Of a DNA stretch of 64,000 nucleotides, positions 1 through 64,000 are shown one piece after another. The notes beneath the pieces are model-generated. The model was not told the origin of the DNA. It made no database searches and was given only the letters and a program-made list of their open reading frames with translations. Source of the stretch: an uncultured Alphaproteobacteria bacterium (GTDB lineage: Bacteria > Pseudomonadota > Alphaproteobacteria > Methylaequorales > Methylaequoraceae); NCBI GenBank assembly GCA_902522465.1, contig CABYVV010000001.1:26060-90059 (forward strand), read 5' to 3'. The stretch's first letter is position 1. Each line of letters opens with the position of its first letter. Position numbers and translations under genes: made by a program.

Positions 1-249
1 TATGACGTCTTCATAGAGATCACTGTCCAATCCAAATTCAGAAAGCTGTTTTTTAATAATCAAGGATCTTCTTGGAGCGTTAGTTAAAAAAAAGACTTTT
101 TTTTTTTTTAATTTTAAATGTCCTAAAGTTTCTATTACGCCTTCAAAAAGTGAAATCCCGTTATGCACCACTCCCCATAAATCGATAAAAAAGTATTTAT
201 AATTAGAGTAAATTTCAGATAATTTCTTTAGTTCTAAAGGCTTATTCAC
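1..249 (-). CDS. HAD-superfamily class IIA hydrolase (TIGR01459-like), N-terminal part, truncated by window edge
   Basis: Reverse-strand translation from GTG at 249: VNKPLELKKLSEIYSNYKYFFIDLWGVVHNGISLFEGVIETL...VFFLTNAPRRS; DxWGVxHxG HAD motif I and LTNAPR motif II. Confidence 0.8.
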   Translation of the reverse strand, partial: MNKPLELKKLSEIYSNYKYFFIDLWGVVHNGISLFEGVIETLGHLKLKKKKVFFLTNAPRRSLIIKKQLSEFGLDSDLYEDVI

Positions 250-1297
250 AACTTATATTCTTTCCAACCAATTCGGCAACACTTTCAATTCTCTTTCTTT
301 TGAGAAGTTCACTTAACTCTTTTAGTATATTGAATACTACATTTGGTCCACTGTAGATTAGGGATGTGTATAATTGTATTAAATTTGCACCAAGTGAAAT
401 CTTCTGAAAAGCATCTTTCCCCGATGAAACGCCACCCACGCCTATAATAACAATTTTTCCATTTGTAATCTCATATACATCTCTTATTAATGTATTAGCT
501 TTATCTCTTAGTGGAGGTCCAGATAAACCTCCCTTTTCATTTACCTTCCAAGCATCCTTAATGGGTTTTTTATACAACATCTCTCTAGTAATAGTTGTGT
601 TGGTAAGAACTACTCCATCTATCATTTTACTATTTAGAATGAGTTTGCAAATGTTCTCTAAATTCTTTTTTGATATATCAGGTGACAATTTTAAAAAAGT
701 TGGTTTCCTTTTTTTAATTCTAGATAAGGTTTTAAGTAATTTTTCTATATTTCCTTTCTCTTGGATATCTCTTAATCCTGGTGTATTAGGGGAAGAAATA
801 TTGATGGTAATATAATCTGAATAATCAACAACTTTATTGTATAGAAGAAGATAATCAGAAAATTGACTTTCAGAATTTTTATTTTTTCCAATATTAACAC
901 CAAGGATATTATGATTATTTTTTGATTTTTTTAAATTTTCTAAAAACATTTCAATTCCATTGTTATTAAACCCTAATCTTTGAATGACTGCTTCAAATTC
1001 AGGTATCTTAAAAACTCTGGGCCTTGGGTTCCCTTTTTGAGGCATTGGAGTTACTGTTCCTAATTCAACAAATCCAAAACCTAAATTTAATAAACCTTCG
1101 ATTGCTTCAGCATTTTTATCAAATCCGGCAGCCAGTCCTAACGGATTATTAAAGTTTTTATTTAGGACTCTTGTTTTTAAATTTCTGTGATCAATTTTTC
1201 TTTTGAAATATTTTGTTTGCAAAAATTTTATAAAAATCTTATGAAGTAATTCTGGTGGCATAAATCCAGTAATATTAGAAATAGTTTTAAAATCCAT
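242..1297 (-). CDS. pyrD: Dihydroorotate dehydrogenase (quinone), class 2
   Basis: NNPLGLAAGFDKNAEAI, GFGFVELGTVTPMPQKGNPRPR, VNIGKNK motifs. Start set at MDFKTIS because the longer ORF start overlaps the upstream DUF952 gene. Confidence 0.93.
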   Translation of the reverse strand: MDFKTISNITGFMPPELLHKIFIKFLQTKYFKRKIDHRNLKTRVLNKNFNNPLGLAAGFDKNAEAIEGLLNLGFGFVELGTVTPMPQKGNPRPRVFKIPEFEAVIQRLGFNNNGIEMFLENLKKSKNNHNILGVNIGKNKNSESQFSDYLLLYNKVVDYSDYITINISSPNTPGLRDIQEKGNIEKLLKTLSRIKKRKPTFLKLSPDISKKNLENICKLILNSKMIDGVVLTNTTITREMLYKKPIKDAWKVNEKGGLSGPPLRDKANTLIRDVYEITNGKIVIIGVGGVSSGKDAFQKISLGANLIQLYTSLIYSGPNVVFNILKELSELLKRKRIESVAELVGKNISCE

Positions 1298-1307
1298 TAT
1301 TCTTGAT

Positions 1308-1613
1308 TTAAATAATTTCACTTGCCCAATCATATAGGAGTGTTCCATAAAAGTGAGGGAAAAATTCTTTATTCCTACTTTTCTCCCATTTTAATTTGTG
1401 TCTTAAATCAGTAACCTTAAACTTAACAACTACTATGTCTTTTTCATCAAAAAAATATTTTTTTACTGTTTCTGAAATTTGGTTTTTTGTTGATAAATGA
1501 ATAAATCCAGACTGTTTATCGAGAAAATTTCCTGTGAAAACTTCTTTTTTTTTAAATTGACAAAATTCTCTTCTTTTAAAAACTCTATATACAAATTTGC
1601 AATCTAATGACAT
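1308..1613 (-). CDS. DUF952 family protein
   Basis: VYRVFKRREFCQFKKKEVFTG..DKQSGFIHLSTKNQ..; typical DUF952 pattern next to pyrD. Confidence 0.75.
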   Translation of the reverse strand: MSLDCKFVYRVFKRREFCQFKKKEVFTGNFLDKQSGFIHLSTKNQISETVKKYFFDEKDIVVVKFKVTDLRHKLKWEKSRNKEFFPHFYGTLLYDWASEII

Positions 1614-1617
1614 TAAC

Positions 1618-3165
1618 CTAACTTAGTCTTTCTTCCAGTAAATTTATTGTTTTTTCTATTCCATAAAATTTTATAAAAGAACCAAGTCTAGGGCCTTGAT
1701 CTTGTCCGAGAACAACTTGATAAAAAGCTGAAAACCAGTCCCTAAGGTTTTCAAATTTCAAATCCATTCCAATTTGATATATTTTTGTTTGAATATCTTC
1801 GGGTTGGCAATTCTCATCAATTTTTTTTAATTCTTCTATTATCTTTCTAAATCCAGTAATTTCAATTTCATTTGGCTTCCTATATTTTTTATTTGGTAAA
1901 ACAAATTCATTATAATATTGTACGCCATAATTGAGTAATTCATGAATCAATGGGAAATCTATTCTCTTTATATCTTTGTAATAATTCTCTATAAAACCCC
2001 AAAGAATTTCAGGTGATTCAGCGTTACAAACATTGGCAAGGTTAAGTATCATGTTGAATGAAAAATTTTCTAGAAATTTATAATTATCAGTCTTATTAAT
2101 AAACCATACTGGATTTTGATATTTTTCTTCACTATTTTGCATTTCATAATCTTTTCGGAGTTTTAAATAATCATCTGTCATTTTGGGTATTACATCAAAA
2201 TACAATCTCTTTGCTCTGCTAGGGTTTTGAAACATAAATAATTCCAAGCTTTCTTGAGGTGAAAATTTCAGCCAATCTTCAACTGAAATTCCATTGCCGA
2301 TCGATTTAGATATTTTTTCTCCATTTTCATCCAAAAATAACTCATAAGTAAAATTATTTGGTGGTTTACCTCCTAAAACTCTATTAATCTTACTCGAAAG
2401 AACAAAAGATTCGATTAAATCCTTACCATTCATTTCATAATCTATGTTTAGGACATTCCATCTCATTGCCCAATCAACTTTCCATTGTAACTTACATTCT
2501 CCATTGAAAATTGATGATGATTCAGTTTTGTTAGTAAATGGATTGTGAAATTCTATTTTTTTTTTTTGTGTGTCTAATTTATCTATTTTTACCTGTAGAA
2601 CTTTTCCTGTTGTCTTACATATTGGAAGAAATGGAGAGTAAGTTTGTCTTCTTTCGTTTCCTAAAGTGGGTAAAATAATATTTAAAACTTTTTCGTAGTT
2701 ATCAAAAATTGCTTCTAAACCTGAATTAAACTTTCCATTTTTGTAATGATCAGTTGATGATTTAAATTCAAATTCAAAATTAAAATGTTCCAAGAAGTCT
2801 TTCAACTTCATGTTATTATGTTCAGCAAAGCTTGAATATTTCTCAAAAGGGTCAGGTATCGATGATAATGGTTTTTCTAAATGTTTACCTATGATTGTTT
2901 GATTAGGAATATTTAGTGGCACTTTTCTTAATCCATCCATGTCATCAGAAAAAACAAATAGTTTTGTAGGAATATCTGATAGTTGTTTAAAAGCCTTAAT
3001 TACCATTGAAGTTCTTAAAACTTCACCGAAGGTACCTATATGTGGTAAACCAGATGGACCATATCCTGTTTGAAAAATACATTCTTTTTTTTTGTTTTCA
3101 TCAATTCTTTTTATTAACTTTTTTGCTTCTAAAAAAGGCCATAATTTTGAATTAATTTCATTCAT
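1618..3165 (-). CDS. lysK: Class I lysyl-tRNA synthetase
   Basis: TGYGPSGLPHIGTFGEV (HIGH-like) and KISKSIGNG (KMSKS-like); 515 aa. Confidence 0.93.
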   Translation of the reverse strand: MNEINSKLWPFLEAKKLIKRIDENKKKECIFQTGYGPSGLPHIGTFGEVLRTSMVIKAFKQLSDIPTKLFVFSDDMDGLRKVPLNIPNQTIIGKHLEKPLSSIPDPFEKYSSFAEHNNMKLKDFLEHFNFEFEFKSSTDHYKNGKFNSGLEAIFDNYEKVLNIILPTLGNERRQTYSPFLPICKTTGKVLQVKIDKLDTQKKKIEFHNPFTNKTESSSIFNGECKLQWKVDWAMRWNVLNIDYEMNGKDLIESFVLSSKINRVLGGKPPNNFTYELFLDENGEKISKSIGNGISVEDWLKFSPQESLELFMFQNPSRAKRLYFDVIPKMTDDYLKLRKDYEMQNSEEKYQNPVWFINKTDNYKFLENFSFNMILNLANVCNAESPEILWGFIENYYKDIKRIDFPLIHELLNYGVQYYNEFVLPNKKYRKPNEIEITGFRKIIEELKKIDENCQPEDIQTKIYQIGMDLKFENLRDWFSAFYQVVLGQDQGPRLGSFIKFYGIEKTINLLEERLS

Positions 3166-3215
3166 AATTAACTATAAAATATTCAGTTCAAAACTATTAT
3201 CAAGTATAAAAAAAT

Positions 3216-3236
3216 AATAATATACACAATATTATT
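3216..3236. promoter_or_regulatory. Palindromic AT-rich element between lysK and the cysI operon
   Basis: AATAATAT-ACACA-ATATTATT in the divergent intergenic region; could be chance in AT-rich DNA. Confidence 0.25.
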
Positions 3237-3294
3237 GTATAAAATAATATTAACCATTTTTTTATTGTAATATTCTTTCAGTATTCTTTTTTTT

Positions 3295-3588
3295 ATGATA
3301 AATATTGCAAATATGGCAAAAAAACTTGAGGGACATACATTTTTACTTTCAGCAAATGACCTGAAAACTGGAAAAGTTTTGTTTTATACATCTAACGGAT
3401 GGCTTCCTGAGTTGAATAAAGCAATAAAAATTGAAAAAAAATCCATCGAAAAGTATGAAAAATTACTAAAAATTGATGAAGAAAATTGTCTTATAGTTTC
3501 AGGAAGATTTGTTGAATTAAATGATTCAGGGTCTATTAAAAACCTGAGAGATAAAATAAGAAGTTCTGGGTTAACCTTTAAAATTTGA
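3295..3588 (+). CDS. DUF2849 domain protein (cysI-linked)
   Basis: 97 aa, KLEGHTFLLSANDLKTGKVLFYTSNGW; immediately upstream of cysI. Start may instead be the internal Met at 3313. Confidence 0.75.
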   Translation: MINIANMAKKLEGHTFLLSANDLKTGKVLFYTSNGWLPELNKAIKIEKKSIEKYEKLLKIDEENCLIVSGRFVELNDSGSIKNLRDKIRSSGLTFKI

Positions 3589-3594
3589 TTAATT

Positions 3595-5235
3595 ATGTAT
3601 AAATATTCTGAAATTGATAAAAAGATAGTTGCAAATAGAGTAAAGCAATTTAAGAATCAGGTGGATAGAAGACTATCCGGAAAACTCACAGAAGATGAAT
3701 TCAAACCTTTACGATTAATGAATGGTCTGTATCTTCAACTCCATGCTTACATGTTGAGAGTGGCAATACCATATGGAGAGTTATCTTCAAAACAGTTAAG
3801 ACAGTTGGCATTCATTGCAGATAAATATGACAGAGGATATGGACATTTCACAACCAGACAAAACATACAATTTAACTGGCCAAAATTACCCGATGTTCCT
3901 GAAATTCTTGAAGAACTTTCAAAAGTAGAAATGCATGCAATTCAAACATCTGGAAATTGTATAAGAAATATATCAGCGGATCACTTAGCTGGACTAACCA
4001 TTGAAGAGATAGAAGATCCAAGGCCATGGTGTGAAATTATAAGAAAATGGTCAACATTCCACCCTGAGTTTTCTTTTCTACCGAGAAAATTTAAGATAGC
4101 TGTAACTGGGTGTTCTGAAGATAGAGCTGCAATTTTAGTCCATGATATAGGCTTGAGATTAATAAAAGACAAGGGAGATATTGGCTTTGAGGTTTTTGTC
4201 GGGGGTGGCCAAGGAAGAAGTCCATATATAGCAAAAAAAATAAAAAACTTTTTACCAAAGAAGGATTTACTTAACTATCTTGAGGCGATTTTAACAACTT
4301 ACAATCAACTTGGGAGAAGAGATAATATTTATAAAGCTCGTATTAAAATTTTATTAAATGAATTAGGAATAGAAAAATTTAAGGAATTTGTCGAAGAAAA
4401 TTTTAAAAGATTCTCAAACAAAAAACTAATTCTTGATAAGTCGACAATTAAAAATATATTTAAGTTTTTTAAACTTCCTAGTCTAAAGCCTGGTTTAGAA
4501 AAAGTACCTGAAATTAAAAACTCATTATTTCTAGAATGGAAGAATCAAAACGTACTTCCTCATAAACACCCTAATTATTCAATAATTTTAGTTTCTCTTA
4601 AATCAAATGAAAAACCTCCAGGAGACGCTTCCAGTATACAAATGAGAAAATTAGCAGATATAGCAGACAAATATTCCTTTGGCGAGATTAGAGTAACTCA
4701 TGAACAAAATTTAGTCTTACCTCATGTTGAAAATTCAAGAGTATATGAAATTTGGAATGAACTTTTAAATATAAATTTAGCAACTCCAAATATAGGTCTA
4801 ATTACGGACACTATTTGCTGCCCAGGAATGGATTATTGTGCTCTAGCAACTGCTAGATCTATTCCCATTTCACAAAAAATTACAGATCATTTCAAAAATT
4901 ATTCTCATCAAAAAGAAATAGGTGATTTAAAAATAAAAATATCTGGCTGTATTAATGCCTGCGGTCATCATCATGTTGGCAACATAGGTATTTTAGGGCT
5001 TGATAGAAAAGGAAAAGAGTTTTATCAAATTACATTAGGAGGCTCAGCTAAAGAAAATGCTTCCATTGGCCAAATAGTTGGGCCGTCATTCTCAGAAAAA
5101 GATTTAATGGGTGCAATAGAAAAAATAATCAAAGTTTATAAAAAAAATAAAATTTATGAAAAAGAAGATTTCCTTTCTGTATTTAAAAGAATTGGAATTA
5201 AAAAATTCAAAGAGAAATTATATGATAATAATTGA
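3595..5235 (+). CDS. cysI: Nitrite/sulfite reductase hemoprotein (assimilatory sulfite reductase)
   Basis: TRQNIQFNWPKL, TSGNCIRNISADH, CCPGMDYCALATARS, KISGCINACGHHHVGNIG siroheme/4Fe-4S motifs. Confidence 0.93.
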   Translation: MYKYSEIDKKIVANRVKQFKNQVDRRLSGKLTEDEFKPLRLMNGLYLQLHAYMLRVAIPYGELSSKQLRQLAFIADKYDRGYGHFTTRQNIQFNWPKLPDVPEILEELSKVEMHAIQTSGNCIRNISADHLAGLTIEEIEDPRPWCEIIRKWSTFHPEFSFLPRKFKIAVTGCSEDRAAILVHDIGLRLIKDKGDIGFEVFVGGGQGRSPYIAKKIKNFLPKKDLLNYLEAILTTYNQLGRRDNIYKARIKILLNELGIEKFKEFVEENFKRFSNKKLILDKSTIKNIFKFFKLPSLKPGLEKVPEIKNSLFLEWKNQNVLPHKHPNYSIILVSLKSNEKPPGDASSIQMRKLADIADKYSFGEIRVTHEQNLVLPHVENSRVYEIWNELLNINLATPNIGLITDTICCPGMDYCALATARSIPISQKITDHFKNYSHQKEIGDLKIKISGCINACGHHHVGNIGILGLDRKGKEFYQITLGGSAKENASIGQIVGPSFSEKDLMGAIEKIIKVYKKNKIYEKEDFLSVFKRIGIKKFKEKLYDNN

Positions 5236-5674
5236 CAAAATATCAGAAAGAAAAAATGAGTTTATCGAACTGCCTGATGAAAAATTGTCAAAAAAGACAT
5301 CTCTAGAAAATTGTCTCTTGAATTTATTCCATTGGAAAGAGAAAAAGAAAGAAATTCATGAAAAAAAAATCAAAGTTGCATTAAAAATTAATTCTGATGA
5401 AGAACTTATTTTTGGAGAAAATGATTTAAGATACATAAAAATGATACAAATCAATTTTTTAAATTTTAAAGATGGTAGACCATTTACTTTAGCAAAGAAG
5501 TTAAGAAAGAAATTTCTATATAAAGGAGAGATCAGAGCCTCTGGTAATATTTTACCGGATCAATTCGTATTTCTCCTAAGATGTGGATTTGATACGGTCG
5601 AGATAAAAGAGATGGAAAAGGATACTTGGTTAGAACTTTTGGAGTTTGATGATGGTTTATATTATCAACCATGA
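5222..5674 (+). CDS. DUF934 protein, sulfite reductase-associated
   Basis: FKDGRPFTLAKKLRKKFLYKGEIRASGNILPDQFVFLLRCGFD; ATG at 5222 overlaps the cysI stop. Confidence 0.82.
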   Translation: MIIIDKISERKNEFIELPDEKLSKKTSLENCLLNLFHWKEKKKEIHEKKIKVALKINSDEELIFGENDLRYIKMIQINFLNFKDGRPFTLAKKLRKKFLYKGEIRASGNILPDQFVFLLRCGFDTVEIKEMEKDTWLELLEFDDGLYYQP

Positions 5675-5701
5675 ACCCGGTACTTTTTAACGGTACCGGG
5701 T
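5675..5701. terminator. Bidirectional hairpin between DUF934 gene and groEL
   Basis: ACCCGGTAC-tttttaacg-GTACCGGGT, 9 bp perfect stem between convergent genes. Confidence 0.65.
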
Positions 5702-5738
5702 AAAATTGACTGGCATGTGGATTTTATTATAGGATTCT

Positions 5739-7421
<1,683 letters not shown>

Positions 7422-7431
7422 CTATCAAAAA

Positions 7432-7719
7432 TTAATCTAAAATTCCCATTATATCTGATTCCTTCATGATCAAAAGGTCTTGACCATCAAGTTTAACTTC
7501 TGTACCCGACCATTTACCAAACAAAATTTTGTCTCCAGCTTTTACATTCATTGGCCTTGACTTTCCATCTTCTGTTATTTCCCCTGGTCCTACCGCGAGA
7601 ACTTCTCCTTCACTCGGTTTCTCTTTGGCTGTGTCTGGTATAATTATACCTCCAGACGACTTCTCATCAGTCTCGATTCTTTTTACTACAACTCTATCGT
7701 GTAATGGTTTGAACTTCAT
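7432..7719 (-). CDS. groES: Co-chaperonin GroES
   Basis: [45 protein letters not shown]. Confidence 0.97.
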
Positions 7720-7756
7720 ATAAAACCTCCATAATTTGAAGTTTGTATTAAATTTA

Positions 7757-7783
7757 TTAGCACTCTAATGCGTAGAGTGCTAA
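7757..7783. promoter_or_regulatory. CIRCE element (HrcA operator) upstream of groESL
   Basis: TTAGCACTC-N9-GAGTGCTAA, perfect match to the CIRCE consensus. Confidence 0.95.
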
Positions 7784-7816
7784 CATAATTATTTATAAAT
7801 TATTGTCAAGATATTT

Positions 7817-9679
7817 TTAGAAACCAAATTCCTTGATAATGAAATTTTCTAATTTAGCTACACTCTCTTCTACTTTTTCTCTAGATGTATCAATTATTAG
7901 ATTTGGTTTTTCAGGCTCTTCATAAGGTGAAGAAATTCCTGTAAAATTTTTAATTTCACCACTCTTTGCTTTTGCATATAGTCCCTTTACATCTCTTTTT
8001 GCGCAAACATCAACTGATGCTTTAATATATATTTCTCTAAAAATTTCAGGCCTTATATCCCGTGCTTTTTTTCTTTCGCTTCTGTAAGGAGAGATCAAAG
8101 ATACCAAAATGACAAAGCCTGCTTGGGTAAATAATTTAGCAACTTCTGCAGTTCTTCTAATGTTTTCTGTTCTATCTTCAGGTGAAAAATTTAAATTTTT
8201 ATTTAAACCAATTCTCAAGTTGTCACCATCTAAGCTAAAGACATTAAAGTTTCTATCAAATAACTTTTTTTCTACATTCTTTGCTATGGTGCTCTTACCT
8301 GCTCCTGACAATCCCGTAAGCCAAATTATTCCTGGCCTGTGATTAAACTTTAATGCTCTATCTATTTCGTTAAGGTTATAATTTTCTGGAATTATATTCT
8401 TCCGAAAATCTTCTTTTTTTTCTCTTTGATCAGGATAATTTCTTAAATCTATTATACCACCTGCTACAATTTCTTCATTATCAAGAAGGCAGAACCTTGC
8501 AGTTGACTTATTAAATGAATAGTCATCCATAGGAATAAACTGTGAAGAATGAATAACAACTTCACAAACATCATTTTTTGAAACCTCAGTATTGTTTTTT
8601 GATTTCAAAGAATCTGTATCAATAACATTTTTTACCTTATTAACAAAGATTTCATATTCACCTGTATTTAACTTCATAATATATTTACTTTTGAAGTTGA
8701 TTTTTTTTTCACTTAACCAAAACATATTTGACTCAAACCTATTCATTAATTTTGGAGGAGACATTAAATCAGATGCAAGATTGCCTTTATCAACAAATAT
8801 TGGTTCATCAAGTGTAATACCAACTGAATCTCCGGCAAAATATTTCTTTTTTGCTTTTGGCCATATCTCTAATGATTTTACTTTTGCTCTCTCATTTGAC
8901 GGAAGAAACAGTAAATCTATACCCTTTGAAATACTGCCTAATTCAATTTTTCCTACTATTACTCTTTTGTCACCTATTTTGTAAATATCTTGAACGGGAA
9001 ACCTAACATGCTTAGAAACAACTAAACCTGAATTCTCGAAGTTATCTAGGATATCAATGAAAGGTATTCCTGAAAACCATGGCATATTTTTACTTTTTTT
9101 GACTACATTGTCTCCAACTTTCGAAGAAACTGGAATATCTGTGATGCAACTGATTCCCAATCCTGATAAAAATGAATCTAAATCTGATTTAATTTTAATA
9201 TACAATTTTTGATCATATTTTATCTTATCCATTTTATTAAAAACCGTTATTACCTTTTCAACTCCTAAAAGCTTAAGCAAGTAAGCGTGTTTTTTTGTTT
9301 GTTGTTTTATACCTTCTTTAACATCAACTATTAAAATAGCAATGTCAGCTGATGATGCTCCAGTTATCATATTTTTGATAAACTCTTTATGACCAGGCGC
9401 ATCTATGAATACATACTTTCTTTTTTTAGATTTAAAAAAAATTCTTGTCGTATCAATTGTTATACCCTGATCTCTCTCATCCTGAAGGGCATCAAGTAAA
9501 AAAGCAAATTCGAAGTCCACTCCTCGCTTTTTACTAGCTTTTTTTAATTCATTAACCTTTTCATCATTAATCTCACCGATATCGTATAATAATCTTCCAA
9601 TAAAGGAGGATTTCCCATGGTCAACGTGACCAACTATTACAATATTTAGGACTTCATCATCATTAAATTTGTTATTCAC
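7817..9679 (-). CDS. cysNC: Bifunctional sulfate adenylyltransferase subunit 1 / adenylylsulfate kinase
   Basis: GTPase motifs GHVDHGKSS, DAPGH, NKMD, plus C-terminal APS kinase GLSGAGKSTIA and DGDNLR. Confidence 0.95.
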   Translation of the reverse strand: MNNKFNDDEVLNIVIVGHVDHGKSSFIGRLLYDIGEINDEKVNELKKASKKRGVDFEFAFLLDALQDERDQGITIDTTRIFFKSKKRKYVFIDAPGHKEFIKNMITGASSADIAILIVDVKEGIKQQTKKHAYLLKLLGVEKVITVFNKMDKIKYDQKLYIKIKSDLDSFLSGLGISCITDIPVSSKVGDNVVKKSKNMPWFSGIPFIDILDNFENSGLVVSKHVRFPVQDIYKIGDKRVIVGKIELGSISKGIDLLFLPSNERAKVKSLEIWPKAKKKYFAGDSVGITLDEPIFVDKGNLASDLMSPPKLMNRFESNMFWLSEKKINFKSKYIMKLNTGEYEIFVNKVKNVIDTDSLKSKNNTEVSKNDVCEVVIHSSQFIPMDDYSFNKSTARFCLLDNEEIVAGGIIDLRNYPDQREKKEDFRKNIIPENYNLNEIDRALKFNHRPGIIWLTGLSGAGKSTIAKNVEKKLFDRNFNVFSLDGDNLRIGLNKNLNFSPEDRTENIRRTAEVAKLFTQAGFVILVSLISPYRSERKKARDIRPEIFREIYIKASVDVCAKRDVKGLYAKAKSGEIKNFTGISSPYEEPEKPNLIIDTSREKVEESVAKLENFIIKEFGF

Positions 9680-10476
9680 TACATGTATCCTTTAGATCTT
9701 AATCTTTCAAAAACATTTTCTTCCTCATGATCCATTGCTCTTCCAGATCGCTCAGACACTTTACTAACCTTAAGTTCTTCAATAATTTCGTTAACTGTTT
9801 TTGCATTACTATTGATGGGAAACGTAATATCTTGGTCTCCAAGCGATCGATATCTTTTGCCTTTTTTTGAGAAATATAAATCAACTACAGGGATCTTCTC
9901 TTGTTTGATATATTGCCAAATATCCAATTCAGTCCAATTCAGTAGAGGATGAATTCTGACATGAACCGTTTCTGGATAATTAAAATTTGAATAATTCCAA
10001 AACTCCGGAGGTTGATTCTTAATATTCCATTTTCCAAAATCATCTCTTGGACTAAAAACTCTTTCTTTTGCTCTTGTTCCCTGTTCATCTCTTCTGATCC
10101 CGGCGATAATTCCTCTAAATTTTTTTTCATTAATTATTTTTTTCAAACCATCAGTTTTTCTTGCAGCTGATCTAGCTGCAGGTGGAAGAGATGGATCTAT
10201 TTGACCTATAGGAGGACATTTGCCTTTTATTAGATTAAGTCCCCATTTTTTTGTGAATTTTTCTCTAAATTCGTACATTTCTTTAAATTTTTTTTCTGTG
10301 TCAACATGAACTACTGGAAACGGTATTTTTCCAAGAAAAGCTTTGAAGGCCAGCCATACCATCACATTAGAGTCCTTTCCTAACGACCAAAGCAAAGCTA
10401 TGTTAGAAATTGATCTGTATGCTTGCCTGAAAATGAAAATACTCTCATTTTCCAATTTATTTAAGTTTGACTGCAT
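9679..10476 (-). CDS. cysD: Sulfate adenylyltransferase subunit 2
   Basis: LLWSLGKDSNVMVWLAFKAF..PVVHVDTEKKF..RRDEQGTRAKERVFSPRD. Confidence 0.95.
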   Translation of the reverse strand: MQSNLNKLENESIFIFRQAYRSISNIALLWSLGKDSNVMVWLAFKAFLGKIPFPVVHVDTEKKFKEMYEFREKFTKKWGLNLIKGKCPPIGQIDPSLPPAARSAARKTDGLKKIINEKKFRGIIAGIRRDEQGTRAKERVFSPRDDFGKWNIKNQPPEFWNYSNFNYPETVHVRIHPLLNWTELDIWQYIKQEKIPVVDLYFSKKGKRYRSLGDQDITFPINSNAKTVNEIIEELKVSKVSERSGRAMDHEEENVFERLRSKGYM

Positions 10477-11175
10477 TTATTTTTTGTAACTATAATGTAT
10501 ACCACATTCTGTTTTTATATTGTTTGTCCATCTTCCAGATCTTGGATCATTTACGTTTGAAGATTTTATCGTACAATTTATGCAACCTATTGACAAATAA
10601 CCTTTTGTAAAAAGTGGATGTTTACTTATTTTGTGAAAATCAAAATATGAATCAATAAAAGATTTATTTACAAATGCAAGTGGATTTACAACGACCTTTT
10701 GATTTAAAACTTCAAATATTTTTAATAATTTTCTTTCACCTTTGTGGAAAGATTTTCTCCCAGAAATCCATGCTTGATAATTCCTTAGTTCTTTTTTTAA
10801 AGGAATAACTTTCCTTATATTACAGCATAAATCAGGGTTAGATTTCCAAAGGTCTCCGTATTTATCATTTTTAACCAAATCAGAATTATTAGGGAAAATT
10901 TCCTTGCAATTTTTTAATTTAAGTTTTTGAAGGAGATGATTCTTATATTCAATAGTTTCTTTAAACAAAAAGTTTGTGTTAATTAAAATTACAGGAAAGT
11001 TACTGTCTATTTGTGAGATCATGTGAAGGATTACCGCAGATTCTGTTCCGAACGAACACACGTATGCTATTTTATTTTTAAACATTTCTTCGATAGTCAT
11101 CCTCAAGATCAACTCAGGGGATGAACCTTTATATTCTTTGTTTAAATTTTTTAAATTAATTGAATCATGGTACAT
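10477..11175 (-). CDS. cysH: Phosphoadenylyl/adenylyl-sulfate reductase with 4Fe-4S-type Cys pairs
   Basis: SFGTESAVILHMI, LCCNIRKVIPL, GCINCT, ECGIH; CC..CxxC as in APS reductases. Confidence 0.88.
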   Translation of the reverse strand: MYHDSINLKNLNKEYKGSSPELILRMTIEEMFKNKIAYVCSFGTESAVILHMISQIDSNFPVILINTNFLFKETIEYKNHLLQKLKLKNCKEIFPNNSDLVKNDKYGDLWKSNPDLCCNIRKVIPLKKELRNYQAWISGRKSFHKGERKLLKIFEVLNQKVVVNPLAFVNKSFIDSYFDFHKISKHPLFTKGYLSIGCINCTIKSSNVNDPRSGRWTNNIKTECGIHYSYKK

Positions 11176-11285
11176 ACTATTTCATAATTTTTTTAAGTAA
11201 ATTTGTCAATAAGATATGTAAAATATCATAAACTACACTAATATAATGTATTTTATTTTAGAAATTAAGAATTATTAATATAGGG

Positions 11286-12329
11286 ATGGAAACTTATTTT
11301 AAAAAACATAAAATTGTATGGCTTTTGCTAAACTTATTTATGGTGACGGTCATGGTTGTAATTGGAGGTATCACAAGGATTACCGATTCTGGATTGTCAA
11401 TGACAACATGGAATTTTTTAAAAGGAATCGTACCACCTCTAAATAATGAAGACTGGATAAATCTTTTTAATTTGTACAAAGAATACCCTGAATACAAATT
11501 GAAAAACTTAGGGATGTCACTTTATGAGTTTAAAAAAATTTTTTTTTGGGAATATATTCATAGAATTTGGGGAAGATTAATTGGTTTAACTTTCTTTTTA
11601 CCTCTCATCTTTATTTGGTTCAAAGGTGGATTTAATTCTAAAGAAAAAAGGCTGATATTAATTCTTTCCTGTTTAGGTTTCTTTCAGGGCTTCATGGGAT
11701 GGTATATGGTTGAAAGTGGACTAATTGACAAGCCAGACGTTAGTCACTTTAGATTATCTGTACATCTCCTTACTGCATTTTTTATTTATTCACTACTCCT
11801 TTATTTTTTTTGGACAATCATATCCGAAAAAAGGGTTGTCACTAAACAATCAAAAAAAATCAATCATCATAAAGTAAACTTCATTATTTCATTAATTTTA
11901 TTATTTATCACAATCTCCGCTGGAGCATGGGTTTCAGGAACTGATGCTGGTTTATCATATAATAATTTTCCATTAATGGGCGATAATATTTTACCACCTA
12001 TCTTAATATCTGAAGACCGATATTTGCTTAGCAACTTTTTATCAGATCAAGGATTTCTTCAATTTATTCATAGAGTTTCTGCTACGGTAACACTTCTTTT
12101 CGTTCTTCACACAGTTTTCAAAGCAAATAGAAATGGGTTTTTTGATGATATAAAAATTTTATTCTATTTTTTAACAATAATGATTATTTCACAGTATACC
12201 CTGGGTATAATTATTTTAAAATTGTATGTGCCTATCTATTTAGGCCTGATGCACCAGATAGGATCATTATTTATGTTAACTTTGCTTGTTATTTCAATTT
12301 GCGAATGTAATAAAAAAAGGGCGTTGTAA
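11286..12329 (+). CDS. ctaA: Heme A synthase (COX15/CtaA)
   Basis: WLLLNLFMVTVMVVIGGITRITDSGLSMTTWNFLKGIVPPL..EYIHRIWGRLIG..FQGFMGWYMVESGL. Confidence 0.93.
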   Translation: METYFKKHKIVWLLLNLFMVTVMVVIGGITRITDSGLSMTTWNFLKGIVPPLNNEDWINLFNLYKEYPEYKLKNLGMSLYEFKKIFFWEYIHRIWGRLIGLTFFLPLIFIWFKGGFNSKEKRLILILSCLGFFQGFMGWYMVESGLIDKPDVSHFRLSVHLLTAFFIYSLLLYFFWTIISEKRVVTKQSKKINHHKVNFIISLILLFITISAGAWVSGTDAGLSYNNFPLMGDNILPPILISEDRYLLSNFLSDQGFLQFIHRVSATVTLLFVLHTVFKANRNGFFDDIKILFYFLTIMIISQYTLGIIILKLYVPIYLGLMHQIGSLFMLTLLVISICECNKKRAL

Positions 12330-12340
12330 CAACGCCCTTT
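12316..12340 (-). terminator. Intrinsic terminator (minus strand) embedded in the 3' end of ctaA
   Basis: AAAGGGCGTTG-TAA-CAACGCCCTTT; on the minus strand followed by a T run; loop is the ctaA stop codon. Confidence 0.85.
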
Positions 12341-12368
12341 GTTAAGATTAAAAGAAAGGAAATTGAAT

Positions 12369-13148
12369 TTAGAAACTTTTTCCTATAGAAAAGATTATTT
12401 GGTCGCTTTCAATGTCCTCATTAACACCTCCATAACCTTCTATAGTTGTGAAGGATAAACCTAAATCCAAACCGAATGCACTAGTCGAAATTGAAGCAAT
12501 GTAATCTGTATATGCATTACCACCTTCCATTTCATTTCCTGTAAAACCAGCTGCACCTGAGATCGTAAATGGTGTGTTTGGAACAGCAATCTCCATACCT
12601 ACGTTGTGATAATCGTAATTATCAGCTTGAAAACCCGATGGTGAGTAGCCGTAGTAGTAGGAGATGCCAACGTCTGTGATAGGATTTGGAACTGCAAGAC
12701 CAACAGAGGCATAATATTCAAAGAAATCTACGTTTCTTTGTCCAAGGGCAGTGTTTTCATCAGTCATACCTGGATAATCATAGTATAAAAATCCAACATC
12801 ATACGAGAAGTAATCTTCTAACAACGGAACCGCACCAGCAAAACCACCATAATAGTCTAACTCATTTCCTGATAATGTGTTAGTTCCACCGGAGACGTTT
12901 GAGCCCCAGAACCCAACATAAGCATCGATGTACGTATCTAGTAAAGTAACTCCATAATCCAATCCACCTTGAACAGCTGATTGGCCGTCATTTTGGCGCT
13001 CACCTCTCCAAACATATTGGGAATAATAAGCAACATTAGCTGAAATTTCGCCGTAAGGTAATTTATCGGGAAATTCAAAAGATTTTACCGGACTTGCAAT
13101 TGCAAAAGGGACCGATAGAGCAGTAACTGCGATTAGTTTTTTTAACAT
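12369..13148 (-). CDS. Outer-membrane beta-barrel protein, TIGR02001-like
   Basis: Signal peptide; EISANVAYYSQYVWRGERQNDGQSAVQGGLDY..VGFWGSNV pattern. Confidence 0.75.
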   Translation of the reverse strand: MLKKLIAVTALSVPFAIASPVKSFEFPDKLPYGEISANVAYYSQYVWRGERQNDGQSAVQGGLDYGVTLLDTYIDAYVGFWGSNVSGGTNTLSGNELDYYGGFAGAVPLLEDYFSYDVGFLYYDYPGMTDENTALGQRNVDFFEYYASVGLAVPNPITDVGISYYYGYSPSGFQADNYDYHNVGMEIAVPNTPFTISGAAGFTGNEMEGGNAYTDYIASISTSAFGLDLGLSFTTIEGYGGVNEDIESDQIIFSIGKSF

Positions 13149-13307
13149 TTATTTCCTTTCCTTCATATTTATGCTTAAAAGATCATGAACTGACTAATTT
13201 TTAGGCATAATTTAAAATTGTAGAATTATTAATCAATATTCCAAATTTAATACAAATTAATCAAGAAATCAAGAGTTTTCAACATATCTTAAATAAAATT
13301 ATATTTT

Positions 13308-13323
13308 GTTGTAAATTTACAAC
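13308..13323. promoter_or_regulatory. Perfect 16 bp palindrome upstream of the hopanoid operon
   Basis: GTTGTAAATTTACAAC in the divergent promoter region between the TIGR02001-like gene and hpnB. Confidence 0.45.
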
Positions 13324-13386
13324 TTTTGTTGTCTTAATTCGCTAATCTTAGTATTGTTGCTAAAATTAACTTAATAAATTATCAAA

Positions 13387-14571
13387 TTGGAATTTTTAAT
13401 TTACATTTCTTATATTTCTTTCATCTCTTGGTTTTATATATCACTGATACATGGAAGATCATTCTCAAGTGGTAAAGGTCTGTTTTGGAAAAATGAAATT
13501 GTTTTCGAAGAAAAAATTAATTTCAATAAACCATCAATCTATACCGATTCGATTTGTGTAATGATACCAGCAAGAAACGAAGAAAAAACAATCCTAAAGA
13601 CTCTAAACTCAATCAAGAATCAAAGTTATAAGAATCTTCAAGTTGTAGTAATTGATGACAACAGTTCAGATAAAACTAGAAAAATAGTAAATAAATTTAA
13701 AAAAAATTTTAAAAATTTAAAACTTTTAAAAGGTAAGCAATTACCCTCAGGATGGGTTGGCAAAAACTGGGCATTAAAACAAGCAGTAGATCAGGCAAAT
13801 AAGAAGTTTTTCAATTATTATTTATTTGTCGATTCTGATATTACGTTTTCAAAAAATTTATTGAAAAAAGTAATTCATTTTTCAAAATCAGAAAATTTTT
13901 TAATGATTTCTTTAATGGCAAAACTTAATTGTAGTTCATTTTGGGAAAAAATGCTTATTCCATCTTTTATTTTTTTTTTTCAAAAACTTTATCCATTTAA
14001 TTACGTAAACAATAAAAAAAAAAACTTTGCGGCTGCGGCGGGTGGTTTTATTTTCTGTAAAGCATCAGAGTTTAAAAAGGAAAACTTATACAACAAAATT
14101 AGAAATAAAGTAATCGATGACTGTAACCTCGCAAAGCTATTAAAAAAAAATGGACCAATTTGGTTAGGTCTTACTAATCAACTTAAAAGCGGACGTAGTT
14201 ATAAAAATCTTAAGAGCATATGGAACATGGTTTCTAGGACAGCATTTGAGCAATTAAATCATTCTTTAATTTTATTATTTATTTGTATCTTAGGACTTAT
14301 CATTGTTTATCTTTTCCCATTGACTGTCATGTTAATTATTTTGTTATTTTTTCAATTGGATCTACAATACCTACATTTATTTGTAATTAATTTTTCTTCG
14401 TTTATTTTAATGGTTAGGATTATTCTGCCTACGCTAAATTTTTATGGAGTAAATAAACATTTTGCTATAGCAATTCCAATTACTGCAATTTTATATATTT
14501 GTATGACAATAACATCTGCTGTAAATTACACGTTTTTCTCTGGAAACACTTGGAAAGGGAGGAAGTATTAA
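13387..14571 (+). CDS. hpnB: Hopanoid-associated glycosyltransferase HpnB
   Basis: MIPARNEEKTILKTLNSIKNQSYKNLQVVVIDDNSSD..LPSGWVGKNWALKQA; family 2 GT; TTG start; first gene of the hpn cluster. Confidence 0.85.
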   Translation: MEFLIYISYISFISWFYISLIHGRSFSSGKGLFWKNEIVFEEKINFNKPSIYTDSICVMIPARNEEKTILKTLNSIKNQSYKNLQVVVIDDNSSDKTRKIVNKFKKNFKNLKLLKGKQLPSGWVGKNWALKQAVDQANKKFFNYYLFVDSDITFSKNLLKKVIHFSKSENFLMISLMAKLNCSSFWEKMLIPSFIFFFQKLYPFNYVNNKKKNFAAAAGGFIFCKASEFKKENLYNKIRNKVIDDCNLAKLLKKNGPIWLGLTNQLKSGRSYKNLKSIWNMVSRTAFEQLNHSLILLFICILGLIIVYLFPLTVMLIILLFFQLDLQYLHLFVINFSSFILMVRIILPTLNFYGVNKHFAIAIPITAILYICMTITSAVNYTFFSGNTWKGRKY

Positions 14572-15432
14572 AAAAATAAATGAAGAATATATTCACTCTC
14601 TGCTATCTGGAAAAAGTTTTCAAGATGAAAATTTTCCAGTTGCATCTTTTATGATCAAGAAAAAGTTAAAAGAATTTATTAGACAGTTTTATCTCTTTGC
14701 AAGAACATCCGATGACATTGCGGACAATGAAAAACTTGGACCAAAAGAAAAAGTTAAAATTCTAAGTTATTTTGATAAATGCTTAAAAGATGAAAAAAAA
14801 ACAGATATTTCTGTTCTAAACAAACTTATAATAACCTTTTCTTACCATAAATTTACACAGGTATATTCGAGACAACTTTTAGTAGCATTCAAGTTAGATG
14901 CTAAAAAGAAAAGATATAAAAATTGGGCAGAACTTATGAATTATTGCAAATATTCAGCAAATCCAGTTGGCAGATTTTTTATTGACCTCGCATATCACGA
15001 GAAAAAAAAAAAATTAATAATAAAAATATTATTTTTGAAGGATCTGATAATCTTTGCACTGCTTTACAAATTATAAATCATCTCCAGGACTGTCAAAAAG
15101 ATTATATATATCTCGACAGAGTTTATTTGCCAATGTCCTATTTCGATAAGCATTCAATAAAAGTTGATATATTAAAGAGAAGAAAAAATAACAGCAAGTT
15201 CAATGACTTAAAAAAATTAGTAATTGATAAAGTAGAAAAATTACTAGAAGATTCAAAAAAAGGAATTGATTTAATAGAAGTAGGTAGATTAAAGAAAGAA
15301 ACATTAATTATTTTAAATATTGCTAAAAGATTATGTTTTCTGCTAAAAGAGAATAACCCCTTAGAAAAAAAAATAAAATTATCACGTATTGATTTGATTT
15401 TTTGTTTTATTAAAGGAATAATGGATGATTAG
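14567..15432 (+). CDS. hpnC: Squalene synthase HpnC (hydroxysqualene-forming step family), interrupted by a frameshift at an A12 tract (15002-15013)
   Basis: Frame 2: DENFPVASFMIKKKLKEFIRQFYLFARTSDDIADN..NPVGRFFIDLAYHE; frame 1: FEGSDNLCTALQIINHLQDCQKDYIYLDRVYLPMSYFDKH; the two halves join only after a -1 shift or one extra A. No ATG upstream of the conserved ENFPVAS. Confidence 0.85.
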
Positions 15433-15466
15433 AATTAAATTTCTGATTATTTAGGTAAAAATACAT

Positions 15467-17389
15467 ATGAAGACCCAAACCAACCTACTAGATAAAGTTA
15501 AGTATCCAAAAGATCTAAAAAACTTCTCTGACAAACAACTCAAGTTACTCTGCAAAGAACTGAGGAATGAAGTTGTTGATGCTGTTTCAGTAACTGGCGG
15601 ACATCTAGGAGCAGGACTAGGTGTAGTTGAATTAACAGTTGCAATCCATAGTGTTTTTAACACTCCAAAAGATAAGTTGATTTGGGATGTAGGACATCAA
15701 TGTTATCCGCATAAAGTGATTACAGGAAGAAGGGATAAAATTAGAACAATTCGACAACCAGGAGGTCTTTATGGTTTTACCAAAAGATCAGAAAGTGAAT
15801 ATGATCCATTTGGTGCCGCACATTCCTCTACATCAATTTCCGCTGGACTTGGAATGGCAGTTGCGAGAGACTTAAAGAAAGAAAATCACAATGTAGTCTG
15901 CGTAATTGGAGATGGGGCTATTAGTGCCGGAATGGCATACGAAGCAATGAACAATGCCGGTTCAATGAACGCAAGACTTATTGTAATTTTGAATGATAAT
16001 GATATGTCAATCGCTCCACCCGTCGGTGCAATGAGTGCTTACTTATCCAGATTATTATCAACAAAGACATTTCAATCAGCTAGAACATTAGCCAAACACA
16101 TGGCAAAGAAATTTCCCAAAAGTTTTCAAAATATGGCTGCAAAAGCAGATGAATACGTTCGAGGAATGGTTACAGGTGGAACATTATTTGAAGAACTTGG
16201 ATTTTTTTATTTAGGTCCAATTGATGGTCACAACCTTGACCATCTTCTTCCAGTGCTCAGAAATTTAGAAAAGTCTGAATGGGATGGTCCTGTATTCCTG
16301 CATGTAGTTACAAAAAAAGGTTATGGCTATGAACCCGCTGAGAAATCAGAAGATAAATACCACGGTGTAAGTAAATTTAATGTTGTAACTGGGGAACAAG
16401 TAAAATCATCATCAACAATACCGAGCTACACAAAAGTGTTTGCAAATGCTTTAATTAAACAAGCTAAAAAAGACAAAAATATAGTTGCAATTACCGCGGC
16501 TATGCCATCTGGCACAGGGTTAGATATTTTTCAAAAAGCATATCCCTCAAGAACGTTTGATGTAGGGATTGCTGAACAACATGCTGTTACTTTTGCTGCG
16601 GGACTTGCTTCCAGAGGAATGAAACCTTATGCAGCTATTTATTCAACTTTTCTTCAAAGAGCATATGATCAAGTTGTACACGATGTAGCCATTCAGTCTC
16701 TTCCAGTTAGGTTTGCAATAGACAGAGCAGGACAGGTTGGCGCAGACGGAGCAACACACGCAGGTTCATTTGATTTAGCGTATCTCTGTACACTACCTAA
16801 TTTTATAGTCATGGCCCCTAGTGATGAAAATGAATTGTGTAACAGCATTGCAACCTCAACGATCATTAATGATAAACCATGTGCTTTCAGATATCCACGC
16901 GGTGAAGGATTAGGAGTTAAAATTAACGACCAACCAGAAATTTGGAAAATTGGTAAAGGTAAAATCATAAGTGAAGGGAGTAAAATTTGCATCCTATCAC
17001 TTGGCACTAGGTTAAAGGATTCAATAATGGCCTCTGAAGTTCTAGCATCTTATGGGCTTCCAACAACTGTAGCAGATGCAAGGTTTGCTAAACCTATAGA
17101 TCAACTTCTTATTACCCAACTAGCAAGAGATCATGAAGTTATGTTGACAGTTGAAGAAGGTTCTATAGGAGGGTTTTCTGCCCAAGTAATGTCATTTCTT
17201 GCTAAGTCAGGCGCACTAGACAAGGGTCTGAAATTTAGGCCAATATTTTTTCCAGATGTTTTCATTAATCATGGAAAACCAGATCAACAGAATATCGAGT
17301 GTGGTGTTGACGTTGACAATATAATAAAGACAGCTATGGGTGCTCTGGGCATTGCTCATCCAAGAAAATTTTCTCTCGAAAGAGCATAA
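15467..17389 (+). CDS. dxs: 1-deoxy-D-xylulose-5-phosphate synthase
   Basis: [57 protein letters not shown]; 640 aa. Confidence 0.97.
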
Positions 17390-17406
17390 AAAATTATTAT
17401 TTAAAA

Positions 17407-18243
17407 ATGTCAGTCGATGATCAAATCGCAGTCAAAGAAATAGTAAAAAAATCAGGATCCTCTTTTTTCTGGGGAATGAATGTATTAGATTCAAAAAAAA
17501 AAAGGGCTATGTTTTCAATTTATGCCTTTTGTAGAATAGTTGATGATATTGCTGATGAACTTGATAATAGAAGGGAAAAAGAGTCGAAATTAAAGAAATG
17601 GAAAAAGAGAATTCAACACATCTATGAATCAGTAGATTTGAATAATAGTATTGATAGGGAACTTAAATTTGCAATTGATAACTTTATGCTTGAAAAGTCA
17701 GATTTTTATTCGATTATTGACGGAATGATGATGGACGCAAGGCAAGATATAAAATTTCCATCAAAAAAAATTCTTAATCTTTATCTTGATAGAGTGGCTG
17801 TAGCTGTTGGATACTTATCTATTAGGGTGTTTGGACTTTCAGATAATGAAAAGGATTATGCTCTGTTTCTTGGCAGAGCTTTCCAGTTAACTAATATTGT
17901 AAGAGATTTTAGCGAGGATTTAAAAAGAGGAAGATGTTACATTTCATCTGATCTTTTTAAGAAACATGAAATTGAACAAAACATCAAAACAATAAGTAAT
18001 GATCCGAAAATGCAAAATGTATTTCAGGAGATGCTTTTTGAGGCAAATCAATATTTTATAAAATCAGATTTAGAAAAGAAAAAGATAAAAAAAACAAAAA
18101 TTATTGCTTCAGAGGTAATGAAAATATTTTACAAAGCCATACACTCCAAATTATTTAAGAAAAGAATTAATTTAAATAAAAAAATAAGATTAAACTCATT
18201 TGAAAAGATTGTCATACTCTTATTATTTTTCGTGAGGTATTAG
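17407..18243 (+). CDS. hpnD: Presqualene diphosphate synthase HpnD
   Basis: SSFFWGMNVLDSKKKRAMFSIYAFCRIVDDIADE..GRAFQLTNIVRDFSEDLKRGRCYI. Confidence 0.92.
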   Translation: MSVDDQIAVKEIVKKSGSSFFWGMNVLDSKKKRAMFSIYAFCRIVDDIADELDNRREKESKLKKWKKRIQHIYESVDLNNSIDRELKFAIDNFMLEKSDFYSIIDGMMMDARQDIKFPSKKILNLYLDRVAVAVGYLSIRVFGLSDNEKDYALFLGRAFQLTNIVRDFSEDLKRGRCYISSDLFKKHEIEQNIKTISNDPKMQNVFQEMLFEANQYFIKSDLEKKKIKKTKIIASEVMKIFYKAIHSKLFKKRINLNKKIRLNSFEKIVILLLFFVRY

Positions 18244-18244
18244 C

Positions 18245-19480
18245 ATTAAAAAAAAAATTTATATAATTGGCGCAGGACTTTCCGGATTGTCAGCATCTGT
18301 TCATGGAACAAAAAAAAATAAAAATGTAACATTATTTGAATCATCGAATATCGCTGGTGGAAGATGTAGGTCATTCTTTGAAAAAAAATTAAACATAGAA
18401 ATCGATAATGGTAATCATCTGGTTTTTTCTGCTAACGAAAATTTTTATGAGCTTTGTAAAATTATTAGCTCCACTGATAAGATCGTGACTCTTCCTCCGA
18501 AACTTGATTTCTTTGACTCAGATAAGAATTTGACTTGGTGTCTTGATTTAAAAGAAATAAAAATCTTAAAGTTTATACTCGGAAAAATTAATTTGATTCC
18601 TGATACTAATATTTTCGATTATACTTCACTATTAAAATTCTTATTTGTTTCTCAGAGAAAAACCGTTTTGGAATTAGTTGAAAATTCTAAAATCTATAAA
18701 ACCTTCTGGGAACCCTTAACACTCGGAGTTATGAACACTTCAAGTAGCCTAGCATCAGCCAAAGTTTTATCAAATGTCTTAAAAAAAACAATATTTAAAG
18801 GTCACAAGTTTTGTAATATTTATCAACCATCAAAAAACTGGAATGATACGGTAATCAATCCTTGTATTTCTTTTTTAAAAAGAAAGGGGACAAAAATTAA
18901 TTTTAAACAGAGATTAAAGAGTTTAGAAATTGAGAATAATATTGTTAAAAAATTGTATTTTGAGAGCCAAAATATCGAATTAGATGAAAATGATAAATTA
19001 GTATTAGCCATTCCTCCTTCAAATTTATCTAGATTATTTCCGAATTTAAAACTCCCAACAAAATACAATAGTATTCTGAATATCCATTATAAAACTCCTG
19101 CGAAGTTAAAAAAAAAATTTACAAAAAATATCATTGGTTTCATAAACTCTTTATCTCAATGGATATTTATTAAAAAAGAATACCTCTCTGTGACCGTTAG
19201 TAATGCAAATCATTTTAATAATCTTGAATCTGACAAAATTGCAGAGATTGTTTGGAAAGAAATTTGTCGTTATCTAAATATAAATTTACCAATAACTAAA
19301 TACCAAGTTGTTAAGGAAAAAAAAGCTACAATAATTCAATCCCCAGAAAATTTTAAATTGATAAGCCAAATAAATAATTTACCAAAAAATTTAAGAATTT
19401 CTGGGGATTGGACACAAATTAATTTACCTTGTACAATTGAAGGATCGATTTTATCAGGTAAAAAAGCGGTTAACGATTAA
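18245..19480 (+). CDS. hpnE: Hydroxysqualene dehydroxylase/desaturase HpnE
   Basis: KKKIYIIGAGLSGLSASVHGTKKNKNVTLFESSNIAGGRCRSF (FAD Rossmann motif) begins upstream of the listed ORF start. Only ATT codons (18239/18245) are available, with GAGG 7 nt upstream of 18245. Confidence 0.88.
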   Translation: MKKKIYIIGAGLSGLSASVHGTKKNKNVTLFESSNIAGGRCRSFFEKKLNIEIDNGNHLVFSANENFYELCKIISSTDKIVTLPPKLDFFDSDKNLTWCLDLKEIKILKFILGKINLIPDTNIFDYTSLLKFLFVSQRKTVLELVENSKIYKTFWEPLTLGVMNTSSSLASAKVLSNVLKKTIFKGHKFCNIYQPSKNWNDTVINPCISFLKRKGTKINFKQRLKSLEIENNIVKKLYFESQNIELDENDKLVLAIPPSNLSRLFPNLKLPTKYNSILNIHYKTPAKLKKKFTKNIIGFINSLSQWIFIKKEYLSVTVSNANHFNNLESDKIAEIVWKEICRYLNINLPITKYQVVKEKKATIIQSPENFKLISQINNLPKNLRISGDWTQINLPCTIEGSILSGKKAVND

Positions 19481-19493
19481 ACTTTCTATAACT

Positions 19494-21404
19494 ATGCATA
19501 CTCTTAAAAGATTAATACAACAAAATACTAAAAGATTTGAAAGACTACTGAAGAACCAGGCATCAAAAAAATTAAAAGAAGGTTGTTATGTTTATGAACT
19601 AGAGGCAGATACTACCATCCCCTCAGAATATATATTGATGACACATTTTTTTGGTATCATCAATCTTAGTCTGCAAAGCAAAATGGTAAAATATATTTTG
19701 AAAAGACAAAATAAAGATGGAGGTTGGCCACTTTTTTTTGATGGAGAATCAGACATAAGTGCATCAATAAAAGCGTATTATGCTCTTAAGCTATCAGGTG
19801 AAAGTGAGAACTTAAAACATATGAAACGAGCGAAAAGTTTTATTTTGAAAGTAGGGGGTATTGAGAAAGCTAATGTTTTTACAAAAATATCACTTGCTCT
19901 TTTTGGTCAAATCTCTTGGAATTCATTACCTTTTATGCCAATTGAAATTATTAAATTTCCGTATTGGTTTCCTTTCAATATATATAAGATCTCTTACTGG
20001 TCTAGAACTGTATTAGTACCTCTTCTAATAATAATGAATCGAAAACCTCTAGCATCAAATCCAAATAAAATTTCTATAGATGAACTATTTATTAACCCAA
20101 AAAATAAGTTCAATAAAATAAAATTACTGAGTGAAAAAAACTTTTTTTCCAAATTTTTTTTGTTTCTAGATAGTTTTGCAAGAATTTTTTTTCCTATAGT
20201 ACCTAAAAAATTTAAAAATTATTGTGAACTTACAGCAATTAATTGGATAATAAAAAGGCTTAATGGTGAAGATGGTCTCGGTGGAATTTTCCCTGCAATG
20301 GTCAATTCTTTAATTGCTCTTCATACAATTAATAAAAAAAAATACGAAAAACAAATTGAGATTGCAAGAAAAGCTATTGATAGGCTTGTTGTAAAAAAAA
20401 AGGATTTTGCTTACTGTCAACCCTGTTTTTCACCAGTTTGGGACTCAGGATGGATGGGTTTGGTTCATTTGGAAAATGAACAAGATGTTGAAAGTCTAGT
20501 TAAATGGTTCCTTAAAAAAGAAATTAAAACCAATGGAGATTGGTCTTATAATAAAAAAAAAAAAACTCCAGGAGGATGGGCATTTCAATTCAATAATGAA
20601 TTTTACCCCGATGTTGACGACACAGCACTCGTCGGAATGTTTTTAGATAGGTATAATAGAAAAAAGAAGAGTAAGTCAGTTACTAGTTCTATTGAAAGAA
20701 CTAGAAAATGGATTTTATCGATGCAGTCTGACAATGGCGGATGGGGGGCATTTGATATAAATAATACATATTATTATCTTAACTCAATACCATTTGCAGA
20801 CCATGGAGCTCTTTTAGATCCTCCAACGGCTGATGTATCTGCGAGGTGTTTAAGTTTTTTGAAACAACTAAATAACCCAAATGATAAAGTATCTATAAAT
20901 AAAGCAATAAAATATCTTCTTTCTGAACAAGAAAAAGACGGCAGTTGGTATGGAAGATGGGGTACAAATTATATTTATGGAACTTGGTCAGTCTTATCTG
21001 CACTAAATATTGTTGATTTTAAAGAAAAGAAAGAAGTTTTTGAGAAGGCAAAAAATTATTTAAAAAAAATGCAAAGGAAAGATGGTGGATGGGGTGAGGA
21101 TGGAAAATCTTATTATAAGGGTCATGAAAATGCTGTAAAGATAAGCACTCCTTCTCAAACAGCTTGGGCTTTAATGGGTCTTTTAGCTGCTGGAGAAATT
21201 GGTAGCTTAGAAGTAGAGAATGGATTAAGGTATCTTACCAATAAAAATTTGAAATTTAGTGAAGATTCATACACCGCAGTGGGATTTCCAAAAGTATTTT
21301 ATTTGAAATATCACGGTTATGCTGAATATTTTCCTTTACTTGCAATTTCAAAAATTAAGAATCAATTAAAAAAGAATTCAATTTTTCCTAATTATGGAAC
21401 ATAA
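19494..21404 (+). CDS. shc: Squalene-hopene cyclase
   Basis: Repeated QxxDGxWGW-type motifs, catalytic DVDDTALVGMFLDR, SDNGGWGAFD, DGSWYGRWGTNYIYGTWS. Confidence 0.96.
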   Translation: MHTLKRLIQQNTKRFERLLKNQASKKLKEGCYVYELEADTTIPSEYILMTHFFGIINLSLQSKMVKYILKRQNKDGGWPLFFDGESDISASIKAYYALKLSGESENLKHMKRAKSFILKVGGIEKANVFTKISLALFGQISWNSLPFMPIEIIKFPYWFPFNIYKISYWSRTVLVPLLIIMNRKPLASNPNKISIDELFINPKNKFNKIKLLSEKNFFSKFFLFLDSFARIFFPIVPKKFKNYCELTAINWIIKRLNGEDGLGGIFPAMVNSLIALHTINKKKYEKQIEIARKAIDRLVVKKKDFAYCQPCFSPVWDSGWMGLVHLENEQDVESLVKWFLKKEIKTNGDWSYNKKKKTPGGWAFQFNNEFYPDVDDTALVGMFLDRYNRKKKSKSVTSSIERTRKWILSMQSDNGGWGAFDINNTYYYLNSIPFADHGALLDPPTADVSARCLSFLKQLNNPNDKVSINKAIKYLLSEQEKDGSWYGRWGTNYIYGTWSVLSALNIVDFKEKKEVFEKAKNYLKKMQRKDGGWGEDGKSYYKGHENAVKISTPSQTAWALMGLLAAGEIGSLEVENGLRYLTNKNLKFSEDSYTAVGFPKVFYLKYHGYAEYFPLLAISKIKNQLKKNSIFPNYGT

Positions 21405-22065
21405 AAAAAAATTCAAAAAGGTAGGTTTTATTTTTGGTCTGAAGCGAGAGATGAAGTTATTTTCTAATTTGAATAAAAAAAATTATTGTGTTTATGGCTA
21501 TGGTAAATCTTCAAAGGAAGCAACAAGAAAACTTTTAAAGCTTGGCGTAGACCTTGTTATAAATTTCGGGTTTGTTGCGTCTATTTCTAAAAAACTAAAA
21601 AACGGTGATATTGTTATCATTGATAAAATTTTTAATGAGAAAAAAGAAAAGCTTTCAACCTTAAAATTTGATATAGATTTGCTTAAAAATTTTAAAAATA
21701 ACTTCAATTTTGTAAAATGCAATTTACTTACTGTTCAGAAAATTGTGATGAGAAAAAAAGATAAATTGAATCTTACAAAAGAATTTAAATCAGTCTCTGT
21801 GATTGATATGGAGGCTTTCTACATAAAAAAAGAGTTGTCAAAATTTAATGTCCCAATGATTTCTTTTAAAGTAATATTTGATGATCTTGCTTTTGATATT
21901 CCCTCTTATATTTTAGATTGTATTAATGAAAAAGGTGAAATCAGAATTGCAAGCTTCCTGATTAAGTTGATTGTAAATCCTAAGAGAGTATTTGATCTTT
22001 TAGATTTGAGCAAAAGATTTTCTGCAAGTGAGAGGATTCTCAAGGGTGTAATCAATGCTTTATAG
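21394..22065 (+). CDS. hpnG: Hopanoid-associated phosphorylase/nucleosidase HpnG
   Basis: Position after shc; GVDLVINFGFVASISKKLKNGDIVIIDKI; VIDMEAFYIKKELSKFNVPMISFKVIFDD. Confidence 0.8.
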   Translation: MEHKKKFKKVGFIFGLKREMKLFSNLNKKNYCVYGYGKSSKEATRKLLKLGVDLVINFGFVASISKKLKNGDIVIIDKIFNEKKEKLSTLKFDIDLLKNFKNNFNFVKCNLLTVQKIVMRKKDKLNLTKEFKSVSVIDMEAFYIKKELSKFNVPMISFKVIFDDLAFDIPSYILDCINEKGEIRIASFLIKLIVNPKRVFDLLDLSKRFSASERILKGVINAL

Positions 22066-22075
22066 ATAGAATACG

Positions 22076-23275
22076 TTATTTAATTTTTTTAGCTAAATCA
22101 CTTTGAGGGTTTATCGCTGCTCCAGCAGATGGGATAGGCGAATCGTTACTTTCATTTTGTTTTTCAGCATGCAGCTTTTTCATCATTTCACTTACATGAG
22201 TGTCGTGGAAGAAGTCTGGATCTCTTGATTTACTTATGTCAATCTCTTCTGCCATTGCTCCCTCTGTCTTTGGACCTTTTAAGGCAACGGATACGGCCTT
22301 AAGCGGATTGGTGAAAACGTCAGTAACTGCTGAGGCTTCATACCCACAATGTGCCATACAATCTGAACACTTATCATAGTTTCCAGTACCATATTTATCC
22401 CACTCAGTATCATTCATCAGTTCTTTAAATGATTTTACATAACCCTCTCCAAGGAGATAACAAGGCTTTTGCCATCCAAATATATTTCTTGTGGGGTTTC
22501 CCCATGGGGTACACTTGTACATTTGATTCCCAGCAAGAAAATCAAGATAAAGACCTGAATGACTAAAATCCCATTTTTTAAAATCCTTAGATTTAAAAAC
22601 ATTTCTAAAAAAATTTTTGGTGTTAGATCTTTTTATGAAATGTTCCTGATCTGGTGCCCTCTCATAAGCAAAACCAGGAGAAATGGTTATACCATCTACT
22701 TTTAGCTCATCAGTCACATAATTAAGGAATTCCTTTAAACCATCCTCGTGAGCATTATCAAAAATTGTACAGTTTACATTACACCTAAATCCCAGCGATT
22801 TCGCCTTTTTTATGGCTGAAACACATCTGTCGAATACCCCCTCTTGACAAACGGCTTTGTCGTGTTCTTCTTTCATACCATCTAAGTGAACTGACCATGT
22901 GAAATATGGACTAGGTTTGTAATCGGATAATTTTTTTTCCATTAAAACTGCATTTGTGCATAGATATACGAATTTCTTTCTTTTAATAAGCTCTCTTACA
23001 ATTTCTGGCATTTCTTTGTGTATTAATGGTTCACCACCCGGAATAGAAACAATAGGAGCGCCGCATTCCTCTACAGAATCTATGCACTCCTGGGTAGATA
23101 ATCTTTGATTTAGGATCTCCTTCGGATAATCAATTTTACCACATCCAGCACAAGCCAGGTTACATCTAAAGAGTGGTTCCAGCATTAAAACAAGAGGGTA
23201 TTTTTTTCTCCCCAGTACCTTCTGTTTTAAAATATAAGATCCTACTCTTATTTGTTGTATTAAAGGAATTCCCAT
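22076..23275 (-). CDS. hpnH: Radical SAM adenosyl-hopene transferase HpnH
   Basis: LMLEPLFRCNLACAGCGKIDYP (CxxxCxxC), GGEPLIHKEM, C-terminal CSDCMAHCGYEASAV. Confidence 0.95.
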   Translation of the reverse strand: MGIPLIQQIRVGSYILKQKVLGRKKYPLVLMLEPLFRCNLACAGCGKIDYPKEILNQRLSTQECIDSVEECGAPIVSIPGGEPLIHKEMPEIVRELIKRKKFVYLCTNAVLMEKKLSDYKPSPYFTWSVHLDGMKEEHDKAVCQEGVFDRCVSAIKKAKSLGFRCNVNCTIFDNAHEDGLKEFLNYVTDELKVDGITISPGFAYERAPDQEHFIKRSNTKNFFRNVFKSKDFKKWDFSHSGLYLDFLAGNQMYKCTPWGNPTRNIFGWQKPCYLLGEGYVKSFKELMNDTEWDKYGTGNYDKCSDCMAHCGYEASAVTDVFTNPLKAVSVALKGPKTEGAMAEEIDISKSRDPDFFHDTHVSEMMKKLHAEKQNESNDSPIPSAGAAINPQSDLAKKIK

Positions 23276-23313
23276 AATTTAATTTTTAATTTATTGTTTT
23301 TAAAATGTAAAGG

Positions 23314-24282
23314 TTAATTTGCTACCTCAATGTTTGTCAATTCTCTTGGTAGTTTGAATACTATATTTTCCTCAATTCCAGGTCTTTTTTCAATTTTAAT
23401 TTCTCTAAATGAGGAAATTCTATTAATGACCTCCTTAACAAGTTCATCTGGAGTTGATGCCCCAGAAGATATTCCAATTGACTCAACATTATTGAACCAA
23501 TTACTATCGAGATCATCGGCAGTTTCTATCAAGTAAGTATTAACTCCTGATTCTTCACCTAGATCCCTCAATCTATTGGAGTTTGAACTATTTTTGGCTC
23601 CTACAACTAGAATAAGATCAACGTGATCAACTAAATCTCTAACAGCAGATTGTCTGTTTTGGGTAGCGTAACAAATATCTTTAACATCAGGACCTTCAAT
23701 CATTGGGAATCTAGTTTTTAAAGCCTCAATAACAACTCTTGTATCATCAACTGATAATGTTGTTTGACTTATGTAAGATAATTTGTTGGGATTTTTTACT
23801 TTAAGTTTATAAACATCCTCGGTATTTGAAACAAGATAAACATCCCCAGAAATTCTTCCCATAGTACCCTCAACTTCTGGATGACCCTCATGACCTATTA
23901 AAATAACTTCATAGCCCTTAGACGAATACCTTTGACCCTCTTTATGAACTTTAGCAACAAGTGGGCAAGTAGCATCTAGGATTGGAAGTTTTCTATCTTT
24001 TGCCGTATCTTCTATTTTTTGGGCCACACCATGGGCGCTAAAAATTGTAACGGCTCCTGGAGGGATTTGATCTAATTCTTGCACGAATATAGCTCCTTTG
24101 GAGCTAAGATTGTTCACAACTCTTTTATTATGTACGATTTCATGTCTTACATAAACTGGAGGTCCATAAATTTTTAATGCTCTTTCTACAATCTCTATTG
24201 CTCTTTCAACTCCAGCACAAAAGCCTCTTGGCTGGGCTAAAAAAACTTTTAAGGGTTTAAGATTTTTTTCTGTAATATCCAT
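23314..24282 (-). CDS. ispH: 4-hydroxy-3-methylbut-2-enyl diphosphate reductase
   Basis: LAQPRGFCAGVERAIEIVERAL, VYVRHEIVHNKRVV, SAHGVAQ, DATCPLVAKVH. Confidence 0.97.
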   Translation of the reverse strand: MDITEKNLKPLKVFLAQPRGFCAGVERAIEIVERALKIYGPPVYVRHEIVHNKRVVNNLSSKGAIFVQELDQIPPGAVTIFSAHGVAQKIEDTAKDRKLPILDATCPLVAKVHKEGQRYSSKGYEVILIGHEGHPEVEGTMGRISGDVYLVSNTEDVYKLKVKNPNKLSYISQTTLSVDDTRVVIEALKTRFPMIEGPDVKDICYATQNRQSAVRDLVDHVDLILVVGAKNSSNSNRLRDLGEESGVNTYLIETADDLDSNWFNNVESIGISSGASTPDELVKEVINRISSFREIKIEKRPGIEENIVFKLPRELTNIEVAN

Positions 24283-24293
24283 AATAATGTTAA

Positions 24294-25280
24294 CTAGATT
24301 TTGTTAAACCATTCTACAGCATCTTTTATAGCACTTTTTGCAGATCTAGGTCTATAACGAAGATTTTTTTTTGCTTTATTAGACGAAAAAAACATTTTCT
24401 TTCTGGACATTTTTAAGCCCTCAACCGTCAGTGAAGGTGTTTTATTATTAAAAAATCTATGTAAAATTTCGTTAATATATGCTAGCGGCATTAAATACTT
24501 AGGATTCAATTGTAATATTATTTTAGGTTTATCTCCAAATTCCGAGATGTAATCCAAAAAGTCCTTAAAATTCATGTTTTCTCCACCAAGAATATATTTT
24601 TCACCAATTTTTCCATATTTCAGTGCAAGAAAATGACCTTCTGCAACATCGTCAACATGAACGATATTAAGTCCTGTATCTACATAGGCTGGCATTTTTC
24701 CAGTTAATACATCAAAAATAATTTTTCCGGTTGGGGTTGGCTTTACATCTCCACGACCTATTGGTGTTGAAGGATTAACAATAACACCCTGAATCTTTTT
24801 TTTTTTTATAAATTTCATAACAATACATTCTGCTAAGTATTTTGACTTCTTATAATCTCCAATCATATCATCGAAAGTAACAGAAGTTTCCTCATCAGAG
24901 ATTTTTCCTGTCTCAATTCCAAGAGTTGCTACGCTTGAAGTATAAACAATTTTTTTTTTATGTTCTAATACCTTTAAACAAATGTTTTCTGTTCCTCGTA
25001 CATTAGAATCATAAATAGATCTTGGGTCTTTTGTCCAAAGCCTATAGTCAGCGGCAACATGAAAAACAATATCTGAATCTCTAACCGGTTTATCCAAACT
25101 TTTAATATCTTTTAGGTCTCCGTAAAAAAAATTTATTTTAGATTTGATTTGTTCAAGGTTAGTTAGATCAGTATTGTTTCTAACTAACGCATTAACTTTA
25201 TATTTCTTTTTCAAGGCCAATTTTACAATAGATGAGCCTAGAAAGCCATTTGCGCCAGTTATCAATAGTTTTTTACTCAT
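24294..25280 (-). CDS. hpnA: Hopanoid-associated sugar epimerase/dehydratase HpnA
   Basis: LLITGANGFLGSSIVKLAL, VFHVAADYRLWTKDP, YKKSKYLAE. Confidence 0.9.
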   Translation of the reverse strand: MSKKLLITGANGFLGSSIVKLALKKKYKVNALVRNNTDLTNLEQIKSKINFFYGDLKDIKSLDKPVRDSDIVFHVAADYRLWTKDPRSIYDSNVRGTENICLKVLEHKKKIVYTSSVATLGIETGKISDEETSVTFDDMIGDYKKSKYLAECIVMKFIKKKKIQGVIVNPSTPIGRGDVKPTPTGKIIFDVLTGKMPAYVDTGLNIVHVDDVAEGHFLALKYGKIGEKYILGGENMNFKDFLDYISEFGDKPKIILQLNPKYLMPLAYINEILHRFFNNKTPSLTVEGLKMSRKKMFFSSNKAKKNLRYRPRSAKSAIKDAVEWFNKI

Positions 25281-25406
25281 TTTTCTTAAACTTAAAATAG
25301 TACATAGTCAATGGAATGATTTTTTCTAATATTTTTTGTAATTTGTAAAACTTATTTTTTATTTTATAAATTTTAGATCTATAAAATATTTAAAAATTAA
25401 CCTATT

Positions 25407-26228
25407 TTAATTTTCTAATTTTAAAAATATCTCACCCATACCATCTATATTTTTGTCTCCAAGATATCTCATTGTTGATTTTCTTTCTTTAAACATTTTT
25501 ATCCCGTATTTTTTAATAATATAGTTATTTAATAATTGATAAAAGATAGACGAGGAAAATCCATTTTCTTTAAAAAAAGTTTTTGAAAATGAATTATCAT
25601 TTGTTAGGATCGTTCCTCTTTTCATCCCAACTCCAAAATTTTTTCCAATATCTTTTTTAATAATTACTGTACCAGCAATCATATTATTACAGCAGTAATT
25701 TCTCACTCCAGAATTCACAAAAATCAATCCTCTCCGCATGTTTAAAGCTAGATAATCTCGAGCTTTTCCTTTTATAATTATATCTCCCCCTTTCATCCCA
25801 GACTTACTCCCTGGAAGTGGTGAACCAACAAAATCACATGCGTCTTTATTTATATTTATACTTCCTCCAGTCATTTCAGAACCAACAAAATTTTCTGCAG
25901 ATCCATTTACAATTATGTTTCCACCTGACATTTTCGCTCCGAGAAAAGAACCTACATTTGAGTTTATTTTTAGATTTCCATTTTTCCATTTCCATCCAAC
26001 ATAATCACAGTTGTTATTGATTCCAGAAATTTCAACTTTAACATTTTCTTTTTTATTAATTTCAACCTTGATGTCAAAAAGATCTCCTATTTTTTTTTCA
26101 ATATTCCCGTAGAGTATTTTTAGTTTGAAGATTGAGTTAAAATTAAGACTTGCATCAATTAAACTAATATTTCTCAAATCAAGGTGATGATTGATTTTTA
26201 TTTTTGGTTTAAGAATGATATTTTTCAT
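25407..26228 (-). CDS. fhcC: Formyltransferase/hydrolase complex (formylmethanofuran dehydrogenase-like) subunit C
   Basis: GGNIIVNGSAENFVGSEMTGGSININKDACDFVGSPLPGSKSGMKGGDIIIKG beta-helix repeats of FwdC/GltS-C type. Confidence 0.92.
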   Translation of the reverse strand: MKNIILKPKIKINHHLDLRNISLIDASLNFNSIFKLKILYGNIEKKIGDLFDIKVEINKKENVKVEISGINNNCDYVGWKWKNGNLKINSNVGSFLGAKMSGGNIIVNGSAENFVGSEMTGGSININKDACDFVGSPLPGSKSGMKGGDIIIKGKARDYLALNMRRGLIFVNSGVRNYCCNNMIAGTVIIKKDIGKNFGVGMKRGTILTNDNSFSKTFFKENGFSSSIFYQLLNNYIIKKYGIKMFKERKSTMRYLGDKNIDGMGEIFLKLEN

Positions 26229-27109
26229 GTAATGATCGATTTTAATTTAAATAAATAAGGACCGAGCTTGCCACCGTAATTTCCGGCAGATATTCTCTCA
26301 ACACCTTTGGTCTCTTTGGATTTTATTATCTCTGTTATTCCTAACTTCATGGCCAATTCAATATCTTGTTTATTAATACCATCTATCACTATTTCTAACA
26401 CACAATTAATTTTTCTATTTAACTTTGAGTTAACAATAGTCCTTAAATTAGGACAATAATCAAAATTAGTTGATGCAATTAGACCCTTATATTTAGATCC
26501 AACTTTTGAACCTGACCTCACTATTCCTCCTGGAAAGGGTAAAATTATATTTTCTAATTTGTTCATTTTTTTTACCGCTAGCTCAGCTGCATACAACACA
26601 CTTTTTATATTTTCACCTAAAATTAAAAAATTTCCTCCTCCAATACCTTCCATTTGATATGCAAAATCTTCACATAGGAATTCTCCGTCCATTACTGGAA
26701 TTCTCCAAAATCTTCTATTTCCTAACATTTTTGCTATTTGGTATCCATCGCCAAAGTATCTCAAAGAATTTCCCAGAGGAATTTTTTTCTCTCCTGAGTT
26801 TCCTGAAAATACAGCAGATGTAGGAGAGGTCATCAAACATTGCCCAGTTCTATTAAGAATTTGTTTTGCAAGTTCTTTTGAAGACATAGAAAAAACCAAT
26901 ACAGATACACCTGGCCTACCATCTGGGGTCTGATTAGGTAACAATTTAGATTCTATTCCAGCTTCACATCCACAAGCTATTACTGATGTAGCGAACCCAC
27001 AAAATGAATTCGCAGCATTAAATGCCCAGTTATCGTTATAAGCAGTAATAATTAATCTTGAAACTTTCATTGGAAAAGCTTCAGCAAAAGTATCTTCAAC
27101 TTTAATCAT
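26225..27109 (-). CDS. fhcD: Formylmethanofuran--tetrahydromethanopterin N-formyltransferase
   Basis: VEDTFAEAFPMKVSRLIITAYNDNWAFNAANSFCGFATSVIACGCEAGIE..TPDGRPGVSVLVFS. Confidence 0.95.
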   Translation of the reverse strand: MIKVEDTFAEAFPMKVSRLIITAYNDNWAFNAANSFCGFATSVIACGCEAGIESKLLPNQTPDGRPGVSVLVFSMSSKELAKQILNRTGQCLMTSPTSAVFSGNSGEKKIPLGNSLRYFGDGYQIAKMLGNRRFWRIPVMDGEFLCEDFAYQMEGIGGGNFLILGENIKSVLYAAELAVKKMNKLENIILPFPGGIVRSGSKVGSKYKGLIASTNFDYCPNLRTIVNSKLNRKINCVLEIVIDGINKQDIELAMKLGITEIIKSKETKGVERISAGNYGGKLGPYLFKLKSIIT

Positions 27110-28197
27110 TTGATAGATATTCTTTTCATTAACTCACAAATTTCAATGTAATCAGATTCAATTTTTTTCTTTAACTTCATTGTCGCCGCTCCATCGGATC
27201 TGACTACTATTCCATCAACGTCAATTCCAGGTGTTTTAACTGGAATAAAAACATCATATTTTTTTTTATTTTTTGTATTCGGGTGACCAATAAAAATATT
27301 TTTTTTAAAGTTTTCTACCAATGGACTTTTATTTAAATTGGAAAAAATAAATTGTGTATTGAGATACTTTTTTTGGAATGTTGAATTATTTTTTTGTGGA
27401 TTATAATCAACTCCCCAATCTGTAAATTTCAAAAATCCAGGAAAGCCAGTTTTTGTTATACATGAATTGATAAAGCCTGAAGAATTATTAAGACCCGATA
27501 ACTTAAAAAGTCTAATTTTTTTATTGTTATTATTCAATTTTTCTAAAATTCTAAATATTTGTTGTATAAATATGAAATCATCATTTGGATTAAAAACCAA
27601 AACTGGATACTTAGATTTTCTGAATTTTTCATACATGTCAGAAAATTTATTTTCTTTTTTTTTTGAAGTAAAACTGGAAAAATAAGGTATGAAATCAAAT
27701 AATTTTTTCAACTTAAACTCTTTATTAAAAATTGAAAATAATTTTTCACTTAAAAAAAATATTGATTTTTTTCTTTTCTCATTCCAATAAATTTTTTTTT
27801 CAAATCTTATTAAAATTTCTCTTTCAAAATTACCAATAAAAAATAGTAAATCACATCTATTCCTTAATTCATTAAAAGATACAAGTGAGGCTCCATATCT
27901 TTGAAATGCATCATAAAAATTATTTATCTCATTAGATTCAAAATGATTAACTGACAACCTTTTTTTTTCAGCAAAACTTAAAACGGAATTAATAGACTTT
28001 TGATCACATGCAAGTCCGTCAAAATGTACTAAGTTTTCTTTTTGCAAAACATCTATTAGTTTATCTATTGCATAATTTATTGAAACTTCTCGTCCATTAA
28101 TCAGTGGTTTTGATTTTTGATTTAGATTTAATTCCTTGCTATCTAATTGTTTATCAGTTATTCCAAAAAAGAAAAAGTCAGAAAGTTTTTGGTTCAT
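27106..28197 (-). CDS. fhcB: Formyltransferase/hydrolase complex subunit B (FwdB/FmdB homolog, divergent)
   Basis: LVHFDGLACDQKSINSVLSFAEKKRLSVNH..; VFIPVKTPGIDVDGIVVRSDGAATMKLKK C-terminus; start overlaps PCD stop. Confidence 0.85.
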   Translation of the reverse strand: MNQKLSDFFFFGITDKQLDSKELNLNQKSKPLINGREVSINYAIDKLIDVLQKENLVHFDGLACDQKSINSVLSFAEKKRLSVNHFESNEINNFYDAFQRYGASLVSFNELRNRCDLLFFIGNFEREILIRFEKKIYWNEKRKKSIFFLSEKLFSIFNKEFKLKKLFDFIPYFSSFTSKKKENKFSDMYEKFRKSKYPVLVFNPNDDFIFIQQIFRILEKLNNNNKKIRLFKLSGLNNSSGFINSCITKTGFPGFLKFTDWGVDYNPQKNNSTFQKKYLNTQFIFSNLNKSPLVENFKKNIFIGHPNTKNKKKYDVFIPVKTPGIDVDGIVVRSDGAATMKLKKKIESDYIEICELMKRISIK

Positions 28198-28571
28198 TTT
28201 TTAGAATATTTGATGTAAGCAAAGCGAGGGTCTGATGGAGTTCCTTCTAGAGATGATTTTTCATCTTGTGGGTTCCACAAGATAAATTCATCAATTTTTT
28301 TTGCTAAATCAAAATCAAGTTGAGTTATACCCTTCATTGAATGGTTCATTAGTTTTACTTCAACAAATGCATACGAAACTTGAAGGTCAGGATGATGCCA
28401 CGCTGCTTCGGCAAGATGCCCAATAGAATTAACAACCATTAATGTAGATTTCCAACTGTGAGTTTTGTATGTTTTGCGTATCCATTTCCCATCATACTTC
28501 CACCCTAATAAATTTTCATCCAACAACCTATTAATTTCTGTCTCATTATAAACTTTAATCTCTTTATTCAT
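28194..28571 (-). CDS. Pterin-4a-carbinolamine dehydratase-like protein of the H4MPT C1 cluster
   Basis: GWKYDGKWIRKTYKTHSWKSTLMVVNSIGHLAEAAWHHPDLQVSYAFVEVKLMNHSMKGITQLDFDLAKKID. Confidence 0.88.
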   Translation of the reverse strand: MNKEIKVYNETEINRLLDENLLGWKYDGKWIRKTYKTHSWKSTLMVVNSIGHLAEAAWHHPDLQVSYAFVEVKLMNHSMKGITQLDFDLAKKIDEFILWNPQDEKSSLEGTPSDPRFAYIKYSKK

Positions 28572-28653
28572 AAATTACCCTTTTTTATAACAGATGGCGA
28601 ATATCATAGTATATTTATAATCTAGAATTAAAAATAAAAAAGTTAAATTTATT

Positions 28654-29628
28654 ATGAAAAATAGTTTTACTATATATTCACCAGCTAGATTGCATATTGG
28701 TTTCTTAGATCTTGACAACTTGAGTTCAAGACAATTTGGTAGTATTGGGCTTACTATTTCAAATTTTTTTTTTAAAATTAAAATTGAAAAATCAAGAAAA
28801 ACCAAAATTAATTGTAAAAATTTTTTTACTAAATCCAAAATTAAGGAGGTAATTAAGATAATTGCAAAAGAAAAAAAAATTGGAAACTTTACAATTAACG
28901 TTTTTCAAGAAATCCCACTACATAATGGACTAGGTTCAGGAACTCAACTAGCACTTTCAATTGGTTATCTAATTTCAAAATTATTTAAATTAAATACATC
29001 TGTAGAAGAACTTGCATATATCTTGAACAGGGGATTAAGGTCAGGTATTGGCATTCAATCATTTAAGAAAGGAGGGTTTAATATAGATGTTGGCAAACTC
29101 AAAAATTCAAAAAGAATGCCTCTTAGTTTGATGAATTTAAAATGGCCGGTGGGTTGGAAAATTCTTCTTGTTTTAGATTCAAATATCGTTGGAGTTCATG
29201 GTGAGAAGGAAGTTCAAGAGTTCAAACAACTTAAGGTCGATACATCCTTAACCTCTGATTTAAATTGCAAATCTTTATTAATGAATATTATTCCAGGTAT
29301 AATTGAGAACAACTTTGAAGAATTTGCAAAAGGTTTGAGAAACATACAAGACAATATGTCAAAAATTTTTTATGGAAACAATAGAAAATTTGCAAGTACA
29401 AATTTAGAAAAAATTTTCACTAAAATAGAAAAAAAAAAAGTTTTGAGTTTTGGTCAATCCTCATGGGGTCCTACAGGATTTATATTTCTAAAAAACTCAA
29501 AAAAAAGAAATGAGTTGTTAAAATATTTAGAAACATATATTAGTTTAAATAATATTCATGGGCTAAAAATTTTGAAAGTTGAAGGAAGAAATTTTGGAAA
29601 GAAAATTATCAGTAAAGGAGAAGAATGA
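28654..29628 (+). CDS. mptG: Beta-ribofuranosylaminobenzene 5'-phosphate synthase (methanopterin biosynthesis)
   Basis: YSPARLHIGFLDLDNLSSRQFGSIGLTIS, NGLGSGTQLALSIG GHMP signature; divergent from fhcB-side operon. Confidence 0.9.
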   Translation: MKNSFTIYSPARLHIGFLDLDNLSSRQFGSIGLTISNFFFKIKIEKSRKTKINCKNFFTKSKIKEVIKIIAKEKKIGNFTINVFQEIPLHNGLGSGTQLALSIGYLISKLFKLNTSVEELAYILNRGLRSGIGIQSFKKGGFNIDVGKLKNSKRMPLSLMNLKWPVGWKILLVLDSNIVGVHGEKEVQEFKQLKVDTSLTSDLNCKSLLMNIIPGIIENNFEEFAKGLRNIQDNMSKIFYGNNRKFASTNLEKIFTKIEKKKVLSFGQSSWGPTGFIFLKNSKKRNELLKYLETYISLNNIHGLKILKVEGRNFGKKIISKGEE

Positions 29629-30524
29629 CAAAAAAAAATATTTTACATATGATTAGTCCTCAGGAAAACGTCAGTCCGTTTGACGTAAATATGGCATGCG
29701 ATGCAGGTTATGATCTTGTTATACCCTACACTAACGTAAACCTTACAGACGTAAAAGGATTAGTTCAGGATGCAATATTCTCAAGATCAATTAAAAATGC
29801 AAAAAAAACAGGTATTTTTATTTGTGGAAAAGATGCATCTCTTGCATTGGACATGATGGATATGGCCAAAGATTCTATGGTACCGCCCTTTGAAATTTCA
29901 GTTTTTCCAGATCCAGCTGGTTCCTTCACAACTGCCGCTGCTATGGTCGCCTGTACAGAAAAAACATTGCAAGATAAATTTCAGTCAGATCTAAAAGATA
30001 AAAATATTGTAATTTACGGTGGCAAAGGAATCGTTGGCGGTATTTCTGCAATAATGTGTGCACAATACGGTTCAAATTGTACAATAGTAGGTTATGATGG
30101 AATTGAAAATGTTTCAAAAAAAGCAACTGAATATAAAAATAGATTTGGTGTAGATATTTTACCTGCAGATGGATCTACAGACGAATTAAACTCCTCTTAT
30201 TTACCTAAAGCTGACATCATATTTTGTGCTGCAAGAGCTGGCACTCAAGTTATAAGTAAGGATCAACTTGAATTAGCTAAAAAATCAAAGATTTTAGCGG
30301 ATGTAAATGCAGTTCCTCCTGCAGGCTTAGAAGGGGTAAAACTAAAAGATGATGATGCTAAACATTCTTGTGGGGCATTGTCTATTGGTCCACTAACTTC
30401 TGGGGATATAAAAGTAAAAACCCAATACAGAATGTTTGAAAAAATGTGTTCAAGTGAAACACCATTATACTTAAATTTCGACGAAGCACTAGAAACAGCA
30501 AGAGAAATCATAGGATTAAAATAA
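29625..30524 (+). CDS. mtdB: NAD(P)-dependent methylene-H4MPT dehydrogenase
   Basis: ILHMISPQENVSPFDVNMACDAGYDLVIPYTNVNL, DPAGSFTTAAAMVACTEK, GGKGIVGGISAIMCAQYG. Confidence 0.95.
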   Translation: MTKKNILHMISPQENVSPFDVNMACDAGYDLVIPYTNVNLTDVKGLVQDAIFSRSIKNAKKTGIFICGKDASLALDMMDMAKDSMVPPFEISVFPDPAGSFTTAAAMVACTEKTLQDKFQSDLKDKNIVIYGGKGIVGGISAIMCAQYGSNCTIVGYDGIENVSKKATEYKNRFGVDILPADGSTDELNSSYLPKADIIFCAARAGTQVISKDQLELAKKSKILADVNAVPPAGLEGVKLKDDDAKHSCGALSIGPLTSGDIKVKTQYRMFEKMCSSETPLYLNFDEALETAREIIGLK

Positions 30525-31609
30525 AAAAAAATATATTAATTATTTCCTCGTATTGTGAAGATTTAGCCAGGGTATTTTTTAAACTAAATTTCAATGTTTA
30601 TGCTATATGTAATTATAACAGCCTTAATCTCAAAAAATATTGCCGTAAGATTTTAATCGTAAACTTAAATAACTCAAAAAAAACCCAAAAATATATAAAC
30701 GAATTTCAGTCTATCAGTAATATTGAAATTCTTATTGGGTCTGGATTTTCAGAAACCCACAGGCTAATAGATAATCTCGATACATTAAATAGAGGAAATA
30801 AATTTTTTACCCACAAACGAATAAATTCTTTTCTATTTTATAGAGATCTGAAAAAAAAAAAAATTAATGTACCAAGTTGGTCTATCAAAAAACCAAAAAC
30901 TAATGGATGGTTAATAAAAAATTTACTAAGTTTTGGTGGCCAAGGGGTAAGAGAAATTGATGAAAATATCAAAATAACTAAATTTGAATACTATCAAAAA
31001 ATCATTGATGGTGAACATATTTCAATTCAATTTTATTGTGAAGATGAGAGGATGAAAATACTATCAATATGTGATCAAAGCTTTTGTAAGAGTAAAAATA
31101 ACCCTTATTTAATTGAATCTATATTGTCCAGGAGATTAGATTTTAAAACATTAAAGAAAATTCAAAAAATATGTAATCATTTAATGAAAGAATATAATCT
31201 TAATGGAGTGAATAATTTAGATATAGTTTTAGAAAATAATTCTAAAATAATTTATGTCATAGAACTTAATGCAAGACCTGGGTTAAGCACAAATTTTTTA
31301 TCAAAAAAATATAAAGATCTTTATAAAGATAATTTCTTGAAAATTTCAGAAAAAATAAATGATGAAAATAATTTTTTTTACGGCACAAAAATTATTTACA
31401 GCAAAAAAAACATCATGATTAACAAAAATAAATTTAAGTTTATTGAGAGTCTTTCCAATTCAAACTCATATTCTGAACTACCTGTTCTCAATGACACCAT
31501 AGGAATTCATAAACCTATTTGCCTCATTCATTCAAAATCAAAAAAAATAGAAATACTAAGAGAAAACCTAAAAAAAATGTCGTATAAGATTTATAATGAA
31601 CTTTATTGA
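30515..31609 (+). CDS. ATP-grasp family protein of the H4MPT C1 cluster (OrfY-like); start ATT 30515 or ATA 30521
   Basis: Frame open from about 30458 to 31609 with no ATG/GTG/TTG before 31052; translation KNILIISSYCEDLARVFFKLNFNVYAIC...GWLIKNLLSFGGQGVREI..ERMKILSICDQSF..VIELNARPG is ATP-grasp-like. Confidence 0.82.
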   Translation: MKIKKNILIISSYCEDLARVFFKLNFNVYAICNYNSLNLKKYCRKILIVNLNNSKKTQKYINEFQSISNIEILIGSGFSETHRLIDNLDTLNRGNKFFTHKRINSFLFYRDLKKKKINVPSWSIKKPKTNGWLIKNLLSFGGQGVREIDENIKITKFEYYQKIIDGEHISIQFYCEDERMKILSICDQSFCKSKNNPYLIESILSRRLDFKTLKKIQKICNHLMKEYNLNGVNNLDIVLENNSKIIYVIELNARPGLSTNFLSKKYKDLYKDNFLKISEKINDENNFFYGTKIIYSKKNIMINKNKFKFIESLSNSNSYSELPVLNDTIGIHKPICLIHSKSKKIEILRENLKKMSYKIYNELY

Positions 31610-31617
31610 ATTAAAAA

Positions 31618-32571
31618 ATGAATTACAGCATAAACAAGCACACAAATATTCTTGTACAAAATTTAAAGAATAATCATGAAAGGTTGTCAATTGGCCTAAA
31701 TAATTCAGGCCCATTAGGCTCCTCAATTATTGATGCCGGAATTGATTATCCAGGTAGTATCGAAGCAGGCATAAGGATTTCAGAAATTTGTCTAGGTGGA
31801 CTTGGAGTGGTTGAAATAACTTGTCAGTCCGACTTTAAAAACACAATAAAAAAAATTAATGTACACGCATCAAAACCAATCTTAGCATGCCTGGGGTCAC
31901 AATATGCTGGTTGGAGTTTGAATTATGAAAATTTTTTCTCATTAGGTTCCGGTCCAGCAAGATCATTGGCACAAAAAGAAGAAATTTTTTCTGAATTAAA
32001 TTACAAGGATAAATCCTCTTCGACATCCATTGTACTAGAAGTTGATAAAATACCTCCAGAGCAAATTGTAAAAAAAATATCCACTGATTGCGGAGTTGCA
32101 AGCACATCCATAACATTTATTTTAACACCAACAACATCTATTTGCGGAACAATTCAGGTCGTTTCTAGAGTTCTTGAGGTGGCAATACACAAAATACATG
32201 AATTAAAATTTCCGTTGCATGGAATTCTATACGGGTTTGCAACAGCCCCAATACCCCCTGTTGCGAATGATTTTATATCAGGTATGGGCAGAACAAATGA
32301 TGCAATTATTTATGGCGGAAAAGTTAATATTTGTATTGACGATAATGAGGAGGATATAATCGAACTTACTAATAAGCTACCAAGTTTGAATTCAAGTGAC
32401 TATGGCAAACCATTTAAACAGATTTTTTTAGATAATAATAAAGATTTTTACAAAATTGATGGTTCATTGTTTAGTCCAGCTGAAGTATTAATAAATTCAA
32501 AGCGATCTGGAAAGACATACTCTGCTGGAAGGATAAATACAGACTTAGTCGAAAAGTCATTTAGTTCTTAA
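31618..32571 (+). CDS. mch: Methenyl-H4MPT cyclohydrolase
   Basis: GSSIIDAGIDYPGSIEAGIRISEICLGGLG, SKPILACLGSQYAGWSLN, GSGPARSLAQKEEIF. Confidence 0.97.
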   Translation: MNYSINKHTNILVQNLKNNHERLSIGLNNSGPLGSSIIDAGIDYPGSIEAGIRISEICLGGLGVVEITCQSDFKNTIKKINVHASKPILACLGSQYAGWSLNYENFFSLGSGPARSLAQKEEIFSELNYKDKSSSTSIVLEVDKIPPEQIVKKISTDCGVASTSITFILTPTTSICGTIQVVSRVLEVAIHKIHELKFPLHGILYGFATAPIPPVANDFISGMGRTNDAIIYGGKVNICIDDNEEDIIELTNKLPSLNSSDYGKPFKQIFLDNNKDFYKIDGSLFSPAEVLINSKRSGKTYSAGRINTDLVEKSFSS

Positions 32572-32572
32572 A

Positions 32573-33442
32573 ATGTTTTCGATTGCTATAATTAGCGATA
32601 TTCATGACTGGCATAGTGAGCAGATAGAGTTAAACCTTAAAAAAAAAAAATGTAAAGTCATAAAAATTAAATACGATGACCTTCATCTAATTTTTGATAA
32701 TCGTAAAAATAAAATTTTGTCTCCTAAATTTCCAAAACTAAGAGGGGTATGGACTAGATTTTTGAAAAATGGCTCTCTCGAAGAGGTAACAACTAAGTTG
32801 ACATTTCTTCATCTTTTACAAGAAATGGGGGTATATATTCATAATTCTGGAAAAGTAATAGAACAGACTGTTGATAAGGTTAGAACAACAGGCCTATTGA
32901 ATATAAATAGAATTCCAACACCAAAGACGATAGTTGGTATAGGTAATATAAGCAAAATGAATTTAAAAAAAAAATTTTTGATGAAACCAATTTTTGGATC
33001 TCAAGGAAAAAATATTGAATTATTAAATACAGATTCTAACTTTAAAAAAATTAAAGCAATTGGAAATGTATTTTATATACAAGAATTTTTAAGAGATAAA
33101 AAAAAAAATAAATTTTGGGATTTAAGGGTTTTGGTAAGCAATCATAAAATAATATCAATAATGAAAAGAACATCGAATAAATTCATAACAAATGTTTATC
33201 AGGGTGCGAAAACAAAAAAAATGGAAGTTAATGAAAAATTATCTGAAATAGCAAAAAGTGTTTCGAAACTGTTTAAACTTGGATACGGAGGAATCGATAT
33301 TATCTTACACAACGGAAAGTACTATGTATTGGAGGTCAATAGTATTCCATCATGGAAAGCAATCCAGTGTTTAGAAAAAAAAGATATTTCAAAAATCTTG
33401 GTAAACGATTTCTTGAGAAATTTAAAAAAAAATGCCAAGTGA
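32573..33442 (+). CDS. RimK-type ATP-grasp ligase of the H4MPT C1 cluster (Orf5-like)
   Basis: TRFLKNGSLEEVTTKLTFLHLLQEMGVYIHNSGKVIEQTVDKVRTTGLL; FLMKPIFGSQGKNIELL; VLEVNSIPSWKAIQ; order mch-orf5-orf7-fae. Confidence 0.88.
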   Translation: MFSIAIISDIHDWHSEQIELNLKKKKCKVIKIKYDDLHLIFDNRKNKILSPKFPKLRGVWTRFLKNGSLEEVTTKLTFLHLLQEMGVYIHNSGKVIEQTVDKVRTTGLLNINRIPTPKTIVGIGNISKMNLKKKFLMKPIFGSQGKNIELLNTDSNFKKIKAIGNVFYIQEFLRDKKKNKFWDLRVLVSNHKIISIMKRTSNKFITNVYQGAKTKKMEVNEKLSEIAKSVSKLFKLGYGGIDIILHNGKYYVLEVNSIPSWKAIQCLEKKDISKILVNDFLRNLKKNAK

Positions 33443-34274
33443 AATTTTAAAAAAAATTTATATTCAATGCTGCTGTGACGAACTTAAGACTTATAAGCCT
33501 GGTAATCACAGTTCCATATCCAAAATTTTGGGCATGAGTGAACTTAAATTCAGATATGCTGCAAAAATATCTGCTAATTATTTGACAGATAAAAACCTTA
33601 GTCTTGGTGAATCAATTTATCTTGCTGCTAAAAATTGCAAGATAGAATTAAATTCAAATTACAATCTTGGAATTATTATTCTTTGTGCTCCAATAATCAA
33701 AGTTATAATGAACAAACCCTCTTGCTTCAAAAATAACTTAAAAGTTTTGTTAGATTCAATTTCAAAAAAAGATGGCCAATTGATACTTGAATCAATAAAG
33801 TTTGTAAAACCCGCTGGAATTTCAAATTACACAGGGAAAGGAAATATTAATGATGAAACTAAAAATTTGAGTTTTTCAGAAATTATGAAAGTAGGCTCTA
33901 AATGGGATAGGATTTCTAAATGTTACTCTAACAATTATGATGAAGTTATTAATTATGGTCTACCAATATTTGAATCCCTAAAGGAAAAGATTCCCCAACA
34001 AACAGCTATAGAATTTCTTTATTTAAACTACCTTTCAAAATCACCAGACAGCCATATTCAAAGAAAACATGGTTTTAAAAAGGCACAAATTGTAATGAAC
34101 AAAAGCCTGAAAACAATTAAAAGAATGAAAATTTTTAAAGAAAATCAAGATTTGCTCCGAAAACTTGATTTTTACCTTAAAAAATATCATTTAAATCCTG
34201 GTACTTGTGCCGATTTAACAGTAACAACCTTGCTAATCAAGAAAATTAAAGATATATTCAAATTACCAATATAA
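33432..34274 (+). CDS. Triphosphoribosyl-dephospho-CoA synthase (CitG/MdcB)-like protein (Orf7-like)
   Basis: KIYIQCCCDELKTYKPGNHSSISKILGMS (E.xxKPGNH); RKHGFKKAQIVM; NPGTCADLTVTTLLIKKI. Confidence 0.85.
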   Translation: MPSEILKKIYIQCCCDELKTYKPGNHSSISKILGMSELKFRYAAKISANYLTDKNLSLGESIYLAAKNCKIELNSNYNLGIIILCAPIIKVIMNKPSCFKNNLKVLLDSISKKDGQLILESIKFVKPAGISNYTGKGNINDETKNLSFSEIMKVGSKWDRISKCYSNNYDEVINYGLPIFESLKEKIPQQTAIEFLYLNYLSKSPDSHIQRKHGFKKAQIVMNKSLKTIKRMKIFKENQDLLRKLDFYLKKYHLNPGTCADLTVTTLLIKKIKDIFKLPI

Positions 34275-34314
34275 TGTATATTGGAAACTATAATAATCTT
34301 TATACGGAGGAAAT

Positions 34315-34824
34315 ATGGCTAAAATCACAAAAATGCTTGTTGGCGAATCATTGGTAGGTGATGGTAATGAAGTTGCACACATTGATTTAATAATCGGTCC
34401 AAGAGGCACTCCAGCCGAAACTGCATTTGCAAACAGTCTCACTAATAACAAAGATGGGTTCACTGCTCTTCTTGCTGTCGTAGCACCAAACTTAATGACC
34501 AAACCTGCAACATGCATGTTCAATAAAGTTACAATTAAGGGAGCTAAACAAGCAGTACAAATGTTTGGACCAGCACAACATGGTGTTGCAAAAGCCGTAA
34601 TGGATTGCGTTGCTGAAGGAACTATTCCTGCAGATGAAGCTGACGATTTATTCATTTCTGTTGGTGTTTTCATCCACTGGCTAGCTGAAGATGATAAAAA
34701 AATACAAGAGTATAACTATCAAGCTACTAAAGAATCAATTGAAAGAGCGGTTGCTGGCGAACCAAAAGCCAAAGATGTTGTATCTGAGAAAGATTCTGCG
34801 GAACATCCGTTCGCTGCAAAATGA
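34315..34824 (+). CDS. fae: Formaldehyde-activating enzyme
   Basis: [69 protein letters not shown]; upstream CGGAGG RBS. Confidence 0.98.
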
Positions 34825-34836
34825 GATTCATCCGAC

Positions 34837-34911
34837 ATGAAGCCATTAACAAAAAATGCTAGTGGTGGCGGATGGCTTTCAAGGTTGTTCTCATTTTTGA
34901 AAAGTAAATAA
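34837..34911 (+). CDS. Putative 24-aa small protein downstream of fae
   Basis: ATG..TAA ORF: MKPLTKNASGGGWLSRLFSFLKSK; follows the fae stop by 12 nt and ends just before the terminator. Confidence 0.4.
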   Translation: MKPLTKNASGGGWLSRLFSFLKSK

Positions 34912-34913
34912 TA

Positions 34914-34941
34914 TCTAGGGACTTAAATTCTCGTCCCTAGA
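34914..34941. terminator. Bidirectional hairpin between fae operon and orf20-like gene
   Basis: TCTAGGGAC-ttaaattctc-GTCCCTAGA inverted repeat; overlaps stop codon of the minus-strand gene. Confidence 0.65.
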
Positions 34942-35610
34942 AATTCTGTTGTGAATTAATGTTGACAATACAACCCCCTTTACACCCAAACTCTTTAATT
35001 GTTCTATCTGACCTTGTGAATTAATTCCACCTGCGACATAAACCCCATGTTGTATCAAATGGTTTACTAATCTCTTAATAAGTTTTAAATTCATACCTCT
35101 TCCGCCAACCTTATCTAAAAACATAAGAATAATATCAAGTTTTGATTTTTTATTTTTGAACTTTGTAATCCATTTTTTTTGATCGCCATTAAAGTCAATA
35201 GAAAATTTTAGTTTTTTTTGTTTAATATAGGACTCTAAACTAAAATTTTTGAGTGTTTCAGTCCCAAGAACTAGGCTGTAGTTAGTCAATTTTTTTGTTC
35301 TTTTTTCACTATGGTAATTAAAAATAGAGATCGGATAATCAAAACCTGCGTCAATATAAAAATTTATATCAGGAAATTTGGCAAGTAATCTATTAATTAA
35401 TTCATTATTACAGCTATATCTGTTTATAGCATCTAGATCAGCTATATAGACATTTCTCAAGTCAATTTTCTTTTTTGTAATTTCTATTAATTTAATTGGA
35501 TCTGAAAAATCTTCATTATTAATGTATAATGGCTTATAATTAAATCTTAAACCAGCGAAAGCTTTTACCGCTTTGCCACCTTTTATATCAACTGCTAGAA
35601 TAATTTGCAT
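34915..35610 (-). CDS. HisA/HisF-like TIM-barrel protein of the H4MPT cluster (Orf20-like)
   Basis: MQIILAVDIKGGKAVKAFAG..VYIADLDAI..GVYVAGGINSQGQIEQLKSLGVKGVVLSTLIH. Confidence 0.8.
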   Translation of the reverse strand: MQIILAVDIKGGKAVKAFAGLRFNYKPLYINNEDFSDPIKLIEITKKKIDLRNVYIADLDAINRYSCNNELINRLLAKFPDINFYIDAGFDYPISIFNYHSEKRTKKLTNYSLVLGTETLKNFSLESYIKQKKLKFSIDFNGDQKKWITKFKNKKSKLDIILMFLDKVGGRGMNLKLIKRLVNHLIQHGVYVAGGINSQGQIEQLKSLGVKGVVLSTLIHNRISRDENLSP

Positions 35611-35624
35611 AATTAATTTTAACT

Positions 35625-36584
35625 ATGAAAAATTTAATACTATTAGAACATTTTACTGCTCAATCAGATATTAATCATAATCAAGATAAAGACATTTTAA
35701 GAGAAGCATTAAATATAGCAAATACAATAATTAGGAACTTTATTAAAAATCCAGACATAAAAAAGTTATTTGTGATTAGAAATGAGAAATTTAAAAAAAT
35801 TATTTCTAACAAAGTAATCTTTCTTTCCACAAATCAATTTACTTCATATCAGAATATCTTAAAACAGTTCCAAAACAATGACGAAATTATCCTTGTTGCA
35901 CCGGAAATTGAACAGAAATCTATTAACCTATATGAAGAATTAAAAAAAAGATTTAATATTCTTTGTTCTACTTATTGCACTGTCAAAACTTTCTCTTCAA
36001 AAATTAATTCATTAGTCGCACTTAAAAAAAGAAAATTACCTGTTGTTGATTTTGCTCAAACCAATTGCCTTCCTTACAAGAAAATTATTGTTAAACCAAT
36101 TTATGGGGCAGGATCACATGAAGTTTTTTTGATAGAAAATAAATGCAAGATTAATCAAAAGAAATCTATAATTTTTCAAAAGTTTTACGATGGTTTAAAA
36201 GGTAGTTTTTTGATGCTCTGTAAAAATGGAATTACTAAAGTCATATGTTGTAATAAACAAATCATTAAAATCGAAAGGGGTAAAGTAATACAAATTGGAT
36301 GCATTATAGGGGGATTAGAAAATCATAGATGTGAAATTGAGATCCTGGCTAAGAAAATCTGTGATAAATTTAAAGGGCTATTTGGTATTATTGGGGTTGA
36401 TATTGTGAGGTTTAATAACAAATGGTTGATATTAGAAATCAATCCAAGATTTACGAGTTCTTACTGTGGCTTAAATAAATCATATTCACGTAAAACAGTA
36501 CAAGAAGTTACAAAATTTTACATTAATAAACGTTTAAATGATTTTAAGCCTAAATTACTAAAATCAGAAAAATATATATTCTAG
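35625..36584 (+). CDS. ATP-grasp ligase, MfnD-like (tyramine/tyrosine-glutamate ligase; methylofuran biosynthesis)
   Basis: KKIIVKPIYGAGSHEVFLI..QKFYDGLKGSFLMLCKNG..LFGIIGVDIVRFNNKWLILEINPRFTSSYCGL. Confidence 0.75.
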   Translation: MKNLILLEHFTAQSDINHNQDKDILREALNIANTIIRNFIKNPDIKKLFVIRNEKFKKIISNKVIFLSTNQFTSYQNILKQFQNNDEIILVAPEIEQKSINLYEELKKRFNILCSTYCTVKTFSSKINSLVALKKRKLPVVDFAQTNCLPYKKIIVKPIYGAGSHEVFLIENKCKINQKKSIIFQKFYDGLKGSFLMLCKNGITKVICCNKQIIKIERGKVIQIGCIIGGLENHRCEIEILAKKICDKFKGLFGIIGVDIVRFNNKWLILEINPRFTSSYCGLNKSYSRKTVQEVTKFYINKRLNDFKPKLLKSEKYIF

Positions 36585-37606
36585 TGGACAATGAAATTTC
36601 AAATATAGGCATTGATATTGGTGGAGCTCATTTGAAAGTTGTTGGATTAAATAACAATAGCGAAGTTATATATGTTAAATACTCGTCATGCAAAATATGG
36701 GAAAATATTGAAAATTTAAATAAAGAATTTGAACTAATAAATCAAATTGCAGGAAGATCGGCTCAATGTGCAATTACAATGACAGCAGAACTTTGCGATA
36801 ATTTCACTTCGAGACTAAAAGGTGCAGCGAAATTAATTAAAAAATGTGAGTTGTTAAAAATTGATAAATATTTTTATATTAATTCTTCAAAAATTTTTTC
36901 TAAAAATCCAAAACTTAGCGAACTTATATCAATGAATTGGCATTCTGTTGGACGGTATCTTGAAAAAAAAATTAAAAGTTGTATCGCAATAGATTTTGGA
37001 TCAACAACTACAGATTTTTTATGTATTAAAAATCATAAGTTACTTAACAAATTCTTTGATGATTACTCAAGATTAAATAACCATGAGCTAATATATACCG
37101 GACTTACAAGAACTCCATTGTTCGGTGTAAGCAATTCAATCAAGATAAACAAAACCGAGATGAATATCATCCCAGAATATTTTTCAGATATGTCGGATAT
37201 TTATAGAATTTTGAAAAAACTTGAAAGCTCATATGATATAGATAAAACCGCAGATAGACGGAGTAAAAGTTTTCACAGTAGTTTAAAAAGAGTTTCAAGG
37301 AGTTTTGGTTTTGATTATAAAAAGGAAAAATTAAGTACATTATTAGAAATTTCAAATCAGTTAAAAGAAATTCAATTAACAAAAATTTTTTCAATATATT
37401 TAAAAAATATACAAAAATACTCATTAAATAACGAACCAATTATTGTTTCTGGTATTGGACAAAACATACTAAGTGATTTTTTATCTAAAAAAGGAATTCA
37501 TACTGTAAAATTCAAAGATTTTCTTAAAAAATCAAAATTAAATAATCAAGCTTCCTTTCATGCACCTGCCTTATCTATAGCCTTGCTATTGAAAACTCTA
37601 AAATAA
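36584..37606 (+). CDS. H4MPT-linked C1 transfer pathway protein (TIGR03123, hydantoinase/oxoprolinase-like; MfnF-like)
   Basis: NIGIDIGGAHLKVVGLNNN, CAIDFGSTTTDFLCI, GLTRTPLFGVSN, GIGQNILSDFL; GTG start. Confidence 0.82.
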   Translation: MDNEISNIGIDIGGAHLKVVGLNNNSEVIYVKYSSCKIWENIENLNKEFELINQIAGRSAQCAITMTAELCDNFTSRLKGAAKLIKKCELLKIDKYFYINSSKIFSKNPKLSELISMNWHSVGRYLEKKIKSCIAIDFGSTTTDFLCIKNHKLLNKFFDDYSRLNNHELIYTGLTRTPLFGVSNSIKINKTEMNIIPEYFSDMSDIYRILKKLESSYDIDKTADRRSKSFHSSLKRVSRSFGFDYKKEKLSTLLEISNQLKEIQLTKIFSIYLKNIQKYSLNNEPIIVSGIGQNILSDFLSKKGIHTVKFKDFLKKSKLNNQASFHAPALSIALLLKTLK

Positions 37607-38310
37607 CTCGAAATTCTTTTTATTTTCTTTTTTTGTATTATACCACTTCTAGATCTGTTTTCGCAAACTGCTGATCTAAAACCGATAATATCAGGATTGA
37701 GATTAATAATGCTTGGTATTTGGTATTCTTTTAGTCCTCCTGCAATACCAGTTTTAATTTTATATTCCTTACAAATATTAATGAAGGCTTCAATTTCCTC
37801 AATGTCACAAAAGTCAAAAATGTCACCTTTAATTTTTACAAACGTGTCTAGTAAAATATGATTTATTCCAGAGTCTTTAAGATAGGAAATTTTATTCTTT
37901 GTATTCTTAAGTTTTTCATCCTTATCCACAAAAATTACACAAACTAGATCAGTTTTATATTTATTTAGAGAGACTAATTTAATTTTCTCGTATAGAGAAT
38001 TAAAATTGTGAGATAGTAATCCAAATTTAATGAAATCTAGGTTGAGTTCATCAAACTTCTCTAGTTTAGTTAAAAATTTTTTATTATCAAATATATCACC
38101 TAACGTTGCCGATATTTTTATCTTTGATTTATAGAGCTTTATTACCTTGCTAATTTCTGAGGGTTCCCAAGATCCAATTGAACCTTTATTGGGATCCTTT
38201 AAGTCAATAATATTTACAAAATCAATTAAATCATCAGAAATTTCACTGAAATCTTTAATACTTACCAATAAATTAGTTTCTGCTGTTTTATTTTTGTTTT
38301 GTAGCATCAA
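37558..38310 (-). CDS. mfnB: (5-formylfuran-3-yl)methyl phosphate synthase-like (DUF556, MfnB)
   Basis: LLVSIKDFSEISDDLIDFVNIIDLKDPNKGSIGSWEPSEISKV..ISATLGDI..KTGIAGGLKEYQIPSI. Confidence 0.85.
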   Translation of the reverse strand: MMLQNKNKTAETNLLVSIKDFSEISDDLIDFVNIIDLKDPNKGSIGSWEPSEISKVIKLYKSKIKISATLGDIFDNKKFLTKLEKFDELNLDFIKFGLLSHNFNSLYEKIKLVSLNKYKTDLVCVIFVDKDEKLKNTKNKISYLKDSGINHILLDTFVKIKGDIFDFCDIEEIEAFINICKEYKIKTGIAGGLKEYQIPSIINLNPDIIGFRSAVCENRSRSGIIQKKKIKRISSYFRVFNSKAIDKAGA

Positions 38311-38845
38311 AAATATAATTCCTTATTAAATCCCAGCTTTTTTTTTCACTTACTCCTGCAGTTTTTAATACTGATTCAGATAAATTATTTAAATTTTTAA
38401 ATATTATTTCTTTTTTCGTGATTCTCACCCTTGAAGCAAGAATACAGGCCTCTATTATAGCACCATTAGCACGATTAAATCCTTGAAATCTTTTGTGATT
38501 TTGTTGCGAGACAATTCTACATTTAAAAACTGGTCGTATCTTATTTTTTTTAACTGATTCAACAACAATTTCATCATGAGACAGAGCATTTTTTAAAAAA
38601 AAACATTTTATTTTTAAACATCTTTTTTTTGTAAATTTTTTATTTCCAATTATACATTTTACAAAAAACGAGGAGTCGTCCAAATAATTTATTGAAGCAC
38701 ATTTTGTTTGATCTAAATTATTTAGAGTTTTTGAAGGAATATAAGGGGAAATATATATAAATTTTTTGTTCTTTTTAATTCCAAAAGGTGCAAAATTTAC
38801 TCTTCCCTCTTTGCTTAGCGTACCAACAATAGTTTCATAAATCAT
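38288..38845 (-). CDS. DUF447 family flavin-reductase-like protein of the H4MPT cluster
   Basis: IYETIVGTLSKEGRVNFAPFGIKKN..KCRIVSQQNHKRFQGFNRANGAIIEACILASR. Confidence 0.8.
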   Translation of the reverse strand: MIYETIVGTLSKEGRVNFAPFGIKKNKKFIYISPYIPSKTLNNLDQTKCASINYLDDSSFFVKCIIGNKKFTKKRCLKIKCFFLKNALSHDEIVVESVKKNKIRPVFKCRIVSQQNHKRFQGFNRANGAIIEACILASRVRITKKEIIFKNLNNLSESVLKTAGVSEKKSWDLIRNYIFDATKQK

Positions 38846-40224
38846 TTTTTTTTCTGTGTTGATTTCATTTTTGGTCTTTTATTTAAATTTTCATTATTTT
38901 TTTTTGAAGCTACACCCCATTTTAGCTCATTATCTTGGTCATAATCTTTTCCTAATTCCCATGCTATTTGAGCCCTTGCCAACTCAACTCCTAAATAAAA
39001 AGCATGGCTCGCGTCGTCATCAACATTTAATCCATCGTAAAAATTAAAAGGGTCAACATCAACAACATGTAAACTAGAATTAAAAACATTTACACCATTC
39101 TCGCCAAGATAAATACGAAAATTTTTGTCTTTGATATAACTTTTTAATTCATTGATTTCTTTTGTAGTTTTTCTTGTAGGTTTTCTCTCTGAGAGTGCCA
39201 TTAAACTATTATCGACTCTAAAAGGAAGTCGCTTATTAATTTTTGAAAAAAACATTATTTTTCTTGCCACATCAGTTTCTCTGATCGAATTTTTACAATG
39301 ATCACTGACCTGAACTACTAAAACTGCATTTATCGATAATTCAGAAACAAGACCCATTAAAGTAGCGTTAACACCAGCAGAATCACAGTCTGTAAGTTCA
39401 GTCAAATTTCCTGTGCCCATAAAAATTTTTATATTTGGAAAACTTTTTCTCAATTTTATATATCTTTGAATAGACTCTGCAAATCCATAATGAATAGGGT
39501 CTAAAATTGGATCAGCAAAAAAATCAAGTTTTTTACCTTGAACTAATTTAATAACTCTTTTGAGAGAGTTAAGGTCTCCAGGTTTTGAAGGAATCAAAAT
39601 GGGCGTTGAATTAATTTCATCCAAAATATTTATGTTTTTCTCACTAATACTTAAGACAAAATCTGCCCCAGCTTTAGAACCTCTTATGAGCTCATTTGAG
39701 TTTGCAGAATCAATCGAAACCATCAAACCTAATGATTTTAATGCACAGACAGTTTCCTCTAGATGATCAAATTTTGTATCTGGCATGCATCCTAGGTCAA
39801 TTACATTAGCCCCCTGTTTTGCATAATTTTTTGCAATTTTTAATATTTTTCTTACGCTGATGTCAGCTGCATCCACAATTTCTGCAAAAATTTGGCATTC
39901 ATAATCTTCAAGTTTTTGGTCAGGTTTTTTTAAGCCAAAGTAGTCAGGTAAATGCGAAATATCGTCTGGTCCTCTTTCAACTTTTACATTAAAGTATCTC
40001 GTAAGCTTTTTTAGACTTCCTCTAAACTTTCCTGGGACAATTATCCTATCAACGTCCTGATTTTTATTTAGTCTTCTCATAATAATGTTTTCTGACATTA
40101 GGGCAGCAACATTTACACCTATTTGATTTATTTTATATCTGAATTCTGGTTTCATTGAAGATAAAATTCTTCTTAATTGTCTTTCAGCTAACCTTCCTGT
40201 CAAAAATAAGATTTTTTCAGACAT
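38842..40224 (-). CDS. Dihydropteroate synthase-like protein (TIGR00284/DUF6513-type, H4MPT cluster)
   Basis: ILFLTGRLAERQLRRILSSM..YAKQGANVIDLGCMPDTKFDHLEETVCALKSLGLMVSIDSANSNELIRGSKAGADFVLSISEKN. Confidence 0.85.
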   Translation of the reverse strand: MSEKILFLTGRLAERQLRRILSSMKPEFRYKINQIGVNVAALMSENIIMRRLNKNQDVDRIIVPGKFRGSLKKLTRYFNVKVERGPDDISHLPDYFGLKKPDQKLEDYECQIFAEIVDAADISVRKILKIAKNYAKQGANVIDLGCMPDTKFDHLEETVCALKSLGLMVSIDSANSNELIRGSKAGADFVLSISEKNINILDEINSTPILIPSKPGDLNSLKRVIKLVQGKKLDFFADPILDPIHYGFAESIQRYIKLRKSFPNIKIFMGTGNLTELTDCDSAGVNATLMGLVSELSINAVLVVQVSDHCKNSIRETDVARKIMFFSKINKRLPFRVDNSLMALSERKPTRKTTKEINELKSYIKDKNFRIYLGENGVNVFNSSLHVVDVDPFNFYDGLNVDDDASHAFYLGVELARAQIAWELGKDYDQDNELKWGVASKKNNENLNKRPKMKSTQKKK

Positions 40225-40757
40225 TCCCCTCTCATTTCTATTTCTTTTTCCAACTCTTTAAAACTTAAGACGACAGTTGTTTGTGAGAATTTTTTTAATT
40301 TCTCAACATTTTCTAGATCTATTTTTCTTGGATACACATCAACATAGCCACTAGGTGCAAATGTTTTGAGTTCTGGCGCAGTATCACAGGGAAAAAAAAT
40401 GCAATCTACCCTGCATTTTCCTGATTGTGCAAAAATATTTGTTGCCAGAGAATCTGAAATTCCATAAACACATTTTGCGACAGTATTACTTGATGTTGGA
40501 GCCATAACCAAGGTATGGTAGGCTCCTTTATAAAACTTCCCAACAGACGCTGAACTGGAAGAATTGTCTTGATATATTTTAATCTCACTTGATATTTTTC
40601 CTTTTTTTTTATACATCACAAGAACTTCTTCAGCAGCTTTAGAAACGAATAAGTCAACAAAGTTTAATTTATTAATTAAGTCTATTGTTTCATTAAAAAA
40701 ATGTCCTGAACCTGTTAAAACCCATGCCCACTTTTTATCTGAATCTTTTCTTGTCAA
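40200..40757 (-). CDS. Flavoprotein (DmrB/archaeoflavoprotein AfpA-like), probable dihydromethanopterin reductase
   Basis: KWAWVLTGSGHFFNETIDLI..YHTLVMAPTSSNTVAKCVYGISDSLATNIFAQSGK; a TTG start overlapping the kinase stop (TTGA) is more plausible than the longer GTG ORF. Confidence 0.75.
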   Translation of the reverse strand: MTRKDSDKKWAWVLTGSGHFFNETIDLINKLNFVDLFVSKAAEEVLVMYKKKGKISSEIKIYQDNSSSSASVGKFYKGAYHTLVMAPTSSNTVAKCVYGISDSLATNIFAQSGKCRVDCIFFPCDTAPELKTFAPSGYVDVYPRKIDLENVEKLKKFSQTTVVLSFKELEKEIEMRGECLKKSYF

Positions 40758-41362
40758 AACTCTATCTCTTTCATCTGTAAAAGCGTCTCTTTCCACGGAT
40801 AAGGTTTTTTTAGAAGTCCAATAATTTCTGGTCCCACAATTCTTATATCTTTTTTTTTAAAAATATATTTACCAACATTTTGATCAATAATTTTCTGATC
40901 TTGCAAATACTTTAAATTATATATTTTTCTTTTTAATTTTAAAGACTTTATAAATAGTAAACCTTTTGCGTTCAATTTTTCGTAAAGCCAGGCAGCTACA
41001 GAATCAGAAGTTGAATCCCAATTTTTGAGAAAGCTTGGTTCTTCTTTTAAAAGTTTGGAAGGTAACCAAACTTTTAAACTTCCTTTTTTTTTTAATGATT
41101 TAATATTTTTAATTAATTGAATGTCTTTATCTATCTCTTTCAACATATAAGCAAAAATCTCTGTTGATTTTAAGGCCAAGTAGTTGGCTGTTCTCATAGA
41201 CATTTTTTTTTTTCTAAAAGCCCACCTAACTGAATCAGCAAAACAACCGCCTCCTACAACTATAATAAGATTGTCGGTTAATGTTTTTTTCTTTAATAAA
41301 TCAATCAATTCATTGAGGTGGTTGCTTGTAATCCAACTTCCACCTATTTTTAAAATCCACAT
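40754..41362 (-). CDS. Amino acid kinase-like protein, MfnE-like (methylofuran biosynthesis)
   Basis: WILKIGGSWITSNHLNELIDLL..NLIIVVGGGCFADSVRWAF..WDSTSDSVAAWLYEKLNAKGLLFIKS. Confidence 0.78.
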   Translation of the reverse strand: MWILKIGGSWITSNHLNELIDLLKKKTLTDNLIIVVGGGCFADSVRWAFRKKKMSMRTANYLALKSTEIFAYMLKEIDKDIQLIKNIKSLKKKGSLKVWLPSKLLKEEPSFLKNWDSTSDSVAAWLYEKLNAKGLLFIKSLKLKRKIYNLKYLQDQKIIDQNVGKYIFKKKDIRIVGPEIIGLLKKPYPWKETLLQMKEIEF

Positions 41363-41375
41363 ATTTTGTTAGGAA

Positions 41376-41870
41376 CTATTTTTTTTTTAATTTTGCAACA
41401 CTATTAGAATCTTTTTTTTTTCCAATATAATCGTTCCTTTCTCTAACAATTTCGATTCCTACGCTTTTCGTATCTTGAAATACATCTAACTTTTCCAGTT
41501 TCATCCAAACTGATAATATTCTTGAGTCTTCAAAACACATATCAAAAATTTTTTCACTCAGAGTCTCTAGAAGTTCTATATGACCTTTGGAACACATTTT
41601 TTTTAAATTCTTTATTATTATTTCATAAGAAACGACATTTCTTATACTCTCGTTAACTTTATGAAGGTTGTCGACGGCCTTAATAGACAAAGAAATCGAC
41701 ACTCTCTGTTTTTTAATTTTTTCATGATCATGAATACCAATAGATGCCATTAAGACCAGTTCATTTATTTGAACTTGATAGATACCCTCAGAGTTTGATA
41801 AATTTTTTAAATTTGGTGGAACCCAAGATCCAGTGGAAATTACAGAGACATTTTTAAATTTATTTGGCAT
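41376..41870 (-). CDS. Dihydroneopterin aldolase (FolB-like)
   Basis: YQVQINELVLMASIGIHDHEKIKKQRVSISLSIKAV..HIELLETLSEKIFDMCFED; start at MPNKFKNVS. Confidence 0.8.
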   Translation of the reverse strand: MPNKFKNVSVISTGSWVPPNLKNLSNSEGIYQVQINELVLMASIGIHDHEKIKKQRVSISLSIKAVDNLHKVNESIRNVVSYEIIIKNLKKMCSKGHIELLETLSEKIFDMCFEDSRILSVWMKLEKLDVFQDTKSVGIEIVRERNDYIGKKKDSNSVAKLKKK

Positions 41871-41922
41871 AATTAAATTCTTTGTTGAAAATTTTATAAT
41901 AATAAACCATAAATATAGCGCA

Positions 41923-42750
41923 ATGAATAATATTAACAAATCAATTTATTACAACAGACTTTTTATCTTAGTACTTCTAATTGTCATTTTTTTTGCCTCA
42001 GGATCCTACGGCAATCCAAACCAAGAATTAGACCAAGACTTTACCAATGCAGAAAATGCTGAAGAAAAAAGAGCTAAATGGGGTACAGAACAATTCAAGT
42101 TAGAATTAATAAAAGAAATGTCTAGTGCTAATATAGCACTTTTCATTGAAGAACATTTAAAGTCAATTAATGAACCTTCGAGGATTTATTACAAGTTTAA
42201 GAAAGAATCAACCAGAGAAGATAATTTTGTAGGTAACGTAGTACTCAATATTGTAAAGATTGACGACGACAACACAAAACATATAACTTTTAGATACCTT
42301 AAAGGTCGAAATAAGGTAAGATTTCCTCCACAAATAGGTGCAAAAGGCAACCCTGTTTTTATGCTTTTCTTTGAGAGAGACGCCCGGGATATGCAAAGAT
42401 TAACAGGGGGAAACGCTCTTTTTTTTAGGAGTAGAATTAGGCATACAATTGCAGCAACAGAAATAAAAGATATAGAAATCAGTTTTCAAGGAGAATCTAT
42501 TCTAGCCAAGGAGATTTCTTTTCAGCCATTTACACAAACTGAATTAAAAAATAGAGTTTCTAGATATAAAACAAAAAAATTTGTGATCATAATGTCCGAA
42601 GACATACCTGGTCATATTTTTAAGATTGAGACTTTCATTAAAGATTTGGAAGACCCTGATGACATGGTTAAGGAAACACTCCAATTTCAAGGAATTAGAA
42701 CCAATAAAGAGTTAAGACAAGAATATAATAAAAGAAAGGAAAAAGGATAA
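41923..42750 (+). CDS. Secreted conserved hypothetical protein in methanol oxidation island
   Basis: 275 aa with N-terminal hydrophobic signal (LFILVLLIVIFFASGSYG); ends 1 nt before next ATG; no family recognised. Confidence 0.75.
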   Translation: MNNINKSIYYNRLFILVLLIVIFFASGSYGNPNQELDQDFTNAENAEEKRAKWGTEQFKLELIKEMSSANIALFIEEHLKSINEPSRIYYKFKKESTREDNFVGNVVLNIVKIDDDNTKHITFRYLKGRNKVRFPPQIGAKGNPVFMLFFERDARDMQRLTGGNALFFRSRIRHTIAATEIKDIEISFQGESILAKEISFQPFTQTELKNRVSRYKTKKFVIIMSEDIPGHIFKIETFIKDLEDPDDMVKETLQFQGIRTNKELRQEYNKRKEKG

Positions 42751-43094
42751 TGATTAAAAAAAAAATTGTTCTATGTAAAATTTTTATAATGGTTTTTCTA
42801 TATTTTGATAATTTAAAGTCTAACGACTTTCCAACTCTCGCCAGGTCAGAATTTGTATTTGCTTGCATGAGCTCAAATGCATCCAACAGAGACTTTATGG
42901 CAAAATGCTCTTGTGCAGTAGATGAGATTGCAAAAAGAATGAGTTATAAAGAATATGCTCAAGCTGAAGCTATAGCAAGATTATGGGAAGGGAATAGTCC
43001 CAGAGAAGAAGCTTTTAAGAGTGTTGGTTTGTCCAAGGAAAGAATGGATAAACTTTTTAGAGCTCAAGCTGCTTCGGAACTTGAATGTTTTTAA
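42750..43094 (+). CDS. Small secreted Cys-containing conserved protein
   Basis: FVFACMSSNASNRDFMAKCSCAVDEIAKRMSYKEYAQAEAIARLWEGN; C...CxC pattern. Confidence 0.75.
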   Translation: MIKKKIVLCKIFIMVFLYFDNLKSNDFPTLARSEFVFACMSSNASNRDFMAKCSCAVDEIAKRMSYKEYAQAEAIARLWEGNSPREEAFKSVGLSKERMDKLFRAQAASELECF

Positions 43095-43095
43095 T

Positions 43096-43923
43096 TTAGT
43101 GTTGTGTAAATTTTTGTTCTGAAGAAAACTCTTCAGTAAATGATTGCCCTTCACTATCCTCAACAGTCACTTTTATTGCGCCACCGGTGTTACGATAATT
43201 GAAAGTAAAAGAAGGATCTTCAGATAGTGATATATCTGGAGTTGCTTCGAAAATCATTTCACCATCTTGTTCTACTTTTACATAATTGATGAAATGTGCT
43301 GGTATTTCTGCACGAGTTAGTTGATTAAATTGTAGACCTGAATAATTTGGATGGCTTATCAAAAACCTGGCTTTATTTAGAGAGTTTTTTTCATTCGATG
43401 TTTCAATAAACTTCATTTTCATTTTTCCAATTCTCGCCATAACTGCGTCCATATCAGCAAGACTTGGAGCAGAACAACCGCCAGCTGCTTTTACGTAGTT
43501 TGAAATCATAAACCTTTCACCATTATTTTTTTCTGCTATTACTCTTACGTAAGTATATTTATCGACCCTAATTCTAGTTGAAAAAGTAGCATTACCAACT
43601 TTAGTTGAAAATAAAAATTTTCCAACAACTGGAGAAGGATTTTCATCAACTACAATTGTTATAGATTTTATATAGTCGTTTTCTGTCTGATCTTTAAGAA
43701 ACTTAATCTTGATTGGGACCATTGCGGCATCTAAAGCTCTGTATGGGGTTTCTAACGACATAAAATTTGATCCATTTTCAAGTTTTACATCTTGATCATA
43801 AAGTAATTGTTTAACATTGTTTTCCCAAGTTTGTGATTTTGGTTTTTCATTACTAAAGCCTTTAGTGCTTAAAATAACTATCATCAAGAATACAAAAAGC
43901 GATTTTAAATTGATTAATGCCAT
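43096..43923 (-). CDS. Quinoprotein dehydrogenase-associated SoxYZ-like carrier
   Basis: SLETPYRALDAAMVPIKIKFL.. and KAAGGCSAPSLADMD (SoxY-like C-containing segment) plus SoxZ-like C-terminus. Confidence 0.85.
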   Translation of the reverse strand: MALINLKSLFVFLMIVILSTKGFSNEKPKSQTWENNVKQLLYDQDVKLENGSNFMSLETPYRALDAAMVPIKIKFLKDQTENDYIKSITIVVDENPSPVVGKFLFSTKVGNATFSTRIRVDKYTYVRVIAEKNNGERFMISNYVKAAGGCSAPSLADMDAVMARIGKMKMKFIETSNEKNSLNKARFLISHPNYSGLQFNQLTRAEIPAHFINYVKVEQDGEMIFEATPDISLSEDPSFTFNYRNTGGAIKVTVEDSEGQSFTEEFSSEQKFTQH

Positions 43924-44025
43924 GTACTTAATATATACATTTCTGAGGAAAATATAAGAGAAATTTCAAGGAAAACACAATATAAAATCAAGTAAAATTG
44001 TTAAATATTTTTACGATTATAAATA

Positions 44026-44245
44026 GTTGATTTTATTGGTATTTTTTAAATTCTGAACAAAAGTTAATTTTAGCATTCATGTTATGTTCATAAAATAAAA
44101 AAAAATTTAAGTTATCCACAACTTTTTTTCTCGAGTATTTGTCTCATAAATTGTTGATTTTATTCAATAAATTGATATATGAATAAAGTTATAGGAATTT
44201 GTTCATATTCTATTCATATTTTTGGCTTGAATTTGCATTATTCAT
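44026..44245. promoter_or_regulatory. xoxF upstream region with repeated GTTGATTTTATT and ATTCAT/ATGAAT motifs
   Basis: GTTGATTTTATT at 44026-44037 and 44153-44164; ATTCAT at 44075, 44212, 44240; ATGAAT at 44179. Confidence 0.35.
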
Positions 44246-44297
44246 ACATAATATTATGTTCTGGGAGGAAATCAAATAACCTAACGATTTGTGTTAA

Positions 44298-44332
44298 GGT
44301 TTTGATTCCAATCAATAACCGGGCATTCGCCC
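44298..44332 (+). promoter_or_regulatory. Structured 5' leader of xoxF: two adjacent hairpins
   Basis: GGTTTTGATT-cc-AATCAA-t-AACC immediately followed by GGGC-attc-GCCC, upstream of the AAGGAG RBS. Confidence 0.45.
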
Positions 44333-44364
44333 AAATATTAATCGTAATAAAGGAGAAATACTTT

Positions 44365-46197
44365 ATGAGTATTTTGAAAAAAAGCATCATTGCTTCTGCT
44401 GCTTTAGCTCTTCCATTTGCTGTAAGTGCTAACTCTAAGCTAGAAAAAATGATGAAAGATCCAAGTCAATGGGTACAACAGTCTGGTGATTACGCTGGAC
44501 ACCGTTACTCTAAGCTTGATCAAATCAATAAAAGTAACGTTGGTAGCCTAAAAGTCGCTTGGACTTTTTCTACTGGTGTTCTTAGAGGTCACGAAGGTGG
44601 TCCACTAGTTATTGGCGATATGATGTATGTTCATACTGCTATTCCTAACATAGTGTACGCTTTAGATCTTAATGACAACCAAAGAATCGTTTGGAAGTAC
44701 AACCCTGTAAAAGGTGGTAAGTATCCAGGTGGCGAAACTATGGACAGAGTTATCTCAGTTATGTGCTGTGACAACGTAAACCGTGGTGTTAACTACCATC
44801 CAAATGGTACAATCGTACTTCACGCTGCTGATACTTCAGTAATTGCTTTAGACGCTAAAACTGGTAAAGAGAAATGGATTACTACAAACCTACACTCTGG
44901 TACTGGTAAATATGGTGTCTCTGCATCTACTGGTTCAGGACAGCCATTTATCATTAAAGATATGGTAGGTGTTGGTTGTTCTGGAGCTGAGTTCGGTGTT
45001 AGATGTAACTGGACACAGTATGACATCAACAGTGGTAAGAGACTTTGGAGAGCATACAGCATGGGTCCAGATAAGGACATGCTAGTTGATCCAAACAAAA
45101 CTACTTCTATGTTAAAACCAATTGGTAAGGATTCTTCATTGAAAACTTGGCCTGGTGATGCATGGAAAATTGGTGGTGGTTCAATTTGGGGTTTCTACGG
45201 TTATGACTCTAAATTAAACACTTTGTACTACGGTACAGGTAACCCATCAACATGGAACCCAGTTGTTCGTCCTGGTGACAACAAATGGTCTATGACAATT
45301 AACGCTCGTAACCCTGACAACGGTATGGCTAAATGGTTATATCAAATGACTCCTTATGATGAGTGGGATTACGACGGTGTTAACGAGATGATTCTTGTTG
45401 ACATGAAAGTAAAAGGTAAAAACCGTCAAACACTTGTACACTTTGACAGAAACGGTTTTGCTTACACAATGGATAGAGCTTCTGGTGAGCTATTAGTTGC
45501 TGAGAAGTATGATCCAGCTGTGAACTGGGCAACTCACGTTGACATGAAAACAGGTCGTCCACAAGTTGTTGACAGATATTCAACTGCACACCAAGGTGAA
45601 GATGTTAACACTACTAACATCTGCCCAGCGGCTCTAGGTACTAAAGACCAACAGCCTGCTGCATACGATAGAATGTCTGGATTGTTCATGGTTCCAACAA
45701 ACCACGTTTGTATGGATTATGAGCCATTCAAGGTAGACTACGTTGCTGGTAACGCTTATGTTGGTGCTACATTATCTATGTACCCAGCTCCAGGCGGAAC
45801 TCACTTAGGTAACTTCATTGCATGGGATGCTGATAAAGGTAAGATCGTATGGTCTAACCCTGAGCCTTTCTCTGTATGGAGTGGTGCACTAGCTACAGCT
45901 GGTGGAATTACATTCTACGGTACGTTAGAAGGTTACGCTAAAGCTGTTGAAAGTAAAACTGGTAAAGAACTATTCTCGTTCAAAACACCTTCTGGTATTA
46001 TCGGTAACTTCATGGCTTACTCACATAAAGGTAAGCAATATGTTGGTATCCTATCAGGTGTTGGTGGATGGGCTGGAATCGGTCTAGCTGCTGGTCTTAC
46101 TGACCCAACTGCAGGTTTAGGTGCTGTGGGTGCATATTCTGCACTTAGCAACCATACTGCATTAGGTGGCGTATTAACTGTCTTCGCTCTACCGTAG
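44365..46197 (+). CDS. xoxF: Lanthanide-dependent methanol dehydrogenase XoxF (PQQ)
   Basis: ATG with [42 protein letters not shown] vicinal Cys; [13 protein letters not shown] with the extra Asp (DxD) typical of XoxF. Confidence 0.97.
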
Positions 46198-46220
46198 TAG
46201 CGTAAAACAGTATTCGAGAA

Positions 46221-46250
46221 AAACCCGGCTTTATAGCCGGGTTTTTTTTT
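46221..46250 (+). terminator. Intrinsic terminator of xoxF
   Basis: AAACCCGGCT-TTAT-AGCCGGGTTT followed by T run. Confidence 0.95.
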
Positions 46251-46342
46251 GTAAAAAAATTTGCTAAACTTCTTGAGATTTTGATATAATTTACAATATA
46301 AATAACTGATATTTATTTAATGATTAATTAGGACTTTGAAAT

Positions 46343-46957
46343 ATGAATTTTAAACTTAACAAACTTGCTTTAATAACAACAATTGTTGTTAGCTTTAGCG
46401 CAAAAGCAATACCAACACCTGAGGCGGTAGAGCCTGCCTTCGATGAAGAAGATAACCCAACCTACGTAATAAAATATGGTAAAGGAGATAGACTAAAAGC
46501 AGATGGAACTCCACTAAACCTAATACAAATTAAATGTAAAGGTAAGGCCGTTGATATGGTTTCTGAAGAAGATTTAGAGGAATGTAGAGGAAACGACAGC
46601 CTAGTTGAAATGCAATACGGATGGATGGACTTCGCAACTTACAAAGGATGGAGAGCATATCATGCAGAATGTCATGTATGTCATGGGCCTGACGCAATGG
46701 GAAGTACTTACGCACCCTCTCTAATGGTATCACTTCAAGAAGGACTTTCATATGATGATTTCTTCAATGTCATCATGAATGGAAGAGGTGAAAACGAAGG
46801 TGCTCAAAAAGGTAATGTTATGCCAGCTTTTGGTGCAAACACAAATGTTGCACCTCATGTTGAGGATATGTATCGTTATGTAAAAGCACGAGCTGAGGGT
46901 AAAATTAGAAGAGGTGTAAGACTGCCTAAACTACCAAAATTCAAAGAAGCTGAGTAA
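46343..46957 (+). CDS. xoxG: c-type cytochrome, methanol metabolism-related (XoxG-like)
   Basis: Signal peptide; GWMDFATYKGWRAYHAECHVCHGPDAMGSTYAPSLMVSL; single CxxCH. Confidence 0.9.
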   Translation: MNFKLNKLALITTIVVSFSAKAIPTPEAVEPAFDEEDNPTYVIKYGKGDRLKADGTPLNLIQIKCKGKAVDMVSEEDLEECRGNDSLVEMQYGWMDFATYKGWRAYHAECHVCHGPDAMGSTYAPSLMVSLQEGLSYDDFFNVIMNGRGENEGAQKGNVMPAFGANTNVAPHVEDMYRYVKARAEGKIRRGVRLPKLPKFKEAE

Positions 46958-46967
46958 TTACTGATTA

Positions 46968-47843
46968 ATGAATCCGTTACTTATAATTCTTCTAGCATTT
47001 TTCTTAACCAATAAGTCAAATGCTAGGGAATCAGCCATCGAGGCAGTAGATCAGAACCACCTTAGAGTATGTGCAGATCCAGCAAACCTTCCTTTTTCTA
47101 ACGAAAAAGGTGAAGGTTTTGAAAATGATATCGCTGAACTTCTTGGCAGCAAACTAGATATACCAGTTGTATATGAATTCTTTCCTCAAGTCATAGGATA
47201 TGTAAGAAATACATTAAATAAAAAAAAATGCGACATAATTATAGGTATAACTGCTGGAAATGATCTAGTTCTCAATACAGTTCCTTATATGAGATGGTCT
47301 TACGGAATGCTTTACCTTAAAGAAAACGGCATTGATGTCGATAGACCTAACCATCCCCAACTTGCAGAATTAAGTATTGGTGTTCAAGCTGGAACTCCAC
47401 CAACATTTGTTCTTCAGAGATATAATTTAATGGGAAGAGTAAGACCATATAACTTAACTTTCGATCCAAGAAAAGCTGTAATTGGTGAGTCGATGATTGA
47501 TGATTTAATAGATGGCTTAGTAGACATAGTTTTTATGTCAGGCCCAATAGCCGTTCATTATCTTGAAAAAAAAGGATACGATAAAAGTAAATATCAATTT
47601 ATTCCTCTTGAAACAACCGATCAAGGTTGGGGTAGAATGGATTATTATACTACAATGGGAGTAAGAGATGGCGAAACTGACTGGAAAAAAAAATTAAATA
47701 AGTTTATCAAAGAAAATCAGAAAGACATTGATAAAATTCTTGCAAAACATAATATCCCAATTTTAAGTCTTAAGCCTGGAAAAAGAAAAAAGAAAGATAG
47801 TACAACTGAGGCTCTTATTAAAGGTAGAGCTCCAGTTCAGTAA
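46968..47843 (+). CDS. xoxJ: Quinoprotein dehydrogenase-associated periplasmic substrate-binding-like protein XoxJ
   Basis: HLRVCADPANLPFSNEKGEGFENDIAELLGSKL..VYEFFPQVIGYVRNTLNKKKCDIIIGIT. Confidence 0.92.
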   Translation: MNPLLIILLAFFLTNKSNARESAIEAVDQNHLRVCADPANLPFSNEKGEGFENDIAELLGSKLDIPVVYEFFPQVIGYVRNTLNKKKCDIIIGITAGNDLVLNTVPYMRWSYGMLYLKENGIDVDRPNHPQLAELSIGVQAGTPPTFVLQRYNLMGRVRPYNLTFDPRKAVIGESMIDDLIDGLVDIVFMSGPIAVHYLEKKGYDKSKYQFIPLETTDQGWGRMDYYTTMGVRDGETDWKKKLNKFIKENQKDIDKILAKHNIPILSLKPGKRKKKDSTTEALIKGRAPVQ

Positions 47844-47939
47844 AATATGATTACTAAATCGTTTACGTAAAATAAAGCTTACTCAATTTAATTAAAGTAT
47901 TTTATTTATTATCTTAAATATCTTAATGTTTTAACACAA

Positions 47940-47999
47940 ATGAAAATATTAGTTAAAGTTATTTGGAGTTTCATGTTTGAACCCCTGCGGAAACGTTAA
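47940..47999 (+). CDS. Possible 19-aa sORF between xoxJ and pseudoazurin gene
   Basis: MKILVKVIWSFMFEPLRKR; no clear RBS; stop lies in loop of hairpin 47984-48010. Confidence 0.15.
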   Translation: MKILVKVIWSFMFEPLRKR

Positions 48000-48010
48000 G
48001 TTTTCGCAGG
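47984..48010. terminator. Hairpin between convergent xoxJ and pseudoazurin genes
   Basis: CCTGCGGAAAC-gttaa-GTTTTCGCAGG (one G-U pair), 11 bp stem. Confidence 0.6.
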
Positions 48011-48030
48011 AGTTATTTATGTAGTGAAGT

Positions 48031-48462
48031 TTATATTTCGCTAAGAAGTTTCTTAACTTTCTTTTTAGATTTACTTCCAGTAACCTTTTTAGATGCAATT
48101 GCATCCATATTCGATGTATCACCACCCACAACGATTATTCCAATCATACCCATAGCTGCATGAGGTGAGCACTGGTATAAATAGATTCCTGGAACAGTAA
48201 AAGTCATGTTAACTGGCTCATTTAATTTAGTTTTTTTTGGTAAGTCATACCCATTTGGACCAGCTAGCATTTCAACATTATGTCCTTTGGCAGTTGGTAA
48301 CCATTCTATTGACTGTCCAGCATCAATTTTAACTAATTCTTGGCTGTAGACCATTCTTTTTTTTGTTTCTTTATTTTTGTTAAGCATCTCAATCGTAACG
48401 TCCGCTGAGAAAGCACTGGTAGAAAAAAGTGCAAAAAACAAAGTTAAAAAAATCTTTTTCAT
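48031..48462 (-). CDS. Pseudoazurin-like type 1 copper protein
   Basis: ADVTIEMLNKN..QSIEWLPTAKGHNVEML..PGIYLYQCSPHAAMGMIGIIVVG; His/Cys/His/Met Cu ligands; signal peptide. Confidence 0.92.
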   Translation of the reverse strand: MKKIFLTLFFALFSTSAFSADVTIEMLNKNKETKKRMVYSQELVKIDAGQSIEWLPTAKGHNVEMLAGPNGYDLPKKTKLNEPVNMTFTVPGIYLYQCSPHAAMGMIGIIVVGGDTSNMDAIASKKVTGSKSKKKVKKLLSEI

Positions 48463-48573
48463 GTTGTTTCCTTTTATTAATTATTCCTATTATATCATAT
48501 ATCTAATAACTTAATTCTGTTTTGTCAATCACAATGATAATGGATATCACCAAGATTAATTTTACCCTTCTTT

Positions 48574-49719
48574 CTAAATAGGAGAATTAAATTTAACTCC
48601 ATACCTTCTATAAATAAATTCTGGGGGAGCTCTTCTGGCTTCATCAGCTGCCATTGAAAATATCTCACCATGTAAAGGCGAAATTGAACACGCAGGATCT
48701 GTATTTTTCGCATCGCCAGTCAAGGCCATAGCTTGACATCTACATCCACCCCAATCTATTTCTTTTCGATCGCATGACTTACAAGGTTCAGGCATCCAGT
48801 CTGTACCCCTATAAAGATTAAAGGCTTCAGAATTTTCCCAAATCCATTTTAGACTTTTTTCCCTGACATTATCAAATTTTAGATGGGGTATAGTTTCCGC
48901 AGCATGACAAGGTAAAACTTCACCTTTTGGATTCATATTTAAGAACCTTCTTCCCCATCCACCCATACAATTTTTTGGGTGTTTTGCATAATAATCTGGT
49001 ATTACATAATCTATAACAAGTTTACCCTTTAAATCTATCCGAGCCTTCTCCACAATTGCTGTTGCGTGGTCTAACTGTTCTGGTGTCGGAATAAATGCAG
49101 CTCTGTTTTTAAGTGCCCAACCGTAATATTGTACCTGAGCAATTTCAACTCTCTCAGCGTCAAGATCTAAGGCCATTTGAATAAAGTTCTCTAAGTTGTC
49201 TATATTTTGCCTATGAACTACGCAGTTACATGTAAGAGGTAGCTCAACATCTCTTACCCATTTTGCAACTTCTAACTTTTTAGCATGTCCTCCTTTGAAT
49301 CCTCCAATTCTATCTGCATTTTCATTTTCTGTATCTTGGAAAGAGAGTTGCACATGTTCTAAACCCAATTTCTCAAGATTTCTTATTCTATCTGGATTCA
49401 ACAAAACTCCTGATGTAATGAGATTTGAATAAAGTCCTTTTTTCGTGCAGTGCTCGACGATGTCCTCTAGATCGTGCCGTACAGTTGGTTCCCCACCTGA
49501 CAAATGAATTTGGTGCATACCCATTTCAACAGCTTGGTCGATTACCGATTTCCACTCATCAGTGGACAACTCACCTGTCTTCTTTTCCAGTTGGACCGGA
49601 TTTGAGCAGTAAGGACATTGTAAAGGACATCTGTGCGACAGCTCCGCTAACAATGCAAGTGGAGCCTGGATTCCGTGCTGAGAAGCCGTCTTAAGATTTG
49701 CTTTTTTTACATCATCCAT
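48574..49719 (-). CDS. pqqE: PqqA peptide cyclase (radical SAM) PqqE
   Basis: ALLAELSHRCPLQCPYCSNPVQLEKKTGELSTDEWKSVIDQAVEMGMHQIHLSGGEPTVR; CKSCDRKEIDWGGCRCQAMALTGDA. Confidence 0.97.
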   Translation of the reverse strand: MDDVKKANLKTASQHGIQAPLALLAELSHRCPLQCPYCSNPVQLEKKTGELSTDEWKSVIDQAVEMGMHQIHLSGGEPTVRHDLEDIVEHCTKKGLYSNLITSGVLLNPDRIRNLEKLGLEHVQLSFQDTENENADRIGGFKGGHAKKLEVAKWVRDVELPLTCNCVVHRQNIDNLENFIQMALDLDAERVEIAQVQYYGWALKNRAAFIPTPEQLDHATAIVEKARIDLKGKLVIDYVIPDYYAKHPKNCMGGWGRRFLNMNPKGEVLPCHAAETIPHLKFDNVREKSLKWIWENSEAFNLYRGTDWMPEPCKSCDRKEIDWGGCRCQAMALTGDAKNTDPACSISPLHGEIFSMAADEARRAPPEFIYRRYGVKFNSPI

Positions 49720-50005
49720 TTTCTTCTATAAATCCTTTATCTGATAAACTTTGAAGCATTTCCATAACATCTTGGAGAATTGTTTGCTCTGGTGCCTTGA
49801 ATTTTTCACTTAACTCATTGGTTATTTTTTTCACGTCTTTTTCTCCATCAACAAGTTGTAAAATTTCGACTGCAATGGGGTCCAACTTAACAAGTCTTTC
49901 AGGGGCAAGTATAACCCATTCGTCTCTAGCTTTATTGTGCCTGAATTTAACATGTTTTGGGAATTTAGGTATGGTTTGTTCATTAATCTTCAGTATATCT
50001 GTCAT
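49712..50005 (-). CDS. pqqD: PQQ biosynthesis peptide chaperone PqqD
   Basis: KFRHNKARDEWVILAPERLVKLDPIAVEILQLVDGEKDVKKI; start at MTDILK. Confidence 0.95.
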   Translation of the reverse strand: MTDILKINEQTIPKFPKHVKFRHNKARDEWVILAPERLVKLDPIAVEILQLVDGEKDVKKITNELSEKFKAPEQTILQDVMEMLQSLSDKGFIEENG

Positions 50006-50765
50006 TAAAATCCTCTGGTAAAAAAGCTCCAGGAGGGACATGACCGTTAATATAAGAATGGTACAAAGCATCTTGCATTACCCATAAAACATCTGTTTTA
50101 AATTTAAGTGCATTGCAAACAGATTCTTGTTCCTCCCTAGTTTTTGCATTCTTAATTGCATAATCTAAAACGAAATCGGCGTCGTCAGTAGCTTGGTCAA
50201 CTCTTTTTTTAAAATATGCCATTGTAATGTCGTTTATGAAGTCGTAGTTTTCTAACATACCAACAATTCTCTCTTTATGAATTTTAGGAGCAAAAAGTTC
50301 TGTTAATGAAGAGGTAACCCCCTCTAATAACGATTTCTCCTTTACGAATGAAACATAAGCATCAACCGCGAACTTCGTAGCAGGTAAAATACCATCTGTG
50401 GATTTTACGTAGTCTCTGTCCAAGCCAAGACCGTCCGTTAATTTATACCATCTCTCAATGCCGCCCTCATCACCTTTTCTTCCATCATGATCTAAAATTC
50501 TTTTAATCCAAATTCTTCTCAACGAAGGATTTTTTATTCTAGACATTAATGCAGAATCTTTAATTGATATATTTATCTGATAATAGTACCTGTTAATTGC
50601 CCAAGCTTGAACTTGGCCTTTATTAAGTTTTCCAGAATGTAGCAAGTGGTGGAATTTACAGTTGTCATGATATCTCTCTGCACCGATATCTCTAAGCCTC
50701 TGCTCAAACTCAAATTCTGTCAATAAGTTTTCTGTGTTTAACTCTTTTTTTGCTAAATTACTCAT
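49983..50765 (-). CDS. pqqC: Pyrroloquinoline-quinone synthase PqqC
   Basis: RYHDNCKFHHLLHSGKLNKGQVQAWAINRYYYQINISIKDSALMSRI..GGIERWYKLTDGLGL. Confidence 0.97.
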   Translation of the reverse strand: MSNLAKKELNTENLLTEFEFEQRLRDIGAERYHDNCKFHHLLHSGKLNKGQVQAWAINRYYYQINISIKDSALMSRIKNPSLRRIWIKRILDHDGRKGDEGGIERWYKLTDGLGLDRDYVKSTDGILPATKFAVDAYVSFVKEKSLLEGVTSSLTELFAPKIHKERIVGMLENYDFINDITMAYFKKRVDQATDDADFVLDYAIKNAKTREEQESVCNALKFKTDVLWVMQDALYHSYINGHVPPGAFLPEDFNDRYTED

Positions 50766-51694
50766 ACATTAATCTCCATACCATCATAACTTACTTCCCA
50801 TCCATTTTCTTCAACTATTTTCCTCTCTTTTGAATTTTCTAATAAGATGGGGTTTGTAGTATTTATATGGATAAAGATTTTTCTTTTTACATCTAAATTT
50901 TTAAAAGCTTCGATTGAACCATCATCTCCGGAATTATTCATATGTCCCATTCTCTGCCCAGTTTTTTCTCCCACTTTACTGGAAGCCATTTCATCATTTG
51001 TCCACAAGGTTCCATCAAATAAAACAATGCTAGATCCTTTGATTCTGCTTGCTAGGTCATTGGTCATTTTTGCACAAGCAGGAATATAATAAAAAGATTC
51101 TTTCTCATTAATCGAAGATATCTTAAGTCCTATTGTATCTCCATCTTCAGTCCCGAAATCTTGACCCTTACTTTCATCTTCAAGCCAAAGTGCAATTTTA
51201 CCTGGAACCTCAAAAGCCTCAATCTCGAGACCAACCCCGTGTCCATTTTTATTTTTTAATTCGAACTTGCGATTCATCTTCATTTCTCTTCTATCTACAT
51301 AGTCAGGGTTTAAAACATTAAAAATTGAGTTTTCTTTTAAAACTGAATGAACTCTTTGGTGAGCATATACAGCAAGATTTTGTCTCTCTCTTAATGTCAA
51401 AAGTCCTGCTACATGATCAACATCACCATTCGTCAGAACTACCCCACTAATAGGGCTATGTCGTAAGTTTTTTTTTGGGTGCATTTGTCTATTGGCTAAA
51501 ATTTGAGACCCTAAATCAGGTGAGGCATTAAATAAAAACCATTCACTGTCATTGGCTGTAACCGCAATTGATGATTGAGTTCTTGGAGACGTTCCATTCT
51601 CCTTACTTCTGACGGCCTTACTTACATCGCTGTTGCAGTTCCATTGAGGCGAACCTCCTCCAGCTGCTGAACCTAAAATTAAAATTTTTAACAT
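50762..51694 (-). CDS. pqqB: PQQ biosynthesis protein PqqB
   Basis: LKILILGSAAGGGSPQWNCNSDVSKAVR..SPISGVVLTNGDVDHVAGLLTLRE. Confidence 0.97.
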   Translation of the reverse strand: MLKILILGSAAGGGSPQWNCNSDVSKAVRSKENGTSPRTQSSIAVTANDSEWFLFNASPDLGSQILANRQMHPKKNLRHSPISGVVLTNGDVDHVAGLLTLRERQNLAVYAHQRVHSVLKENSIFNVLNPDYVDRREMKMNRKFELKNKNGHGVGLEIEAFEVPGKIALWLEDESKGQDFGTEDGDTIGLKISSINEKESFYYIPACAKMTNDLASRIKGSSIVLFDGTLWTNDEMASSKVGEKTGQRMGHMNNSGDDGSIEAFKNLDVKRKIFIHINTTNPILLENSKERKIVEENGWEVSYDGMEINV

Positions 51695-51711
51695 CCCCTC
51701 ACTTCAAACGT

Positions 51712-51741
51712 GCCCCTTAAATCAAATTAGACTTAAGGGGC
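51712..51741 (-). terminator. Hairpin between pqqA and pqqB (attenuator/processing site candidate)
   Basis: GCCCCTTAA-N12-TTAAGGGGC perfect 9 bp inverted repeat, without strong T tract. Confidence 0.6.
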
Positions 51742-51759
51742 CAGTTGCTTTAGCTAAGA

Positions 51760-51837
51760 TTACTTCTCAGCGCAAGCGTATGAATTGATTTCTAGACCTA
51801 CAGAGATCTCAGAAATCATTGGTTTTGTCCAAGCCAT
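51760..51837 (-). CDS. pqqA: PQQ precursor peptide PqqA
   Basis: Reverse-strand ORF MAWTKPMISEISVGLEINSYACAEK; conserved ExxxY; upstream of pqqB, AAAAAGGAG-type RBS. Confidence 0.96.
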   Translation of the reverse strand: MAWTKPMISEISVGLEINSYACAEK

Positions 51838-51868
51838 AATTTACTCCTTTTTATGGTTTAGATTAATA

Positions 51869-51885
51869 TAGCTCACAACGAGCTA
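51869..51885 (-). promoter_or_regulatory. Small hairpin/palindrome in pqqA 5' region
   Basis: TAGCTC-acaac-GAGCTA about 32 nt upstream of pqqA start. Confidence 0.3.
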
Positions 51886-51939
51886 ACATATATATATACA
51901 TCGTTTATTAAAATATCCTGATTTTTTTATTCATTATAG

Positions 51940-51954
51940 ATTCATTAAATGAAT
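51940..51954. promoter_or_regulatory. Palindromic ATTCATTAAATGAAT element upstream of pqqA
   Basis: Perfect palindrome ATTCATT-A-AATGAAT; additional ATTCAT at 51929-51934. Confidence 0.35.
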
Positions 51955-51972
51955 ACCCTATATTTTCAGAAT

Positions 51973-52626
51973 TTATTGTAAATAAGACATTATTTTTCTT
52001 GCTTGATAACCCAATCTTTGTGTATTAAAAACTGGTTCTTCACAAACGTATTCAGTTAATCTTGTTCTTTGATCAAACACTCTGGTATTCCATTCTAATT
52101 GAGCGTTCGCACTTAAAAATCTCTTATCTTTTTTATCTAATTTTTCTTTTCTGTACTTACGTATTAATTTTGAGGATTGTCCAATTGCTTTTCGGAGACT
52201 TTCTTGTCTGTCCACAAACTTAATAATACCTTCATATTGTCTATTTCTTTTATCTTTTGCTTTCTGATATAATCCAGCAAATAAAAATACTAATTTTTCT
52301 TTTTGCTCTGGTTTTTTAATCATTCCAAAATAAGAATGCTTTTTTGCGAACTCTTCGATTAAAAGAACCCCTTGCTCTTCTGGCAGAGTAGGGTCTGCTA
52401 AAAGGTTCACATATTCAATAACATCATCATGCTTCCACCAGTTTTTTAAAGGTTCTTCAATTTCAGGACCCTGCCAGATTGAACTTAGGTTTAGTTTGGG
52501 ATTGTAAACTTGATCGCATGGCCATTTTTTTGGTGGCTGTTCAGGGGGTGCAGCCAACAATTGCTGGTCAAAGAGAACAATTAGATATAAACAAACTATA
52601 GAAAATATAAACTTTGAAAAATACAT
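51973..52626 (-). CDS. Secreted protein of unknown function in the PQQ/ABC operon
   Basis: Signal peptide; WPCDQVYNPKLNLSSIWQGPEIEEPLKNWW..; lies between the PQQ-associated ABC genes and pqqA. Confidence 0.75.
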   Translation of the reverse strand: MYFSKFIFSIVCLYLIVLFDQQLLAAPPEQPPKKWPCDQVYNPKLNLSSIWQGPEIEEPLKNWWKHDDVIEYVNLLADPTLPEEQGVLLIEEFAKKHSYFGMIKKPEQKEKLVFLFAGLYQKAKDKRNRQYEGIIKFVDRQESLRKAIGQSSKLIRKYRKEKLDKKDKRFLSANAQLEWNTRVFDQRTRLTEYVCEEPVFNTQRLGYQARKIMSYLQ

Positions 52627-52641
52627 ACCAACTCCTAATCT

Positions 52642-53061
52642 TTACTTTACAATAAATTTACCAACCATGCCTTTATTCTGTAATCTTTCAATTTCAAAAT
52701 CATATTCACCAGGTCTAATTGGTACAAATTTAATTTCTATTTCACCTTCTCGTTCAAATTCAATTTCATTCAAAATAGGTGCATCTATTTCTACTCCCTC
52801 AATTTCTATGGAACGAATCCAAATGTTTCTAAAGAACTCCTCTGCCTCAAGCTCGTACTCTTTGAAACCCATACTCGAGATTTCAAGTCTGTAAGCTTTT
52901 CCAGTCTCCATATTAAATACTTTTTGAGACATATCATAATCACTTTTTTCAGATCCTAATTTTAATTCTAGTTTTTTTGCACGAATAGCAAGATCTCCTT
53001 TGGCGAACGTAACCGAGAAACTTAAAATACATGCAAAGGTTGATATTAAAAAAAACTTCAT
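52642..53061 (-). CDS. Cupredoxin-fold-like secreted protein of PQQ/ABC operon
   Basis: Signal peptide; KAYRLEISSMGFKEYELEAEEFFRNIWIRSIEIEGVEI..FVPIRPGEYDFEIERLQNKGMVGKFIV; lacks a clear Cys/His type 1 Cu site. Confidence 0.65.
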   Translation of the reverse strand: MKFFLISTFACILSFSVTFAKGDLAIRAKKLELKLGSEKSDYDMSQKVFNMETGKAYRLEISSMGFKEYELEAEEFFRNIWIRSIEIEGVEIDAPILNEIEFEREGEIEIKFVPIRPGEYDFEIERLQNKGMVGKFIVK

Positions 53062-53865
53062 TTATTTGCTCCCTTTTTTTTGTAATGTTCCTCTTGCAGG
53101 ATCATACCCTAAAATTGATAAAATTAAAAATATAAGAGTAAAAATTAAAATCCCAATTGTATACTCTATATTAATCTGCGAATAAAGAGAAAATCTGATT
53201 GATTCCACCGCATAAGTAAATGGGTTATAAAAACATACATAATATAACCATTCACTTGTTTCCTCAATTTTCCACAACGGGTACAACGCTGATGAAGCAA
53301 AAAACATTGGGAAAATAACAAAATTCATAACACCCGCAAAATTTTCTAATTGTTTAATTGCAGAAGATAGAAACATACCTAATGAGCCTAACATCAAACC
53401 AGATACTACCAAAGCAGGCAAAATTGTAAAATATCCTGAAATAGGTGGAATTATATCCCAAAGAGATGCAATTAATAAAAAGGCATAAACTTGCAGTATA
53501 GAAACAAAAACACCAGCTAGTAACTTTGAAATTAACAAAAACCACCTAGGAATAGGACTAACCAACATTGTTTTCATACTGCCCATTTCTCGATCGTAGA
53601 CCATGGAAAGAGAACTCTGCATTCCATTAAACAATTGAATCATCGCAATTAAACCAGGTGCTATATATACTTCATAAGGAATGTAAGTTTCATACGGAGG
53701 AATTATTGCAACGCCAAGTACAGACCTAAATCCCGCAGCAAATATTCCTAGCCAAACTAGTGGCCTAACCAAAGCTGAAAAAAAACGTTCTTTTTGATGT
53801 ATAAACCTTAAAGCCTCTCTCAACACTATTCCCTTAAAACATCTTATGTAAACAATAAGTTCCAT
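53062..53865 (-). CDS. ABC-2 type permease, PQQ-dependent alcohol dehydrogenase system
   Basis: PYEVYIAPGLIAMIQLFNGMQSSLSMVYDREMGSMKTMLVSPIPRWFLLISKLLAGVFVS. Confidence 0.88.
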   Translation of the reverse strand: MELIVYIRCFKGIVLREALRFIHQKERFFSALVRPLVWLGIFAAGFRSVLGVAIIPPYETYIPYEVYIAPGLIAMIQLFNGMQSSLSMVYDREMGSMKTMLVSPIPRWFLLISKLLAGVFVSILQVYAFLLIASLWDIIPPISGYFTILPALVVSGLMLGSLGMFLSSAIKQLENFAGVMNFVIFPMFFASSALYPLWKIEETSEWLYYVCFYNPFTYAVESIRFSLYSQINIEYTIGILIFTLIFLILSILGYDPARGTLQKKGSK

Positions 53866-53871
53866 GGTTAT

Positions 53872-54597
53872 TCAAATTCCTACTAGTTTATTAAATGCTT
53901 CTCGAATATTTTTTGTTCTAGTTTTTTTTACGATTTTTGAAACATTGCCAGATTCAATAACTTTTCCCTTATTGATTACAATTACTTTTTCACCCTTATC
54001 TATCTCGTCAATTAAGTGAGTAGCCCAAAGGACCGCTAAATTATCTTTTTTACATAAATTTTTAACATGTTTTAAAATCATTTGCCTAGAACCAATATCT
54101 AGACCTACTGTTGGTTCATCCAAAAGTAAAAGTTTTGGTTTATGAAGCAGTGATCTAGCAATTTCAACCCTTCTTCTTTGACCTCCCGATAATGATCTAA
54201 CTTTACTTTTTATTTTGTCATTCAACTTTATTCTATAGATTTCACTATCGATTCTTTGTTCAGCTTCAGAACTTGCTATACCATGAAGTGATGAATGATA
54301 TTGAAGATTTTCTTTAACACTTAAGTCAAGGTCTAAAGTTGGTTGTTGGAAAACAACTCCAATATGTTTAAGTGCATTAACCGAGTTTAATCTTACATCA
54401 AACCCATATATCTTTATTGTCCCAGAATTATTATTATAAAGTCTCGTAATTAGAGAATATAAAGTTGTTTTACCAGCTCCATTTAATCCTAACAAGACAG
54501 TAAAATCACCTGGGCTTATGTTAAGGCTAACGTCGTCCAGAGCGGTAAAGTCTCCAAAATTGTGGGAAACGTTTTTTATTTCTAACGCAACAGTCAT
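53872..54597 (-). CDS. ABC transporter ATPase, PQQ-dependent alcohol dehydrogenase system
   Basis: Walker A GLNGAGKTT, LSGGQRRRVEIARSLLHKPKLLLLDEPTVGLD. Confidence 0.93.
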   Translation of the reverse strand: MTVALEIKNVSHNFGDFTALDDVSLNISPGDFTVLLGLNGAGKTTLYSLITRLYNNNSGTIKIYGFDVRLNSVNALKHIGVVFQQPTLDLDLSVKENLQYHSSLHGIASSEAEQRIDSEIYRIKLNDKIKSKVRSLSGGQRRRVEIARSLLHKPKLLLLDEPTVGLDIGSRQMILKHVKNLCKKDNLAVLWATHLIDEIDKGEKVIVINKGKVIESGNVSKIVKKTRTKNIREAFNKLVGI

Positions 54598-54624
54598 TGT
54601 GCTTAATCTATTAATAAAGCTATA

Positions 54625-55593
54625 CTAATTGGGGCTTATAACAACTCCCCATGGAAACCTTCCTACTTTGACTGACTTTTCAACTTTGAGTTTATCTACG
54701 TTGATGATGGATACATCGTTACTAACCCCATTCGTACTCAACAAAGTCTTTTGGTCTGGGGTAAAAGCAAGTTGCCAAACCCTTTGACCAACAAGCAGAT
54801 ATTTAACTATTTCTTTTGTTTTTTGATCAATCACTGCGATCCTATTAGCTGGGCCCAAGGCAACAAATGTATATTTTCCATCACTTGTATGTCTAACACC
54901 TACGGGTTGAATACTTTCTTCATTAACACCAGGTATCTCAAATCCAATAGTGTGGGTGACCTCTTTTGTACTAGGGTTTATGACTTTAACAGTACCACCA
55001 ATTTCAGCGGAGACCCAAACTTCACTATCATCTGGTGTAAACATTGCAACTCTAGGTCTTGCGTCAACAAGTACATTTTCTGTTATTTCGAGGGTGTCTG
55101 TGTTTATAAAGTGCGCCATATTGGTTGTTTCCGATGTATTGACTAATGTTTTTCCGTTATTGGTTAATCCCATACCTTCGGGCTCAACACCAACTGGGAT
55201 ATCATCAATGATCATCTTGTCATTCATATCAACTACTGTTACCATCGCGTCATCCTCGTTGGCTATGTAGAGAACATCATCATCAGGTGATAAAATAAAA
55301 AGTTCTGGATCAGGTCCTGAGGGTAAATGATATTTTAATTTCAGGGTTTTGGCGTCTCTTACTTCTACCCTGTCATCGTCCGATGCACAAATAAGTACAA
55401 GCTTTCCATCTTTTGACATTATAATGCCCCTCGGACGTTGCCCAACTTTTACTGTCTTAATAACTTTTTTTTTACCAATGTCAATCACACTAACTGTGTT
55501 ATCTTTTTCGTTAGTTATATAAGCAAGGTTCGCTTTAACGCTAGTTAAGTTAAAGCAAAGGAAAGACATGAGTGCAACAAATATAAATTTCAT
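54625..55593 (-). CDS. YVTN-type beta-propeller repeat protein, PQQ ABC system-associated
   Basis: LAYITNEKDNTVSVIDIGKKKVIKTVKVGQRPRGI repeats; signal peptide. Confidence 0.9.
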   Translation of the reverse strand: MKFIFVALMSFLCFNLTSVKANLAYITNEKDNTVSVIDIGKKKVIKTVKVGQRPRGIIMSKDGKLVLICASDDDRVEVRDAKTLKLKYHLPSGPDPELFILSPDDDVLYIANEDDAMVTVVDMNDKMIIDDIPVGVEPEGMGLTNNGKTLVNTSETTNMAHFINTDTLEITENVLVDARPRVAMFTPDDSEVWVSAEIGGTVKVINPSTKEVTHTIGFEIPGVNEESIQPVGVRHTSDGKYTFVALGPANRIAVIDQKTKEIVKYLLVGQRVWQLAFTPDQKTLLSTNGVSNDVSIINVDKLKVEKSVKVGRFPWGVVISPN

Positions 55594-55614
55594 GTTTATA
55601 ATGTATTAAAATTT

Positions 55615-56892
55615 TTAAAATTTACAAGTAGATTCCGGCTGATCTTTTCCCATTGTATCAAGCTCACTGAATGGATGGATGTAACCTTCCTGTGGTGAAA
55701 CAGAAACCATTGACCTTGGTGCAGCTAGCAATATAGGTTGCCTCAACTGACCATTCCATGACCTAAAAGAAACTTTTACACCTTTGTATGCGCCCAAACC
55801 AAATTTACTGCTTAACAAATAATTTTGTACTTTTTTTACATCATCACTTTTTATTCTTGTTATTGTTTCCCCAATGGCTCTTACCGCAGTCCAGGAATGG
55901 TAGTCTACCTCAGTCATCCATCTGCCACTCTCTCTTCTGAATCTATTTTGCATTTGTGTCGCACCCCATTGCTCATGCGTTCGATGCCAAGAACTTGGTC
56001 TCAAACCTTGTGTTCCAACAATTGGTCTTGGATCCCATGTTCTGTAAGCTAAGTACTCTCCAAATTCTCCAGCTTCATCTGCTACGACAAGAACATCATA
56101 ACTTGAGCCTTTTGTGAATATTGGTACTTCCTTTCCAGCTGTTCTTCTTAAATCTGAAGTAAAGTCCCAAGTTTTTTCTTCTTTTATTTTAACATTAAAT
56201 TTTTTTGCTGATTTCTTTAGAGCATCTGCGTATAGTTTGTCAGTTTTTTTTGGACCCGTAACTAAAAACCATTTTTTCCATTTTTTTTTTATTAAATACT
56301 GCGTGAGGGCATCAGCTAAAATAGAATGACTTGGAGAAATATGGAAGATATTTTTCCTACAATCTTCATTTCTCAATGAATCATTTTTTGCCCTCGTATT
56401 AAAAATTATTACATTTTCAATTCCTGGAATCTTCATTAGTGTAAGTAATTCAGCTTCATTTAGGTCTACAACGAAAAATTTTCTTCCTTTTTCCATTAAT
56501 TTTTTGAACTCATTCTCGAGGTTCTCTTGCTTTAAAATTCTGTGAAATTCTATTTTATAGTCATGCCCCAAAAACCTCCCAGTAGTAAGATTATCCTCTA
56601 TTGCTAACTTCACCCCGTAAAAACCCTCATCTTCAAGAATTGGATCAAGATTTGAAAGTACAGGGGGAACTTCCCTTTCCTTGGATATAAAAACTATCTC
56701 GGTTGTAATTGTAATTTCTTTTTGGAAAACTTTTTTACCTCGCTTCTCTCTTGCTTCTTTTCTCTCCCTATCTGCTTTTTTTCTTTCTTCAAGTTGTTGA
56801 ATGGATAGCTCTCTGCTATCTGTGTTTAAGGACAATGAAAAAGCCAAACAAAAGAATATAATTAAAAAAAACTTTGCTCTCATAATTTTCAC
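55615..56892 (-). CDS. ABC transporter substrate-binding protein, PQQ-dependent alcohol dehydrogenase system
   Basis: ERKKADRERKEAREKRGKKV; VVDLNEAELLTLMKIPGIENVIIFNTRAKNDSLRNEDCRKNIFHISPSHSILADALTQYLIKKKWKKWFLVTGPKKTD. Confidence 0.88.
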   Translation of the reverse strand: MKIMRAKFFLIIFFCLAFSLSLNTDSRELSIQQLEERKKADRERKEAREKRGKKVFQKEITITTEIVFISKEREVPPVLSNLDPILEDEGFYGVKLAIEDNLTTGRFLGHDYKIEFHRILKQENLENEFKKLMEKGRKFFVVDLNEAELLTLMKIPGIENVIIFNTRAKNDSLRNEDCRKNIFHISPSHSILADALTQYLIKKKWKKWFLVTGPKKTDKLYADALKKSAKKFNVKIKEEKTWDFTSDLRRTAGKEVPIFTKGSSYDVLVVADEAGEFGEYLAYRTWDPRPIVGTQGLRPSSWHRTHEQWGATQMQNRFRRESGRWMTEVDYHSWTAVRAIGETITRIKSDDVKKVQNYLLSSKFGLGAYKGVKVSFRSWNGQLRQPILLAAPRSMVSVSPQEGYIHPFSELDTMGKDQPESTCKF

Positions 56893-56933
56893 TACTATAA
56901 ATAAATTTTAGAAAATGTTAATCTAAATCTTAT

Positions 56934-58130
56934 ATGAATAAAAAAATTTCGACAGATCTAATTCATGCAGGAAAAATTAGAACAGAGTTCATGGAAACTA
57001 GTGAACCTCTATTTCTTACATCAGGATTTGTATACAACACAGCTGAGGAAGCTGAAGCATCATTTAAAGAAAAAAAAAAAAGGTTTTTGTATTCACGTTT
57101 TGGTAATCCTACAATTGAAATTCTTCAAAATAAACTTGCAAAACTTGAAGGTGCTGAAGCTTGTTGGGCAACTTCAACTGGGATGGCTGCCGTTTTTACA
57201 ATTTTTATGTCCTATTTAAAAAAGGGTGATAGAGTTGTTGCAGGAAGAGCTCTGTTTGGTAGTTGTCATCATATATTAACATCTATACTTCCAAGATTTG
57301 GAATTGAAGTAGAGTTAATTGATGGGAGTGATATTGAATCTTGGGAAAAAGCTCTAAAAAAAAAAACCAAACTAATATTTTTTGAAACACCATCAAATCC
57401 ATGCTTGGAGATTGTAGATATCGAGAATGTTGTAAGTTTAGCAAAAAAACAAAAAACATTAGTTGTCGTAGATAACGTCTTCGCAACTCCAATTCTTCAA
57501 AAACCAATCGAATTTGGTGCTGACGTCGTAATGTATTCGGCAACAAAACATATTGATGGTCAGGGTAGAGTTATGGGCGGAGCAATTCTTGGAAAAAAAA
57601 AATATTGCGATGAAATAATCAAACCATTTATAAGAAACACTGGTCCATCTATTAGTCCATTCAATGCATGGGTACTTATTAAAGGTCTAGATACACTTGA
57701 ACTCAGAATAAAAAAACAATCTGAAAATGCAAAAAAAGTCGTCAATTATCTAGAAAAGTCAGAACACATTGATAAAATTTACTACCCTCATTATAAAAAC
57801 TTCAATCAATTTAGTTTAGCAAAAAAACAAATGAAAGACGGCGGTAATCTTTTATCCTTTGAAATAAAGGCTAAAAAAGAAAAAAAAAAAGAAAAATCAT
57901 TTTCCTTTTTAAATAATTTGTCTTTAATAAACATTTCAAATAATTTAGGAGATACCAAATCACTCATAACCCACCCAGAAACAACTACACACCACAGATT
58001 AAGTCAGATGGAAAAGAAAGTATTAGGAATAAATAAAAATTTGATTAGAATTTCTGTTGGACTTGAAGATGTAGATGACATAATCAGTGACATTGATAAA
58101 GCTTTAAAGAAATCAATGGTAAATAAATGA
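56934..58130 (+). CDS. metZ: O-succinylhomoserine sulfhydrylase
   Basis: TEPLFLTSGFVYNTAEEAEASF..FLYSRFGNPTIEILQNKLAKLEGAEACWATSTGMAAVF..YSATKHIDGQGRVMGG. Confidence 0.93.
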   Translation: MNKKISTDLIHAGKIRTEFMETSEPLFLTSGFVYNTAEEAEASFKEKKKRFLYSRFGNPTIEILQNKLAKLEGAEACWATSTGMAAVFTIFMSYLKKGDRVVAGRALFGSCHHILTSILPRFGIEVELIDGSDIESWEKALKKKTKLIFFETPSNPCLEIVDIENVVSLAKKQKTLVVVDNVFATPILQKPIEFGADVVMYSATKHIDGQGRVMGGAILGKKKYCDEIIKPFIRNTGPSISPFNAWVLIKGLDTLELRIKKQSENAKKVVNYLEKSEHIDKIYYPHYKNFNQFSLAKKQMKDGGNLLSFEIKAKKEKKKEKSFSFLNNLSLINISNNLGDTKSLITHPETTTHHRLSQMEKKVLGINKNLIRISVGLEDVDDIISDIDKALKKSMVNK

Positions 58131-58513
58131 AGAAAAAATATAAAGTTTCAGTTTTTGTAGAACCAATTTACCTAGAGGATCATTCAGATCCACATGAAGA
58201 TAATTACCTTTGGGCCTACAGAGTTAAAATTAAAAATAATGAGGAAGAAAAAATTAAACTGATCAGTAGACATTGGAAAATTTTTGATTCTAATGGGAAT
58301 CATAAAGAAGTTAAAGGCAAAGGGGTAGTTGGAGAGCAACCAACCATCGAGCCAGGAGATGAATTTGAATATACAAGTGGAACACCATTGAAGACCAGTT
58401 CTGGATTAATGCATGGTAGTTACCAGATGCAAAGTTTTGATGGAAAAGAATTTGAAGTTTCAATACCGGCGTTTTCTTTAGACATTCCAGATAAAGAAAA
58501 TAAATTAAATTAA
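58127..58513 (+). CDS. apaG: Co2+/Mg2+ efflux protein ApaG
   Basis: SDPHEDNYLWAYRVKIKNN..LISRHWKIFDSNGNHKEVKGKGVVGEQPTIEPGDEFEYTSGTPL..MHGSYQM. Confidence 0.96.
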   Translation: MKKKYKVSVFVEPIYLEDHSDPHEDNYLWAYRVKIKNNEEEKIKLISRHWKIFDSNGNHKEVKGKGVVGEQPTIEPGDEFEYTSGTPLKTSSGLMHGSYQMQSFDGKEFEVSIPAFSLDIPDKENKLN

Positions 58514-58517
58514 TCGC

Positions 58518-59966
58518 ATGGAAAATTTAAAGTCTTCTTTTTTTATAGTAGGAAATTTATTAGTTTTTTTTTCAATTTATTCATTTATTCCTGGGGTAGT
58601 AGACTATTTTTACGGTGGAACAGACTGGGTTGTATTCTTTGTTATTTCAATTGTCTGCTTATTCACAGGTTTGAATGTGTCTTTTATATTTAAAAGAAAG
58701 GACAAGGATGTTGAAGTGTTATCAGCATTTCTCCTTACATTAATTTCTTGGTTATTACTAACTTTCATAGGTGCCTTGCCTTTTTATTTGGGATCAACTG
58801 CATTATCACTCCCTGACTCACTTTTCGAGTCAATGTCAGGTCTCACTACTACTGGAGCAACGGTTATACAAAATCTTGATACAACCTCAGAATCAATCTT
58901 AATTTGGAGAGCTATGCTTCAATGGCTTGGAGGCATTGGTATAATTGTGATTGCTATTGCTATATTTCCAATATTAAAAATCGGAGGCATGCAACTTTTT
59001 CAGAGTGAATTCAGTTCAAAAGAAGAGAAAGTTCTTCCAAGAACAACAAAAATAGCTACAGGTATAGGTTTGGTTTATTTGTTCTTGACGTTATTGTGTT
59101 CACTTTTACTCCATTTTTCAGGCATGAGTTATTTTGATAGCATTGCACATGGAATGACAATAATAGCAACCGGTGGATTTTCCACAAAAAATATGTCCAT
59201 TGGATTTTTCGACTCAATTTATACTGAATTAGTAACTATAAGTTTTATGATTTTATCTTCACTTCCTTTTATTTTGCTATTTCAATCATTAAGAGGTAAG
59301 CTTTCAGAATTATTCTTGAATTCACAAGTTCAATTTTTTTGTATTGTCATTACAACAGTCACTGTAATTGTAGCATTTTGGCTGAAAAGATATTACGAGG
59401 TTGATTTTCTTCAATCTTTAAGAATTTCAGCTTTTGCTGTTGTATCAATTTCTACAGGAAGTGGTTTTAGTACTTATGATTTTAGTGTTTGGGGCACATT
59501 TACTACATTGCTATTTCTTTTTTTAATGCTAATTGGAGGCTGCTCAGGATCATCAAGTTGTGGGTTAAAAATTTTTAGAGTACAGATTTTAATTAAATCT
59601 GCGTTAACGTTAATAAAAAGAATAATCCAACCTAGAGGTGTCTTTATTTCTACTTATAATGATAGAGAAATCAGTGAAGATGTTCTAAATTCTGTCACTG
59701 GTTACTTTTTTTTATATATTTTTGTTTTTGCAACATTGAGTTTAATATTAGCATTCGATGGCCAAGAAATAGTTACATCTTTATCCGGCGCAGCAGCAAC
59801 TTTAGCAAATGTTGGTCCGGGTCTTAACGAAACAATAGGTCCAAGTGGAAACTATTCTTCAATTTCTAACTTTACAAAAATTTTTTTATGTTTGGGAATG
59901 CTAGTCGGAAGATTGGAACTTTTTCCGATACTAATACTGCTCTCACCTCAACTTTGGAAAAGATAA
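58518..59966 (+). CDS. trkH: Potassium uptake transporter TrkH/TrkG family
   Basis: SLFESMSGLTTTGATVIQNLDTTSESILIWRAMLQWLGGIGIIV; GGCSGSSSCGLKIFR; 482 aa membrane protein. Confidence 0.95.
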   Translation: MENLKSSFFIVGNLLVFFSIYSFIPGVVDYFYGGTDWVVFFVISIVCLFTGLNVSFIFKRKDKDVEVLSAFLLTLISWLLLTFIGALPFYLGSTALSLPDSLFESMSGLTTTGATVIQNLDTTSESILIWRAMLQWLGGIGIIVIAIAIFPILKIGGMQLFQSEFSSKEEKVLPRTTKIATGIGLVYLFLTLLCSLLLHFSGMSYFDSIAHGMTIIATGGFSTKNMSIGFFDSIYTELVTISFMILSSLPFILLFQSLRGKLSELFLNSQVQFFCIVITTVTVIVAFWLKRYYEVDFLQSLRISAFAVVSISTGSGFSTYDFSVWGTFTTLLFLFLMLIGGCSGSSSCGLKIFRVQILIKSALTLIKRIIQPRGVFISTYNDREISEDVLNSVTGYFFLYIFVFATLSLILAFDGQEIVTSLSGAAATLANVGPGLNETIGPSGNYSSISNFTKIFLCLGMLVGRLELFPILILLSPQLWKR

Positions 59967-59971
59967 ACCAA

Positions 59972-60877
59972 TTAAATTTCTTTTAAACACCAAAGTAAAA
60001 TAGCTTGATGGACATAGAGTCTATTTTCAGCTTCATTCCAGACGAGGGAATTTTCACCATCCATTACTTCATCTGTAACCTCACAACCCCTGTGTGCTGG
60101 CAAGCAATGAAGAAAAAAGGTCTTTTTGTTAGTCTTTGACAATAGTTCTTTATTGATTTGAAATTTTTTGAATTTTTTTAATCTCTCTGGACTGTTCTTC
60201 ATTCCCATTGAAACCCATGTATCTGTAACAACAACATCAGCATTTTTTACAGCTAAAATTGGATCATCAAAGAGCTTGATTTTAGAACTTTTAATTTTTT
60301 CAATAATTTCTTTTTTTGGAAAATTTCCAACCGGACAAGTAATATTTAAATTATAATTAAAATGTAAACATGAATGAATCCATGAGTTACAAACATTATT
60401 TCCGTCACCTACCCATGAAATATTAATTTTGTCTAATGATTTAAAATTTTCTTGGAGTGTCATTATATCTGCAAGGATTTGACATGGATGACTATCATCA
60501 GTTAAACCATTAATTATCGGAACAGTCGACAACTTACAAAGATCATAAATTTGTTTTTCATCGGACCCTCTGTATACGATTATATCAACATATCTAGACA
60601 AAACTTTGATAGTATCTTCAAGGGACTCTCCCCTCCCCAATTGAGTGTCAGCATGATCTAATATTACAACATCACCATCTAGTTGTTTCATACCCACCTC
60701 AAATGACACTCTTGTTCTAGTAGAAGGTTTCTCAAAGATCATTGCTAATATTTTTTTTTTACTAAACTTTATTTTTCTATAGTCTTTTTTTAATTGATGA
60801 CTTTTCTTTAAAATAGACTTCACCTGTGAACTTTTTAATTCATTTAAATTTAAAAAATGTCTAAATTTGTTGGTCAT
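59972..60877 (-). CDS. argF: Ornithine carbamoyltransferase
   Basis: MIFEKPSTRTRVSFEVGMKQLDG, DSHPCQILADIMTLQE, FLHCLPAHRGCEVTDEV. Confidence 0.96.
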   Translation of the reverse strand: MTNKFRHFLNLNELKSSQVKSILKKSHQLKKDYRKIKFSKKKILAMIFEKPSTRTRVSFEVGMKQLDGDVVILDHADTQLGRGESLEDTIKVLSRYVDIIVYRGSDEKQIYDLCKLSTVPIINGLTDDSHPCQILADIMTLQENFKSLDKINISWVGDGNNVCNSWIHSCLHFNYNLNITCPVGNFPKKEIIEKIKSSKIKLFDDPILAVKNADVVVTDTWVSMGMKNSPERLKKFKKFQINKELLSKTNKKTFFLHCLPAHRGCEVTDEVMDGENSLVWNEAENRLYVHQAILLWCLKEI

Positions 60878-60882
60878 ATGTT

Positions 60883-62046
60883 TTAAAAGTTTGAAAAAGC
60901 CTTATCAATTTTCTCTATCGCTTCTTCCACATGTTTCATTTCTAGTATTAGTGGAGGCAACATCCTAATTACATTTTGGCCGGCTTTTACAGTAAGCAAT
61001 TTTTCTTGTATCAAAGATTTTATCAAAATCTCGTTATTCTCAATAGCTTCTAAACCAATCATTAAACCAATACCTCTGACACCTGAAACAAGTTTGGGAA
61101 ATTTTGGGACAATTTCTTCTTTTAGTAATTTTCTTAGGTTGAAGCCTACCTCTCTTACATGATCAAGAAATTCTTCATTCAAAACAAAATTAAGCACCTC
61201 ATTAGCTACTGCCATCGCCAATGGATTTCCTCCAAATGTTGATCCATGTGATCCAAGTGACATTGATTTTGTTGTTTTATTATCTAACAAAAGAGCACCA
61301 ATAGGAAAACCACCACCTATTCCCTTTGCTATAGCAACAAGGTTTGGGTTTAGCTCTTTGACCCATTCTGTAGCAAGAAATTTTCCTGTTCTTCCTACAC
61401 CACATTGCACCTCATCAAAGAAAAGTAAAATATCATTATCTTTTGCAATTTTCTGTATTTCTCTGAGGTATTGCTTTGAAGCAGGTGTTATTCCTCCCTC
61501 CCCTTGGACTGTTTCTATCATTATAGCGGCTGTTTCTTTATCAATATTTTTTGATATTGCTTTACTATCATTAAATTTAACTTGTTTAAATCCCTTCAAA
61601 ATTGGTTCAAATCCCTCTGTTAATTTTGATTTTCCACTTGCTGAAATTGCCGCATATGTTCTTCCGTGAAATGCGTTTTTTGCACAAATTACCTTTGTCT
61701 TTTTAACATTCTTATTATTGAAATACTTTCTAATAACTTTTATACCGGCTTCCACTGCTTCAGTTCCAGAATTACAAAAGAAAACCGATTTCGCAAAAGA
61801 GTTGTTGGTTATCTTGTTTGCAACTTCCTGTTGATTACCAATTTTGAAAAGGTTTGAACAATGCCATATTTTTTCAGCTTGATCTTTTAAAGCAGATACT
61901 AGTGAAGGATGACTATGACCTAAACTTGTTACACCAATTCCACTTGTAAAATCAAGATATCTAGTTCCTTCTTTTGAATACAAATAAACCCCATCACCAT
62001 GATCAATTTCAATATTTAGAGGATTATATACACCTAAAATACTCAT
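60883..62046 (-). CDS. argD: Acetylornithine aminotransferase
   Basis: YLDFTSGIGVTSLGHSHPSLV, FFCNSGTEAVEAGIKV, LLFFDEVQCGVGRTGKFLA, HGSTFGGNPLAMAV. Confidence 0.95.
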   Translation of the reverse strand: MSILGVYNPLNIEIDHGDGVYLYSKEGTRYLDFTSGIGVTSLGHSHPSLVSALKDQAEKIWHCSNLFKIGNQQEVANKITNNSFAKSVFFCNSGTEAVEAGIKVIRKYFNNKNVKKTKVICAKNAFHGRTYAAISASGKSKLTEGFEPILKGFKQVKFNDSKAISKNIDKETAAIMIETVQGEGGITPASKQYLREIQKIAKDNDILLFFDEVQCGVGRTGKFLATEWVKELNPNLVAIAKGIGGGFPIGALLLDNKTTKSMSLGSHGSTFGGNPLAMAVANEVLNFVLNEEFLDHVREVGFNLRKLLKEEIVPKFPKLVSGVRGIGLMIGLEAIENNEILIKSLIQEKLLTVKAGQNVIRMLPPLILEMKHVEEAIEKIDKAFSNF

Positions 62047-62834
62047 TATGATCTAAGTCCATAACCTTTCTTAAAAATATGAATGGTTAATATTAGTAAA
62101 ATTAAATTACTGAGAAACATGATAACATAACCTATCATTAAATTACTATCACCTTGTCCTAAAAAACCAAACCTAAAGCCATCTATCATATAAAAGAATG
62201 GATTCCAACTTGCTAGAAAATGCCAAAATTCTGGCAGTCTATCTACAGTGTAAAACGTACCTGATAAGAAAGTTAGAGGCAAGATAATAAAATTTGTAAT
62301 TGATGCCATGTGATCAAACTTTTTTGCCCAAACACCGCATAAAATTCCTAGTAAAGATAATAAAAGTGAGGAAGAAAAAGCAAAGTAGAAAACAGTAAAA
62401 AAATTTTGAATGTTTATCGTGATAAAAAAATTAACTAAAATAAATACTGACAAACCTATTAATAACCCCCTGGTAACTCCACCTAATGCGTAAGAAAATG
62501 TTAATTCTAATTCTGAAACGGGTGGCATTAAGACATCAACAATATTTCCTTGAACTTTTGAAATTAAGATTGAAGAGGATGTGTTAGCAAAAGCATTCTG
62601 CATAATTGACATACATATTAATCCCGGTGCTAAAAATTCTGGGTAAGAGTAGTCACCACTCATCAAAAAATCTCTATCAATGGACAATGTAAAAATTAAA
62701 TAAAATAATATTGTTGTTACGGCAGGAGCTAATATTGTCTGTGCGAAAACATTAAAGAATCTCTTAACTTCTTTTTTGTAAAGAGTAAAAAAACCAATCC
62801 AATTGAAGCCTTTAAAACTTTTAATTTTATACAT
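62046..62834 (-). CDS. ABC-2 type transporter permease
   Basis: FAQTILAPAVTTILFYLIFTLSIDRD..YPEFLAPGLICMSIMQNAFANTSSSILISKVQGNIVDVLMPPVS; no adjacent ATPase. Confidence 0.88.
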   Translation of the reverse strand: MYKIKSFKGFNWIGFFTLYKKEVKRFFNVFAQTILAPAVTTILFYLIFTLSIDRDFLMSGDYSYPEFLAPGLICMSIMQNAFANTSSSILISKVQGNIVDVLMPPVSELELTFSYALGGVTRGLLIGLSVFILVNFFITINIQNFFTVFYFAFSSSLLLSLLGILCGVWAKKFDHMASITNFIILPLTFLSGTFYTVDRLPEFWHFLASWNPFFYMIDGFRFGFLGQGDSNLMIGYVIMFLSNLILLILTIHIFKKGYGLRS

Positions 62835-62877
62835 AAAATTTATATGACTATTTAATTTTTAATTTTAATATATAGTT

Positions 62878-63408
62878 ATGATATCTAATTATTTAAAAAC
62901 TTATTCAAATTATTATCTATCACGATACACAGTTACCAAAAAAAAGTTTGAAGAAATATTAAAAAAAAAAATAAATAAGGACTTTTTTCAAAATAAAATT
63001 ACGGAAGCTCAGAAAAACGAATTTATTTTAGAAATTGAAAGTGTAATAAAATATTTTAAAAGAATTGGAATGTTTAATGAAGAAAGACTTTTAGAAATAA
63101 CATTCCAGAATTACACTAATAAGGGATACTCCAAAAAAAAAATTAGTTATAAGCTAAGAGAGGCAAAATTTGATAATATCTTGTTATCAAATTTTTTAGA
63201 GACCAAATTCAATAATCAAGAATTTAGTGAACTACTAATTACAAATTATTTGAAAAAATCAAAAATTATTGAAAAACAAAAAAAATTAAACATTCCACAA
63301 AATCAACTTTTTGATAAAGTATTAAAAAAATTAGCAATTCAAGGATTTGACTATGAAAATTCGTTTAAAATATTACAAAAGTTAATTTCAAATGGAAAAT
63401 CTTTCTAA
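62878..63408 (+). CDS. recX: RecX family regulatory protein (divergent)
   Basis: NYYLSRYTVTKKKFEEILKKKINKD..YFKRIGMFNEERLLEITFQNYTNKGYSKKKISYKLREAKFD repeat layout. Confidence 0.65.
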   Translation: MISNYLKTYSNYYLSRYTVTKKKFEEILKKKINKDFFQNKITEAQKNEFILEIESVIKYFKRIGMFNEERLLEITFQNYTNKGYSKKKISYKLREAKFDNILLSNFLETKFNNQEFSELLITNYLKKSKIIEKQKKLNIPQNQLFDKVLKKLAIQGFDYENSFKILQKLISNGKSF

Positions 63409-64000
63409 AATTATAAAAGAATTTAACTTTGATCAAAATATCTCTTTTTTGGGTATATCAATATCTAATTTCTTTATATCAATTTTAATACTGTTAACAT
63501 TTATTTTATTAAAAGGAATAATAAAAAAAATAATTAAAAAAAAAATTTCGCTTTTTTTTAGGTTTTCAGAAAAAGAAATTAGAGACTCATTTCTCGATTC
63601 TATTGACAAACCCATTGGTTTTTTAGCGATTATAATTGGAATAACTATGGCTTCAAATTTTTTAGAAGCACCAGAAAAAATTTCATCATTCCTTAATAAT
63701 ATAAACCTCTCTTTGTTTACTATTCTTATATTCTGGCTGATAAGTAAAAGCATTCAACCACTGACTAAAAAAGTCAGAAATTTAAAATTTATATTTACTA
63801 AGGATTTATTGGATTGGTTCATCAGCGCAATCAAAATATTAATTTACATTCTTGGTTTCTGTGCTGTACTTGAATTGTGGGGAATAAGAGTTGGTCCAAT
63901 AATAGCTGGTCTTGGTCTGTTCGGTGTTGCTGTTGCATTAGGAGCCCAAGACTTATTTAAAAATTTGATTTCTGGTGTTTTAGTATTAGTAGAAAAACGT
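63392..64000 (+). CDS. MscS family mechanosensitive channel, truncated by window edge
   Basis: Open frame from ATG 63392: ...YILGFCAVLELWGIRVGPIIAGLGLFGVAVALGAQDLFKNLISGVLVLVEKR, classic MscS TM3 signature. Confidence 0.9.
   Translation, partial: MENLSKIIKEFNFDQNISFLGISISNFFISILILLTFILLKGIIKKIIKKKISLFFRFSEKEIRDSFLDSIDKPIGFLAIIIGITMASNFLEAPEKISSFLNNINLSLFTILIFWLISKSIQPLTKKVRNLKFIFTKDLLDWFISAIKILIYILGFCAVLELWGIRVGPIIAGLGLFGVAVALGAQDLFKNLISGVLVLVEKR

Follow-up and report, generated by a model that had tools for sequence, protein, structure and literature searches.

A hopanoid biosynthesis gene split at a poly-A tract in a marine alphaproteobacterium, probably through technical loss of one adenine

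Within the window, i.e., the whole stretch of 64,000 nucleotides that was analysed, genes for hopanoid synthesis lie in the order hpnB-hpnC-dxs-hpnD-hpnE-shc-hpnG on the forward strand and are followed by hpnH and ispH (LytB) on the other strand. The cluster opens with hpnB (13387-14571), which encodes the hopanoid-associated glycosyltransferase (TIGR03469, E 1.2e-106), and continues beyond hpnC with dxs (15467-17389; TIGR00204, E 5e-244), hpnD for presqualene diphosphate synthase (17407-18243; TIGR03465, E 6.5e-66), hpnE (18239-19480; TIGR03467, E 3.7e-67), shc for squalene-hopene cyclase (19437-21404; TIGR01507, E 1.7e-209), hpnG (21394-22065; TIGR03468, E 2e-24) and, in the opposite orientation, hpnH for adenosyl-hopene transferase (22076-23275; TIGR03470, E 1.7e-165). 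These neighbours are all open and matched by their family models, hpnE being intact as well, which bears out an earlier sequence-only reading of this DNA in which every hpn gene other than hpnC had seemed undamaged. The hpnC gene itself, which serves the making of squalene, a precursor of membrane lipids, is found in the hopanoid-gene neighbourhood expected of an HpnC. The nearest relatives with names are AG-series single-cell assemblies, AG-892-F10 (G007), AG-337-K15 (G006) and AG-349-G20 (G011). The first of these (Methylaequor ceniphilum) is a published single-cell genome of the order TMED127/Methylaequorales and the genus GCA-2691245, which comprises small-genome ocean methylotrophs in which the hopanoid cluster adjoins a methylotrophy island (PMC12542740). 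In five genus members (G003, G004, G005, G010 and G012) hpnC, shc and hpnH are jointly missing; dxs, which lies inside the cluster, is missing from the same five, as an indication only, since no positive control was run alongside this search. Four of these genomes also lack ispH, and in the fifth (G004) the ispH match ends at residue 279 of 322. Loss of hopanoid synthesis in the genus was considered as a context for decay of hpnC and rejected, since dxs (five genomes) and ispH (four) are missing too, and the region is probably absent from these drafts because it was poorly recovered or left unassembled, not because the pathway was lost.

The hpnC gene is divided over two reading frames at a run of exactly 12 A (15002-15013). 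Its first half (14567-15001, frame 2) carries the sequence from DDIADN to GRFFIDLAYHE in a frame that is open from position 14525, passes through the tract and reaches a stop at 15074-15076, so that a ribosome that does not slip would read an out-of-frame tail (15014-15076) and make a product of 169 amino acids counted from 14567. The continuation, INNKNIIFEGSDNLCTALQ followed by LQDCQKDY, stands in the -1 frame (15013-15432, frame 1), and this second half, which includes INNKNIIFEGSDNLCTALQIINHLQDCQKDY, holds the rest of the HpnC protein. The halves match consecutive parts of the 267-position model of the squalene synthase HpnC, TIGR03464, positions 4-134 (E 4.5e-38) and 138-266 (E 3.4e-22), and likewise of PF00494, positions 4-136 and 145-261. 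Each half scores under the curated TIGR03464 cut-off of 250 bits, as does the intact ortholog of AG-892-F10 with 209.5 bits. Both Asp-rich motifs of HpnC are present in different frames, DDIAD in the first half and QDCQKD (from 15088) in the second. The sequence-only reading, which had described a split at this tract with one motif on either side of it, was right in both respects, and its arithmetic, by which the frames can be joined by a 13th A or by two fewer, is correct. The in-frame starts of the second half, TTG at 15127 and ATG at 15133, both lie downstream of its Asp motif, and separately translated halves could therefore not both carry one. No second intact hpnC was found in the assembly, which is 86.8% complete; apart from hpnC, PF00494 is matched there only by hpnD and by a crtB-like gene on contig 8. 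On this point, too, the earlier expectation holds. Judged by the relatives, in which the whole protein with 86-88% identity lies in one frame, the split is not a product of chance.

The beginning of hpnC is also unusual. Its probable start is an ATT at 14567, preceded by a GGGAGG-like site, and the sequence ATTAA (14567-14571) overlaps the TAA stop of hpnB (14569-14571). This arrangement is found in the same place in all eight genus members with hpnC, the window and seven others. There is no ATG, GTG or TTG in frame before the conserved ENFPV motif of hpnC in the window or in three of the others (G001, G008 and G009), and in the remaining four a TTG or GTG occurs 30 nt upstream, inside hpnB, with a further TTG in G002. 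This suggests that hpnC has a conserved AUU start that is coupled to hpnB, although the hpnB stop overlaps the ATT and so confounds its conservation. Similarly, no usual start precedes the GAGLSG of hpnE (18236-18300) in the window or in G002, G014, G021 and G025; the candidate start in the window is an ATT at 18239 or 18245, and several sisters have a TTG. In one further relative (G017; locus L021, around 1480-1505) the ATG is out of frame with hpnC and an A10 run lies between them, which reflects either an ATT or CTG start or another one-base problem in a tract.

AG-892-F10 and its sister single-cell genomes carry the same hpnC gene, with 86-88% protein identity to the window, and AG-892-F10 and AG-337-K15 also share its flanking genes, a porin-like gene and hpnH, within about 11 kb. 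Unlike in the window, HpnC is encoded in one frame in all three named relatives, although the AG-349-G20 copy is cut by a contig end. The sequence-only reading had proposed that the length of the A tract be compared across related genomes, and this comparison is informative. The stretch reads GAG-A13-TTAATAAT in AG-892-F10 and AG-349-G20 and GAGAG-A11-TTAATAAT in AG-337-K15 (GA11, 13 nt), and is thus 13 nt long in three sister species and one base shorter in the window. The segment from NPVGR to LCTALQ measures 75 or 78 nt, a multiple of three, in 13 of the 13 relatives measured and 77 nt in the window, and the ancestral frame was therefore intact and the window is without one base. No hpnC with internal stops was seen in the other matching genomes, neither among 60 relatives of mixed kinship nor in a subsequent search of 32 family genomes, and a scan of viral contigs for the hpnC locus gave no match.

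These data bear directly on programmed -1 ribosomal frameshifting, by which HpnC would be made or regulated at an A-AAA-AAA sequence in a dnaX-like manner. The slippery heptamer pointed out in the sequence-only reading does lie in frame within the A12 tract, but it cannot be given the weight of a -1 signal since A-AAA-AAA occurs in frame in 1,246 copies, in 444 of 565 genes. The frame offset is conserved in none of the 13 relatives, RNA downstream of the tract folds no better than shuffled sequences (z +1.09 for 80 nt, +0.82 for 120 nt) and no Shine-Dalgarno-like stimulator lies in the 20 nt upstream. As one A was lost from an ancestral stretch of 13 nt, a conserved programmed shift is excluded, and the probability left to this mechanism is practically negligible. 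Of the options listed earlier, this leaves technical error and recent mutation.

Both halves of hpnC are constrained. Nei-Gojobori dN/dS values of the window against AG-337-K15 and AG-892-F10 are 0.33 and 0.35 for the first half and 0.22 and 0.29 for the second, and none of the 47 columns that are invariant in 21 relatives is changed in the window. Codons changed specifically in this lineage, small counts throughout, number 11 nonsynonymous and 4 synonymous in the first half and 5 and 4 in the second. By dN/dS and invariant columns there is thus no sign of a decaying pseudogene, such as further lesions or relaxed constraint. Since the second half is not relaxed, either the deletion has a technical origin or it is very recent or rescued. 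The last two are combined in the idea that this cell or strain truly lost one base, in which case a replication slip on A13 truncated HpnC to 169 amino acids and RNA polymerase slippage re-adds an A in some transcripts, yielding some full-length protein. Long A runs readily mutate, the frequency of transcriptional insertions grows exponentially with the length of an A/T run, and the correction needed, one additional A, is in the favoured direction, single-A insertions being the dominant type (PMC5574713). At such runs in Buchnera and Blochmannia, 12-50% of transcripts of frameshifted genes are corrected (reviewed in PMC5009743), and the absence of secondary decay in hpnC agrees with such a rescue, which is possible by analogy with these genes if A12 is real. 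However, genome-wide RNA data from Buchnera contain zero cases of frame restoration (PMC5574713), the remaining hopanoid genes in the window are intact, and the deletion is absent from every relative searched, so that hpnC does not display a frameshift common to other species as some slippage-rescued genes do. Moreover, a cell caught at random should rarely carry a null allele in a conserved pathway. A real recent deletion with slippage rescue is therefore a serious alternative, yet an unlikely one.

How often such lesions occur in this genome was assessed in several ways. Among 212 AG-892-F10 proteins placed on the 244-kb contig of the window, hpnC is the sole one that is split, and in the reverse comparison of the window contig with AG-892-F10 none of 204 proteins is. 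When 644 kb of the genome were scanned for homopolymers at which the frame switches, hpnC likewise emerged as the only clear intragenic split, the other candidates being gene-gene junctions as judged by inspection of their translations. On contig 1, a second frameshift candidate (2929-3998) was rejected as an antisense match before a ubiG-like gene. The same 644 kb contain 86 A/T runs of at least 11 nt inside open reading frames of at least 150 amino acids, 38 of them of at least 12 nt. The genome is neither tolerant of many such frameshifts nor riddled with errors; Blochmannia vafer tolerates them in eight genes (PMC3017870). A proportion of about one broken run in 86 fits a rare technical error and a rare mutation alike, and this rate does not discriminate between the two. 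The abundance of long runs also bears on phase variation, in which the A run would be a contingency locus that turns hopanoid synthesis on (A13) or off (A12) between cells. A single-base difference does toggle the frame, and sister species retain 11-13 A at this place. Nevertheless, long A runs belong to the general background of this genome, and the one in hpnC is interrupted by a G in AG-337-K15 and is not retained in the majority of more distantly related species, which makes phase variation extremely unlikely. The broader proposition that A12 is real and that, in a streamlined methylotroph living free in the ocean, such long A runs turn hopanoid synthesis on and off or adjust its level, through either slippage rescue or phase variation, is very unlikely as well.

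The most probable explanation is that one A was lost from an A13 stretch, most likely technically, and that the gene is ordinary in the living cell. Under this explanation, hpnC would be an ordinary gene of a hopanoid-making marine alphaproteobacterium of the same genus as AG-892-F10, and the assembled copy would be short of one A in a lysine stretch of 13 A. The base would most likely have disappeared during whole-genome amplification, library PCR, sequencing or assembly, and in the living cell hpnC would be read in one frame without the need for any shift. We infer that the cause of the loss is technical and that the window comes from a single-cell assembly like those of its relatives. Two considerations favour this reading: the sister assemblies come from single cells, for which an indel rate has been benchmarked, and one sampled cell would seldom be expected to carry a null allele in a conserved pathway. 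The remark in the sequence-only reading that a lost HpnC would be odd was sound and is part of the reason for this preference. The GORG single-cell genome workflow is reported to produce about 3.0 indels per 100 kb (PMC11247762; PMC9771814), which predicts about 7 indels for the 244-kb contig, on which one frameshift was found. The assembly thus looks cleaner than the published rate, which counts against a technical cause, as does the fact that a real recent mutation from A13 to A12 would leave an identical sequence.

In all, the idea of recoding in hpnC is not supported, and the case illustrates that a single-base gap in an AT-rich draft genome can mimic recoding. The question is largely settled by the tract lengths of the relatives, and a false call of a broken hopanoid pathway is removed for the source organism. 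If A12 were true, slippage-tolerant genes would occur not only in insect endosymbionts but also in a free-living bacterium of the ocean.

Two known phenomena resemble the hpnC split. The poly-A genes of Buchnera and Blochmannia that are rescued by transcriptional slippage are similar in their AT-rich genomes, in the single-base indel in a long A run and in the otherwise conserved gene. Some of those frameshifts are, however, common to populations or species and backed by RNA (PMC3017870), whereas that of hpnC occurs in one genome and is known from DNA alone. The second likeness is to the homopolymer indel errors of single-cell and draft assemblies: the hpnC of one draft genome has lost a single base of a 13-base run and bears no other lesion.
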